NCBI GenBank assembly: GCA_036924285.1
Contig: JAYKYS010000016.1
Location: 186,001-250,000 of the forward strand
Reading direction: 5' to 3'
DNA from: Asterella californica
Lineage: Eukaryota; Streptophyta; Marchantiopsida; Marchantiales; Aytoniaceae
Length of the DNA stretch: 64,000 bases
Positions 1 through 64,000 of the stretch are shown in pieces. The position numbers and the translations under genes were made by a program. Each line of letters opens with the position of its first letter. The stretch's first letter is position 1. Under the pieces are notes generated by a model, which was not told the DNA's origin, made no database searches, and worked only from the letters and a program-made list of their open reading frames with translations.

Positions 1-599
1 AAAAAGTTTCATATCGATTGAGTAACTGAGTAATTCAGGGCAGCCGCTGAAGCAGAGGGGGTCTGAAAAGCTCTTAATCTAGAGCAGCGACTTCAGAGGA
101 GGAGATCTGGAGTTCTGTGTACATTCAGGAGTCCCAATTTCACAGGGATGTTCAGCATCCTGTAGACTTCAAATACTGTGAGAATATTTGAAATTCATCG
201 AGCCAATTCTCTGTTCTAGGTCAGAATAGCTGTCTAGGTACCAGAAATTGCCATAATTCACTTACTCAGAACTTTTCGGTCAACATCTCGGTGCTAGAAT
301 TCAATCTCAGGCTGAAACTTCGTGTGTGTGTTCAGTAGTACCTCACTTACATGTAGGGGAAGTTTAGAAGTCTAAACCTTCATAGTTTTCCTCTCTTTGA
401 GTGTCAAAGTTCACCACTTAAACTTATTACTACTAGTTAAACCTAAATTTCGCTTTTTGAGCATATTAGAGGACCCTACACAACTGTGTGAGTGTTTATG
501 GCCCCTGTTGTGACCTGAAAGCCAACCTCTTGAGTAAACAACCACAGCCAGAAGCCCGACGCTTTCCTAGGTAGACGGATCACACTCCGACATCGGTAC
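1..599. other. no gene recognised
   Basis: No open frame of note and no recognisable domain on either strand. The stretch is mixed-composition DNA that leads into a LINE fragment at about 600. It may be old transposon debris, but nothing in it proves that. Confidence 0.5.
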
Positions 600-817
600 A
601 TCTCGTTTTTCTACCTCTAACATGAAAACATACGTCTCTACCTCTAGATCAAGCATAGTAGACTGTCTCCTCCCTCATCTCTTGGTAGTTCATTCATTTC
701 AGCATTTGAAGTTTTGGATCTACAACCTGAATCTGATCACACTCCTCTACTGTTCTCACTATCCTTGTCTAGCTCATTTGCATCTTACAAGTTGAAAAGT
801 TTTGATGAGAGCATCGG
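600..817 (+). pseudogene. LINE endonuclease fragment
   Basis: Sense-strand fragment of the end of the AP-endonuclease domain of the LINE family that fills this region. It matches the copies at 4,889-5,821 and 21,742-22,473: the stretch reading NMKTYVSTS, then SSIVD (here SSIVDC), then, after a frameshift, the segment that in other copies reads LQPESDHTPLLFSLSL. The SDH motif is a catalytic element of AP-like endonucleases. The fragment is flanked by unrelated DNA and runs straight into a gypsy integrase at about 818, so it is a truncated relic. Confidence 0.8.
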
Positions 818-1320
818 ACAAAGACAACTGAAGCGATATGTAGATTTCTCTTCAAAGAGGTTGTTTGTCGATAGGGATGTGTGAGAAAGATCACTACAGA
901 TCGAGGAGAGTTAGATGTACATGAGGCTCGTGAATTCTTTGCAAGGTGTGGGGTGAGGTTGTCACTGACAACTGCTTACAACCCCGAAAGGAATGCCAAG
1001 AGTGAACGTGATCATCCGTCCATTGTGAAGGCTTTGGTGAAGGCCTGCAACGGAAGGATGCGCGAGTGGCCTCGACTCTTATCATTTGCGTTATGGACAG
1101 ATCGAACGACGCATAACTCAGTGATAAAGAAAGTGATTGGGTGTTAGTCTATGATAATAGTCTAGACAACCAGCATAGTGCACTCTAGAAGTTTTCCAGG
1201 CGATGGTTCGGTCCGTATGTGGTGAAGAAGGTTCATGACAACGCAACTTACGCCTTGCAAGAGTTGGACGGAACGAGCTTGAAAGTACCAGTGGCGTGTC
1301 AAGATTTTTGAAAAGAGAGA
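818..1320 (+). pseudogene. Ty3/gypsy integrase remnant
   Basis: Retrotransposon integrase core and C-terminal region. From about 881 the frame reads TTDRGELDVHEAREFF, then LTTAYNPERNAKSER, then VKALVKAC and WPRLLSFALWTDRTTH. These are the usual integrase blocks, with the DRG aspartate and an NPE..N.KSER segment. After about 1,135 the sequence jumps to the region normally much further downstream (DWVLVYD, DNQHSA, then RRWFGPYVV and NATYALQELDG), so roughly 100 codons of linker are missing. A stop lies near 1,186. The style matches the gypsy family of the methyltransferase fragment at 24.3-25.8 kb, which is an inference from family knowledge. No start codon is expected inside a polyprotein. Confidence 0.85.
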
Positions 1321-2190
1321 TGAGGAGGTCGATCTAAGAGATATCTTGATGGAATCTCAGTTTGAGGATGAGGATTATGCAGAAGACCTTGAAGATGAGG
1401 TTGGTTACGATGGGAAGTAGGACGATATGACGAAGTGCGGGTCCACTCCTTGGTTGATATCTCTGTTGCATATCGGAGGATGCACATGTTTAGAGGGGGT
1501 GGATATCGTGTCGTGGACCGGCTCCTATCTGAAATTCAGACTTTGATGCTTGTCGTCCCAAAGATACTCATGGGAAAAACAAGCTAGGCTCCAGCTTACG
1601 GACTTTTGGCACAACTTCGGATCTTCACTTTCATCGTATCAATGGATAGAGCTCATTGTCAGCTTTCTATGAGCACTTCGTCTACTTAGTTTGGACATCT
1701 AGTGGAGAAGTTTGGGGATATCAAGGACTGTATTCTGGGAGAAATTGAGACGCATGAGAGGGACATGAGGGACCTCAGTAACTTGTGAAAGAGAGTTGGA
1801 CCGTTCTGACCATTCCGGAGTCCAAACTTATTGTCCTTGGATCCATCGGGATCAGAACGTTAAGTTCTTTAGGAAAATGAAGCCGATACGAAGTTTCATT
1901 GGGTGATTTGGGAATTCTGAGTGAAATTGGCTCGCAGGGAAGCGCTTATGTCAGAGTTTTGTTCGCCTGGATTGGGTTGTTCTTCGCGATTGGTGAGCCA
2001 AGCTCTTCGTTCTTGGTGCTTATGCGATCAAGGACTCTTCATCTACGCATAGGAGAAGACCGTACGTGGATTGAGTTGTTGGTTTAGGTGTGGTGAGCAA
2101 GTTTGAGCCGTAGTGAGTCGGTTTACGTCAGTTTTTTATGTCTTGCGATCAAATTTCTTGCGTGGTTTTGTTTTGGTTGGGTTCAAGGTA
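1321..2190 (+). repeat. gypsy 3' end and putative LTR
   Basis: Follows the integrase. A purine-rich tract at 1,491-1,503 (TAGAGGGGGTGGA) matches the tract at 26,502-26,514 in another gypsy relic, where it is followed at once by TGTCGTGATG. Here the next bases are TATCGTGTCG, so the LTR would start at 1,504 with a mutated TG. The right limit is where LINE ORF1 sequence begins, at about 2,191. No second LTR was found, so this is a probable 3' LTR remnant and its exact end is unknown. Confidence 0.5.
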
Positions 2191-2710
2191 GTTAGATCTA
2201 CCGATCAGAGAAGATCTGCCTCCCCTTCAAGACAACTTTGTTAGCCATCGCTGTATCTCGTTGTGCCTGATCTGCAAACTTAGCTAATATGGCTCGAGGT
2301 TGTGAGCCTTTTTGTCCTATGCGATAAGCTTGAACTAGGACAGGCTTGTGAACATGTAACGTGTGAGCAAAGAAAGTGGTAGCTATTTCTTTGGTCTCCT
2401 CTTTCTCTAGCTCAGGTAAACAAGATATTCTCACATTTTCACCCTTGAGAGTTGGTTCAGCTTTTCATTCTCTTGCTCTTGAAAAAGAAAGACTTGAGCC
2501 ACCTTGATAGCTTCAGATAAGATTTCATCTTCATCTCCAACTTCTCCACTACTTCTTTGAAACTATCATTTACCACCGCAGATTTCTCCTAAGTAGAAAC
2601 AGCAGATGTTGAGAGTGTAGAGGAAATCTCCTTGGTAGTTGTAGCAACAACGGTTTACATGTTCTTCAAAGCATAAACATCGCACACAACATAAACAAGC
2701 TCACTCTTAT
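2191..2710 (-). pseudogene. LINE ORF1 fragment
   Basis: Antisense piece of LINE ORF1. It reads KGRQIF, DTAMANKVVLKG, SQPRAILAKFADQAQRD, KPVLVQAYRIGQK, then RISCLPELEKEE and the coiled-coil part toward the N-terminus. It contains a stop and a frameshift around 2,435-2,530. It ends at 2,710, where the microsatellite tail of another LINE copy begins in place of the expected ORF1 sequence, so this copy was interrupted or truncated there. Confidence 0.85.
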
Positions 2711-3158
2711 GAATGAATGAATGAATATCAAGCCCGGAAGACCCAAAGAGTCAAAAGGCAGAAAAATACAATACAAAATCAACATGTGAGCCTAGGAAAT
2801 ACTAGGAGATCGTATCAATGCAAAAGAGCATTGGTACGACAAGAAACTATATCTCTAATATAAAGTCCTAGTGGGAGAGCTGACATCTGTAAAAGTGTAT
2901 AGAAATCACTAGCAACTATCTTATGTCTACATCTATCTCATCATACAAGGGACATACAATGAATACATGATCCTCATCCTCTATCTGATCTAAATCACAA
3001 AGTCTACAAAGCCATTCACTCCTAACAATGTTTAACCAACGTCCTTCCTCAATGCCAAGTTTATGAGAACTAGTGCGATGCTGAGCGATGATATGTCGAA
3101 GAGAGATTGAAATAGGTGCTCGGAGGTACTCTTGTTCACAATACACCAACATGGGATT
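2711..3158 (-). mobile_element. 5'-truncated LINE 3' end
   Basis: Copy of only the last ~450 bp of the LINE, antisense. The left edge is the 3' tail (GAATGAATGAATGAA), followed by the conserved end containing CAAGCCCGGAAGACCC. It then covers the C-terminal Cys/His knuckle, which reads RLCDLDQIEDEDH with C-x4-C spacing after the histidine. It stops where a second tail begins at 3,159. Two tails 448 bp apart show two separate insertions stacked 3' end to 5' end. Confidence 0.85.
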
Positions 3159-3589
3159 GAATGAATGAATGAATATCAAGCCCGGAAGACCCAAAGAGTC
3201 AAAAGGCAGAAAAAAAAACAATACAAAGTCAACATGTGAGCCTAGGAAACCCTAGGAGATCGTATTAATGCAGAAGAGCATTGGTACGACAAGAAACTAT
3301 ATCTCTAATATAAAGCCCTAGTGGGAAAGCTGACATCTGTAAAAGTGTATAGAAATCACTAGCAACTATCTTATGTCTACATCTAATCTCATCATACAAG
3401 GGACATACAATGAATACATGATCCTCATCCTCTATCTAATCTAAATCACAAAGTCTACAAAGCCGTTCACTTCTAACAATGTGTAACCAACGTCCTTCCT
3501 CAATGCCAAGTCTATGAGAGCTAGTGCGGTGTTGAGGGATGATATGTCAAAGAGAGATTGAAATAGGTGCTCGGAGGTACTCTTGAGTT

Positions 3590-4858
3590 ATGAGAGAAGT
3601 CAATGCCCAAGTAATTGGAACTCTCCACTTGTTGTAAAACTTGGCCCTTGTAGAGAAAAGAATGACGGACTTTTGAACCCACCACCATCACCTTGGACTT
3701 CGAAAGGTTCACTTCTATCTGCATGTTGTTGCAAAAGACCTCAAGAGCATCCAAATGTCATTGTAAACTCAAAGGATCACGTGATAGAAGAATGATATCA
3801 TCAGCATAAATCAATGCTTGAATGATATAGATTCCCAACTTCACCTTGAATGACTCCAATAGTGCTAAAGATCTCCTTTGATTGTGTCGAGGTAAGCTTC
3901 ACATAAACTCGTTCATAGAGTTTAGAAACCGTTGCCATCATGTCTTTAGGAACACCAATGGCAACAAGTCTGTCCCATAAGAGCTTCCTAGGCACCCTAT
4001 CAAATAGAGTGCCTATGAAGCTGTGGAGTCGATAAAAGCAGCATAGAGAGATTTACCATTTCCTTTTGAAACCCTAAACTTCTCCCAAGCAACGCGAAGA
4101 CAAAAGATATGATCAATGGTGCTAAAGGTAGGACGAAAACCTGCTTGTGAACGAGCTCTCACATTGGATCATTCTGCCCAAACATTGAGTTTTTTCTCTA
4201 GCAAGCTCCCATACAACTTGGCAAAGATGTTGCCCACCATGATAGTTCTATAGTTGGTAACATCATCCTTCTTGCCCGACTTGTGGATGAGAATCACTTT
4301 GCGCATGAACCAACTCTTAGGGAAACCATGTATAGCAGCATCATTCAGAAGCTTGGTAAGTATAGGAATGAGAGAATCACCTCCCCATTGCAGTAGCTCC
4401 GCAGAAAGTCCTTCTAGATCCTCAGATTTTCCACTTGCAAGCCTACTGAGCTGATGTCGTACTTCGTCCATTGAAAAGGTCTGCGGTAGTCCTTCACTTT
4501 GTGACATACATGGTGCATGTGGAGAGAAGTAAAGTTGCTCAACGTAGGACATCAAAGCTGAAGGATCAAGACTTGGTGAACTTGGACGAGATGTTAAACG
4601 TCTCCAAAAAGCTTTGGGATTCTTCTGAAAATCAAAAGCAAGTTCCAAGCCTTTCTTTCTCAAGAAAGCTCTCTTCTTACGTTTGATCAACTGCTTGTAC
4701 AAGGTTGTTGGTTCCAAGTCACAAGCCTTGTCTAGAGCCTTTAACCGAGCAAGTTTGCACTCTTCATCAAACCAGCCATTGCAAGGGATACCTTTGAGCT
4801 TTCTGCTTGAGTGTTGAGAGAAAAATCGAGTTGCAATTTTCTTCAAGACATCCGTCAA
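3590..4858 (-). pseudogene. LINE reverse transcriptase (copy D)
   Basis: Antisense RT domain of ORF2. The longest open piece (4,169-4,858) covers the N-terminal RT region: WFDEECKLARLKALDKAC, then FWRRLTSR, then SGKSEDLEGLSAELLQWGG, then VILIHKSGKKDDVTNYRTIM. Downstream come PRKLLWDRLVAIGVP and STIGVIQGE. The catalytic block is damaged: the usual GCPLSPTLFGIFIDD stretch is deleted around 3,840. A small insertion near 4,005-4,025 breaks the FDR/PRK segment. The C-terminal part (LDALEVFCNNMQIEVNLSKSK) lies at 3,620-3,754. Confidence 0.88.
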
Positions 4859-4888
4859 TTGTGTATCTCGTTGATCAAGATTGTGGCT

Positions 4889-5821
4889 TCACTGTGTAAT
4901 AGATATCAAATTCTCTAGAGCAGTTTGATAAAGATGTCTTTTTCGATGATCAAGACGAAGTCCATAGGTAGTGTTGCTCCCATCAAAACCTTTCAACTTG
5001 TAAGATGCAAATGAGCTAGACAAGGATAGTGAGAACAGTAGAGGAGTGTGATCAGATTCAGGTTGTAGATCCAAAACTTCAAATGCTGAAATGAGTGAAG
5101 TATCAAGAGATGAGGAGAGGAGGTAGTCTACTATGCTTGATCCAAAGGTAGAGACATATGTTTTCATGTTAGAGCTAGGAAAAAAAAAGGATGTACTGTT
5201 CAAAATTTTCAAACTACAGATTGCTCCAAAAGTCAAGAAGTGTTCTTTCATGTCATTGATGGATGTATCTAAGGAGGCACGGAACCATGTAGGATCATCA
5301 TCTTCTTCAAGAATAGGGGAATGGTCAAGAGCATAGAATTGTGTGAACTCGCAAGTGTGAACTCTAGCATTGAAATCTCCCACCACAAAGACCTTGCCCT
5401 TCTCTTGATATCTCAAAATATCAATAGAAAGACGATGGAAAGGTTGGCTCGTGTTACATGCTCTAGTTTGATAGATAGACATGTTCAAAGGTGCAAAATA
5501 GCAGATTGCGATATAACATGCAGATCTACTTTCTCCACCAACTCGAATCCAATGATATTGTCCACCCACATCCTGAAGAACCACTTCAACAAGCTGATGC
5601 AAATAAGATCTGACGTAAGTTCGAATACCTCCAAAACCACGTCCTTTATGTTGCTTGTGTTTGTTCCAAGTAGAGCCGATCAAAGTAAAACCATCCAACC
5701 CATGTACATTGTTTCCTTCATGTTCCCATGTCTTCACCAAGTTGATGATATCAGCCTTGTTCCAAACTGGTAAAGCGGTTGTGTACTTTGACTTAGTAAG
5801 CCCATGAATGTTCCACATCAT
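4889..5821 (-). pseudogene. LINE AP-endonuclease (copy D), open
   Basis: N-terminal domain of ORF2, one uninterrupted 310-codon frame starting MMWNIHGLTKSKY. AP-endonuclease blocks in order: WNIHGL (~residues 3-8), VKTWEHEGN, GRGFGGIRTYVRSYL, HWIRVGGESRSACYIAICYF, VFVVGDFNARV (the GDFNA active-site block), SSIVDYLLSSS and ESDHTPLLFSLSL (the SDH block). This is the best-preserved endonuclease in the window. It nicks target DNA to prime reverse transcription. ORF1 ends ~22 bases upstream. It is no longer fused to a working RT, so the element is dead. The start follows the same two ATG codons used in the copy at 21,742. Confidence 0.9.
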
Positions 5822-5842
5822 AACTTTAAGGGTCGAAAATTG

Positions 5843-6121
5843 CTATTTGGAAGCATCTCGTCTCCTTTGTGTGACAACAGCACGTCCATCTCTTAAGAAA
5901 GCAATGAACCTTCCTTGTTGAGCCTCTTTTACCTTCACAAGCTCCTTCCGCTTGGCTTCAGCTTGTAGCGATGTGAGATCAGGATCCAACCAGATCTGCC
6001 TCCCCTTCAAGACAGCTTTGTTAGCCATCGCTGTATCTCGTTGTGCCTGATCTGCAAACTTAGCCAATATTGCTCGAGGTTGTGAGCCTTTTTGTCCTAT
6101 GCGGTAAGCTTGAACTAGGAC
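5843..6121 (-). pseudogene. LINE ORF1 C-terminus (copy D)
   Basis: C-terminal ~90 codons of ORF1 up to the LTR insertion: YRIGQKGSQPRAILAKFAD, DTAMANKAVLKGRQIWLD, then KRKELVKVKEAQQG, ending RRRDASK and stop. The LTR sits at an AGGACAGG site in the codons for the VQAYR region, and the rest of ORF1 continues at 7,032. ORF1 of this family resembles the L1 type, a coiled coil followed by an RNA-binding fold. That is an inference from the layout and the RISGLPELE block. Confidence 0.85.
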
Positions 6122-7031
6122 TGTAAACCCTTCACGATCCCATCGATCAACTACCCCCCGATCTCTCAACCACCACGATCGTCATCGATGAATCTGCAAA
6201 TGTCGGACCTGTCTCTCACTCAGGGGTCATCTCTGATGGCTTTGATGGAAGCACACCATGAATCTTGAAGGGAAAAATGCTAAGTTCACTCATTCATACA
6301 CCCACAAACTTATCAACTAAAAATCTCCTTAAACACATCAACTAAAATCCTCCATTCTAACGACGTCTCTCAAGTTCTCACATGCTAAAAATATTCCACA
6401 CTCTCTATATTACTCAAGTTGTCATTACGACAATGTGAAAATAAGGATGAGGAGCTCTTCTCTACTCCTCTATTTATACATTCTAGGTTTTTACTTTGGT
6501 AACCCCGGTAACTCAGCCGTAACTACTTTTACCGGGTTTTATTAAGATATTACTTAAGGTAAAAGCATTAATCACATGGGCTTCTTATCTTTTCACATGG
6601 GCTTATTCCTTCAAAGTCAACAACTTCTAGAAGGATTCTGGAATATTCTCAAGGAATCTCGAATTCCACCCTCCTCTACACTAGGACCCACTAAAAAGGA
6701 AACATGTGGAATCTCTTCTTGTTTTTAATGCCCATAAAGTCCACAACTTTAATCCAACCACTAATATCAAGTCAAAAAGGAGATAATGGATAATTTCCAC
6801 CTCCTTTCTACCTTTTAGACAAGAGGACAAGATAGTAGTGCTCACTCTTTAGCAAATATCTGAATTCTGCCAAAAGTACAGCTAAGTTTAACCATAACTA
6901 ACTTTTAGCTAGTCATGACTAACTTGATACCTCCTTAAAATACTTTGGTAGCAAATAAACATTCTCAACACTTAGTTAACTAAACACCTTACTAATAGAT
7001 CAACTTCCTATGTGTAACATAGGTCGTTACA
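6122..7031. repeat. solo LTR, 910 bp, with target-site duplication
   Basis: Insertion inside LINE ORF1. It starts TGTAAACCC and ends CGTTACA, so it has TG...CA ends and inverted TGTAA/TTACA termini. It is flanked by GGAC on both sides (6,118-6,121 and 7,032-7,035). Uninserted LINE copies read ACTAGGACAGGCTTG here, so the duplication and insertion point are directly visible. A 5-bp reading (AGGAC) is equally possible because one A is shared. It contains no long ORF, and a TATA-like CTATTTATACA lies at 6,470-6,480. The form is that left by LTR-LTR recombination. No other copy is in the window and its family is unknown. Confidence 0.85.
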
Positions 7032-8201
7032 GGACAGGCTTGTGAACATGTAACGTGTCAGCAAAAAAAGTGGTAGCTACTTCATTGGTCTCCTCCTTCT
7101 CTAGCTCAGGCAAACCAGATATTCTCACATTCTTCAGCTAAACCAGATAAACTCACATTCTCAACTTTGTTAGCCATCGCTGTATCTCGTTGTGCATGAT
7201 CTGCAAACTTAGCAAATATGGCTCGAGGTTGTGAACTTTTTTGTCTTATGCGATAAGCTTGAACTAGGACAGGCTTGTGAACATGTAACGTGTCAGCAAA
7301 GGAAGTGGTAGCCACTTCCTTGATCTCCTCCTTCTCTAGCTCAGGTAAGCCAGATATTCTCACATTCTTCACCCTTGAGAGTTGGTTCAGCTTTTCTTTC
7401 TCTTGCTCTTGAAAAAGAGAGACTTGAGCCGCCTTGGTAGCTTCAGCATAAGATTTCATCTTCATCTTCAACTTCTCCACTACTTCTTTGAAATTATCAT
7501 TTACCACCGCAGATTTCTCCTCAGCAGAAACAGCAGATACTGAGAGTGTAGAGAAAATCTCCTTGGTAGTTGTAGCAACAACGGTTTGCATGTTCTTCAA
7601 ACCAGATTTGCCTCCCCTTCAAGACAGCTTTGTTAGCCATCGCTGTATCTCGTTGTGCATGATCTGCAAACTTAGCAAATATGGCTCGAGGTTGTGAACT
7701 TTTTTGTCTTATGCGATAAGCTTGAACTAGGACAGGCTTGTGAACATGTAACGTGTCAACAAAGGAAGTGGTAGCCACTTCCTTGATCTCCTCCTTCTCT
7801 AGCTCAGGTAAGCCAGATATTCTCACATTCTTCACCCTTGAGAGTTGGTTCAGCTTTTCTTTCTCTTGCTCTTGAAAAAGAGAGACTTGAGCCGCCTTGG
7901 TAGCTTCAGCATAAGATTTCATCTTCATCTTCAACTTCTCCACTACTTCTTTGAAATTATCATTTACCACCGCAGATTTCTCCTCAGCAGAAACAGCAGA
8001 TGCTGAGAGTGTAGAGAAAATCTCCTTGGTAGTTGTAGCAACAACGGTTTGCATGTTCTTCAAAGCATGAACATCGCACACAACAAAAACAAGCTTACTC
8101 TTATGTGCTATGATCTCTCGATGCATATCAGCTACTTCAACCGATACTTCTTCCACCGCTGCCAACACCTTATGAAGGAGTTGTTTAATCTCCTCCATCA
8201 T
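7032..8201 (-). pseudogene. LINE ORF1 with tandem internal duplication (copy D)
   Basis: Remainder of ORF1 upstream (antisense) of the solo LTR. The start is ATG ATG GAG GAG at 8,201. 7,521-8,201 reads as ORF1 from MMEEIKQLLHKVL through EVSVEVADMHRE and the coiled-coil part to RISGLPELEKEE and KGRQIW. The stretch 7,163-7,598 is then repeated almost base for base at 7,610-8,057, so this copy carries two tandem ORF1 bodies. A scrambled junction lies at 7,137-7,163. Near identity of the two units points to a recent duplication. Confidence 0.85.
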
Positions 8202-8213
8202 CACCGAAAAACT

Positions 8214-8905
8214 AGTTTCACAAATCAGCGAGCTAAGAGCACATCTCAACACCTCAATTCTCCTCAGACGCGATCTCCTCAGATCGCGTCTCGCTGAGAT
8301 CTTTCCAATGGTACCAAGCTTGCTAAAAACCAACAACCACAACTCCTTCGACGATCGATTTTGTCCACGGGTGTCAACTTCTCTCTCTAACAGATCCGCG
8401 AAATAGAAACACACCTCAACACCTCAATTCTCCTCAGATCGCAACAAGATTTGTCTCAATGGAAGCGTCTCGCCGAGATCTTTCCAATGGTACCAAGCTT
8501 GCTAAAAACCAACAACCACAACTCCTTCGACGATCGATTTTGTTCACGGGTGTCAACTTCTCTCTCTGACAGATCCGCGAAATAGAAACACACCTCAACA
8601 CCTCAATTCTCTTCAGATCGCAACAAGATTTGTCTCAATGGAAGCGTCTCGCCGAGATCTTTATAATGGTACCAAGCTTGCTAAAAACCAATAACCACAG
8701 CTCCTTCGATGATCGATTTTGTCCACGGGTGTCAACTTCTCTCTCTAACAGATCCACGGAATAGAAACACACCTCAACACCTCAATTCTCAACAACCACA
8801 ACTCCTTCGACGATCGATTTTGTCCACGGGTGTCAACTTCTATCTCTAACAGATCCGCGAAATAGAAACACACCTCAACACCTTAATTCTCCTCAGACTG
8901 CGAGG
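8214..8905 (-). repeat. LINE 5' monomer array (copy D)
   Basis: Tandem units of ~179 bp directly upstream of ORF1. The landmark CAGATCCGCG recurs at 8,391 and 8,570 and, mutated, at 8,749, which gives a period of 179. Each unit contains GATCGATTTTGTCCACGGG and GGTACCAAGCTTGCT. A fourth, shortened unit runs to about 8,905. The position, immediately 5' of ORF1 in every copy, suggests a repeated promoter or 5' UTR. Confidence 0.88.
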
Positions 8906-9074
8906 AGATCGGCTTGGACGGAACCCATGACTAGAGCCCACAAGGATATAAATAAAGTTTTTTATGCTCGCCAAAAAAATAAAAAATAAAAATTGAAGCG
9001 CCTTCAACCTGATAGGTGAAAAACGACGTTAGCTCCTCCTTTCAGTGGCTTTCACTGCACGAAGGCATCGCAGA
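8906..9074. other. short unassigned insert with A-rich tract
   Basis: About 170 bp that interrupts two monomer arrays. It contains AAAAAAATAAAAAATAAAAA at about 8,975-8,994. It has no coding potential and no match elsewhere in the window. It could be a small retroposon, but there are no clear target-site duplications. Confidence 0.35.
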
Positions 9075-9593
9075 GGCCGGTCGCAACAAGATTTGTCTCA
9101 ATGGAAGCATCTCGTCGAGACCTTTCCAATGGTTCCAAGCTTGCTCAAAACAACCATAGCTCCTTCGATGATCGATTTTGTCCACGGGTGTCAACTTCTC
9201 TCTCCAACAGGTCCTTGAAATAGAAACACACGTCAACACCTCAATTCTCCTCAGATCGCAACAAGATATGTTTAAATGGAAGCGTCTCGCTGAGACCTTT
9301 CCAATGGTACCAAGCTTGCTGAAAATCAACAACCATAGTTCCTTCGACGATCGATTTTGTCCATGGGTGTCAACTCCTCTCTCCAACAAGTCCGCGAAAT
9401 AGAAACACATCTCAACACCTCAATTCTCCTCAGATCGCAACAAGATTTGTCTCAATGGAAGCGTCTCGCGGAGACTTTTCCAATGGTACCAAGCTTGCTA
9501 AAAACCAACAACCATAGCTCCTTCGACGATCGATTTTTGTCCACGGGTGTCAACTCCTCTCTCCAACAGGTCTGCGAAATAGAAACACACCTC
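9075..9593 (-). repeat. LINE monomer array (about 3 units)
   Basis: Three ~178-bp monomers of the same type and orientation as 8,214-8,905, cut off on the right by a sense-strand LINE 3' end at about 9,594. No ORF1 is attached. It is either the outer part of copy D's array, separated by the 8,906-9,074 insert, or a remnant of another copy. Confidence 0.85.
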
Positions 9594-10120
9594 AGTTGAT
9601 TCAGAAAAAGCTTTTACATGCTATATGGTCTCAACCCAAGACCAAGATGGCTTACTTTCAGCAGCATGTCAATCCCATGTTGGTGTATTGTGAACAAGAG
9701 TACCTCCGAGCACCTATTTCAATCTCTCTTCGACATATCATCGCTCAGCACCGCACTAGCTCTCATAGACTTGGCATTGAGGAAAGACGTTGGTTAAACC
9801 TTGTTAAGAGTGAACGGCTTTGTAGACTTTGTGATTTAGATCAGATAGAGGATGAGGATCATGTATGCATTGTATGTCCCTTGTATGATGAGATTAGATG
9901 TAGACATGTGAGCCTAGGAAACCTTAGGAGATCGTATCAATGCAAAAGAGCATTGGTACGACAAGAAACTATATCTCTAATATAAAGCCCTAGTGGGAGA
10001 GCTGACATCTGTAAAAGTGTATAGAATCACTAGCAACTATTGATTGACTTTGTATTGTATTTTTTTCTACCTTTTGACTCTTTGGGTATCCGGGCTTGAT
10101 ATTCAATCATTCATTCATAT
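9594..10120 (+). mobile_element. LINE 3' end with internal micro-inversion
   Basis: Sense-strand LINE 3' fragment. An open stretch encodes the C-terminus of ORF2: LIQKKLLHAIWSQPKTKMAY, then NPMLVYCEQEYLRAPIS, then the Cys/His knuckle RLCDLDQIEDEDHVCIVCPL. After GATGTAGACA the next ~135 bp (9,906-10,040) are reverse-complemented relative to all other copies. Normal order resumes at TTGACTTTGTATTG and the copy ends with the CATTCATTCAT tail at ~10,110-10,120. Confidence 0.87.
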
Positions 10121-11448
10121 ACTTATCTGAGTAGTCAATGCCCAAATACTTGTAGCTCTCAACTTGTTCCAAAGCTTGACCTTTATAGAAAAAAGAATGA
10201 CAAACTCTAGAGCCTACCACCATCACCTTGGACTTCAAAAGGTTCACTTCCATTTGCGTTTTGCTGCAGAAAACCTCTAAAGCATCCAAATGCCGTTGTA
10301 AGCTCAAAAGTCACGTGATAGAAGAATGATATCATCCGCATAAATCAACGCTTTGATGATATATACCCCAAGCTTCACACCTTCTTCTCCAAAATCAGCA
10401 AGATATCTCTCCACATCATCAATGAAGATGCCAAATAGGGTAGGAGAGAGAGGACAACCTTGAATCACTCCAATGGTGCTGAGAATCTCCTCTGATTGTA
10501 CTGATGTAAGCTTGACATAAACACGTTCGTAGAGTTTTGAAACCGCTGCCATCAACTCCTTAAGAACACCAATGATAACAAGTCTATCCCATAGAAGTTT
10601 TCTCGGCATCCTATCAAAAGCTTTCGTGTAATCGATAAAAGCAACACATAGATACTTGCAAGTACCTTTGGACTTCTCCCAAACAACCCGAAGACATAAG
10701 ATATGATCAATAGTGCTAAAGATGGGACGAAAACCAGCTTGTGATTGAGCTCTCACTTTCGAACCTTCTGCCCAAGCGCTGAGTTTTACCTCCAACAAGC
10801 CATAGAGCTTGGCAAAAATATTACCAACCATGATAGTTCTATAGTTGGTAACATCATCCTTCTTGCCCGACTTGTCAATAGACACAACCTTGCGCATGAA
10901 CCAGCTCTCGGGAAAGCCATGGACAACAGCATCATTCGAAAGCTTGGCAATTATAGGAATGAGAGAATCACCTCCTCATTGTAGTAGCTCAGCAGAAAGT
11001 CCTCCAAATCCTCAGATTTACCCTTTGCTAGCTTTGTAAGTCGTGACCGCACCTCATCAACTGAGAAAGTATGTAGTAACCCTTCACCTTGTGGCATGCA
11101 TGGTGCATGTAGAAATAAATAGAGTTTCTCGACATATGATATCAAAACTGCAGGATCAAGGTTTGGTGAAGAGGAATGTGTGATCAATCGTCTCCAAAAA
11201 GCTTTGGGATTTTTCTGGAGCTCAGAAGCAAGCTCCAACCCTTTCTTCCTCAAAAATGTTATCTTCTTGCACTTCACCAGCTTCTTGTACAAGGTTGTAA
11301 CTTCCAACTCACAACCTTTTTCTATAGCCTTTATCCTAGCAAGCTTACACTCTTCATCAAACCAACCATTGCAAGCCTTGCCTCTGAACTTTCTGCTGGA
11401 ATGTTTAGAGAAGAATTGGGTAACAACCTTCTTCAAGATATCAGTCAA
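10121..11448 (-). pseudogene. LINE reverse transcriptase (copy G)
   Basis: Antisense RT of a LINE copy truncated at its 3' end by the 9,594-10,120 fragment. 10,304-10,897 keeps the whole palm: SQAGFRPIFSTIDHILCLRV, then AFIDYTKAFDRMPRKLLW (first Asp), GVIQGCPLSPTLFGIFIDD, and ALIYADDIILLS (YADD catalytic pair). It is separated by a frameshift at ~10,305 from LDALEVFCSKTQMEVNLLKSK and KYLGID. 10,951-11,448 gives the N-terminal part (WFDEECKLARIKAIEKGC, FWRRLI, GKSEDLE). This is the clearest RT active site in the window. Confidence 0.92.
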
Positions 11449-11478
11449 TTGTGCATCATGGTGATCAAGATCATTGCT

Positions 11479-12170
11479 TTACTTTGTGATAGATATCAAG
11501 TCTTCAAGCGCAGCAAGGTACAAATATCTTTTGTGGTGGTCAAGACGGAGCTTTGAGATATTGGTGCTATCAATAAATCCGTTTGGCTTGTAAGATAAAG
11601 AAAAGCTAGACGAGGGTAGTGAGAACAACAAAGGAGTATGATCTGATTCAAGTTGGAGGTCCAATCTTCAAACGTGGAAATAGAAGAGCTATCAATAGCT
11701 GAGGCAAGGAGATAGTGTACTGTGCTTGTTCCAGACGTAGAGATATATGTGTTCTGACTAGAATGAGGAAAAAGAGATGTACCGTTCAAAACTTTCAAAC
11801 TGCAGATTGCTCCAAAGATTAGAAAATGCTCTTTCATGTCATTTGTGGAAGTATCTAAGGAGATACGAGACCAGAGAGGATCATCATCTTCTTCTAAAAT
11901 AGAAGAGTGATGAGGCGCATAAAACTGTGTGAATTGGCTTGGCAGGTCCGAATTCTGGCATTGAAGTCTCCCACTATAAAGACTTCACCTTTCTCTTGAT
12001 GTCTCTTGCGCTTGTTAGAAGTAGATCCAACCAAAGTAAAACCAGCCAACTCACGTACATTGTTTCCTTCATGCTCCCATATCTCGACCATGTTGATGAT
12101 ATCACTTTGTCCCAAACCGGTAAACCACTTGTGTACTTCGACTCAGTAAGCCCATGAATGTTCTCACATC
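11479..12170 (-). pseudogene. LINE endonuclease (copy G), internally deleted
   Basis: Antisense endonuclease joined to the RT above. It keeps the SDH block (LESDHTPLLFSL), a degraded tyrosine/valine stretch, and GDFNARI. About 235 bp are missing between STSNKRKRH and QEKGEVFIVGDFN, which removes the GFGG-HWIRV-ACYIAICYF part. Frameshifts occur near 11,660 and 11,880. A start-like region with QSDIINMVEIWEHEGNN lies at 12,060-12,115. Confidence 0.85.
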
Positions 12171-12171
12171 A

Positions 12172-12939
12172 TAACTCTGAGGGTCAAGAATTGCTATTTG
12201 GAGGCATCTCGTTTCTTTTGAGTAATCACAACACGTCCATCTCTCAAATAAGTGACAAACCCTCCTTGTTGAGCTTCTTTACCTTAGTGAGCTCCTTACG
12301 CTTGGCTTCAGCTTGTAACGGTGTAAGATCTGGATCCAACCAGATTTGCCTCCCCTTCAAGACAGCTTTGTTAGCCATCGCTGTATCTCGTTGTGCATGA
12401 TCTGCAAACTTAGCAAATATGGCTCGAGGTTGTGAACTTTTTTGTCTTATGCGATAAGCTTGAACTAGGACAGGCTTGTGAACATGTAACGTGTCAGCAA
12501 AGGAAGTGGTAGCCACTTCCTTGATCTCCTCCTTCTCTAGCTCAGGTAAGCCAGATATTCTCACATTCTTCACCCTTGAGAGTTGGTTCAGCTTTTCTTT
12601 CTCTTGCTCTTGAAAAAGAGAGACTTGAGCCGTCTTGGTAGCTTCAGCATAAGATTTCATCTTCATCTTCAACTTCTCCACTACTTCTTTGAAATTATCA
12701 TTTACCACCGCAGATTTCTCCTCAGCAGAAACAGCAGATGCTGAGAGTGTAGAGAAAATCTCCTTGGTAGTTGTAGCAACAACGGTTTGCATGTTCTTCA
12801 AAGCATGAACATCGCACACAACAAAAACAAGCTTACTCTTATGTGCTATGATCTCTCGATGCATATCAGCTACTTCAACCGATACTTCTTCCACCGCTGC
12901 CAACACCTTATGAAGGAGTTGTTTAATCTCCTCCATCAT
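12172..12939 (-). pseudogene. LINE ORF1 (copy G)
   Basis: Nearly full-length antisense ORF1 starting MMEEIKQLLHKVLAAVEE at 12,939. The coiled-coil region includes EVSVEVADMHREIIAHKSK and EEKSAVVNDNFKEVVEKLK. The RNA-binding-like part reads NVRISGLPELEKEE, HKPVLVQAYRIRQK, QPRAIFAKFADHAQRD and LKGRQIWLDPDLTPLQAEAK. A frameshift near 12,285 ends the frame at KVKKLNKEG, where other copies continue KVKEAQQG. The upstream monomer array is attached, so this is the 5' half of copy G. Confidence 0.9.
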
Positions 12940-12974
12940 CGCCGAAGAACTTGCTTCACAAATCAACGGGTTAA

Positions 12975-13822
12975 GAGCACACCTTTGCACCTTAATTCTC
13001 CTCAGATCACAGCAAGATTTGTCTCAATAGAAACGTCTCGATGAGACCTTTCCAATGGTACCAAGCTTGCTCAAAAACAACCACAGCTCTTTCGATGATC
13101 AATTTTGTCCACGGGTGTCAACTCCTCTTTCCAACAAGTCCGCGAAGTAGAAACACCTCAACACCTCAATTCTCCTCAGATCACAGCAAGATTTGTCTCA
13201 ACGGAAGTCTCTCGTCGAGACCTTTCCAATGGTACCAAGCTTGCTCAAAACTAACAACCATAGCTCCTTCGACGATCGATTTTGTCCATGGATGTCAACT
13301 CCTTTCTCCAACAGGTCCGTGAAATAGAAACACACCTCAACACCTCAATTCTCTAGATCACAGCAAGATTTGTCTCAATCGGGAGTCTCGGCGAGTCCTT
13401 TCCAATGGTACCAAGCTTACTCAAAACCAACAACCACAGCTCCTTCGACGATCGATTTTGTGCACGGGTGTCAACTCCTCTCCAACAGATCCGCGAAATA
13501 GAAATACACCTCAACACCTCAATTCTCCTCAGATCACAGCAAGATTTGTCTCAATTGAAGCGTCTCGGCGAGACATTTTCAAATGTATCAAGCTTACTCA
13601 AAATCAACAACCACAGCTCCTTCGACAATCAATTTTGTCTCCGGGTGTCAACTCCTCTCTCCAACAAGTCCGCGAAATAGAAACACACCTCAATTCTCCT
13701 CAGATCACAGCAGGATTTGTCTCAATGGAAGCACCTCGGTGAGACTTTTCCAATGGTACCAAGCTTGCTCAAAGCCAACAACCACAGCTCCTTCGACGAT
13801 CGATTTTGTCCACGGGTGCAAG
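12975..13822 (-). repeat. LINE 5' monomer array (copy G)
   Basis: About five tandem ~175-180-bp monomers next to ORF1. They carry the usual landmarks (CCTCAGATC, GGTACCAAGCTTG, TTCGACGATCGATTTTGT, GGGTGTCAACTCCTC). Several units differ by short gaps. The array breaks off at about 13,820, where gypsy sequence begins. Confidence 0.88.
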
Positions 13823-14965
13823 TTTGCACCCGCATCTAAGTTTGCAACTCCAGGTCTATGTATTACCTGGAAGTCATACTCTTGTAAGATAAGAGCTCAT
13901 CGTGCAAGCTTCTCTGTAAGCTTGTCGGACTCCATCAACCACTTGAGTGGCTGGTAATCAATGATGAGAGTAAAGGGGTTCTCAAACAGATAACATCGGA
14001 AGTGTGCAACAGCCCACACTGCAACTAAACACTCCCCTTTGTACGAATTGTTGGAGCGACTGACATACGCCACCACAAACTTCTTTTTCTCATCATCATG
14101 TTGAGTCAGTACTGCTCCAAGTCCCAACATATTCCAATCAGTGTGCAGTTGGAAAGGACGCCCCCTAATGGATCTCCTCAAGATGAGAGTAGATGTCAAC
14201 CTATCCTTGAGCTCTACAAAAGCTCGCTCTTGCTCATCTTCCCGCTGCCACTCTTGATCTACCTTCATCAGCTTGGTCAATGGCTTCGCAATTGCACTAA
14301 ATCCTTTCACGTACCGACGATAGAAATTTACCAAACCAACAAATGCTCGAACTCGACTCACATCTGTGAGACGTGAGATACGTGCAATAGTCTAAACCTT
14401 CGTCTGTTGAACACCGAACCCAATTGGGTAGATGATGTGGCCCAGATACTCTACCAACTCTTGGAGAACTTACACTTTTTAGGGTGTAACTTCAACCCAT
14501 GAGCTCTCAACCGCTCGAACACATCTCGTAAGTGTCTCTCGTGCTCCTCCACAGTAGCACTATAGACTAAGATGTCGTCGATATAACATCTGACAAAATC
14601 CAATCCTGCTAGGATCCTGTCCATCACCCTCTAGAACTCAGCAGTGGCGTTCTTCAACCCAAATGGTAAGAACCGCCACTGATACAAATAATCTTTGTCG
14701 TGAGAGTCAATTCCTTAGAATGCTATCTTGGACTTATCTTCTTCTCTCACTGGCAACTGATGATACCCTGCTCGAAGACCCAAAGTACTGAAGATCTTCA
14801 CATGCCCCACTACATCAAAGACCTCCTCAGATGTCAACATGACATACTTATCGGACTTCGTCTGCCAATTGATGAGACGATAGTCTCCACACATCCATCT
14901 ATCCATGTAGTTGTCATAAATATCCTTCTTTGCTGGCATAACTGTGGCAAATGCATACTCTCCAC
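13823..14965 (-). pseudogene. Ty3/gypsy reverse transcriptase-RNase H remnant
   Basis: Antisense pol fragment. The RT part (14,430-14,965) reads GEYAFATVMPAKKDIY, MCGDYRLIN, KIFSTLGLRAGYHQLP, QWRFLPFGLKNATAEF and VRCYIDDILVYS (YIDD catalytic pair). It is broken by several stops. The RNase H part (13,897-14,361) reads RAFVGLVNFYRRYVKGFS, RPFQLHTDWNMLGLGAVLTQ, FVVAYVSRSNNSY and LKWLMESDKLT. It lies between two LINE segments and both its edges are abrupt. By sequence style it belongs with the methyltransferase-bearing fragment at 24.3-25.8 kb: that fragment ends just after MPAKKDMYGN, where this one begins. Confidence 0.9.
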
Positions 14966-15947
14966 TGGCATAAACATGTTCATAGAGCTTTGAAACCGCT
15001 GCCATCATCTCCTTATGAACACCAATGGTAACAAGTCTATCTCATAAAAGCTTTCTCGACACCCTATCAAAAGCCTTCGTGTAATAGATAAAAGCAACAC
15101 ATAGATACTTGCCAAAACCTTTGGACTTCTCCCAAGCAACCCAAAGACATAAAATATGATCAATGGTGATAAGATCAGACGAAAACCAGCTTGTGATTGA
15201 GCTCTCACTTCAGAACCTTTTGCCCAAGCGCTGAGTTTTGTCTCCAACAAACTACCATAGAGCTTGGCAAAAATATTACCAACCATGATAGTTCTATAGT
15301 TGGTAACATCATCCTTCTTGCTCGACTTGTGAATAGACACCACCTTGCGCATGAACCAGCTCTCGAGAAAGCCATGGACAATATCGTTGAAAAGCTTGGC
15401 AATATAGGAATGAGAGAATCACCCCCCCATTGTAGTAGCTCAGCAAAAAGTCCTTCCAAATCCTTAGATTTATCCCTTGCTAGCTTTGTAAGTTACAATC
15501 GCACCTCGTCCACTGAGAAAGTATGTAGTAACTCTTCACCTTGTGGCATGCATGGTGCATGTGGAAAAAAGTAGAGTTTCTTGACATATGATCTCAAAAC
15601 TGCAGGATCAAGGTTTGGTGAAGATGAATATGTGGTCAATCGTCTCCAAAAAGCTTTCGTATTTTTCTGAATCTCAGAAGCAAGCTCTAAGCCTTTCTTC
15701 TTCAAAAAAGGTTCTCTTCTTGCACTTCATCAGTTTCTTGTACAAGGTTGTAGCTTCCAACTCACAACTTTTTTCTAGCCTTTATCCTAGCAAGGATGGT
15801 GTCTCTCCATCAAACTAACCGTTGCAAGGCTTGCCTCTGAAAATTCTGCTGGAGTGTCTAGAGAAAAACTGGGTAGCAACCTTCTTCAAGATATCAATCA
15901 ATTGTGCATCACGGTGGTCAAGATCATTTCTCCACTTTGTGATAGGT
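14966..15947 (-). pseudogene. LINE reverse transcriptase fragment (copy H)
   Basis: Antisense LINE RT from MMAAVSKLYEHVY through the N-terminal RT and linker: VVSIHKSSKKDDVTNYRTIM, EGLFAELLQWGGDS, SYVKKLYFFPHAPCMPQGE, GLELASEIQKNTKAFWRRL. It stops before the endonuclease. It is cut on the left by the gypsy remnant and on the right by another LINE tail. Many frameshifts are present. Confidence 0.85.
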
Positions 15948-16680
15948 AAATGGTAAATGATAAATGATAATAATCATGCCCAGAAGACCCAAAGAGTCAA
16001 AAGGCAAAAACATGATACAATAACACAAACTAAAAATAAAAAACTAATGTATGAATCAGTACTAATACGAAAAGTATTAGTACGATGAGTAACTACGTCT
16101 CGCATATATAAACCTAGTGAAAGCGTCGACATCTGTAAGAGTGAATAAAAATCGTTAGTGATTATCATATGTCTACATCTGATGTCCAAGTACAATGGAC
16201 ACACGATGAATACATGATCTTCATCTTCAATCTGATCTAAATCACAAGTTTACAAATACGTTCACTCTTATCAATATTTAACCAACGTCCTTCCTCAATA
16301 CCAAGTCTATGAAAACTAGTACGATGTTGAGCTATCACATGTCGAAGAGAAGTTGATATAGATGCTTGGAGATATTTCTGATCGCAATACACCAACATGG
16401 GATTGACTTGCTGCTGATAATAAGCCATCTTGGTCTTAGGTTGAGACCATAGAGCATGTAGAAATCTTCTTTGTATCAACTCACGAAGAGCAATAGATGG
16501 GAGGTTAAAATCACGTTCAGATATGTTCCACACCAAGCCACCACATCAGCGTACCAACCAAAAGAGAGTGTAGCTCTTAGAGCTTGACAAGTAGTCTTGT
16601 CTCTCTGAGAGATCTCACCCTAGATACATAAATGAGAGTCAAGTAAAGTGCTTCAGCTTCCAAAGATAAACAACCACATT
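15948..16680 (-). mobile_element. LINE 3' end, divergent subfamily (copy I)
   Basis: Antisense 3' fragment that is clearly related to the others but more diverged. Its tail is built on a different unit (GGTAAATGGTAAATGATAAATG near 15,945-15,967). The end reads ATGCCCAGAAGACCC in place of AAGCCCGGAAGACCC. The coding part reads RRFLHALWSQPKTKMAYYQQ, NPMLVYCDQKYLQASIS and HRLGIEEGRWLNI, and the Cys/His knuckle is present but broken by a frameshift near 16,250. It is interrupted at 16,680 by copy J. Confidence 0.82.
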
Positions 16681-19494
16681 GAATGAATGATGAATATCAA
16701 GCCCGGAAGACCCAAAGAGTCAAAAGGTAGAAAAAAATGCAATACAAAGTCAACATGTGAGCCTAGGAAACCCTAGGAGATCGTATCAATGCAAAAGAGC
16801 ATTGGTACGACAAGGAACTATATCTCTAATATAAAGTCCTAGTGGGAGAGCTGACATCTGTAAAAGTGTATAGAAATCACTAGCAACTATCTTATGTCTA
16901 TATCTTATCTCATCATACAAGGGACATACAATGAATACATGATCCTCATCCTCTATCTGATCTAAATCACAAAGTCTACAAAGCCGTTCACTCCTAACAA
17001 TGTTTAACCAACGTCCTTCTTCAATGCCAAGTCTATGAGAGCTAGTGTGGTGTTGAGTGATGAGATGTCAAAAATAGATTGAAATAGGTGCTCCGAGGTA
17101 CTCTTGTTCACAATACACCAACATGGGATTGACATGCTGTTGATAGTAAGCCATCTTGGTCTTGGGTTGAGACCATATAGCATGTAAAAACTTTTTCTGA
17201 ATCAACTCCAGAAGAGCAATAGGTGGAAGGTCAAAATCACACTCGAAAATGTTTCATTTTCCACACCAAGCCACCACATCACCATACCAACCAAATGCGA
17301 GCTCTTAGAGCTTGACAAGGTAATCTCGTCTCTCCAAGGGATCTCACTCTTGAGACATAAATGATAGTAAAATAAAGAGCTTCTGCTTCCACGGATAAGC
17401 AACCAGATTCAGCAAGGAGCATATCATATGATGTTTGGCATCTTACACCAAACATCACTTGTAAGAACACATTTTGAACCTTCTCAATACGTTCCCAAGC
17501 TCCTTTCCTTGCACCAAGCCCCCACACTTGAACACCATAAAGTATCACATGCAAAACCAAACTCCTGAAGAGAAACTTTCTCAAATCCCATGCTAAGAGA
17601 TGAGCACGTCGACAATGATTCAAAAGAGAGTACAAAGCTTTGTACTCAGCTTCAACTCTCTTATGAATGCACAAAGCCCAACTGTAGTTATGAGAGAAAT
17701 CAATGCCCAAGTACTTGTAACTCTCCACTTGTTGTAAAACTTGGCCCTTGTAGAGAAAAGAATGACGGACTTTTGAACCCACCACCATCACCTTGGACTT
17801 CGAAAGGTTCACTTCCATCTGCATGTTGTTGCAAAAGACCTCAAGAGCATCCAAATGTCGTTGTAAACTCAAAGGATCATGTGATAGAAGAATGACATCA
17901 TCGGCATAAATCAATGCCTGAATGATATAGATTCCTAACTTCACACCTTCTCCTCCAAATTCAGCAAGACATCTCTCCATGTCATCAATGAAGATACCAA
18001 ATAAAACAAGGGAGAGAAGACAACCTTGAATGATTCCAATAGTGCTAAAGATCTACTTTGATTGTGTCGAGGTAAGCTTCACATAAACTCGTTCATAGAG
18101 TTTAGAAACCGCTGCCATCATGTCTTTAAGAATACCAATGGCAACAAGTCTGTCCCATAAGAGCTTCATAGGCACCCTATCAAAAGCTTTTGTGTAGTCG
18201 ATAAAAGCAGCATAGAGAGATTTACCATTTCCTTTTGACTTCTCCCAAGCAACACGAAGACAAAAGATATGATCAATGGTGCTAAAGGTAGGACGAAAAC
18301 TTGCTTGTGAACGAGCTCTCACAATGGATCCTTCTGCCCAAGCACTGAGTTTTCTCTCTAGCAAGCTCCCATACAACTTGGCAAAGATGTTGCCCACCAT
18401 GATAGTTCTATAGTTGGTAACATCATCCTTCTTGTCCGACTTGTGGATGAGAATCACTTTGCGCATGAACCAACTCTTAGGGAAACCATGTACAGCAGCA
18501 TCATCAGAAGCTTGGTAAGTATAGGAATGAGAGAATCACCTCCCCATTGTAGTAGCTCCGCAGAAAATCCTTCTAGATCCTCAGATTTTCCACTTGCAAG
18601 CCTATTGAGCTGATGTCGTACTTCGTCCATTGAAAAGATCTGCGGTAGTCCTTCACTTTGTGGCATACATGGTGCATGTGGAGAGAAGTAAAGTTGCTCA
18701 ACGTAGGACATCAAAGCTGAAGGATCAAGACTTGATGAACCCAAGACGAGATGCTAAACGTCTCCAAAAAGCTTTGGAATTCTTCTGAAAATCAAAAGCA
18801 AGTTCCAAGCCTTTCTTTCTCAAGAAAGCTTTCTTCTTACGTTTGATCAACTGCTTGTACAAGGTTGTTGCTTCCAAGTCACAAGCCTTGTCTAGAGCCT
18901 TTAACTGAGCAAGTTTGCACTCTTCATCAAACCGCCATTGCAAGGGTTACCTTTGAGCTTTTTGCTTGAGTGTTAAGAGAAAGACTGAGTTGCAATTTTC
19001 TTCAAGACATCAGTCAATTGTGTATCTGGTTGATCAAGATTGTACTTCCATTGTGTAATAGATATCAAATTCTCTAGAGCAGTTTTGATAAAGATGTCTT
19101 TTTCGGTGATCAAGACGAAGTCTAGAGGTAGTGTTGCTCCCATCAAAACCTTTCAACTTGTAAGATGTAAATGAGCTAGACAAGGATAGTGAGAACAGTA
19201 GAGGAGTGTGATCAGATTCAAGTTGTAGATCCAAAACTTCAAATGCTGAAATGAGTGAACTATCAAGAGATGAAGAGAGGAGGTAGTCTACTATGCTTGA
19301 TCCAGAGGTAGAGACGTATGTTTTCATGTTAGAGCTAGGAAAACGGGATGTACCGTTCAAAATTTTCAAACTACAGATTGCTCCAAAAGTCAAGAATTGT
19401 TCTTTCATGTCATTGGTGGATGTATCTAAGGAGGCACGAGACCATGTAAGATCATCATCTTCTTCAAGAATAGGGGAGTGGTCAAGAGCATATT
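16681..19494 (-). mobile_element. LINE 3' half (copy J)
   Basis: Antisense copy from tail (GAATGAATGATGAAT at 16,681) to the middle of the endonuclease. The RT C-terminus and palm lie at 17,279-17,980: FGGEGVKLGIYIIQALIYAD, LDALEVFCNNMQMEVNLSKS, LGIDFSHNY, VILYGVQVWGLGARKG, IEKVQNVFLQVMFGVRC. Further RT pieces lie at 18,053-18,943. The endonuclease C-terminal part lies at 19,034-19,490 (SSIVDYLLSSSLD, LESDHTPLLFSLSL). It joins at 19,494 to a 5' LINE segment in the opposite orientation. Confidence 0.88.
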
Positions 19495-20940
19495 GAGGTG
19501 TGTTTCTATTTCTCGGACTTGTTCAAGAGAGGAGTTGACACCCGTGGACAAAATCAATCATCGAAGGAGTTGTGGTTGTTGGTTTTGAGCAAGCTTGGTA
19601 CCATTGGAAAGATCTCGGCGAGATGCTTCCATTGAGACAAATCTTGTTGCGATCTGAAGAGAATTGAAGTGTTGAGGTGTGTTTCTATTTCGAGGATCTG
19701 TTAGAGAGAGGAGTTGACACCCGTGGACAAAATCGATCATCGAATGAGCGGTGGTTGTTGGTTTTGAGCAAGCTTGGTACCATTGAAAAGGTCTCGACGA
19801 GACGCTTCTATTGAGACAAATCTTGTTGCGATCTGAGGAGAATTGAGGTGTAGAGGTGTGTTTCTATTTCGCGGACTTGTTGGAGAGAGGAGTTGACACA
19901 TATGGACAAAATAGATCGTCGAAGGAGCTGTGGTTGTTGGTTTTGAGCAAACTTGGTACCATTGGAAAGGTCTCGGCGAGACGCTTCCATTGAGACAAAT
20001 CTTGTTGCGATCTGAGGAGAATTGAAGTGTTGAGGTGTGTTTCTATTTCGAGGATCTGTTGGAGAGAGGAGTTGACACATATGGACAAAATCGATCGTCG
20101 AAGAAGCTGTGGTTGTTGGTTTTGAGCAAGCTTGGTACCATTGAAAAGGTCTCGACGAGACGCTTCTATTGAGACAAATCTTGTTGCGATCTGAGGAGAA
20201 TTGAGGTGTAGAGGTGTGTTTCTATTTCGCGGATTTGTTGAAGAGAGGAGCTGACACATATGGACAAAATAGATCGTCGAAGGAGCTGTGGTTGTTGATT
20301 TTGAGCAAACTTGGTACCATTGGAAAGGTCTCGGCGAAACGTTTCCATTGAGATAAATCTTGTTGCGATCTGAGGAGAATTGAAGTGTTGAGGTGTGTTT
20401 CTATTTCGCGGACCTTGTTGGAGAGAGGAGTTGACACCAGTGGACAAAATCGATCGTTGAAGGAGCTGTGGTTGTTGGTTTTGAGCAAGCTTGGTACCAT
20501 TGGAAAGGTCTCGACGAGGCGCTTCCATTGAGACAAATCTTGTTGAGATCTGAGGAGAATTGAGGTGTAGAGGTGTGTTTCTATTTCGCGTACCTGTTGG
20601 AGAGAGGAGTTGACACATATGGACAAAATAGATCGTCGAAGGAGCTGTGGTTGTTGGTTTTGAGCAAGCTTGATACCATTGGAAAGGTTTCGGCGAGACG
20701 CTTCCATTGACACAAATCTTGTTGTGATCTGAGGAGAATTGAGATGTTGAGGTGTGTTTCTATTTCGTGGACTTGTTGAAAAGAGGAGTTGACACCCGTG
20801 GATAAAAATCGATCGTCGAAAGAGCTGTGGTTGTTGGTTTTGAGCAAGCTTGGTACCATTGGATAGGTCTCGGCGAGACGTTTCCATTGAGACAAATCTT
20901 GTTGCGATCTGAGTAGAATTGAGGTGTTGAGGTGTGCTCT
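19495..20940 (+). repeat. LINE 5' monomer array, 8 units (copy K)
   Basis: Longest monomer array in the window. The landmark TGTGTTTCTATTTC recurs about every 179-180 bp from 19,499 to 20,755, which gives eight units running straight into ORF1. Units differ mainly by substitutions (for example GACACATATGGAC versus GACACCCGTGGAC), and alternate units look more alike, which hints at a two-unit amplification step. The array reads through in long frames on the other strand only because the repeat happens to lack stops there. Confidence 0.9.
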
Positions 20941-20974
20941 TAGCTCGTTGATTTGTGAAACTAGTTTTTCGGTG

Positions 20975-21720
20975 ATGATGGAGGAGATTAAATAACTCCT
21001 TCATAAGGTGTCGGCAGCGGTGGAAGAAGTATCTGTTGAAGTAGCAGATCTGCATCGAGAGCTCATAGCACATAAGAGTGAGCTTGTTTCTGTTGTGTGC
21101 GATGTTCATGCTTTGAAGAACATGCAAACCGTTGTTGCTACAACTACCAAAGAGATTTCCTCCACACTCTCAGCATCTGCTGTTTCTGCTGAGGAGAAAT
21201 CTGCGGTGGTAAATGATAATTTCAAAGAAGTAGTGGAGAAGTTTGAGATGAAGATGAAATCTTATGCTAAAGCTACCAAGGCGGCTCAAGTCTCTCTTTT
21301 TCAAGAGCAAGAGAATGAAAGTTGAACCAACTCTCAAGGGTGAAGAATGTGAGAATATCTGGTTTACCTGAGCTAGAGAAGGAGGAGACCAAAGAAGTAG
21401 CTACCACTTTTTTTGCTGATACGTTATATGTTCACAAGCCTGTCCTAGTTCAAGCTTACCGCATAAGGCAAAAAGACTCACAACCTCGAGCAATATTGAC
21501 TAAGTTTGCAGATCAAGCACAACGAGATACAGCGATGGCTAACAAAGCTGTTTTGAAGGGGAGGCAGATCTGGTTGGATCCCAATCTCACACCGCTACAA
21601 GCTGAAGCAAAGCGGAAGGAGCTTGCGAAGGTAAAAGAGGCTCAACAAGGAGGGTTCATTGCTTTCTTAAGAGATGGACGTGCTGTTGTCACACAAAGGA
21701 GACGAGATGCTTCCAAATAG
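20975..21720 (+). pseudogene. LINE ORF1 (copy K)
   Basis: Sense-strand ORF1 of about 248 codons from ATG ATG GAG GAG at 20,975. Codon 7 is TAA where other copies have CAA, and one A is missing near 21,313 (ENE-KLNQLS), so two lesions break it. Otherwise it is complete: coiled coil (EVSVEVADLHRELIAHKSEL, EEKSAVVNDNFKEVVEK), then NVRISGLPELEKEETKEV, KPVLVQAYRIRQK, QPRAILTKFADQAQRD, GRQIWLDPNLTPLQAEAKRK, AFLRDGRAVVTQRRRDASK and stop. ORF2 starts 21 bases later. Confidence 0.92.
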
Positions 21721-21741
21721 CAATTTCTGACCCTTAGAGTT

Positions 21742-22473
21742 ATGATGTGGAACATTCATGGGCTTACTAAGTCAAAGTACACAAGCGCTTTATCAATTTG
21801 GAACAAGACTGATATCATCAACTTGGTGGAGACATGGGAACATGAAGGAAGCAATGTACATGAGTTGGATGGTTTTACTTTGATCGGCTCTACTTGGAAC
21901 AAACGCAAGCAACATAAAGGACGTGGTTTTGGAGGTATTGCAACTTACGTCAGATCTTATTTGCATCAGCTTGTTGAAGTGGTTCTTCAGGATGTGGGTG
22001 GACAATATCATTGGATTCGAGTTGGTGGAGAAAGTAGATCTGCATGTTATATCGCAATCTGCTATTTTGCACCTTTGAACATGTCTATCTATCAGACTAG
22101 AGCATGTAGCACGAGCCAACCTTTCCATCGTCTTTCTATTGATGTTTTGAGATATCAAGAGAAGGGCAAGGTCTTTGTGGTGGGAGATTTCAATGCTAAA
22201 GTTCACACTTGCAAGTTCACACAATTCTATGCTCTTGACCACTCCCTTATTCTTGAAGAAGATGATGATCCTACATGGTCCCGTGCCTCCTTAGATACAT
22301 CCACCAATGACATGAAAGAACACTTCTTGACTTTTGGAGCAATCTGTAGTTTGAAAATTTTGAACAGTACATCCCGTTTTCCTAGCTCTAACATGAAAAC
22401 ATACGTCTCCACCTCTGGATCAAGCATAGTAGACTACCTCCTGTCCTCATCTCTTGATAGTTCGATCTCTTGA
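21742..22473 (+). pseudogene. LINE endonuclease, truncated (copy K)
   Basis: Start of ORF2 in the sense direction, 21 bases after the ORF1 stop: MMWNIHGLTKSKYTS, INLVETWEHEGSN (the ETW block with catalytic Glu), GRGFGGIATYVRSYL, HWIRVGGESRSACYIAICYF, FVVGDFNAKV and SSIVDYLLSSSLD. It is open for 243 codons and ends at a breakpoint around 22,475. An inverted copy of the same region then begins, so the SDH block and all of the RT are missing. Confidence 0.9.
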
Positions 22474-22475
22474 TA

Positions 22476-24115
22476 TCTCTTGAGAACAGTAGAGGAGTGT
22501 GAGCAGATTCAAGTTGTAGATCCAAAACTTCAAATGCTGAAATGATTGAACTATCAAGAGATGAAGAGAGGAGGTAGTCTACTATGCTTGATCCAGAGGT
22601 AGAGACGTATGTTTTCATGTTAGAGCTAGGAAAACGGGATGTACCGTTCAAAATTTTCAAACTACAGATTGCTCCAAAAGTCAAGAAGTGTTCTTTCATG
22701 TCATTGGTGGATGTATCAAGAAGGCACGGGACCATGTAAGATCATCATCTTCTTCAAGAATAGGGGAGTGGTCAAGAGCATAGAATTGTGTGAATTGACA
22801 AGTGTGAACTCTAGCATTGAAATCTCTCACCACAAAGACCTTGCCCTTCTCTTGATATCTCAAAACATCAATAGAAAGACGATGGAAAGGTTTGCTTGTG
22901 CTACATGCTCTAGTCTGATAGATAGACATGTTCAAGGTGCAAAATAGCAGATTGGGATATAACATGCAGATCTACTTTCTCCACCAACTCGAATCCAATG
23001 ATATTGTCCACTCACGTCCTGAAGAACCACTTCAACAAGATGATGCAAATAAGATCTGACGTAAGTTGCAATACCTCCAAAACCACGTCCTTTATGTTGC
23101 TTGCGTTTGTTCCAAGTAGAGCCGATCAAAGTAAAACCATCCAACTCATGTACATTGTTTCCTTCATGTTCCAATGTCACCATCAAGTTGATGATATCAG
23201 CCTTGTTCCAAATTGATAAAGCGCTTGTGTACTTTGACTTAGTAAGCCCATGAATGTTCCACATAATAACTCTAAGGGTCAAAAATTGCTATTTGGAAAC
23301 ATCTCGTCTCCTTTGTGTGACAACAGCACATCCATCTCTTAAGAAAGCAATGAACCCTCCTTGTTGAGCCTCTTTTACCTTCACAAGCTCCTTCCGCTTG
23401 ACTTCAGCTTGTAACGGTGTGAGATCAAGATCCAACCAGATCTACCTCCCCTTCAAGACAGCTTTGTTAGCCATTGCTGTATCTCGTTGTGCCTGATCTG
23501 CAAACTTAGCCAATATTGCTCAAGTTGTGAGTCTTTTTGTCCTATACGATAAGCTTGAACTAGGACAGGCTTGTGAATACGTAACGTGTCAGCAAAAAAA
23601 GTGGTAGCTACTTCCTTGGTCTCCTCCTTCTCTAGCTCAGGTAAACCAGATATTCTCACATTCTTCACCCTTGAGAGTTGGTTCAACTTTTCATTCTCTT
23701 GCTCTTGAAAAAGAGAGACTTGAGCCGCCTTGGTAGCTTCAGCATAAGATTTCATCTTCATCTCCAACTTCTCCACTATTTCTTTGAAATTATCATTTAC
23801 CACCGCAGATTTCTCCTCAGCAGAAACAGCAGATGCTGAGAGTGTAGAAGAAATCTCTTTGATAGTTGTAGCAACAACGGTTTGCATGTTCTTCAAAGCA
23901 TGAACATCGCACACAACAGAAACAAGCTCACTCTTATGTGCTATGAGCTCTCGATGCAGATCTGCTACTTCAACGGATACTTCTTCCACCGCTGCCAACA
24001 CCTTATGAAGGAGTTGTTTAATCTCCTCCATCATCACCGAAGAACTACTTTCACAAATCAGCGAGCTAAGAGCACACCTCAACACCTCAATTCTCCTCAG
24101 ATCGTAACAAGATTT
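22476..24115 (-). mobile_element. LINE 5' half, inverted against copy K (copy L)
   Basis: Antisense segment with the endonuclease (22,476-23,275; blocks VIMWNIHGLTKSKY, GRGFGGIATYVRSYLHHLVE, ACYIPICYF and VVRDFNARV, in which the catalytic-block Gly is replaced by Arg), ORF1 (23,290-24,036, starting MMEEIKQLLHKVL) and part of one monomer (to 24,115). It forms a long inverted repeat with copy K, with the turning point near 22,475. It breaks at 24,115 in the middle of a monomer, where an LTR-like sequence starts. Confidence 0.88.
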
Positions 24116-24290
24116 GTGTCACGTCAGTTTGGCACCTCGGCTAGGTTGACCGAGTGCGAAGTGACGCATCCCGGTAAGGCCGTTAGTGCCGTCAAGGCGA
24201 GTTGGTGAGAGAGCTCACTAGGGGTATATTTCGCATGTAGGGCTTGGAGGCCTTAGTTCTTCGAGTTGAGTCTTCAAGCTCTAGGCTATG
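24116..24290. repeat. putative LTR fragment
   Basis: Starts TGTCACGTCAGTTTGG at 24,117 exactly where a LINE monomer is interrupted. It is unrelated to LINE sequence and runs to the truncated gypsy RT at about 24,290. The TG start and the position beside gypsy pol suggest an LTR end. The far end and any duplication could not be defined. Confidence 0.45.
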
Positions 24291-24908
24291 GTGGATAATC
24301 CCCACACATCCGTCTATCCGTGCATTGCCATACATATCCTTCTTGGCTGGCATAACTGTGGCAGATGCATACTCTCCATGCGACATCTCCACCAACCCAG
24401 CCTCCAACAAGTCTTGAGTCCGACTCTGGATCAAGGCTCTCTCCATGTCACTGTACCTGTAAGGACGTCGAAAGATTGACGTGTTGTTAGCCAAGTCGAT
24501 CCATATACCAGGTCCCTTCAAAGTACCCAAATCCTTCATACTGAAGGCAATACAATTCTTGTAGCTCTTCAAGAATCTTTGGACTCTTCGTCTCTCCTCT
24601 CCTATAAGCTTGGGTCCAATCTCCGGCTCTCAAGTATCCTCTGTCATCATGCTAGAGATAGAAGACGAAGTCGTTGACTGCTATCTTGTAGCCTCTGGAG
24701 CAGTTTCTTTCTGCTCACCACCAACAACCTCCACCGCTACTGCGCGTAAAACTTTTGCAGTTCTAGCCACAAGCTCCACAATCTCTCTTACGATATCCCA
24801 TGATGTCCAAGGATGACGAACTTCATACGCCTCGCCCCCAGCCTTTACCTCCACCGACTCGATAGACAAAGAGCTTAGAAGTGTCCGAGCAGTAACACCC
24901 GTCGATCG
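24290..24908 (-). pseudogene. Ty3/gypsy reverse transcriptase N-terminus and linker
   Basis: Antisense, in the same frame as the methyltransferase C-terminus upstream. After the methyltransferase comes a linker of about 75 codons that I do not recognise (includes VRHPWTSWDIVREIVEL), ending at a stop at 24,681. The pol region follows: PKLIGEERRRVQRFLKSYK, CIAFSMKDLGTLKGPGIWID, TSIFRRPYRYSDMERALIQ, LLEAGLVEMSHGEYASATVM and PAKKDMYGN. These are standard Ty3/gypsy blocks before the first RT catalytic Asp. The copy breaks at about 24,290, just before the GDYR block. Confidence 0.88.
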
Positions 24909-25805
24909 CATCCGACGCTGCTCAACCAATCCAAGGCTAACAATCCATGTCAAGCAATTCAAGTCCATTGCTTGACCCAATACTTGACGACGTGAAGCCT
25001 CCGACACCGAAGCTACTGCCGTCGTACTCGTAGCGAAACCCATCGTTCGCTCTCTCTCATCGGCATTGGGCTCCACCAACTGCCGTAATTGAGCATCCCA
25101 CACAAGCCCAAGTCATCCATCTCTGTAAGCATGTGACGCTGAAAAGCTTACCAAAGTGAGAAACGCTATCATGAGTCATCCCACTAGGTTCACCACTGCC
25201 ATGGGTGACCTATCGACGACTCTCACTACTTGAGATCGTCGTCTTGCATCCAAGATGCTATCAACCGTGAGATATGTTGATCGTCTTACTCCATCGTGTG
25301 CGCGCTTAAGCACCTCTCTCGGTAACAAGTTCGTCCACCACAACTGTGGACGATGTGCACGAGATCTTATTCTCGCTGCATCCAACAACACTGCTGGTCC
25401 AACCCAAGATCGCACTTGGTGCACACTCGTCATCATTTGTGTACGAGCATCATCCAACAAAGGAACGTTCTCCAAGATGTACGTTGGAGAATCCACTTGA
25501 TGCATCTGGAGATGTCGTAAGATCCGTAACATCTCCCAAAACATCCTAGATCGCGGGTCATGTAAACCCTAACCTCTCCCAGCACGCGTGTGACCTTGAC
25601 ATGATCATCCGGCTATCACCAAGTGAATGGTGCCAACAACCGTAAGATCCTACGCCCTCAGCAACAAAATATCTGACGGTAATACTTGCTGGTATCCTCT
25701 AACAGCTGATATGGACAACAACTCAAGATATCTCTGCATCAAACATGTCATATGTCGCAATGAGACGCGTCTCGCAATCTCATCTCTCTTCACATACAAA
25801 TATCT
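24909..25805 (-). pseudogene. retrotransposon-borne DNA cytosine-5 methyltransferase remnant
   Basis: Antisense remnant of a C5-DNA methyltransferase encoded upstream of, and in frame with, a gypsy reverse transcriptase. Seen in order: RYLYVKRDEIARRV (motif II region, usual acidic residue replaced by Lys), RGYQQVLPSDILLL, HLVIAG, then SCQGHTRAGRG with the catalytic Cys codon at 25,599-25,601 (motif IV), GLHDPRSRMFWEMLRIL, YILENVPLL (motif VI ENV, 25,464-25,472), LLDAARIRSRAHRPQLWWTN (motif VIII-like, close to the AHR...W.NL of DNMT3), a short target-recognition stretch, VEPNADERERTMGF (motif IX) and RRQVLGQAMDLN (motif X). Motif I is missing because the copy breaks at ~25,805. Four or more stops and at least one frameshift (near 25,110) make it inactive. 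It would methylate cytosine using S-adenosylmethionine. Retrotransposon methyltransferases are known from charophyte algae and dinoflagellates. Confidence 0.87.
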
Positions 25806-26514
25806 TAAACAGATAGGACACAAGTTTACTCAAGAGACACCCGAGCAGCTCCAGATGAGAGGAAGGGTGGTGATCCCCATCCACTCTCGTAAAGTCTATG
25901 AGGAGGTTGTCTCGTGCTTACAATCTCGTCCTCATCTGAGACTGGATAGTGGATGGAAGGATGCAATCTGTTGGTGTGGCTTTCGTCAAGAAGCAGAGGT
26001 GCACACCAAATACAAAACTATAACGAAGAAGATGAAACCAGTGACGACCCAGTTACCTGTTGACTCACAACAGCAGATGAAGTTAGCTGCTGTTGAGCTT
26101 GTACTGAGAGATCCTAAACAGATAGAACACAAGTTTACTCAAGAGACACTCGAGCAGCTCCAGATAAGAGGGGTTGTTTTCTTGACTGAAGTAGAGAAAC
26201 GAGCTTTCGAGCAGATGATAGTTAATCATGGTAAGGCATTTTCTTTCTCAGCTGAGGAGATTGGTTGTGTGGATCCTAGTGTGATAGCTCCGATGGTTAT
26301 CTTTATTGTTCCTCATGTACCTTAGGACTTTAAGCCCATTCCTCGTGCCTTGCTACCGAAGGTCATTGAGTTACTGAAGCAGAGGATGACAAGAGACAAG
26401 GATGCTCCGGCTACTGAAGAGGTTAGGCGGAGGAGAGTGATGATGATGAAGAACAGATAGAAGAATGAAGACGTTGGCACATGTCGGAGGATGTGCAGGT
26501 TTAGAGGGGCTGGA
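25806..26514 (+). pseudogene. second Ty3/gypsy family: protease-RT linker remnant
   Basis: Sense-strand pol fragment of a different gypsy family. It reads HTKYKTITKKMKPVTTQLP, KQIEHKFTQETLEQLQIRG, FLTEVEKRAFEQMIVNHGKA, FSFSAEEIGCVDPSVIAPM and VIFIVPHVP, then a stop where Trp is expected, then DFKPIPRALLPKVIELLK. This is the segment just before RT in elements of this type. The RT, RNase H and integrase are deleted: after ~26,400 it goes straight to the polypurine tract (26,502-26,514). The block KQIGHKFTQETPEQLQ at 25,806-25,866 is a partial duplicate of 26,113-26,170. Amino acids read upstream of 25,800 on this strand are only the shadow of the methyltransferase. Confidence 0.8.
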
Positions 26515-27440
26515 TGTCGTGATGTCAATCATTTCACATAGTAAATAATTCATCACTCTGTTAAGAGTTAGTCTCTCTGAGTGAAGTTAAGATCTCTGAG
26601 AAGTCAATTCTAGAGGATGTTATCTATTTTGAGTCCTAGTAGGTTGTTTACCATGTTGATAGAGTTTAAGCTCATGGGTTGTACTTACATGTCGCTCATG
26701 CATGCTTTCTAGCTTGTTTAAAGTTATCTTTCAAGTTTGCGTGTCATTTTACATGTCTTCGCTGCTGTGGAGAAGGATTACGAGGAAGTCAGTGCAGAGT
26801 CTGCCGAGACGAAGATGGCAAATATTTATCCTACTTTGATCAAACGTGCTTAAAACCTCTGAAATATAGTTGAATCTGCTCATTCCATTGATTTGTGATT
26901 TGTTATTAGCTCTATGTAAGAGATTCTAAAGTTATTTAGCAAATCATTTGATCTGTAAAGCATACGTTGTCGTAGTGCATGGCATTCCACATGATGAAAT
27001 GGAACTTCAGAAGACACTCAACTGGCATTTGTTCAAGAAGCTACGCTCTAGCTTATCAAGCTAGGCAAGAGCTATGCTGGGGCTATGCTTGGCAAGCTGT
27101 CCCTTAGCTTGTGTTGAAGTATCACCTTGAAGGGAGTGAAAGGTACCAGAATACGATGCTCGATGAGAAGAGTGACTTCATGTCTTCGGTTGTAAGAAAA
27201 GACGTTCTAGGTAATAGTTAGTACAAGTATTAAGTTATAAAAAATACGAAAGAGGGAAATCTGTCGATTCTTGCTCTTGACTCGATTTCATGATCTGATA
27301 GTGAGTGAGTAAGTGTTAGCGAGTACTATAGTTATGACTCCTCATTCACTAAAAACGGAGTTGTACAAAGAAGTTGGTGTAAGAAAAGCTAGTAAAGACT
27401 ATAGAGATACTTCTTTTAGAAATATGTACCAACTATATTT
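26515..27440 (+). repeat. putative 3' LTR and flank
   Basis: Begins TGTCGTGATGTC right after a purine-rich tract, as an LTR should. No end or partner LTR could be found, and the stretch has only short ORFs without recognisable domains. Part of it may be host DNA. Confidence 0.4.
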
Positions 27441-28390
27441 GCTTTTTGAATGAAAACAGAAGTCATCCCCGTGATAGTGCACCCACCTAGGAAGAAAGAT
27501 GTTTCCGGATCAAATCCTCTTGGCCTGTGTTTCCTATTCCGGCATGTTGGCCTCTTGGAAGGGAGTCTATGTTGGATATGCAGCCACGTCCTGCATATCT
27601 AGGGACGGGAGACCAATATCTTCTTTAATCGTGGGCTTCTTGACCTAAGCCTCCGCATGCCATCCTGGTTATAGCATGGAAGATACCTAGTGTACATATG
27701 AGAGGGAGGGTTGTAAGCTCTGTGAGGTGACCTCATAAGTGTTGGGACTTCGACCTATATTGGATGACTTATAACCAAGGTGGCATCAAGAGCATGGGAA
27801 ATTTTTAATAATCAAGGGCTCAGCTTGGCAGGGGGTCTGCTTGATTGTTACATAAATAATAAGAAAGGTCTAGCTTAGCAGGGAGCCTGCTTACCCGATA
27901 AGTATGTCTACTTATAAGGACCCTAGCTTAGCAGGGATGTTATGATTTGTCAAGACCCTAGTTTAGCAGAGATGTTAGTGTTCGAAGAAAACAGCCAACG
28001 TCGTGCGAAAAGAAAGTATTCTACTTTTTGTCCAGGAAGAAGCCTTCGAGGCGCACAGGAGAAGCCAGAGACTGAGAGGATCAATTTTCTGAAGGATTTC
28101 AGTGAGAAGGTTGCCATAGAGAGAAAAAATAAGAGTTAGGGAACTTGAATTTTATCTACTAGATTGTTTGGAGGTGAATCTGATGATCAGAGAACATCTA
28201 TTTGAGTGGAGGAGAAGACATGGAGTGAGAAGGTCAGATTTCTGAAAGATTTCAGTGCTGAAGTTGTTGCAAGGAGAGATACAAGACGTTGGGGGTTCAG
28301 ATCTTCATCAATTATAAACTTTTGAGGAGCAATCTGTTACTTGAGGAACGGGAGAACATCAGTTGAGTGATGATTGGCGGCTTGGGAGTG
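27441..28390 (+). repeat. degenerate LTR-element debris with short internal repeats
   Basis: TGGCATCAAGAGCATGG at 27,781-27,797 resembles the TGGTATCAGAGC primer-binding site (initiator tRNA-Met) of plant Copia elements, with changes. Four copies of a CTAGCTTAGCAGGGA-like phrase lie between about 27,818 and 27,970. A ~150-bp imperfect repeat (TTTCTGAAGGATTTCAGTG and its variant) occurs at about 28,085 and 28,240. A short frame at 27,942-28,139 has no recognisable product. Confidence 0.35.
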
Positions 28391-28925
28391 ATCTGTTGTG
28401 ATCAACGTAAGGAGGTCTTATTGAGTAGAGATCAATTGTCAAATTGACGTCTGCGGAAGACTATTAAGTGTCTCCGGAAGACAAATAAAGCATTTGGAGT
28501 TCAGATTTCTTCTATTTGTTGTGTCTGGAGGTGGATATGTCTTCTGGTGGCTGAGAACTGATCTTGTTGAGGAGTAAGTGATCTATAGTTAGAGTATAGT
28601 CTTTGTGAGAGGCTTCAGCCGTTGTAGACAAGCGGGTTGGCTCTTGTTTTCTTGTTCAATCCTTATCTCTCTCTCGCAATCGATCACAGTCAGAAGGCTC
28701 CTCTTCCTGAGACGGACTCTCCACGACAACGTGATCGTGATGGTTGATATTGTTACTTGATAGTTATTGGTTGGTATAAAGAGAAGTTTGAAGTATTGAA
28801 GACCGCATCAAAATATAGAAGTATTAATTTTGACCAAGACAATATTGTCACACCGTGGACTAAATTTCGGTGAGCTTTGGATCTTAGACAAACATAGTAG
28901 CCTGTTGGGTAGACAAGCATGCAAA
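28391..28925. other. no gene recognised
   Basis: No long frame, RNA gene or clear repeat. Nothing further can be said from the sequence. Confidence 0.4.
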
Positions 28926-29065
28926 ATCACCTTTCTCCGTCTTCAGATGAAGAAGGTGGCAGACTTAATTTATTACCTAACTTTTCTCATCTGAAAGGTT
29001 AGGTAATAAATTAAACTTTCTGATGAGAAGAGTCAGGTAATAAATTAATGTCATCCATACATTAA
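28926..29065. repeat. twin-hairpin dispersed repeat, copy 1
   Basis: A perfect 15-bp inverted repeat, AATTTATTACCTAAC at 28,967-28,981 and its complement at 28,998-29,012, with a weak inner stem. It is preceded by a second stem (CACCTTTCT ... AGAAGGTG, 28,928-28,958). The same pair of stems recurs further along this AT-rich region. Confidence 0.7.
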
Positions 29066-30030
29066 TGATTATTTGAGACCAGACCTCCTGCCTTAAGGTT
29101 CTGGAAGCACGGCAAGTCCTGCTATACGTATTGGTTTTCTCTGTTTCTCTCAGACTTACTCCAGATTTTTATTTAATATATAGATTTTTCTTTATAATTT
29201 AAACAGAAATATCATTAACACATGTGAAAAAGAAAAAAATCAAAAAGTATCCAAATAGTCGTTGAATCCATCTCAGTCTCTAGAACCAATCCATCGTCTC
29301 AATTTTCTTCCTCATATCCCGTTTGTCTCTTTCCTGGCTATCTTTGTGACTAGTTCGTTCGGGATGCGTTTGAGACATTCGAGTCCCATGAAAGTCAGCA
29401 GCTTTTTGGGCAGGACGGATGCCACAACGGAAAGAAGAAGGGCTAATGATTCGTTTTATCACAAAATAAAAGAGTTGGAATAAGTTAGAACAATTAAGAA
29501 ATAGGAAGAAAATTAAATACAGATGAATAACAAAAATAAGTAAATTAAATACATACAGACGAATCACAATATAGTCATGGGGTGATGACCGAGAAGGTGG
29601 AGACCGAAATTCAAATTTTAAATCTGCAATAACAAATTAGCTTAGGAAACATGCCATGAAGCATACTCCAGTACGACCGTATCCCAGGGAAGGGAAAGAT
29701 TCAAAACTGCGGATGACAAGGAGCAGTTCGAGCTTTCAGAAGTGCACGAGCACAAGAAGCAATCGCACGATCTGGGTTATTTAAACAATAATCTATCGGT
29801 GAAAAAGGCATCACCGACAAAGAAAATACAAAGTTAGAATAGATTTATGTTATAAGAAATATTATAACGGTTATATAAGTATTCTTGATTAAGTTTAATA
29901 AAAACAAAATATTAATTTAAATATTATATATTAGTTGTTCCAGGAAAACCAATAAATGGAGTGCAGGACTATGTGCTTCAGAGGGTACAAGTGCGAGAAT
30001 CTACTGGACCAAAACAATATATTCATAAAT
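29066..30030. other. AT-rich, no gene recognised
   Basis: Two overlapping short frames on opposite strands near 29,262-29,567 show no recognisable domain. The rest is AT-rich sequence without structure that I can name. Confidence 0.4.
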
Positions 30031-30150
30031 ACATTAATTTGTAACTTAACTCTTCTCGTTGAAAGAGTTAAATAATAAATTAAGCTTGAATAAGCAAGCA
30101 TCATGGAGAAAATAATTCATCATAAAGATTGGTTCCGATGAAGAAGGCAA
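30031..30150. repeat. twin-hairpin dispersed repeat, copy 2
   Basis: AACTCTTCTCGTTGAAAGAGTT stem near 30,056-30,077 flanked by ATTAATTT and AATAAATTAA, followed by GATTGGTTCCGATGAAGAAGG (30,127-30,147). Nearly the same phrase occurs at about 30,709. Confidence 0.6.
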
Positions 30151-30589
30151 AAATATACCTGCAACATGAACTTCAGTGGTCGGGGAACCGGAACTTCAAG
30201 ACAGAAAATTATCCAACGAAAATAAACAGAAATTGGTTTATTTTAATTATCTTTCAATTTTTTCGATTTTTCTAACAGGTTATTTGTCATCTTGTCAAAC
30301 TTGCAAAAAATCCAAGTGTACACCATTTCAACCCGACTTTTCAAAATTCCAGTCGGTTGATAATACAAAGGATGCCGGTTAGCTCCGATCGCTGATGAAC
30401 TTCTGGAAACAGTTGTCCCTTTGCTGTTATCGGAATATAGTTAATAGTAAATGAATTTTTATATTAAATTTAACTAATATATTTATATTTATAAATATTA
30501 GGTCAATCTGGATGAGGACATAATCCATAAAGAGAGAAAAACCCGCATGCGTTTCCAACTATATTTATCCAAGAAGTTGGAAATAAATA

Positions 30590-30740
30590 ACAGAAAAATT
30601 AAAAAGAAATTACCTAAGCCTTTCCAACAGAAAAGTTAGATAAAAAATTAAACCACATGCATATAACTCGGTAGAGGGTGATTATGCATGCCTAACTATC
30701 ATTATGAAGATTGGTTCCGGTGAAGAAGGAAAGTATGGAT
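30590..30740. repeat. twin-hairpin dispersed repeat, copy 3
   Basis: ACCTAAGCCTTTCC...GAAAAGTTAGATAAAAAATTA stem, then a GCATAT...GGGTGATTATGCATGC second stem, then GAAGATTGGTTCCGGTGAAG shared with copy 2. Confidence 0.55.
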
Positions 30741-32686
30741 GGAGCCCATATCGTGTAGATGTGTTCGGTCACAACTTTCTCCCTCCACCGAAAAAGCTCA
30801 AATATGTCAATCACGTAGACCTTCTTTTACGTAGCATATTATAATTCTTTTTATGCTTTTTTGCTCTTTGGTTTTCTCGTGCATAAGTCACATTTTTGGT
30901 GAAAAAGATAGAGGAATATTGGAACCAAAGGTCTCTAATTGATCCTTTTAAGTAGAATGGGATTTGACTAAGAATACTGAAGTCAGTTCGTAGGAAGAAC
31001 GACTAATTGTGACCTCGATGACAAGAGTAGGTTTGTGTTCAAGTTAAAATCCAGTAATAAATTAGAGACAGAATTGAATGTATATTAAATAGGCTCTAGG
31101 ATTCATTTCTTGATTTAAGTTCGAGTAGGATTTAACTTGGACAGAACTAGTTTAGATTTCAGTTTAAAATTAGTCTTGGTTTAGGTCTAGATTACTATTA
31201 GATAGATATGGACAAACTATCTTTATGGTTGGCATAGGGCAAATCTGAACATAGTATCTTGGAATAATTAGATATGTGACGAGTAGAAGAGTCTTTTATT
31301 ATGAATGATAAATATGCATCCGAAGCGAGTTGGAGAACCGCTTGGGTGGACCGCAACAAATAGTAGAATCCTGAACAAATTTCTAGGCAGGAAGTGGTAT
31401 GTTTACTGTCGCTAGGTAAATTCAAAATGACACTAAATGTGTATTTAAGTTGTATAAGGTTAGACATTAACATATATTATGAGTAGCTTAGGTTTTAAAG
31501 GCATAGTTCGTGTAAGAATATCATAAGTCAGTTTGAGAAGTAATTTCTTGTATCTGTTAGGAGAATTATGGTTAATCATTTAAAATCAAATATATCAAAC
31601 TATATGTAGAAACTATATATATATTGTAATTATATTCAGATTAATATATATTTAGATTCATCTACAAATATAGTATGTAATAGTCAAGCTGTACCTGATA
31701 ACTCAACATGATTAATATTCTATTTGTTTTAGACACTGGAAAAATATGATATTGATAGAATAAATCATGTTGAGCATTAAAACTGAGCGTATTCAAAATA
31801 TTTGAAACATGTAATACTTAATCAAGTTGGAGTCCTTTAAACTCTTCATAAAGTTGTAAATGATCAAATGAAAAAAGAAGATGTAATGTGAAATATGAAA
31901 AGTCAAGAACTCGAGTATTATAAGAAGGGAATACATGGAAAGATATACACGAGTAAAGTCTACAAAACAATTGGTATTAAATGGTACATAGGAAAACTGA
32001 ACATGGAGCCAAATACAGATAGACCTACATAATACAAATACAGAAGTTCTTGGCTTCTGCCAAGAACTCTCTGTTCCACAATTTGGAGAACGTGAGGTAA
32101 GGAATCTTCATGTTTTGAAAAATTTTGAATGTGATCTTGAGTTTTTATTTGTTTTCGTCTGAATCTGCGCTGGCTAATGTACTTTTTATGTATTAGTTTC
32201 TTGTTGCTCTTATAGTGAATATTCTGTTTTCAGTTTCATTTGTAGTTTCTCAGAAGCTTATGAGAACACATACATGCAACTTAACTTTTTAAGTTCAGTG
32301 TTAATTTAGCGCTATGATGAATGTTTTACTTTTACATAGCTTCAGATAGTGAATGTTGTAGCTTTCTGTACCTTTACCTTCTTGTTTCTATAGAACTGAG
32401 AATGTTATCATTTGAGTCTACACTGATAATTTTATCTAGTTTCTTGTTGCTCTTATAGATAAATTTTTATTGTTAGTTTCATTTCCAGTTCCTAAGAAGT
32501 TTAGGAGTAAGTAGATACATACTTGTCACTGTTAATTCAGCACTGTGGGGAATGCTGTACCTTTACGTGGCTTCAGATACCTTTACATAGCTTATTTCTG
32601 TAACTCTTGATAGTACGTAACACATCTTGTAGTGAGTGTTAACATTTGCAAAGTGAATGTTAGTTTAGAGAGTAGTAGTCTGAGAG
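30741..32686. other. AT-rich, no gene recognised
   Basis: No coding potential. It precedes the hAT transposase and probably includes its 5' non-coding end, but no terminal inverted repeat was found. Within 32,200-32,600 the phrase TTTCTTGTTGCTCTTATAG recurs (about 32,199 and 32,440), followed by CAGTTTCATTT-like sequence, a sign of a small internal duplication. Confidence 0.4.
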
Positions 32687-34790
32687 ATGGCCCGGAAGGG
32701 AAAACTTCTGCAAACAAGTGACCATGTTGTTCGAGAGAGTTTTTGGCTCGAAAAAGATTTTATGAGACAAAAAGGAGAGACTGATGTAGCAGGTGTTAGT
32801 TCTTCCGAACTTGTTCAAGAAGGATGTATTCAGAAAGGTAAGACAGATTCAGTTGGAGTGAAGAGAAGGAAGTGGAAAGATTCTTGGACTATAGATTATC
32901 CATGGGCAGAATTTGATCCTGTGCATGCGCTGGTCTTTTGCAAGATCTGCAGAGAAATGAAAGGAGAAAGTAAGTTTGCTGCAGATGGGTCAGTTAATGT
33001 CAAGACCAGTGCCTTGTATGATCATGCTGGTACTAAAGAACACATTAAACTAGTATATGTTCGGATGCAAGGTATAGAAGCTATGCAGAAGTATATAGCT
33101 TCCGCTAATAAGAGTTGTGATGCTGCTGTTTTTACTTTATTCAGAGCTGCATACTTCATCGGAAAAGAATCTCTAGCATTTTCAAAATTCCTCAAGTTGA
33201 GTCAGCTGTTGAAAAGACGACTGAGAACATACCTATCCCTTTATACCAAGATGATAAAGCATGTAGCGAAATGATTTTACATACTTCGCATGTTATAGAA
33301 CGTAGAGTCTTGGAGAAGGTTAGAGCCTCTAGTTTTTATGATATTATGATAGATGAGAGTACTGATACTTCAGTCTCATCTCATCTGGTTATTTTTTGTA
33401 TATTTCTTGAGGATGGTAGGGTTTGTACTGCCTTCCTGGGTCTGATCCATATTACAAGTAAGGATGCTGAGGCTATTTCTAGTTGTTTGCTCTTGTCTTT
33501 GAAGGAGTGGGGATTAGAATATGAGCGCATGGCTGCTTCTGATGATGCAGCCATCATGATGAGGATTCGAAATGGAGTAACTGCTCGTCTGAAAAATATA
33601 GTAAATCCGTATCTAGTATCTTGTCATTGTGTGGCTCACAGGACTAGCTTAGCAGCTTTAGGTGCAGCAAAACTACCCCAGTGCAAAAAGGTAAGCGAGG
33701 AGGTAGATGTCTTACTGAACAGTGTGTCTTCTTATTTTCATTATTCCAGTAAGAGAAAAACAGCTTTAGCTTCTATGCAGGAAAAATTCTCAAATGCTAG
33801 AAGGTGTATGAAACGTTATCATAAGATTAGATGGCTGAGTAGGTGGCAAGCTGTCTCGTAATTGTGTGATAGTTACGAAAGTTTGTTGGTTTTTCTTGAA
33901 GGAGCTCAGAGGACAGATGACGTTGTAGCGAGCAAGTTGTATGAGAAGTTGTGCAGTTTTCGGATATTATACATCTTATATTTTCTAGCTGATATATTGG
34001 GTTGTTTAGCAAAGTTGAGCAAGACCTTCCAAGGTGACTTGGTAGATGTGTCCAGTGTGCGATCAGAGATCTCCACTACAATTTTAGAGATACAAATAAA
34101 TTTCTTGATGGAAAGTACTGACCTTAATGCAGTTGTGCTTGATTAGAGAACATGTTATCACTTTTTGCCTGATTTTGGTAGTCATGGAGGGTTTTGAAAC
34201 GCTTACCTTCTGAATTAAGAGGTAAACAGTTTCACAGTATTGATCTTCAAAGAGATAGAGCTCGAAAGGATCTTGATGATGCTTTAAATTTCCAGACAAG
34301 CTTTGCTGAGGCTGTGTGTACATGTTTGACTGAGAGGTTTGAGGATAATAGTGTTGTCAGCGCTTTTAAATTTTTTAACCCTCAACATGTATCACAATGT
34401 CTCTCTGGAATGCGAAACTGAGGATTCAGAGAGATGGATCAGTTGTGTGCATTTTATGGTAAGTCAATAGGTGAGTATGGTCTTTTAGTTGATGCTTTGA
34501 CAGTGTCTGTCGAATTTCGTGCATTTAAGATACAATGCATGGCGGAATGACAGAATAGAGGGTTTCACGAGGTTTGGCAATTATTGAGTATAAATCCGAT
34601 TTACTGTGAGAAGTTTGCTAACTTATTAGTCTAGTAGACACCGTCAGAGTACAATGCATCTCTACTGCCGTTGCGAGAGAGCTTTTTCTATTCAGAATAT
34701 TATAAAGACTAAGCACCGAAATGCTCTACAGACTAGAAATCTAGAAGCGCAGATGAGAGTGGCACTTGAGGGAGGGACCTGAAGAGGACT
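32687..34790 (+). pseudogene. hAT transposase, ZNF862-like, broken
   Basis: Reads from MARKGKLLQTSDH. An N-terminal TTF/BED-like finger (~residues 68-125) includes WAEFDPVHALVFCKICREMK and SALYDHAGTKEH. A frameshift follows at about 33,190, then the catalytic region EKVRASSFYDIMIDESTDTS (first Asp), FCIFLEDGRVCTAFLGLIHI, SDDAAIMMRIRNGVTARL, SCHCVAHRTSLAAL, and KIRWLSRWQAVS before a stop at 33,859. Further pieces lie at 33,862-34,421. The C-terminal dimerisation block ERAFSIQNIIKTKHRNALQ and TRNLEAQMRVALEGG lies at about 34,675-34,780. The order is that of hAT transposases of the ZNF862 type, which cut and paste the element. At least three breaks make it inactive. Confidence 0.87.
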
Positions 34791-37059
34791 TTGATGGTTT
34801 GTTAATTGACGCCACTCATCTTTGGAAGACTTCAGTCACTATAGACATCTTTATGTACGACCAGAAGTTCATTTGTGTCAGTTTAGTTCAGCTTCTGTGA
34901 TTGACAGTAACAGTGTAGAGCAATGATCTTTGTGTTTATCTGATTTTCTTTGAAGATTTGTTTGGATTCATTTCTTTTGTAGATAATTCTTCATGCTGTG
35001 TTAATAGAAGCTGGTTTTTGTTTGCTTGTTAATGTTGTTATTTTTCTTGTAGGATTACCTCGTATTGTGTTGCCACATCACGGGGGTTGGGATCTCCATC
35101 CTCCAAGTGGGGAGGTCTTGCGGGTTCAATCCATGATGGAGAGTAGTTTTTTTTACTCAATGACATGTGATAGGAAAAAATATTGACCTTTTCCTTTAAG
35201 TAAGAGAACGAAAAATGCCTGTTCCTTTTTGTGCATAATCGGAAATGATATTGTCTTCAAATGATGAACATACAGAAATGTTCTGCTAAAAAGTTTTCAG
35301 TACTCGGAAAACATCCGCTTGCAAAGTTAGAATTTCAGATATGTACCGATAAAAATAACAAATTACCACTTTGAGTAACAAAAGATAAGAAAATTTCCGA
35401 TTTTCACTAAAAACTTACCCGAGCACTGGTCCACCTCACCCATAGCTAATCCACTTTCTGTATTAACTCCCTCAAATCTCGCTTGTCCTCCTCCCGAGCC
35501 AAGTTCGACTAGACGTTTTGATAAAGTTTGCATGCATATTCACTTCGTCTATCTTCTGATGGAAGAGAAAAGTATGCTCAGTTTATACTGGACTCTTTTA
35601 TGAAAAATATTGAAAAATAAATAATTATCTATATTAATTAATAAACCAAGCTCCTGCATTTATATTTTCAGAAGTACAAATATTTGCGTATGGATTATGT
35701 TTGGATATGCTTTTAATTCTTAATTTGATTATTATTTCACATTTCTAAAATTTGAATTATTATATCTATTTAATTTATATATTATTTATATATTATCTCA
35801 GAATAGAACGAACAAAAATTCTCCAAAGTTTTAACGTAAATTCAGCTCTCGGTGTTTCTTTCTCGCTCAGCTATATTCCAAAAAAGAATCACTGTACGTA
35901 TCGTGAGCCTACCGTCAGTCCGAAATGACGTAGAGTTCATATAACCTATTTATACGAGTAGCCGTAGTCCAGACCTCCAGATTCCAAAAGAAATTGATAC
36001 CGTGAGAATCTATCGTCAGTTTGACTTGAAAACAAAAGAAACAATAACCTAATGTTTGTAGTCAATGGACCACAAGAAACTCCACGAGAAGTCTATGTTA
36101 CAGCTATATTCCATGTAGTCTCAGTTTGTTATCACTCTGTTTGCCGCATTCTTCTCGTGAACACTATATGATACGAGAAGAAAGTGAGTAAGAATAGTCC
36201 AAATGAACACTAATCGATCTCTGAAGCAATGTGCACAAAAGACATAAGCAAAGAAACAAAAATGAAGTCGACTGTCAAACATGGACCAAGTTTGAACCTC
36301 ACAAAGTGCTACTGGCGAGCACTGCTAGCATAGTATACTGCAAAGCGAGGAGACTGAACTCATACCTACGCCTGCTCAACTTGCTCAACCCGCTCAATCA
36401 TCCTATCCTAGGTCGGACGGCTCTTTCTCACTTAGAACTTAGAAGTGAGGAGACAAGAATTTGCTAGATGTGTGACATGTGGCATCTGATGCCGTCAGTT
36501 AACGTCCGAATGTTGGCTAGAAACGAACGGTTACTTTTTATTTTTGTAACTTGTAACCCGGTGATATTTCCGAAGTTAGTATTATTTGGTATTTTCAAGA
36601 CCGGGAGGATTCTGGAATGTAAATTTTTAAACCAGCTGAATTCTCAGTTTTTCCTCTCGCTCACCCGTCCATATCCGAGTAATAGTATTCTCACTACGGA
36701 ACTGTTTCCGGCTTTCCGGGAGAAAAAAAGGTAAAAAAGAAAATGTACCGATACCCAATACTCTAAGTTTCCGGACTTCCCCGAGCATTGAGGTGGACTC
36801 AAAGACCATTGTAGGGATATATGCTGATAGTTTTCTTCAATATATATTCAGATGTTTCTGTTTACGTTATAGAGATATGTGTATATGATAGGTGTAAATG
36901 TTAGAATAAGTTAAAAGTCCAGTTTCAATATATTCTATAAACATTGATTGTTACATTAACCACAAGTTGCATATGAGTCCAAAGAGAACCCATAAGTATA
37001 GCACGACAGCACACGCTGTCGAAACCACAAGAGAGAAGCTCTCTTTTCAAACTAGTATT
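34791..37059. other. AT-rich, no gene recognised
   Basis: Probably the 3' end of the hAT element followed by host or older transposon DNA. GCGGGTTCAATCC at 35,119-35,131 resembles a pol III B box, but no A box or tRNA fold supports it. Short frames at 34,998-35,186 and 36,231-36,734 lack recognisable domains. Confidence 0.4.
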
Positions 37060-37165
37060 AATTAATGATGGCATTAATTAATTTGTTATATAACCTTTCT
37101 CAATGAAAAGGTTAGGAAATAACTGAAGTCTGCCACCCTCTCCATCTGAAGATGGACGATGTGTT
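37060..37165. repeat. twin-hairpin dispersed repeat, copy 4
   Basis: AACCTTTCTCAATGAAAAGGTT stem in an ATTAATTAA context, then TCTGCCACCCTCTCCATCTG...GATGG, which parallels the second stem of copy 1. Confidence 0.6.
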
Positions 37166-38120
37166 CAAATGTGCATCCAAAGCGTATATCCAAAGGGGCC
37201 AGAACAAGACAAACATGGAAGATAGGAATATAGATTCGGTGTCCGGATAAGACAATTCGGGCCATCGGAACAAGGGAGGGTGGATGAAAATGTTTTGGAG
37301 CGAGAAAGAGAGAGATCTAGACGCACTTTTATAACTTGCTAAACTAACTTCATGGCTGTAAGCTATTACATACCATATCTTTTTTCTCCTCACTGTTGCT
37401 TCCAGCGACGATGGCATGAATTGCGTTGTGTTTCTGGTTTCATTATATGTTTGTATTGCTAATGGCTAAATTAAATGACTAAATTTACATTTCTAAATTC
37501 AGCAGTTCTTTCCTGAACTTACGAGGTTTGTTTTTATACCGAGAGTAAACTAATACACTTGGGTGTTAGACAAACTATAAGACTGTAAGTCCAGTGAACT
37601 AAGCCTCTTTCATGCTTCCATAAAGAGTCCCCTCTACATCAAATGATATACATCCAAAGTGATGTTTGAAGAAATGAAACGGAAAAGACAAACTAATATA
37701 TAGGAGAAAGAAATACTAAGCGGGGATAAGACAAATGCGTGTGAAGGGTCCCAAGGTGAAGAATGGATGAGAAAGGGTTTGAAGTGATTTGGTGTACATG
37801 AATATTTTAACAGAAAAATTAAAGATCTTTCGTGCGCAAATGCTTACTGCACGGAAGCACAGCAAGATCTAAAAAAGATCTATGTTATATTTAAACATCT
37901 AAATTTAATTTATTATATTTAAATAGTCTTGAGATAGTAACGTATGAACTTTGGGAACAACGTATAAGCAGTCAGTTCAACTTCTGATAACCAACTCAAC
38001 TTCTGAGCTGACCTGACACGTGAACTACGGGAAGAGAAAAAACCTACAAGCGCAATGAGTTGAAAAGTAACCGTTTCTACTATAAGTAAAGTCTTCTGTA
38101 CTAATAATAAATTATTTAAT
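37166..38120. other. no gene recognised
   Basis: A 101-codon frame on the minus strand (37,112-37,417) and an 82-codon frame (37,919-38,167) have no recognisable domain or codon pattern. Nothing else is seen. Confidence 0.4.
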
Positions 38121-38370
38121 AACTTTAGTGTATTACCTAACCCTTCCAAGAGGAAGGGTAAGGACATACATTAAAAGGTATGTATAATCACCTCTTCCGA
38201 ACTTGGAAGAGGTGAATATACATGCTTTTCGAATGAGATATTCAGTTTTAAGTGTTTTTCATCAATACATTAAACCTTCCAAGAAAAAATGTTAGCGCAT
38301 AAATTAAAGGGTGTGCATATTCCCCTCTTCCGAACTTGGAAGAGGGTGAATATATATATATATACGCTTC
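38121..38370. repeat. twin-hairpin dispersed repeat, tandem copies 5 and 6
   Basis: Two successive units of ~145 bp. Unit one has CCTAACCCTTCC/GGAAGGGTAAGG (38,136-38,163) and CACCTCTTCC/GGAAGAGGTG (38,189-38,214). Unit two has a degraded first stem and CCCTCTTCC/GGAAGAGGG (38,323-38,346) followed by (TA)n. Both second stems have the same loop, GAACTT. Confidence 0.72.
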
Positions 38371-38899
38371 TTAGTAGAATTATATTATGCATGTCTCATT
38401 TACTTGATGTGAAATATTTGGAGTATGAATCACGGAACACATTTAGTTTCAAAGCCATGTAACATGCTACAAAGTACTTCTACTTTGGGATACATATTTA
38501 GTCGGACGAGAGACAAAGAGAGGAAAGAAAGAACAACACATAAGCAGATATACATGCTACTTTAGCTTGCGACCGGAGGGAAAGAAGAGGAGAACCAATA
38601 ACTAAGGAGAAAACTCTGGATGTAAATTGTCTCCGGTAGCGACGAGAAGAGTCCAACTTGGTCTCTGCAAGAGGAACAATTTTTCTGCTTTGTGCTATAG
38701 AAGAATCTGTAAATGTGAAGTTTGAATCTCAGATGATAAAGTAATAAAAAATTTTAACATTCAATTCTTATTAATCTAAATACAACAGACTATAAAGCAG
38801 CAGATTTTATGGACATGCCCATAAGGACAACGGGTAGAAACACATCTTAAGAATATAATTTCCCGGTCACATCTTAACATTGATTTTAATTTTGGTAAT
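38371..38899. other. no gene recognised
   Basis: AT-rich stretch without frames or named structure. Confidence 0.4.
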
Positions 38900-39010
38900 G
38901 AATTATTGCTTAATCCTTTCGTTGGGAAAGGTTAAATAATACACTAATATATGCACGCTTGCCACAATGAATATCCACACCATCCTCCAGAAAATCTAAC
39001 GGTGAGCTGT
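38900..39010. repeat. twin-hairpin dispersed repeat, copy 7
   Basis: TTAATCCTTTCGTTGGGAAA then GGTTAAATAAT stem near 38,910-38,941, followed by a weaker second segment (CACCATCCTCCAG). Confidence 0.5.
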
Positions 39011-39313
39011 TCTCACATGCACTCTAGCATCTACCGCGAACAGGCCCAGCCCAGGTTTTTCTTACTTACCAGTAATTTGCCTGCGGTTTTTGACAATTTA
39101 CAGATTACTGTGTTAATTTACCGATGATTTTTTGCAAATTTCGAGTATATTTTCACTCTTTTAGTTATTTGGAGACAGAAAATATCTGACGCACTCTTTA
39201 CTTCTTTTGCATTTTTAGAAAAGTTTTCAAGAATATTACACAAGATGCAAAATCTAGGTTGGCGTTGACCACTAACAATATCTTGAAAATATTTTAGGAG
39301 CGATAAGAGATCT

Positions 39314-39331
39314 TATAGCTACTGATAGCGA
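39314..39331. repeat. target-site duplication, left copy
   Basis: TATAGCTACTGATAGCGA, identical over 18 bp to 46,488-46,505. It lies directly before the LINE 3' tail. Confidence 0.9.
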
Positions 39332-40439
39332 GGCTTATATGAATGAATATCAAGCCCGAAAGACCCAAAGAGTCAAAGGCAGAAAAAAATACGATACAAA
39401 GTCAACAAGTGAGCCTAGGAAACCCTAGGAGATCGTATCAATGCAAAAGAGCATTGGTACGACAAGAAACTATATCTCTAATATAAAGCCCTAGTGGGAG
39501 AGCTGACATCTGTAAAAGTGTATAGAAATCACTAGCAACTATCTTATGTCTACATCTAATCTCATCATACAAGGGACATACAATGAATACATGATCCTCA
39601 TCCTCTATCTGATCTAAATCACAAAGTCTACAAAGCCGTTCACTCCTAACAATGTTTAACCAACGTCCTTCCTCAATGCCAAGTCTATGAGAGCTAGTGC
39701 GGTGCTGAGCGATGATATGTCAAAGAGAGATTGAAATAGGTGCTCGGAGGTACTCTTGTTCACAATACACCAACATGGGATTGACATGCTGCTGATAGTA
39801 AGCCATCTTGGTCTTGGGTTGAGACCATATAGCATGTAAAAACTTTTTCTGAATCAATTCCCGAAGAGCAATAGGTGGAAGGTCAAAATCACGCTCAAAA
39901 ATGTTTCATTTTCCACACCAAGCCACCACATCAGCGTACCAACCAAATGAGAACATAGCTCTTAGAGCTTGACAAGGTAATCTCGTCTCTCCAAGGGATC
40001 TCACTCTTGAGACATAAATGATAGTCAAGTAAAGAGCTTCTGCTTCCATGGATAAGCAACCAGATTCAGCAAGGAGCATAGCATATGATGTTTGGCATCT
40101 TACACCAAGCTCCACTTGTAAGAACACTTTTTGAACCTTCTCAATACGTTCCCAAGCTCCTTTTCTTGCACCAGGTCCCCACACTTGAACACCATAAAGT
40201 ATCACGGGCAAAACCAAACTCCTGAAGAGAAACTTTCTCAAATCTCATGCTAAGATATGAGCACGTCGACAACGATTCAAAAGAGAGTACAAAGCTTTGT
40301 AACCAGCTTCAACTCTCTTATGAATGCACAAAGCGCAACTGTAGTTATGAGAGAAGTCAATGCCCAAGTACTTGTAACTCTCCACTTGTTGTAAAACTTG
40401 GCCCTTGTAGAGAAAAGAATGGCGGACTTTTGAACCCAC
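39332..40439 (-). mobile_element. LINE copy M, 3' half
   Basis: Antisense LINE from its tail (GGCTTATATGAATGAAT then CAAGCCCGAAAGACCC) through the 3' region, knuckle and RT C-terminus. An open stretch at 39,906-40,241 reads KFLFRSLVLPVILYGVQVWG, KGAWERIEKVQKVFLQVELG and GCLSMEAEALYLTIIYVSRV. 40,245-40,439 continues toward the RT palm (KALYSLLNRCRRAHILA, KYLGIDFSHNYS). It is cut at GAACCCAC (40,439) by the LTR element. The 5' part of the same insertion is at 45,277-46,232. Confidence 0.9.
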
Positions 40440-41579
40440 TGTGGTGCCCACAAATTATAGGATTCACGAATTTTTGAAATTTTTGAGATTAATAACTTAT
40501 TTGTATAACTGAAGAAGTGTTGTTACTTAAGATTACGGCTTCCTTAGCATGAAGATAAACTTAAGGGCTGTTTGTAATAATAAGTTGACTTCTTCGGAAG
40601 ACGACCGTCTTCCGAAGAGCGTCTTCTCGGTGGTGTCTTCGGAAGACGGAAGACGGCGGAAGACGGAAGACGCTCCGGAAGATTGGAACATCTTAGGAAG
40701 ACCGTCTTCGAAAGACTGTCTTCGGAAGTCGACTGTACACAATTCGTATCAATGGATTTGCTTTGCTTTTGTGTTAAGAGAGGCTTGGTACGAATCCTGA
40801 GTGGCTTGGTGAGTTGTTTTGTTATTTCGAGAAGTTGGAAGTCGGGAACTAGGTCTGTGCCTCCCGGCCTTCCAAGCTTCTCAACTCCACATCTTCCTAG
40901 AGAGACTAGAAGATTGAAAGGCTGGCAAAATGAGCGAGAAGACGTGAGGGTCCATTTCGGGTCTCTTCTGTCCGACCCATAGCAGCCTATTCCTTCTTCT
41001 TCCCGAACTTAGAAGAGAGTTGTGAGAAGTCTTGCTGGCAGAATCTGGAGAGAATGGTCGAGGGTCATGTCTTCCCATCATGCAGCAAGCTTCTTCTGAG
41101 TGTGTATGAGAGGTGAGAAGTCAGAAGAACAGAGTGCACATGTCTTGAGTCTGTTGTGAGGATAGATTGCGCGTAGGAAGACGAAGACAGGTGAGACAAG
41201 TGAAAGGAAGCCTGACTTCGGGAGGTCTTCTGAGAAAGACATTGAATCGGAAACTGTCCCGGGTGTCTTCCCAGAGGCCACTGTCACCACAGGAGCCCGC
41301 AACCATCTTTTGAACCTTTCTTATACTCTACTTCTCGCATATCTTGTATCTTCTGTTAGGAAGTAGGATGTAATGCAAGGTGGGTTATCTTCTTAGGAAT
41401 CCATGCGAGGCCTTGCTTAGTTAGGATTGATTAGATACAGCTCGGAAGACGAGCGCTACTTAGGAAGCATTGTTAGAATCTCAGAAGACAGAGTAGCTGT
41501 CTTCTGGAAGACTAGATTCGTCTTCTGAGAGTGGAAGTTATACTGTGAGGACTTAGGGAAGGACTGAGCCTTCGACTCA

Positions 41580-42353
41580 CAACAAGTACGTCACTTTTTC
41601 CAAGGAGTTAGCGCAGCTGAAGAAGAGCAACCAGGAGTTGCAGATGCGCTTACAGCAGCGTGACCAGGAGGTTCTACGAGTACGGGATAAGCTCATCGCC
41701 CTTGCAGAAGAAAAGACGACGTGGAAGACTCTACGGGAAGCCGCAGAAGCGCAGGTTGCGGCCGAGAAGACTCAGAGAGAAGCAGCGGAAGCCCGTGTGC
41801 AGGGGTTACTAGCTCACTCGGTGGAGGCACTTCGGAAGAAGTTTAACTTCATCGCGGGTAGGAAGCTCCTTATCTTAGCTAGAGAGTGGGACGAGGAGTC
41901 CAAAGCAATGTTTGTGGAGTGCAAGGAGAGTATGTTCAAGTACTTGGACCGGCAGATAGAGGGAGTGAAGACGCTCTATGGTCTTCCATTGATCTCGCCA
42001 CCAGTAAATGCATCTTCTCAAGCACCAGCATCATCGACAAGACCAGACTTGGACCGTCTTCCCAGGTATTCCGCGAGGAGGAAGCGACTTCCCCGGACCC
42101 CTATGAGGTCACCATGGCTCTTAGTGTCGAACTAGTGTCTCAGAAGAACGAGGAAGCACAAGTCGACCCAGCTTCCCAGAAGACGTTTCTGTCTTCCGAA
42201 GCAGCAGCAGCAGAGTCAGCGATGAACGTGGAGGAGGAGGTCACCTCAGTGACACCCGAGGTAATTACAGGGCTTCCCAGCGTATCAGAAGCCGTTTTAG
42301 TAGTTCAGGTAAGAATAGATCAGATGGAAATGGCATCCGAGCCATTAGAGTAG
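41580..42353 (+). CDS. coiled-coil protein fragment inside LTR region
   Basis: Coding-like stretch. It reads SKELAQLKKSNQELQMRLQQ, RDQEVLRVRDKLIALAEEK, TLREAAEAQVAAEKTQREAA, HSVEALRKKFNFIAGRK and ILAREWDEESKAMFVECKES, then FKYLDRQIEGVKTLYGLP. A frameshift between about 42,010 and 42,065 moves into a second frame (SSQVFREEEATSPDPYEV ... SEAVLVVQVRIDQMEMASEP). The first half is a strong heptad-type coiled coil and the second is acidic and low in complexity. I do not recognise the family. It could be an extra retrotransposon ORF or a captured host fragment. The annotated start is a guess because the frame is open upstream of the first ATG at 41,638. Confidence 0.45.
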
Positions 42354-42632
42354 ATAAGCAAAGCCCAGAAGACCAGGGACTTGTCCAAACTTAGTGAAGT
42401 ACTGAATATGCTATATTAGGAAATAGCATGTCCAGTTTAATTTTAGATCAGTGACCATGTGGCAGAGTAGACAACGCAGGGGTAAACAAGGTAGATGACT
42501 AAAGCTGGAAAGGGAACGATGTGCATGTGGGGTGGCAGCCTCCTGACAACGCCCATCTCTCCCTGGCGGTCACCTCCTCTGTTTTCTCAAGGTAGATGGT
42601 TAAGTAGGATCACAGAGTAGGAATTAGGAGCT

Positions 42633-42830
42633 CTGCACAAACACCAACATTTTACGGTGCAGACTTATAGCACATTAGACCGGTGTGGAGAATTGAGTTC
42701 TGCACACACATTCCAATCTTACGGTGCAGACAGATTAGACACACAAGGGAGTCTTCGAAGAAACTGGCTGCCTGCACACACATACCAATCTTACGGTGCA
42801 GGAGACAGATTAGACACTAGAGGTACACAG
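42633..42830 (+). repeat. tandem repeat, 3 units of ~70 bp
   Basis: Units start CTGCACA at 42,633, 42,700 and 42,772. Each contains ACACACATTCCAATCTTACG or a variant, then GGTGCAG and CAGATTAGACAC. CTGCAC and GTGCAG flank each core, so every unit can also fold as a small stem. Confidence 0.8.
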
Positions 42831-44106
42831 TGTACACTACACTCGATGTTGGAATAAGGGGATAACGCAAGAAGAAGTCTGCATTCTCTTACCGCCAGCA
42901 GCGATTCGGAGATGTAGATGAGTAGTGGGCAGTCTAGGAGCAGGGAACGGCATCCTCGTGCAGTCCTGCTGGTTAGACTGATGTGTCGAGGAGCAGGAGC
43001 AGATAGTAGAGGGAGTGAGCTTCCCAACACCTATGTACCTTCTTCTCTGGGAATGGATTGCTGATTTGAGTGCAGAAGCTTTGTCCATGTCTTCTGGAGG
43101 GTGGGTTCTTTGAATTCGCTCCCAATTGTGCATGGGAAGTGTTCTTCTTGAGTGGCGGTGACTGTCAGCAGTTGTGGAATTGTAGCTTGGCTCGTTCAGT
43201 AGAGCACTTGGGATCTACGTACGAACGGTCTTATGGGTAAGGGATCCCAAAAGACAGAGTAGTCAGAGCAGCGAAGTGAAGAAGAAAGAAGCCTTCTTCC
43301 CACAGCAGAAGACGACATCCTCGAGTAGAAGACGGTGCAACAGTACTCACGTTTGTTGTCTTCCTCCCCAAACTATTACAAGCAGGGATGGCTTGTTAGT
43401 CAGGATCCGGACTAGAAGCCTGTCAGAATCTTAATTGCCTCTTTTCATCTTGTTTTCTCTTGTTTGGATTTTCTTATCTTCCCCATCTTCTCCCATCTTC
43501 CCCATCTTCTTATCTTCTTCTAGTGAGCTTCCGAGACTTCTATTGAGCTTCCGTAAAGGTGAATGTCGTTGTAGTGCTGCAGGAAGACCACTTCCGTAGA
43601 CAGAAGCCTGGGAAGGCTACAAGGGGCATACACCCTGTGATTAATCTAACCCGTTGGAATATGAGTGTGAGAATAAGGTGTAACGACCGTTGCTAGTCGA
43701 CTTCTGCGAAGCGGGACAGCCTTCTGGAGGTGTGAGAAGACAAGTTGAACCCCCAGAAGACGAGAATCGCTTCGAGAAGACGGTATCGAGAAGACCGGAA
43801 GAAACAACCTGGAAGTAGGAAGATCGTCTTCCCGAGCTTCTCTGTGAATAACTGTGTGATATTTTAGTTAGTAATTGTTGGTTTAGATCCAGAGTACCTT
43901 TTGGCGTGTCTAGAAGACGTGTGGTTTTGTGTGGTTTTGTGAGAAGACGGGATTTCTAGGTAAAACCCGTGTGTTTGTGTGTTTGAACAGATCTTAGAAC
44001 TTAGAGCAGCGTTACTTGTGCAAATCCTCTGTGGGAACGATATCTTGTATACTAAATGGGCAAAAGGAGAAATCATGCGTCACTACATATAGTGAGCATC
44101 CATTTT

Positions 44107-44124
44107 TGGCGCCGCTGCCGGAGA
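44107..44124 (+). other. retrotransposon primer-binding site (tRNA-Asp type)
   Basis: TGGCGCCGCTGCCGGAGA differs at two positions from TGGCGCCGTTGCCGGGGA, the complement of the plant tRNA-Asp 3' end that several Ty3/gypsy lineages use to prime minus-strand synthesis. It sits upstream of gag in the same orientation. Confidence 0.85.
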
Positions 44125-44758
44125 TTTCATCTTAGTAACTTCTGTTCTAAGCTTCCTAAATCTGTGTGCCGTTAGTTAGGTTCATTTCGAACTAACTTCG
44201 ATTGTAGTTGAATATGTTGTGAGACTCTATCTTGCTAGAAGACGGAAACCACAACCAGAAGTTGATAAGATACCTTAGGGAGAGTTGGAAGAAGCCGCTT
44301 CCCTGCTTCCAAGAGCTTCTTGGAAGACTCGATCTTGGAAGATTGCAGTGAGTGCAACCAGAAGCAGGAGAAGAAGACGTTCTGAACTTGTGATCGGTTG
44401 TTCAGTCATTTGGTCTCCCGGATCTAGTGGTAGAAGAAGAGGGACATCTCTTCTCAGTACTCTGGTGGATGCCTCCGACTAGAGGTAGAAGCAGAAGACG
44501 CACGGGTAAAGATCTTGAGTGGGTAAACTCACCCCAGCGAACCGCTTCTAGAGAGCAGCGGATATCCCTGAGACACCAAAGGAAAGAAGAAGAGCTCAGG
44601 AAGATCCGATCGGTAGACTTGGAAGAACCTTCCATCTCGAGCATAATCTTTGGTGAAGACAGAAACCAACCGGGTGATCACGTGAAGTAGATTTTGGTAC
44701 TGGTTACTCGGAAGACGTCTTCCCAAGTGCGGAAGAAGCTTCTCAAGGTGAGGGAAGA
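44125..44758 (+). other. gypsy leader between primer-binding site and gag
   Basis: Rich in GAAGA words, with several short overlapping frames but no defined domain. It leads into the gag frame. Translation of gag may start upstream, but no better start than 44,759 can be argued. Confidence 0.5.
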
Positions 44759-45285
44759 TTGGAAGAGATTGTTCCAGACGTCTCGGAAGATAGCAGTGAC
44801 AGTAGCTCTGACTCAAAAGACGACCTTCGTGATTCAGACAGACCTGGACCTTCGAGAAGACCATCTCCACCACCTGGACCTGAGGAAGAAAGAAGTTGGC
44901 AGTCGCACCAGCCGGCAGTCGACATGGCTTTCCACACTCGGCAGAATTACCATCCGTACGACGATGATGCTAACGCGGACGACTTCATCACGATGTTCGA
45001 GACCATCTCTAGATCCAACAAGGAAGACGTTGATGTTGACAGACTCCGGGTATTTCCTAGTTTGATCGTAAGGAAGGGAAGGAAATGGATGAGTAAGATG
45101 TTGGATGATGGTGTAGTAATGGCCGCTTGGGCTACTCTGAAGGCAGCTTTTCTGAAGAGGTTCAGAGGAGTGGGCTACGGTCGTATGACCCTCATAGAGC
45201 TTCAGAGGCTCGAATGGAAGAAGAAAGAGACATTGAGGGATTACACCGAGAGGTTTGAAGATCTCCTAGATCACATCAACAGAAA
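44759..45285 (+). pseudogene. Ty3/gypsy gag, truncated
   Basis: Starts MEEIVPDVSEDSSDSSSDSK, an acidic serine-rich N-terminus, followed by a proline/arginine stretch (RRPSPPPGPEEERSW). The retrotransposon gag fold follows: NADDFITMFETISRSNK, RVFPSLIVRKGRKWMSKM, AWATLKAAFLKRFRGVGYG and LIELQRLEWKKKETLRDYTE, then RFEDLLDHINR. It assembles the particle that packages element RNA. The C-terminal part and all of pol are missing: the frame runs into antisense LINE ORF1 across a ~10-bp shared word (CAACAGAAAC, 45,277-45,286). Confidence 0.85.
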
Positions 45286-46232
45286 CGAGCTCACTCTTAT
45301 GTGCTATGAGCTCTCGATGCAGATCTGCTACTTCAACCGATACTTCTTCCACCGCTGCCAACACCTTATGAAGGAGTTGTTTAATCTCCTCCATCATCAC
45401 CGAAGAACTAGTTTCACAAATCAGCGAGCTAAGGGCACACCTCAACACTTCAATTTTCCTCAGATCGCAACAAGATTTATCTCAATGAAAGCGTCTCACC
45501 GAGACCTTTCCAATGGTACCAAGCTTGCTCAAAACCAATAACCACAGCTCCTTCGACGATCGATTTTGTCCACGGGTGTCAACTCCTCTCTCCAACAGGT
45601 CCGCGAAATAAAAACACACCTCAACACCTCAATTCTCCTCAGATCGCAACAAGATTTGTCTCAATGGAAGCGTCTCGTCGAGACCTTTCCAATGGTACCA
45701 AGCTTGCTCAAAACCAACAACCACAGCTCATTCGACGATCTATTTTGTCCACGGGTGTCAACTCCTCTCTCCAACAGGTCCGTGAAATAAAAACACACCT
45801 CAACACCTCAATTCTCCTCAGATCGCAACAAGATTTGTCTCAATGGAAGCGTCTCGCCGAGACCTTTCCAAGTGTACCAAGCTTGCTCAAAACCAATAAC
45901 CATAGCTCCTTCGACAATCGATTTTGTCGACGGGTGTCAACTCCTCTCTCCAACAGGTCCGCGAAATAGAAACACACCTCAACACCTCAATTCTCCTCAG
46001 ATCGCAACAAGATTTGTCTCAATGGAAGCGTCTCGCAGAGACCTTTCCAATGGTACCAAGCTTGCTCAAAACCAATAACCACAGCTCCTTCGACGATCGA
46101 TTTTGTCGACGGGTGTCAACTCCTCTCTCCAACAGGTCCGCGAAATAGAAACACACCTCAACACCTCAATTCTCCTCAGATCGCAACAAGATTTGTCTCA
46201 ATGGAAGCGTCTCGCCGAGATCTCCCTAAACC
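45277..46232 (-). mobile_element. LINE copy M, 5' end with monomers
   Basis: Antisense start of ORF1 (MMEEIKQLLHKVL, up to HKSELVSV) and then four to five monomers of ~179 bp from about 45,430 to 46,220. Together with 39,332-40,439 it forms one LINE insertion whose middle (most of the RT, endonuclease and the ORF1 C-terminus) was replaced by the LTR element. The long frames on the plus strand here are stop-free repeat readings, not genes. Confidence 0.88.
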
Positions 46233-46481
46233 CTTTCTCTTCTCAGAGAATGGGCTTGAAGAGCGTGTCGACTACTTGGTGAACTTTGCATCATCAGCCA
46301 CGAAGGAAGAAAAGGCACAGATCCCCGCGACGCAGTTACTGTCACCTTCTTTGGCAGTAGCTTCCGAATCTGACCTGTTGGAATTTCTCATCTGACGGTC
46401 ATGAGGCATAGTTACCCTTGCCCTTCTCGATGACTGCCTACAGCCCGCTCTCCAGACACGAGACCAGCTCTCAAGGCAAGA
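46233..46481. repeat. inverted duplication, left arm (249 bp)
   Basis: Reverse complement of 46,841-47,089 with only two or so mismatches (for example GAGCGTGTCGAC versus GAGCGCGTCGAC). It lies between the last LINE monomer and the right target-site duplication, so it is part of the inserted DNA. The spacer to the other arm is 359 bp. Confidence 0.9.
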
Positions 46482-46487
46482 TCGATG

Positions 46488-46505
46488 TATAGCTACTGAT
46501 AGCGA
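46488..46505. repeat. target-site duplication, right copy
   Basis: TATAGCTACTGATAGCGA, identical to 39,314-39,331. It marks the right edge of the 7.16-kb insertion. Confidence 0.9.
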
Positions 46506-46840
46506 TAGCCACAATTTTCTTCCTCCCTTCTGGGCGTTGGGTTGTTTGGACCTTCGGGTCTCTCTTTCCCTTATAAAGCTTGATGGGGTCTTTACATCCG
46601 TTGGGTATATACTCAATGCGTCGCGTGTTTCTGTCTTGAGAATATGTTCAGAATATAATACTGGAGTGTGGACATGCTCGATAGGGACTACTTTCCCTGT
46701 ACGATGTTGATAAAGTGGGAAACCGAGGTGCATTGCGTATTCCCGGAACTGCACGGCTGACGGCTGCTGACAGGGACTTTATCTGACACCGTGGACGATG
46801 CTAGAATCCAGGCAACCAACTGAAGCGAGCCAAATCAGGC
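46506..46840. other. spacer between inverted arms, host DNA
   Basis: Flanking sequence to the right of the insertion. A minus-strand frame crosses it, but it reads into the arms without any recognised domain. Confidence 0.5.
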
Positions 46841-47089
46841 TCTTGCCTTGAGAGCTGGTCTCGTGTCTGGAGAGCGGGCTGTAGGCAGTCATCGAGAAGG
46901 GCAAGGGTAACTATGCCTCATGACCGTCAGATGAGAAATTCCAACAGGTCAGATTCGGAAGCTACTGCCAAAGAAGGTGACAGTAACTGCGTCGCGGGGA
47001 TCTGTGCCTTTTCTTCCTTCGTGGCTGATGATGCAAAGTTCACCAAGTAGTCGACGCGCTCTTCAAGCCCATTCTCTGAGAAGGGAAAG
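46841..47089. repeat. inverted duplication, right (donor) arm
   Basis: Partner of 46,233-46,481. It lies outside the target-site duplications and is therefore the original host sequence from which the left arm was copied. Confidence 0.88.
46927..47076 (-). CDS. possible 3' exon of an unrecognised gene
   Basis: Minus-strand stretch reading ENGLEERVDYLVNFASSATK, EEKAQIPATQLLSPSLAVAS, ESDLLEFLI and stop. It is preceded on the same strand by a good acceptor (TTTCCCTTCTCAG). The composition is protein-like, but only 49 codons are seen and no upstream exon can be assigned with confidence. The second arm at 46,233-46,481 carries the same stretch. If real, the LINE landed in its 3' flank. Confidence 0.3.
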   Translation of the reverse strand, partial: ENGLEERVDYLVNFASSATKEEKAQIPATQLLSPSLAVASESDLLEFLI

Positions 47090-48363
47090 CGCTGCTTGGG
47101 TAGTAATGATCCTTTCTCCTGGAGGAGCAGTTCTTGAGAAAAGTTTATCCGGGCCGTTCAGCAGGTCTGGCTTGCCTGGCTGATAGTTGAGTTCGACGAC
47201 GCCTCGACCGGTGATCGTTCTGATGCTTATTGGAGGTGATTTGAGCTGTTGGCTTTCTTTCGCTGCCTCTGGCTTGCGGCCTCGTTGCAGTGTCGATGGA
47301 AAGTGCACATTCGGTTTCGTGGTGTAACAATACGTCTACTGTTTCAGCTCTATTTTACATTCCGAGTAAGAATTTGGCCATGCTGTTATTCTATGTACGC
47401 CGCTGGTTTTGGTCTCTTTGTCTCTGGTTGTGGGTGCGAGTGTACAATTCGCTAACAACTCCAAGTGGGCTTCGCATGGCTTTCCGCTATGATATCGGAA
47501 AACTTCGCTGTTCGCTTAGATTCTTGCACTCTTTAAGCTCAATCGAAATGCGTTGACTGTAAAGGTGAAGAATTCTGTACCGTCTTTGAAGACATTAAAC
47601 TTGGTAACAGCTGCGAAACTGGTGATTAAGTCTATTCAGTTGTTAAGCTCGTGTGAAAAACAATCTTTTCGGCGCTGGCACTCGAATAAGGTGGGGCTGT
47701 CTCTCAAGTGTGTGTAAGGCCCAGTGGCTCTGATTCTCTGGGCCTTAGATGGTATTGTTCAGTTTGAGAAGTTGAAAAAACTTTCACTTTGTTTGCAGAC
47801 CATGCACTGAATTCCGTTGGTGTATAATTTGAATCCCAGTTCGTGTGACACATGGACTAATAGGCGAGCTAAAATGATATCATCACGGATGTGAATCGAA
47901 AGTAAGAGTTCGTGTGACCACGGATAATAACTAGAAGAATAAAAGCACGCTCTAGCAAGTAAAGAATACCAAATGGTTGATCTAGTTTAGATGCCTGAGT
48001 GACGGGACTTAGTGAGACGGGGCTGCTTTTAACTGGGGAAGCAGCATACCTGCTTCTTCTACTTCCACCTTGCACTGTTTCTGCTCAAGTCGTGGTTGCG
48101 ATCAACGTGTTGTGGCCTGTGAAATCCGAATCGGCAGCTGTGCGGACTTCATATCAAGAACGTTGTTTCAAAACCTGCTTGTTTTCGCCGAGACCAAGTT
48201 TCTCCTTTGTGCATTCACAAATTTTGCCCTTCCATATTTTACACTGTCCCAAAGGAAGCTTTATCAGTGTTTCTGATTGCAAGTGCAAAGCTCTTATGAA
48301 TTTGATTGGAGTCTTGTTTTCTTTATGTGAATAGCAGGTGCGCGCTGAAGGCAGTCATTGACC
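47090..48363 (+). promoter_or_regulatory. upstream region of the rhomboid gene
   Basis: Probable promoter and 5' UTR. No exact TATA or start site can be fixed. Pyrimidine-rich stretches near 48,190-48,330 fit a 5' UTR, and a 5' UTR intron is possible. Short frames on both strands show no domain. Confidence 0.35.
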
Positions 48364-51039
48364 ATGAGAGGAGTCCAAGCCTTGCAATCGCCTTACAGCC
48401 TTCCTGCTCAATCTTGTAATGTGAAGGTTTTGGCACCTACAAAGAAGAATCTCCACTACGGACGTGCTGATAGTAATACTCAATGCGGAGATCTTAACTT
48501 TGACCCCAGGTTAAGTGCTATTCAGTTAGGTGCTCGTATAAAATGTTATGGACATGAACTTAGGTGGTCTGGTTTTCAACCCAACTTTCTGAGACGAAGA
48601 GATGCAACTAGAAATCTTCTTTTAGACGGCTCTAGAAAATTTAACCTAATTAGGGAGAAAAAGTTTTCTGTACTGGTTACTCGATGCGACTCGTCTGAGC
48701 GCAAATCGGTCTCCACGACTACTTCAAGTCCTGAAGAGCAACAGAAAACTGCTAGCGCAGAAAACAATAAATCGGATGGCGTGGAGCAAGGGCTGGCCAT
48801 GAAAAGTGGCCTAAGCGCACTGGATGCTTATTTCAGTAAGTTAAACGGAAGTTCTACGGGTGGCCCCGAAGTATCGATAGCGACGGTGACTGTACCCAGT
48901 TCCCCTTCTGCATCAGCTGTATCAGTCTTGGCTCCTCCTGAAGTAGAAAAATCAGCTTCTGGCAGTGGATTGACCTCTACCGCAGTTACCAACAAAACGG
49001 ATGACGGAAAGGACGTGCAAGGATTGAAATCGTTGGATGCATACTTCAGTAAACTTCAACCAAAACAGCGAGGTACGTGTCCTGCCCTGCACCTAGTTGC
49101 AAATCCCTCCTAGTCAGTAGGTTTTGATATCTAAGATACGTGCTTCAGAAACCAGCGCTTTTATTCAGAGACCCCCCGATATTTTCACTGGGTTTGAGCA
49201 CTATCCCTTATCCTACATTCTTCACTGATCAAACCCTAGACTTGATTGCTTGCCGTGTCTGACTTTGCTCTTGTTTGCAACATAGACCCTGTGAAGGATG
49301 AAGCGGAAAAACGACCGGATAGTACTGTTGAGATCAATGAAGAAGAGTTGTTTTTCAAGGCATTATTAGAAGCCAAAGAGGAATACGAGGAGTACAAGAC
49401 CTCACAGGGAAGCTCCGAAGGAGGGCTCGAGGTGGCACCCCGTACTGACGATGACGGAAACGAGTTGGACCTTTCAGAGTGGGAACAGGAAGGGGAGCCC
49501 AGCTCTAGCTCCGATCTTATGTAAGTGCCAATCTTTATTGTTAGTTTCAACTGGTGAATGAGGTGACGCTGAGAATATTGAGGACCATCCAGAGTAGAAA
49601 TTGCAACTAAAGGAATTGCAGCCAGAATTTCTCGACGCATCTGATCACAGTGGTTGTCTGTGATAACGACAGCAACTTCTTGGTGGCTGTCAACATCGCT
49701 GTCTATTTGTTCAGCTTGGCAAGCCCGCATGAAGCCTTCGGAATCAGGGATTCTTCCTTACCATTTGTGTATGGAGCAAAAGTTAATGAGTTGATTGTTG
49801 CTGGACAATGGTGGAGATTAATCACTCCAATGTTCCTGGTGAGAATTTTACCTGACCATGCCTGCCCGGTACAAATGCTTCGTATGTAGCTGACGATTTA
49901 TTTTAGTAATTGGCGCATGGGATATTCGTCTTTGGCCTAGTACCAAATGTGGAATATACTAAGGTTGTTCTCTGTGGTGCTGTTTATAACCTTAAATGTT
50001 TTGTTTCTTTTGCAGCACGCGAGCCTGTTACATGTTGGTCTTGGTTCATGGGCTCTACTATCGTTTGGACCAGCAGTTGAGAGTGCTTATGGCACTTTCG
50101 GATTCGCTATGATATACTTCTTAGGCGGAATTTTTGGGAATTTGATGAGTTATTTTCACACGAATGAGTGGACAGTCGGCGGAACTGTAAGTCAATGCGC
50201 TGTCTTGTTCTACGCTCTATACGCTTGAAATATCTGGTGCCATGTTTAGCAAGGAAATGAATTTATAGTGGTTTGTGATTAAATGGTTACAAAGCATCCG
50301 CTCTGCACGTTAGATAGGCGTGTGTAGTCCATGATTCCGCAGAAGGCAATGTGATAAAGTTGACAGTTTTGTTTGCAGGGCCCAATTTATGCTCTCGTGG
50401 GTACATGGTTGGTTTACCTTCTGAAAAACCGGGAAACAATTGGAAAAGAAATTGCTGATGACATGATTCGGAAGGTCATCATATTGAGTGCACTGAATGT
50501 TGCACTCTGGAACTCTCTTCCTGTAGATGACTGGTAAGGCCTCGACTTCAGAAATCACGTCTTCATAACAGTGCATTGTAATTATGGTTAAATCTGAGAT
50601 TCTCATAATGTCCATCACAATTCGAAGTGTTCAAAGTTGTTCGAATTTCGAGTCCAGCAGAAGCACGGCTTGCAAGTAAAGTTGTTTCCGGGTCCCCTAT
50701 TTGGGGACCAAATCATTCGTAGGTAATGCGCGTCAGGTTTTCTTATTCAAGATTCCTCGGTGCTTATGCAGGACACATCTTGGTGCAATACTTGTCGGCC
50801 TACTCTTCGGAGTTCTGGCGAGTCCCACAATGCAGTTGAACGTTTCGTTGAAAGAGTTGGATCCGGATTCCAAGGAAGAGATGGGTGAAGCATTTTTGTG
50901 GTTCAACGAAGGGCTTAGTCCAGCCAGATTGACCCTCGTATTTATCATGTGCCTCGGTATTTTCTACGTTCTTTACCAGTTGGCTGTCGCTGGTTCCAGC
51001 GATCTCTATCTCCTTCAAGACACTGATTTGTTTTCATGA
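48364..51039 (+). CDS. RBL9: plastid rhomboid-like protein, RBL9 type
   Basis: Six exons, 584 codons: 48,364-49,072; 49,286-49,520; 49,622-49,838; 50,016-50,186; 50,379-50,533; 50,772-51,039. All introns are GT-AG and the phases join without a stop. Start is ATG at 48,364 (MRGVQALQSPYSLPAQS), a transit-peptide-like N-terminus with few acidic residues. Residues ~140-236 carry LSALDAYFSKL and LKSLDAYFSKL, a repeated motif. Exon 2 is acidic. The membrane core has WWRLITPMFL, then HASLLHVGLGSWALLSFGP, YFLGGIFGNLMSYF, TVGGT|GPIYALVGTWL (residues 441-455), DDW|THLGAILVGLLFG (His ~498) and a last helix LTLVFIMCLGIFYVLYQ. In active rhomboids the GGT position is GxS. Here Thr 444 replaces Ser, while the later His is kept, so it is likely a pseudoprotease or altered enzyme. 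Plant RBL9 acts at the plastid envelope; that location is inferred here. Confidence 0.92.
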
Positions 51040-54000
51040 CGTGCAGTATGGAGTTACTTATTTCGGTAAAAGATTTTGTCCGGAGATTTTTCTTCGCGAA
51101 ATCAAGAACATGTGTAACATAGTGAGGCAGTAGGAAGACAGTGTTTAACACTGCCATGACGGAGAGAAAACCCAGGAACGCAGCGGATCTTAGGCGCTCG
51201 GATTCACCGGGGTCGCTATACACTGTAGGCACTATACACTTAATTGTCTGGAGCTTCAAGTTTCCCGATTTTCCCGGGCCGAGTTGTTCACCATGAAGAC
51301 GGTGACGGTTAGCTGTATCTGTCTCAATTATCACGTCACAAGGTAGTCGTTTCAGAACGCTGTCATTGTGGATAAGTCTACATGGTTTGAAGTGCATGCA
51401 GTATATCCTAAGTGACCGAATACACTCTTGTGTTCATAATACCAGGGAATATATTATCATATATGTACCCGGAGTCCACATTTCAGTTTTGCCGAATGGC
51501 AATGACATCGCTTGCCCCGAGCACATCACTGTGATTTCTTGTACTGCTCCCTGCAGGGACCATCCACCTTCAAGTGATCTTTTCACCTCCGATCTCTGCT
51601 AGTGGACCGGTTTCTGAGCCTGTGACCAAAATGTTAGTCTCGAGGTTTGACGGACAGGAGTCCAAAAGTGTAGTCGTTATGGACAGAAGTGAAAGGAGAT
51701 GAATTGGTCCATCGTATTGGAGCGACGAAAAGTTAGGGAGCAGTTCTGAAAGGGATAGGCAGAGGTGATTCATGTGTGGGTCCGGTGAATTAATCGAGCC
51801 AATACGTGTTTCGAAAATAATAAACTAATGTCACTCAAATCAGGTGATGTGGTTGAAGTCGGCGTGGAAAGATTATAAACATACAGTCTCATCCACGCAT
51901 GGTATATGTACTATCTAAACGCATGAGCACTAGGCAAACGATGGAAGTTCGGAGTGTCTTACTCTTGTTAGTCAATCGTTCAGACTTTTGCGTTCGTCCG
52001 CAAAATTGCCCTATGGAGGGGGGATCATTATTGAGCATGACACAATACTGGACATTCTGTTTTTTCTCTTTTCTTGCATGGATCTTTCTTCACAAGAAAT
52101 GGATTTATATTTCAATCATGGGGTTATTTATGTGAAGGATGTAGTTACTGTGGAAACCATGGTTGAATTTTATGTTTATCAAGCAATATTTATTTCGGGA
52201 ACATGCAGGTCTTTTGGCGGCCGAGTCGAATGTCCGTGAATAGTTCAATTAGAGATGTTTTTGTGAGTTTTTCTTTTCGGTTGGCGATTGAAATTTTCGG
52301 ATGTTTTGATGCGAAGTCTAATACATTATTGTTAACACCTATGTACTATGTGGATGGAGAACTCTAAAGAGATTATTTTATCGTTACGATGGTATGTACT
52401 TCATGTGTAACAGAATATCAATATTGCACTACAAAGGATACTAGTGGAGGTTTTACATCGCTTTTCCATAAAAAGGTAGGAATTTTTTAATTGTTGTTAC
52501 TTTGGTAATCCTGACTTTTAAGGATCCGAAGTAGACTTCTTTGGGTTTATTGGTCCTTTCCTCATGTGGAGGGTTGAGGCCCTTTCTTAGTTTACTAGGA
52601 GAAGTGATATATTTGTTATTCAGCTCATGGAGGCTCAAGTCTCCTTGCTTGAGGAGATTGAGTAACTTGCTAGACATAGTTAATGTTCGATGAATTTTTT
52701 TCTTTATTCTTGGGTTGGTGGTAATCGTTTTGCATCTCACGATGGGGTTTTCTCACTTTTCTATTATGTTTTTCTTTTCTTTCTTGCAAACAACACTATC
52801 TTGCTAGGATCTTAAATTATTGTCACATAAGATGGTCTCTGGTGATCGTGATCATAATCGTTGTGGAACAAGTTTCACTTTTGGAAAGAACAAGCTAGAA
52901 GAGGTGATTATGTTGTCATGAGCAAGAAACTGTTGAGAGTATTCTAACAAAGTCAATAATCGTTGACTCTAACATGAACATGAAGATATAATCATTGCAG
53001 TGTAAGATGAACAGAAGGAAAATGTCTCTCTTGTCGTATCGTGATTGTTCGTTGTATCAGCAAAAGCATGCATGTTCTTGACTGTAACTGATATTATATT
53101 TATATATCACAATTTCATGATTTACGTTTCTAGCTTACGTGATTTGATTTCATGGCTTTCGTGCCAGATATGAGAAGTGATAATTTTAATTCGATGATAA
53201 GATAGTGTGCATTATTTTTTACGGATGATGGATTACACTTAGATCATTTGAGCAGAGAGGTGACTAGTAAATTTTGCCAATGGAAGCTCTAGTCTGATTG
53301 TAGAATGGACTACTTGAGCTTTGACTTACCTGGAAAAATATTTCAAGAGGTAAGTTGGAGGCAACGCAAATTAGACTTGGTGGAACCTTTATAGCATTTT
53401 AGGATTTTGAGTTTTCTCTTCAGTGTTGGTGCGTTCACATAGTAGAAGTTGTAGGAAGTTGAAGATCAAATTCTACTGTAGAGTGCGGACTTGTAGACAC
53501 GGCGCAGCCACACGACATTGAAAGTCGAAGCGTGTAAGCAATTCTAGCTCCGAGAACGAGGACTGAAAACCGACGTTATGCTTGGAAAAGGAAAGGAAAA
53601 AGAGAACGTGTCCATAGTTGTAAAGGACAAGATAGCACATTAGTCTCTTAGTGATTTTGCTTTACGCAAACGAATGTGAGAATTAACGAGGATTAAGCAC
53701 GCTCTAGAAGCAAAGGCTTTACAAAATATCATGTCGCAAGTTTGCAACATAGAGAACTCGACGATTTCTGTCGACCGCTTGTATTGTTTCCTGTTTCTTG
53801 CCCTTAACTGTCTCTTCCAGCCGGTCGACACTCAACTGGCGATTCCCTCCCGATCGTAGTCCTAACAAGAACATTAGCGATGATAGTCTTCTGACTGTTG
53901 TCACATAGCTGAGTACCGATCAATGTCCACGACGAGCCCTAGCAAGGTAGCGCCGTTTGCAAGAGTCTGAGCAAGATGAACAAATGCCTTGTAAGATAGC

Positions 54001-54088
54001 GCCGTTTGCAAAGATCCGAGCGACATGAACAGATGACGCAAGGACTCGAATAAGCACAAGCTACTCATGTCAGCGGAATGTCATAACA
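51040..54088. other. intergenic, no gene recognised
   Basis: 3' flank of the rhomboid gene followed by AT-rich DNA. Several short frames (for example 51,366-51,602, and minus 52,453-52,740, which reads MSSKLLNLLKQGDLSLHELN) show no family I recognise. No RNA gene or repeat is evident. Confidence 0.45.
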
Positions 54089-54290
54089 GTGTTTAACACG
54101 AACTCTACAGTGATGTCACGGTTTCTTTAATCAATTCGCTTAGACTCGTGCGAGATTAAAGACGATTTAAGTGAACTGTACAGTTACCGCGATGCCGTTT
54201 AGAGCCGTTGACTGCGAGAATCTCCACCGCGACCGGGTAAGTGACGACGTAGAAATGTTATCGCGACTGGGTAAAGGGTTACCGTGAGGG
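54089..54290 (+). repeat. MULE terminal inverted repeat, left
   Basis: Pairs with 60,340-60,540. Conserved blocks include TGATGTCACGG, CTTAGACTCGTGCGAGATTA, GATGCCGTTTAGAGCCGTTG and GGGTAAGTGACGACGTAGAA. Confidence 0.88.
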
Positions 54291-54299
54291 ATGACGACG

Positions 54300-55080
54300 T
54301 GTCGACTGACCATGCCGTGCTGTGCCAGTAGCCCGCTCCTCGTTTGTTCGTTCGTTCGTCTGTTTGACGCTCATTCGTTCGTCTGTCAGTAGCCCGTTCG
54401 CTCACTCACTCGTTCGCCGCTCACTCGCTCGTCGTAGCACATTGCGGGTTCTTTCGTTCACATTCGCTCGTCATTCACTCGTTCACGCTCATCGTTGTTC
54501 GCTCGTTCACACGTTCGTATTATCGTGAACTCGTTCAGTCGTTCGCTCCATCGTGAACCGTTCGCTCGTACGCTGTTTCGGTTATCAATTCTGTATCGTT
54601 AGGTGTTTAAGTCATCGTCGTCTCGCTAGTTTTCAATTTAGGTCTTGATGCGATTCAACTGTCTCGCGAGTCTGTTCCGTGCTTCAATTCGTTCTCGTCT
54701 TGACGTCTTTGATAAGGCTCGCTCGTCGTTGATCTGAATCCGCTCGTGAATCGCTCGTCTGTTCTATGCGGAGATTGACGTCTTTGATTTTGTTCTCGTC
54801 TTAACGTCTTTGATTCCGCTCGCTCGTCGTTGATTTAAATCCGCTCGTCTGTTCTAGTTTTTTCGTGCTATCAATTGCATGTCTGTTTTGACGTCTTTGG
54901 TTCGACGATTCATTTCACTCTCTCGTCTTTCAGTTGAATCCGTTCGCTCGTCGCTCGTATGATCCGTGCTTCAATTTAGGTCTTGCCGTTATTGAATCCG
55001 CTCGCTCGTCTTTCATTTGAATCCGCTCGCTCATCGCTCATCTCTTCCGTGCTTTCCGTGCTATCAATCTCATGTCTGTT
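54300..55080 (+). repeat. MULE subterminal GCTCGTTCG-type repeats
   Basis: Dense short degenerate repeats of CGTTCGCTCGTTCG-like words from 54,330 to 54,570. About five copies of a longer phrase built on TGAATCCGCTCGCTCGTC and GACGTCTTTGATT follow up to 55,050. A weaker mirror of the CTCGTTCG words lies inside the right end near 60,205-60,240. Such arrays in MULEs are candidate transposase-binding sites. Confidence 0.65.
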
Positions 55081-55546
55081 CTGTGTTAGAAACGGAACGA
55101 GTGTATGTGTCGTGTTTAGGTTCACCGCGAGTAAGCGTCCTTAAATCGACAACTGGTGGTTTTTGAATTTTGACACGGTTCATTCGTGGTGAACGTAAAC
55201 AATGGGACAAGCTGAGCCGGTGCCTTTGTGTTCAAACTGCAGGAGCGAGAGCGAGGAGCGAGAGACAACGATCAGCAGGAGAGAGCGATCAGAGGACGAT
55301 TAGCGGGTTCTGGGCGATCAGCGGTATTGTTACTCTAGCTTTCCTCTTGCGAATGAATATCGTTTGCTCGTGACTTGCGGGAGCGAGAGAAGGCGATCAG
55401 CGGTATTGTTATTCTAGCTTTTTCTCTTGCGAGTGAATACCGTTTAAATATCCTAAACGATTTGTCTGAATAACCTAGTCTGCGAGTGGTCCTGCTGTAT
55501 CGATCTCTTTGACCATAGTCTGCGAGTGGTCCTGCTGTAGCTTGTA

Positions 55547-57530
55547 ATGGATAATCAGACTTGTTATCGATGTTCTCGAGAGCTCGCTCTATCCGCGTTT
55601 ACTCGTGCTCGCAAAGGGCACAACCTTCTAGACTTGAATATTTTCAAAACGTGTAACGACTGTTATAGAAGAGCCGAGGGTACGTCTGGTAGTGTAGAAC
55701 CGGATGATGAAGAAGATGCAAGTTTCTTGGTGTCTGTCGAGTGTCAGTACACAGAACTTGTCGATGTACTGAGAGAGCTTTTCACGGATGAGGACATCGA
55801 GGACTCAGTTATCTTCTTCCGCTTGACCGTTTCTCTAACGGACGATAGTATGATTGGAGAATTCATGAGTTGGAACCCACATAATGCTGCTTCTGCGTTA
55901 TCGTGCTGGTTGAAGCAGTATATGATTCCGGAGTTGGAGATGACCAGTAGGTATTACTGGGATATACGGAACCCACGAGTTTCAATGAAGTAGACCTCAT
56001 TGTTCAGAACTACGTGTTGGTGTGCATCACAGAGCGATAGAATTACTTACTCACAGCGTGAAGTACCAGTAGAAAATCAGCGAGTGCAGGAAAAGAAACG
56101 TAAGATAAATCGATTTGAATGTGGGAGAAATGTCCGCATCACAGTAGACACGGTTGCGAAAGTTGTTACACTAACTTGTCAACATCTGCTGGTGCACGAG
56201 AAACCTACGTATAAATTGAACATTTTCCCAGATGAGGCTATTACGTTCTTAGAAGGGATTGCTAACATGAACGTTCAGAAGCCTGAGGTATATCAAATGC
56301 TTTGCGATAGAGGTATGATTAGTCCTTTGAACATCACCAGGGCCCAAGTAAACTTTTGTCTTTGTTGATAAGGAGCTCAACCTTTGCTGACAAAAAGTTC
56401 TCTCAAGTTCTATATGAACACACAAACAACTTCATGGCATTAGGTTTTTGCACCTCTTTTTTTGAGCGTGTTAGCTCAGTCGTAGAGATAGTAGTAGATT
56501 TCACGTTTAAGACCAATTCTATGCGGTTCGAGTTGTTTGTCGTGGCTGCCAACTTCGGAGGTTTTGGTATATCACTCTTGTATCTTTTTTATCTGAGGGT
56601 AGGCGAAGGTAAGAAGGACAGTGGGTTAGAGATTGAACAACATCGAAAAGGTGTGTTGACTGCTTGGTCTGTGTCGCTCCGAAACCGAGGTCTAAAGCCT
56701 GTCTTCGCGCTCACTGATAAGAACAGCAGACAAATAAGTGCTTTGCAAGCTGCATTTGTTCCTATGTATGTTCAACTATGCATGAAGCATGCACAGGCTG
56801 CTGTTGAGGTTAAGTGTATGAGCTTAGGGAAGGCCACTAGTTCTTATACGAATATCGAGACAAATAACCATTTTCCTTTCATCGATCCAGAGTGGGGTTC
56901 AAGTCGTACGTAGGGTTCTACGCAAGGTTCTCGTTCTACGCAGGGTATAAATATCTCACCTTTGATCACTATTAGAAAAGAGATTCTGACCTTGCTGACT
57001 CGGCATTATAACTTGCATACTCTCTCCGAATTCTGCAGGTGAGTTTGACTCCTCTAAAGCTCTTCATTCCAAGGCCATGCTTGAGATGTATCAGCTTTGT
57101 AGAACTCACAACTTGTCATTCTTGTGGAGGTACCTGTGGAGAGAATGGTATAGTCCGTCTAAGTTTCAGCTGTTTAGTAGATCATCTAAACCGATTCTTA
57201 GCTTATCGAGAACTATTAACATAGTTGAGAGTCACTGGAGAAAGCTTAAACATGATTAAATACGCATTAAATAGGCCTCGTCTAGACCGTTTGACATTGG
57301 TAATTGCAGAGAGTATAGTCGACGACATGTTAAAAGTGTTGCAACAGGTACTTAACAGGCGTTCTCATCCATCATGGTGAGAGACGTTTCGAGTGACTTG
57401 GCGTAAGTTGGGGAGCTTGTCACCTTCAAGCAGCATCATACATCACAATGATGTTCACTGATGGACTTGCTCATGTCCGCAATATTTGAATTCTCCTTAT
57501 CTTTTGTGCAAGCATCTAGTACAAGCGTAT
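55547..57530 (+). pseudogene. MULE transposase with zinc ribbon, DDE and SWIM finger
   Basis: Starts MDNQTCYRCSRELALSAFTR with a C-x2-C...C-x2-C ribbon (CYRC, CNDC). A stop at 55,991 is followed in the same frame by KKRKINRFECGRNVRITVD and LTCQHLLVHEKPTYKLNI. A frameshift near 56,355 leads to the catalytic part: EIVVDFTFKTNSMRFELFVV (first Asp), GVLTAWSVSLRNRGLKPVFA, LTDKNSRQISALQAAFVP (second Asp) and MYVQLCMKHAQAAVE. After another break come LWRYLWREWYSPSKFQL and TINIVESHWRKLKHD (the catalytic Glu), then LNRPRLDRLTLVIAES. The SWIM finger WTCSCPQYLNSPYLLCKHL lies at ~57,461-57,517. This order is that of MULE-like transposases known from basidiomycete fungi and some plants. It is inactive because of several stops and shifts. 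Confidence 0.87.
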
Positions 57531-60339
57531 GGTACTAGATTTTCGTCCGCACCTCGCTTCCAAATAACTTACAGGAGGTGTTCACACCCTTTCTATTGCT
57601 TTGACAGTGAAAGTCAGTTCTTTGAACGAGAGGTCGTCTAGTGTTCTCTCAATCCGTGGACTGAATATGTGCAGGTATCAAATACATCACAGCCTAACGA
57701 CCAGGGCCTCTCATCATCAGTCATGTCTCCTCAAGAGTAGGTATTCTCCGAAGAGGATAGACATCGTTTCGACAATGTTTCAACAAAAGAGGTCTTTTTA
57801 CGACGAGTCAATACCACTGTTGGACATGTCAGAGATCTTTTAGAGATCGAAGGAGACAATATTTTATTTTTGCATGTACATGATCCAGACGCTACGAAGT
57901 TCCTCAATATCGTCCCACCAACTGTTCTCCGGCCAACAAGCAGTGGTTCGTTCTGAGGATGGATGATAGCAGTTTATGCCTATAGATGTTATCCTTCATG
58001 GTCTACCTTCTTATAGCATCATGTTTCATAGTTTCATAGCATCTTATAATTTTTGTTATTTGCAGAGGTTGGAGTGGCTCTATTACTCTTTTATTTCGAG
58101 GTCTTCTTCGTTGTGGGGCTTTCTGCAACCGTACGCTGTTCCCCTTTCACAGCCTAAAGCTCCCCGGCAGGGAGACTCGACCCCACACCAACCCGACCAC
58201 AGGCAGATGAGGCTGCCAACAGATGCGAAGATGCGAAAAGAAGGGTGCTCGGATGCGAAGAGACTGCTCTCGCTCAAGATTTCAAGTTTTTGTTGTACAG
58301 TCACAAGACATGTTCAAACCCTTAGCAATATATATTGTCTCCTTAGCTATTACATGCTGGAACTTTATTACATGCTTATACTTTAGCAATATATTACATG
58401 CTTATACTACTGAGGTGAGTGAACTGAAAACGGTCATGTAGAATGATACACCGAGTATAACGAAGCAGACGCTACGAACAACGAACAAGACCCCCTCTGC
58501 GTTGGAAAGATAGGTGACACGCCCTTGAGAGTTGAACTCGAGCAGACCAATATGATCTGGACCGTCTGGGTTATCTGAACAACAAGCGACAATTTAAACG
58601 GAAGAAGCAAGCTTGACCTCATCGATATTTATACTGATATCAAACAATAGTATAATTACTGTATCCACTACACCTGCTCAACAAACGACTGTACAAGTAT
58701 TTGCATCGACTACACCTGTTGAACGTAGGACTATAAATTGAAGAACAGCTATTTCTACAAAATAATTAACGTACAATTTTATTCCAACTGGACGACTATA
58801 CAAGTGGAGGTAAGAGCATACACATGAAAGCATACATATAAACCATCGCTGCACTGAACTGAACTGAACACAGAACTGATATGAGCATTCATCGCATATA
58901 TAGTGACGGACCGGTTGACTTCCACGTAGGCTGTTGTCGTCGCGACCATTGTCGCATCACACAGTCTTGAATTTTCCGCTCGAAGACAAAAAAGACTCGG
59001 TCGAGACTATATCTCGATACCAAATATAACATAATAGAGCATTCACAGCATTGACGTTACTGCTTAACGTTATGTTAATGATCATTCACAGCGTTTCGAG
59101 TGACTTGTCGATTTGTAATCAGCCGATTCTCATACCAAACCGGTACAGAAACAACGCAGAATTGACTGTACAACCTGCGCAAACAAAAAACTGCCGAATT
59201 GTTGTACTACTTGCGCATAAGAGTAAGAGAGAGAGACCGAGGAAAAACATCCACTCTGTAAAGAACTCGGGTAAACCCTCTCGATTTATAAAGGCTTTCG
59301 CATCAATGCCTTATAAGCAATACGACGATACCTAATATAATACAGAAAATGATAGTACTCATTGACCTTAAGAAATAACCTTGATAAAACTCTATCAAAT
59401 TTCTCTTCAAATTAAGCTCTCTGAACGACTCAAGCATAACTGTGACGAAGCTACAGTGCCCGTCGATCCTCTAAACGAACGTCTACACTGTGCTCCATAG
59501 TAGTAGAAGTCAAACTTATGGTAGGAGATAGTGATGAGACAAATTCTCGTTGTGCACGTGGATATGCACGTTCAATTCGGAGATAGCGCGACTCAGGTGT
59601 CTTGGTATACACCGCTGTTAGCCTCATCATCCAGAAATATCCCCCTAATTTATCCAAGACAGCAGAGTCCTCTTGCTTCAACTCTAAAACACTGAACTCG
59701 TCAGCTGACAGTCTGACCAAATCTCTTGCAGCGTTCCATGCCACAGCCCATGTCTCCTTTGACTCGACCGCCAGTAACACCTGCAACTTGAAACAACGTT
59801 TCATACAATGACTAATGCGTTTGCACTTGGAGCAATAATCAAGCGCAGCCTCGAGTTTTTTACAGCAGGTAAAACACCCATTATACGTGCGGAACCCATC
59901 ATTGTCGTATCGTGCAACTTGGACTCTTAATCTATAAGCTCTGCTGTGAGTTCCGATCTCTAATCAATCGATCGCAGCTTGAAGATTCATCGTGCAATTC
60001 TCTCGTAATTCCGCGTCAGACCTCTCACCACGAGCTCCTCCTCTTGCACCACTCCTCATTACGAGCTCCTCATTACGAGTTCAGCTCATCACAACCTTAA
60101 CTGAACGTTGACTATGCGAATGTGCGTAAATCTGTACCCCTACAGACTTTCTTCGCTCCGCATCGAATTGATAGTTCAGATTTGATAGCACAGAACAGCT
60201 TTGCGGAGCTTGCGAACGAGCGAGCGGCGAATGAACGAGCGGTTTCGTTTGAACTTGCGGAGGACTTCGTACCCCCGTTTGAATGGAGGTACTGCGGGCG
60301 GGGTACTGCGAGACGAGGACTTGCGAGCGGGCTATTGGC
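57531..60339 (+). other. MULE interior, 3' part
   Basis: Coding traces continue weakly to about 57,960 (one frame reads NILFLHVHDPDATKFLNIVP at 57,870-57,930). Beyond that there are only short frames without domains (for example minus 59,451-59,804). It may hold further cargo that has decayed beyond recognition. Confidence 0.5.
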
Positions 60340-60540
60340 ATGGCGTCGTCACCCCCTGGTCGCGGTCGCGGTAACATTTCTACGTCGTCACTTACCCGGT
60401 CGCGGTGAGGATTCTCGCAATCAACGGCTCTAAACGGCATCGCGGTGACTGTGTAGTTCACCTAAATCGTCTTTAATCTCGCACGAGTCTAAGCGAATTG
60501 ATTAGAGAAACCGTGACATCACTGTAGGGTTCTTTAACAC
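60340..60540 (-). repeat. MULE terminal inverted repeat, right
   Basis: Inverted partner of 54,089-54,290. It ends ...CACTGTAGGGTTCTTTAACAC at 60,540. Confidence 0.88.
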
Positions 60541-62600
60541 GGCTTGGGTGTATAATCCAACCATTAAACAAGCCAACACGAACAAAGAAGAAATTCTGAC
60601 AGTAGCAGCTCTTGGACCTATCAAAGGCTTACCTTAGACTCTTAGAGAAACCCTATGAAGGAAGCTGTGGAATATCTTGGATATTGACCGCGAAAGAGAC
60701 AATGGTCAGGCTTTCCTGACATAAAAGAGATGGAGGGATCACAAAACCTATCCTTCTCTTTCACGAGAGTGTAAACCTGGATTCATCACCTAACTTAGAG
60801 AGACCTCTAGGTTTCAAGTTTCGAGCCGGTAGCATCCGTTGAACACCAGGATGAATAAGACGAACCAGCAGATGTGAGGTCGTGAACACTTTGTCAAGAT
60901 GGGACGAAGACAACACTGTGCATAATTTGGTAGTCTGTGAAATATAGCATTCTCATAATAGATATATTTAGTGCATCAGAAAGCTTATCCCATTGGACTT
61001 GTTGACAAGATTCAGTCGCCTGGAGTCGAAATCCAAAGCAGCTTCCTCGTTGTCCAACTCCTTTTGAACTGACATATTCTCTTCTGTTCACGATCTGGTA
61101 AAGTCTTTCCTAGCTGAAAACTTGGAACGCGCGGATGAACGTCCTCTTGGTAAGTAGGCCTACTACTCGGCTAAGTCTCCCCTTCCTCAGTTAGTTGTCT
61201 CTTCTGCTTTGTCTTCATCGTCTCAACCCATCCTTGTTTGTAGCACCGTCCAGCCAGGGCGTGCAATCTATGGACGACTGGCTTGTTGTCATCAGCAACC
61301 TTCAAGGTTTACAGAACGCTCCGTCGGTCTTCGTGTGCTGAAATCATAAAGCCTACACAGTGTTCGGGAAACTTCATATATTTCCGACAGGAGAAATGTA
61401 ATTTCGTCGGAAAATTGTCAAAAGTTTGTATATCCAACTCAGAAACCTAAAGTTGCGTTTGGAAGCCAATACACAGAAGTTCTGTTGTCGTCGAGCATAG
61501 CTATGCATGCAATCTGGATGAGAAAATTTCCTAAAATTTCCTTGTTTTTTAATTCGAAGGATAAATTGTCATTACTAGAAAATATCGTTACTGGCTTGAA
61601 ATTTCATTTGAGATACAAATAATCTGAAAGGAAGATATGAATCACGAGGAAACTCCCAAACTCTTGTTACTTTTGTGCAATCGAAGAATAGGGAGAAACT
61701 ATTCGGAATGAAATAATACCAAAACACAGTATGTAGCATAGTAGTGGCCTCAGCTTGTGGGTAGAATAATCAAAGAGGACGAACGAAATAGAAAGTATTG
61801 GAATGGTTGTGTGGCTTGCTTGAACTTATGTTAGACCCGAGCTGAAACTTTAAATCGAGAAAGTACGAGAGAAGATGTATCAAAACGAGCTGAACTTTTG
61901 CCCCGGTCTGAGCGACAAACACAACAATAGTGGACATACGAGAGTTGAGAGCACAGTACCAGTGACAAGATACTTGGATATCAAGTCCAACGATCGGAAT
62001 TCAATTTTTTCCAGGTTTGCAAAGGAAATCCGGGTGGAAAACCCCAGTGCACGCTGCAGCAAGTCCGGCAAAGTCAAGAAAAAGCATGGCAGTACTGTGT
62101 TTTGCAGTTCAGACGTTATAGTCAGCGATGGCGGCGAGAACCCGTCACAGTAGAACACACATGTCGTGCTGCCACTCGGTGTGCGAAGAATTCTTCATGT
62201 CTCTTCATGTCTCTTCATGTCCGTCTACTACAGTCCATAACACGGAACGGTTGCTTGTGTATATCCAGAGGCCCATCATCTCCGGAAGCTGACTATTAAA
62301 AGGATCGAAGTCTGCCCGGTCCTCCCTGCCCCTCCTGCCCGAGATAAACAATCGCCGGCTTTTCGGTGACAAGGCGCGAGCGAAAGGAAGGAAGAAGGTG
62401 CGTCTGCCTTCGGTTTGATATTTTCTATCAGTCGAGTCGTGAAATTCGGAAGAAGAAGGCGGAAAATGGCAATACAGGCTTCGTGGCGCGCAGGCAGGCT
62501 GTTGTGCATAATTCCACGTCGATGGCGCCTGATCCAAGCAAGTCTTGTTCAAGATTAAAGAGCACGCTATGGAAGAAGAGGAGCGCGTTCTGATGACACT
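60541..62600. other. intergenic, no gene recognised
   Basis: Two fully overlapping 92-codon frames on opposite strands (61,875-62,158) carry no recognisable domain. TCTTCATG repeats three times near 62,197-62,220. No other feature could be supported. Confidence 0.4.
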
Positions 62601-63367
62601 GTTATGTTACCATCTCTTGTCAAGAGGGAGTGAGAGTTGGAGGGAGGGAGGGGTTTGTCCGTCCTACAGCAAGAGAACACGGAGACAGCAGGAGTGAAAT
62701 ACGATTTCCGGATATGAGATACATACATGTAAGTCGGTGGTAGGGATGGACGTTGGCATGACCTCGTTTTCTAACATGGTTGACAGGAAGATCCGAGTCT
62801 TTCTGTTTTATGTATACTTATGCCCAACCAGAGGCAGTTGGCCGCTGCGTCTGGTTAGTGATGAACTAGTCTAGCGAATTTAGATAGTCCGGATGGCGCC
62901 GATCTGATTTCCATGGATCCTGATTTGAAGCGTGTTTCCCTCTCGAAGTTGAGATCTCGTCTCTGAGTTTCTTCTGAACTGAAGCTCTTGAACTTTCCCC
63001 CTCCCACCTTCGGCTATTGATTGTCTGCGGGGCGTGTTGGACAGATCAGCGAGGAAAGAATTCGGTACTAGGTGCTTGCTTAGAGCTCGGTTTGAGATGG
63101 GCTTCTGAGCTGACTAAGAACGACTGTGTGTTTTCATGTGTACAGTGTATGGGGCTTTCCTTGGGACTTTCATCAGTTTGGTGATTGCTTCCTCTCAAAT
63201 GTAATCTCGACAGCATCCTGGCCTTCTGTAGGAGCCAAACCTCTCAAAACAGGGAAAACATATTATTGAACTTGCAAACGTTCGGTCAAGCAGGATCGGT
63301 TTCTTCTGCTGTGACAGTTCACCTCCTTTGTTGTATCACTGGGACCATTTAGCGAACTGCGTTCGAA
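62601..63367 (+). promoter_or_regulatory. upstream region of the acyl-CoA oxidase gene
   Basis: Probable promoter and 5' UTR. GGAGGGAGGGAGGGG near 62,639-62,652 is a G-rich run. No TATA box or start site can be fixed. Confidence 0.35.
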
Positions 63368-63963
63368 ATGGACTCAACGAGAAATGAAGATGCAGTGGTT
63401 TCGAGGCGAATTCATCAGTTAGCTTGTCACTTGGCCGCTTCTCCCAAGTTGACAAGTGAAGAAACATTATGCAGAGAAGTTTCTAGTAGCGGAAATGCCA
63501 TGCCAGTCACGATAAGCATCGCCGCCTTGAAAGAAATCATGACTGGTGCAGGCAGAGAAGATAGGTAGGTACATACGAGGGCATGACTCTTTCTGTTCAC
63601 ATTCAGATTTGTTAGATTGAGATTTAGACTTGTAGGAACCTTTCTCTAGTTACATCCAGTTTGAGAAGATTTTAACGCGTGTAATCGAGTGTTTTCTTAT
63701 GAATCTTGTCTGTGATGATTTTAAATGTGCAGGGAGAAAATTTTTATGTTTTTTGAAGGCCGAGCTGATTTGCAAACACCAGTGGAAATTGCCAAGGATG
63801 CCCATCGAGAGCTAACTTACAAACAGTTGTTAGCCCTTGTGAGGGAGTGTGGGGTTCGACCACTTCAGCTACTTATGAAGGATCCGGCAAGATATTTCAC
63901 TGTTCTTGAGGCTGTTGGATTTATCGATATCTCTCTTGGTATTAAAATGGGAGTTCAGTACAG
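63368..63963 (+). CDS. ACX2: peroxisomal acyl-CoA oxidase, 5' part (ACX2 type)
   Basis: Two exons seen: 63,368-63,564 and 63,733-63,963. Both donors are GT, the acceptor between them is TGCAG, and the frame is kept. The N-terminus MDSTRNEDAVVSRRIHQLAC contains RIHQLACHL at residues 14-22, which fits the PTS2 peroxisome signal (R-I-x5-H-L) used by plant ACX2. Exon 2 reads REKIFMFFEGRADLQTPVEI, AKDAHRELTYKQLLALVREC, GVRPLQLLMKDPARYFTVLE and AVGFIDISLGIKMGVQY, closely following the plant long-chain acyl-CoA oxidase. The enzyme performs the first step of peroxisomal fatty-acid beta-oxidation, uses FAD and makes hydrogen peroxide. The catalytic and FAD regions lie beyond the window. The start is the first ATG in frame, 13 residues before the PTS2. 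Confidence 0.93.
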
Positions 63964-64000
63964 GTACTTTATGCCGAAGCGAGATTCTTGGTTATCACAT

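Follow-up and report, generated by a model that had tools for sequence, protein, structure and literature searches.

Our analysis indicates that the window, by which we mean the whole 64-kb stretch of DNA that was analysed, very probably contains a dead, truncated copy from a bryophyte lineage of Ty3/gypsy LTR retrotransposons that carries a DNMT3-class cytosine methyltransferase. This confidence applies to the identity of the remnant and not to the mechanism that we propose for its enzyme. The features that enter into the argument are as follows.

24,684 to 25,805, minus strand: decayed DNMT3-class cytosine methyltransferase domain (motifs II to X) together with the tail at its C-terminus (tblastn of relatives, motif survey, stop scan)
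25,599 to 25,601, minus strand: codon of the motif IV catalytic Cys (motif survey)
24,675 to 24,683, minus strand: TAG ending the enzyme's frame, followed by CAGTCA, a possible leaky stop (stop scan)
24,295 to 24,641, minus strand: start of a Ty3/gypsy reverse transcriptase (RT) in the enzyme's frame, with one TGA at 24,632 and a frameshift near 24,321 (tblastn with P0128 and P0147)
13,804 to 14,963, minus strand: remains of RT and RNase H from the same family of elements (P0135, 77% and 70%; RNase H, E 2e-19), a feature absent from an earlier note on this DNA
48,358 to 51,039, plus strand: host rhomboid-like gene with several exons, not part of the element (protein comparison, Pfam)

The earlier note had read motifs II, IV, VI, VIII, IX, and X of a C5 methyltransferase in that order in a single minus-strand frame, and our motif survey bears this out, including the position of the motif IV Cys codon at 25,601-25,599. 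When a 122-aa piece was used as the query in a first protein search, we obtained 120 relatives (best identity, 71%), and every tblastn match of these proteins in the window (E <= 1e-3) fell on a single locus. The long relatives align across 25,805 to 24,699 far above chance and in several cases without gaps, for example, P0121 (67%, E 1e-131) and P0123 (65%, E 2e-138, the best E value). For most relatives, similarity to the window begins only at 25,805, from which it follows that motif I, part of the SAM site, has been lost from this copy. The domain is interrupted by five in-frame stop codons, which start at 25,652, 25,607, 25,571, 25,178, and 25,115, and motif IV reads stop-Ser-Cys, where Trp-Pro-Cys is common among relatives and Pro-Cys is kept in 34 of 41. 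With these stops, the loss of motif I, and the replacement of the catalytic Pro by Ser, the window copy is dead and truncated. Searches with the decayed pieces themselves returned little: the enzyme piece reached at best an E value of 0.1 in Pfam and had no match among PDB sequences, and the RT piece gave no Pfam family and chance-level matches in a further domain search. The identification of both pieces thus rests on their relatives. A 61-bp direct repeat (93% identical; 25,802-25,862 and 26,111-26,171, 309 bp apart) has its first copy starting at the breakpoint of methyltransferase homology.

The relatives place the enzyme in retrotransposons. A second protein search with a longer, joined query yielded 54 proteins of 612 to 1,885 aa from 7,213 candidates. 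Named sources among them are Marchantia polymorpha (18 proteins, with P0121 as Mp_4g09160 and P0122 as Mp_8g17980), Calypogeia fissa (1), Sphagnum fallax (1), and a Spirochaetia metagenome-assembled genome (1), the last probably misbinned. We worked from protein records, some being gene models that may contain false introns, and assigned the domain orders by aligning pieces of P0121, P0135, P0147, and P0162 locally to each protein. In 53 of the 54, the enzyme is accompanied by one or more of the element domains gag, protease, RT, RNase H, integrase, and PHD. Specifically, 22 have the order gag-protease-enzyme, 6 have protease-enzyme, 8 have the enzyme directly before RT, 8 have it directly after RNase H or RT-RNase H, 7 have enzyme-integrase-PHD, 2 have other mixed orders, and 1 (P0164) has the enzyme alone. 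The claim that a gypsy retrotransposon carries its own methyltransferase is thereby upheld, since the relatives have the enzyme within gypsy polyproteins.

Pfam was run on 21 of the 54 relatives, a set that leaves out P0126, P0136, and P0171. It found a methylase in 16, an RT in 10, both in 7 (two of these with the methylase below the cut-off), and a PHD finger in 8, one of which is from Marchantia (P0155). A weak protease match appeared in P0137, P0140, P0144, and P0153. Because Pfam recognized the methylase alone in P0121, P0122, P0123, and P0124, gag and protease were assigned in the Marchantia proteins from local comparison, along with CCHC knuckles and a DSGA motif that are visible by eye. 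The order RT-RNase H-integrase was found by Pfam in P0156, P0162, P0163, P0166, and P0170; the window has RT and RNase H. From the domain orders over the 54 proteins and Pfam on the 21, the enzyme occupies one of two positions, either between protease and RT, as in the window, or between RNase H and integrase. The latter arrangement, often accompanied by a PHD finger and in P0154 also by a Tudor domain, marks a second enzyme-bearing gypsy type (P0154, P0156-P0163, P0165, P0166, and P0168), whose enzymes group in a separate clade of 13 rows (support 100/99). No relatives were found among viral contigs or GTDB genomes, neither protein search returned a match named as the Klebsormidium element, and no match among the relatives found was named as a tracheophyte.

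As to the class of the enzyme, the likeness to DNMT3 rather than DNMT1 proposed in the earlier note is supported by comparisons run on the relatives, for which the nearest solved methyltransferases are DNMT3A/B by profile, by single sequence, and by fold. In the profile search, DNMT2 came far behind (E 0.003), and no chain named DNMT1 or CMT was among the 54 PDB sequences with E <= 0.01. A first structure model (714 aa, 7 sequences, pLDDT 46) was discarded as too poor; the second covers motifs I to VIII only. The motif order is canonical (I-IV-VI-VIII-IX-X), with motifs I to X in the relatives and II to X in the window, unlike the rearranged order of DRM. In an enzyme tree of 52 rows, the window falls inside a 23-row clade (support 100/100) with the tree's named liverwort rows. 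Both the tree and the motif counts draw on 41 of the 54 long relatives; the other 13, including P0147 from Sphagnum and P0135 from Marchantia, had fewer than 300 domain residues found. Our RT comparison, with nine relatives plus the window, is too small for the question of a common history of enzyme and RT.

The RT start next to the enzyme matches P0128 from 24,629 to 24,324 (tblastn, 67%, E 3e-39), and P0147 spans the enzyme and the RT start in a single alignment. The C-terminal part of the enzyme had been described as lying in one frame with this RT. The shared frame stands, but it is not an open one, since the TAG at 24,683-24,681 and the TGA at 24,632 intervene. At the position of the TGA, P0131 and P0147 carry Trp. 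The tails of P0121, P0122, P0124, and P0129, the four compared by eye, terminate near the TAG, which is therefore probably native rather than a product of decay. Furthermore, the CAGTCA that follows it fits the leaky-stop pattern of plant viruses, UAG-CAR-YYA. Counting both strands, the window has 1,733 TAGs, of which 6, the enzyme's own included, are in this type of context; the match was spotted post hoc on a dead copy. A plus-strand frame at 25,627-26,325 that looked by eye like a gypsy RT start was rejected, as Pfam gave it no support.

The second RT piece (14,963-13,804) picks up the element protein where the first one stops, with an overlap of 86 columns, and the two are separated by 9.3 kb made up of LINE-like copies and tandem repeats with a 179-bp unit. 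Whether both derive from a single insertion is finely balanced. There is close to an even chance that the RT-RNase H piece belongs to a copy other than the methyltransferase-bearing one, given that the overlap is just 88% identical and that the LINE copy abutting the piece is cut inside its own RT and not at a natural end. Against this, the two pieces are on the same strand and of the same family, and the element protein resumes at the break. A tblastn search of the 64-kb window with the relatives gave no match to the family's gag, protease, or integrase, and repeat searches recognized no LTRs around the truncated copy.

Several places in the window have arrays of a single 177-179-bp tandem repeat (19,493-20,936; 12,988-13,818; 8,286-8,790; 9,081-9,594; 45,436-46,220), which adjoin LINE-like copies. 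Remnants of DNA transposons lie at 32,687-33,861 and 56,356-56,913; their frames gave a zinc-finger match with a weak DUF4371 match, which we read as hAT-like, and a weak MULE transposase match. Two arms of a 249-bp inverted repeat (46,233-46,481 and 46,841-47,089), 99% identical, are perhaps a young inverted-repeat element. The rhomboid-like gene, for which 7,993 candidates sharing the most words were scored, is 66% identical to its counterpart in Marchantia polymorpha, 63% in Riccia sorocarpa, and 72% over 70% of the query in Riccia fluitans; at greater distance, identity is 50% for Calypogeia, 40% for Ceratodon, and 36% for Physcomitrium. On this comparison, a complex thalloid liverwort is the most likely host.

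How the element might use its enzyme is suggested by the position of the domain. The nearest relatives have the enzyme at the end of the gag-protease frame, after protease and ahead of RT, so that it would be expected at the level of Gag and in particles. We propose, as a tentative scheme with somewhat less than an even chance, that the enzyme is produced alongside Gag and protease, is taken into the particle, and methylates new element DNA before or at integration. Carried in the particle, it could act on the double-stranded DNA copy. If the UAG after the enzyme were leaky, some ribosomes would read on into RT-RNase H-integrase; we are doubtful that these domains are supplied in this way, but we give the idea some weight. 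It is unlikely, though worth weighing, that the enzyme has been kept for another use, such as methylation of a tRNA or of the element's own RNA, or restraint of the element that would spare the host. The CpG observed/expected ratio is 0.98 in the enzyme remnant, above both the value for the window (0.72) and those for the RT pieces (0.56 and 0.65), and thus the remnant does not display the CpG depletion that self-methylation might leave as a trace. Furthermore, we know of no activity for this enzyme lineage. Both observations are in keeping with such another use, but fold and profile favour DNMT3, which is a DNA enzyme, with DNMT2 well behind. A more elaborate version of the scheme, for which we hold out little hope, concerns complex thalloid liverworts as a group: gypsy-lineage enzymes would be their sole DNMT3 class, translated along with Gag and followed by a leaky UAG leading into RT-integrase, an integrase-side PHD finger would read chromatin, and de novo self-methylation would spill into the host methylome. 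The Marchantia methyltransferase list in the available part of one published account has MET, two CMTs, two DRMs, and no DNMT3 (PMC5784723).

Patterns of conservation bear on whether the domain does anything catalytic at all. Comparing P0121 with P0123, P0124, P0125, and P0147 gives identities of 71-76% for the domain, 56-72% for the protease, and 40-58% for two linkers. The gag core, comparable in this near set with P0147 alone, is 72% identical where the domain is 73%. Against the more distant P0136, P0140, and P0149, the corresponding values are 48-50% for the domain, 39-44% for the protease, 22-32% for the linkers, and 26-28% for the gag core. The comparison with RT is mixed, with domain and RT identities of 89 and 83% for P0128/P0135, 73 and 58% for P0147, and 46 and 46% for P0153. 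Judged by these identities, the enzyme appears to be no less conserved than the remainder of the element, which suggests constraint. It is improbable that the domain is simply carried along, with no catalytic role. Some relatives do lack key residues, with the motif IV Pro-Cys absent in 7 of 41 (two of them gene-model gaps) and one of two tested motif I residues absent in 9 of 41, but every one of the 41 keeps the Glu-Asn of motif VI, and within its frame the domain is conserved better than any other part. Finally, we reject as very improbable the objection that part of a host methyltransferase gene (DNMT3, DRM, or CMT) came to lie beside a gypsy fragment by chance: the copy is indeed a fragment among other broken repeats, but its nearest relatives are element proteins (61-76% identity) and not a host methyltransferase gene, its motif order is not that of DRM, and the C-terminal DUF3444 that plant host DNMT3 genes have in the available part of their published description (PMC6453930) is present in 0 of 21 long relatives (Pfam, E <= 0.01).

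A transposon lineage with a DNMT3-class enzyme has precedents. Retrotransposon-borne DNMT3 enzymes have been described from Klebsormidium and dinoflagellates, according to the available portions of two papers (de Mendoza et al. 2018, PMC5890265; again PMC12344493), and comparison with the systems in the former is correspondingly partial. KnitGypsy-Dnmt3 of Klebsormidium nitens, likened here by description, resembles the window family in having a DNMT3-type, non-rearranged methyltransferase in a Ty3/gypsy coding region, but it differs in its charophyte host, its DIRS-like repeats, and the placement of the enzyme in the Pol frame (PMC5890265). In SymbioDIRS-Dnmt3 of Symbiodinium, too, a retrotransposon polyprotein includes a DNMT3 domain, and the domains occur in more than one order; unlike the window family, this is a DIRS element with a tyrosine recombinase, in a dinoflagellate (PMC5890265). 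In the portion of that paper available, de novo CG methylation by SymbioDIRS enzymes was shown in yeast, and activity of the Klebsormidium enzyme was absent in an inconclusive test (PMC5890265). Plant host DNMT3 proteins, for example, PpDNMT3a/b of Physcomitrium, have the DNMT3-type domain in common with the family (PMC6453930, in the part available). Among these systems, the window family is similar in kind to KnitGypsy-Dnmt3.

What is added here is host range. One published statement, in the part of its source available, holds that land plants are without such elements. The liverwort and Sphagnum records contradict that absence for land plants as a whole, though not for tracheophytes. No report of such elements in bryophytes was recognized in our literature search, with most subscription journals and bioRxiv outside its scope, and the words Marchantia, liverwort, moss, and Sphagnum were not found in the available text of PMC5890265. 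With a land plant as the host of the window and relatives in liverworts and Sphagnum, the extension of range anticipated in the earlier note is borne out: this is a known kind of element, here extended to bryophytes.

Cytosine methylation is one of the main means by which plants silence their transposons, which makes a transposon equipped with its own methylating enzyme a paradox. Marchantia polymorpha is a model plant for which genetics and methylome maps are available, and since relatives with long frames are present in this species, what such an element gains from methylating is directly testable.
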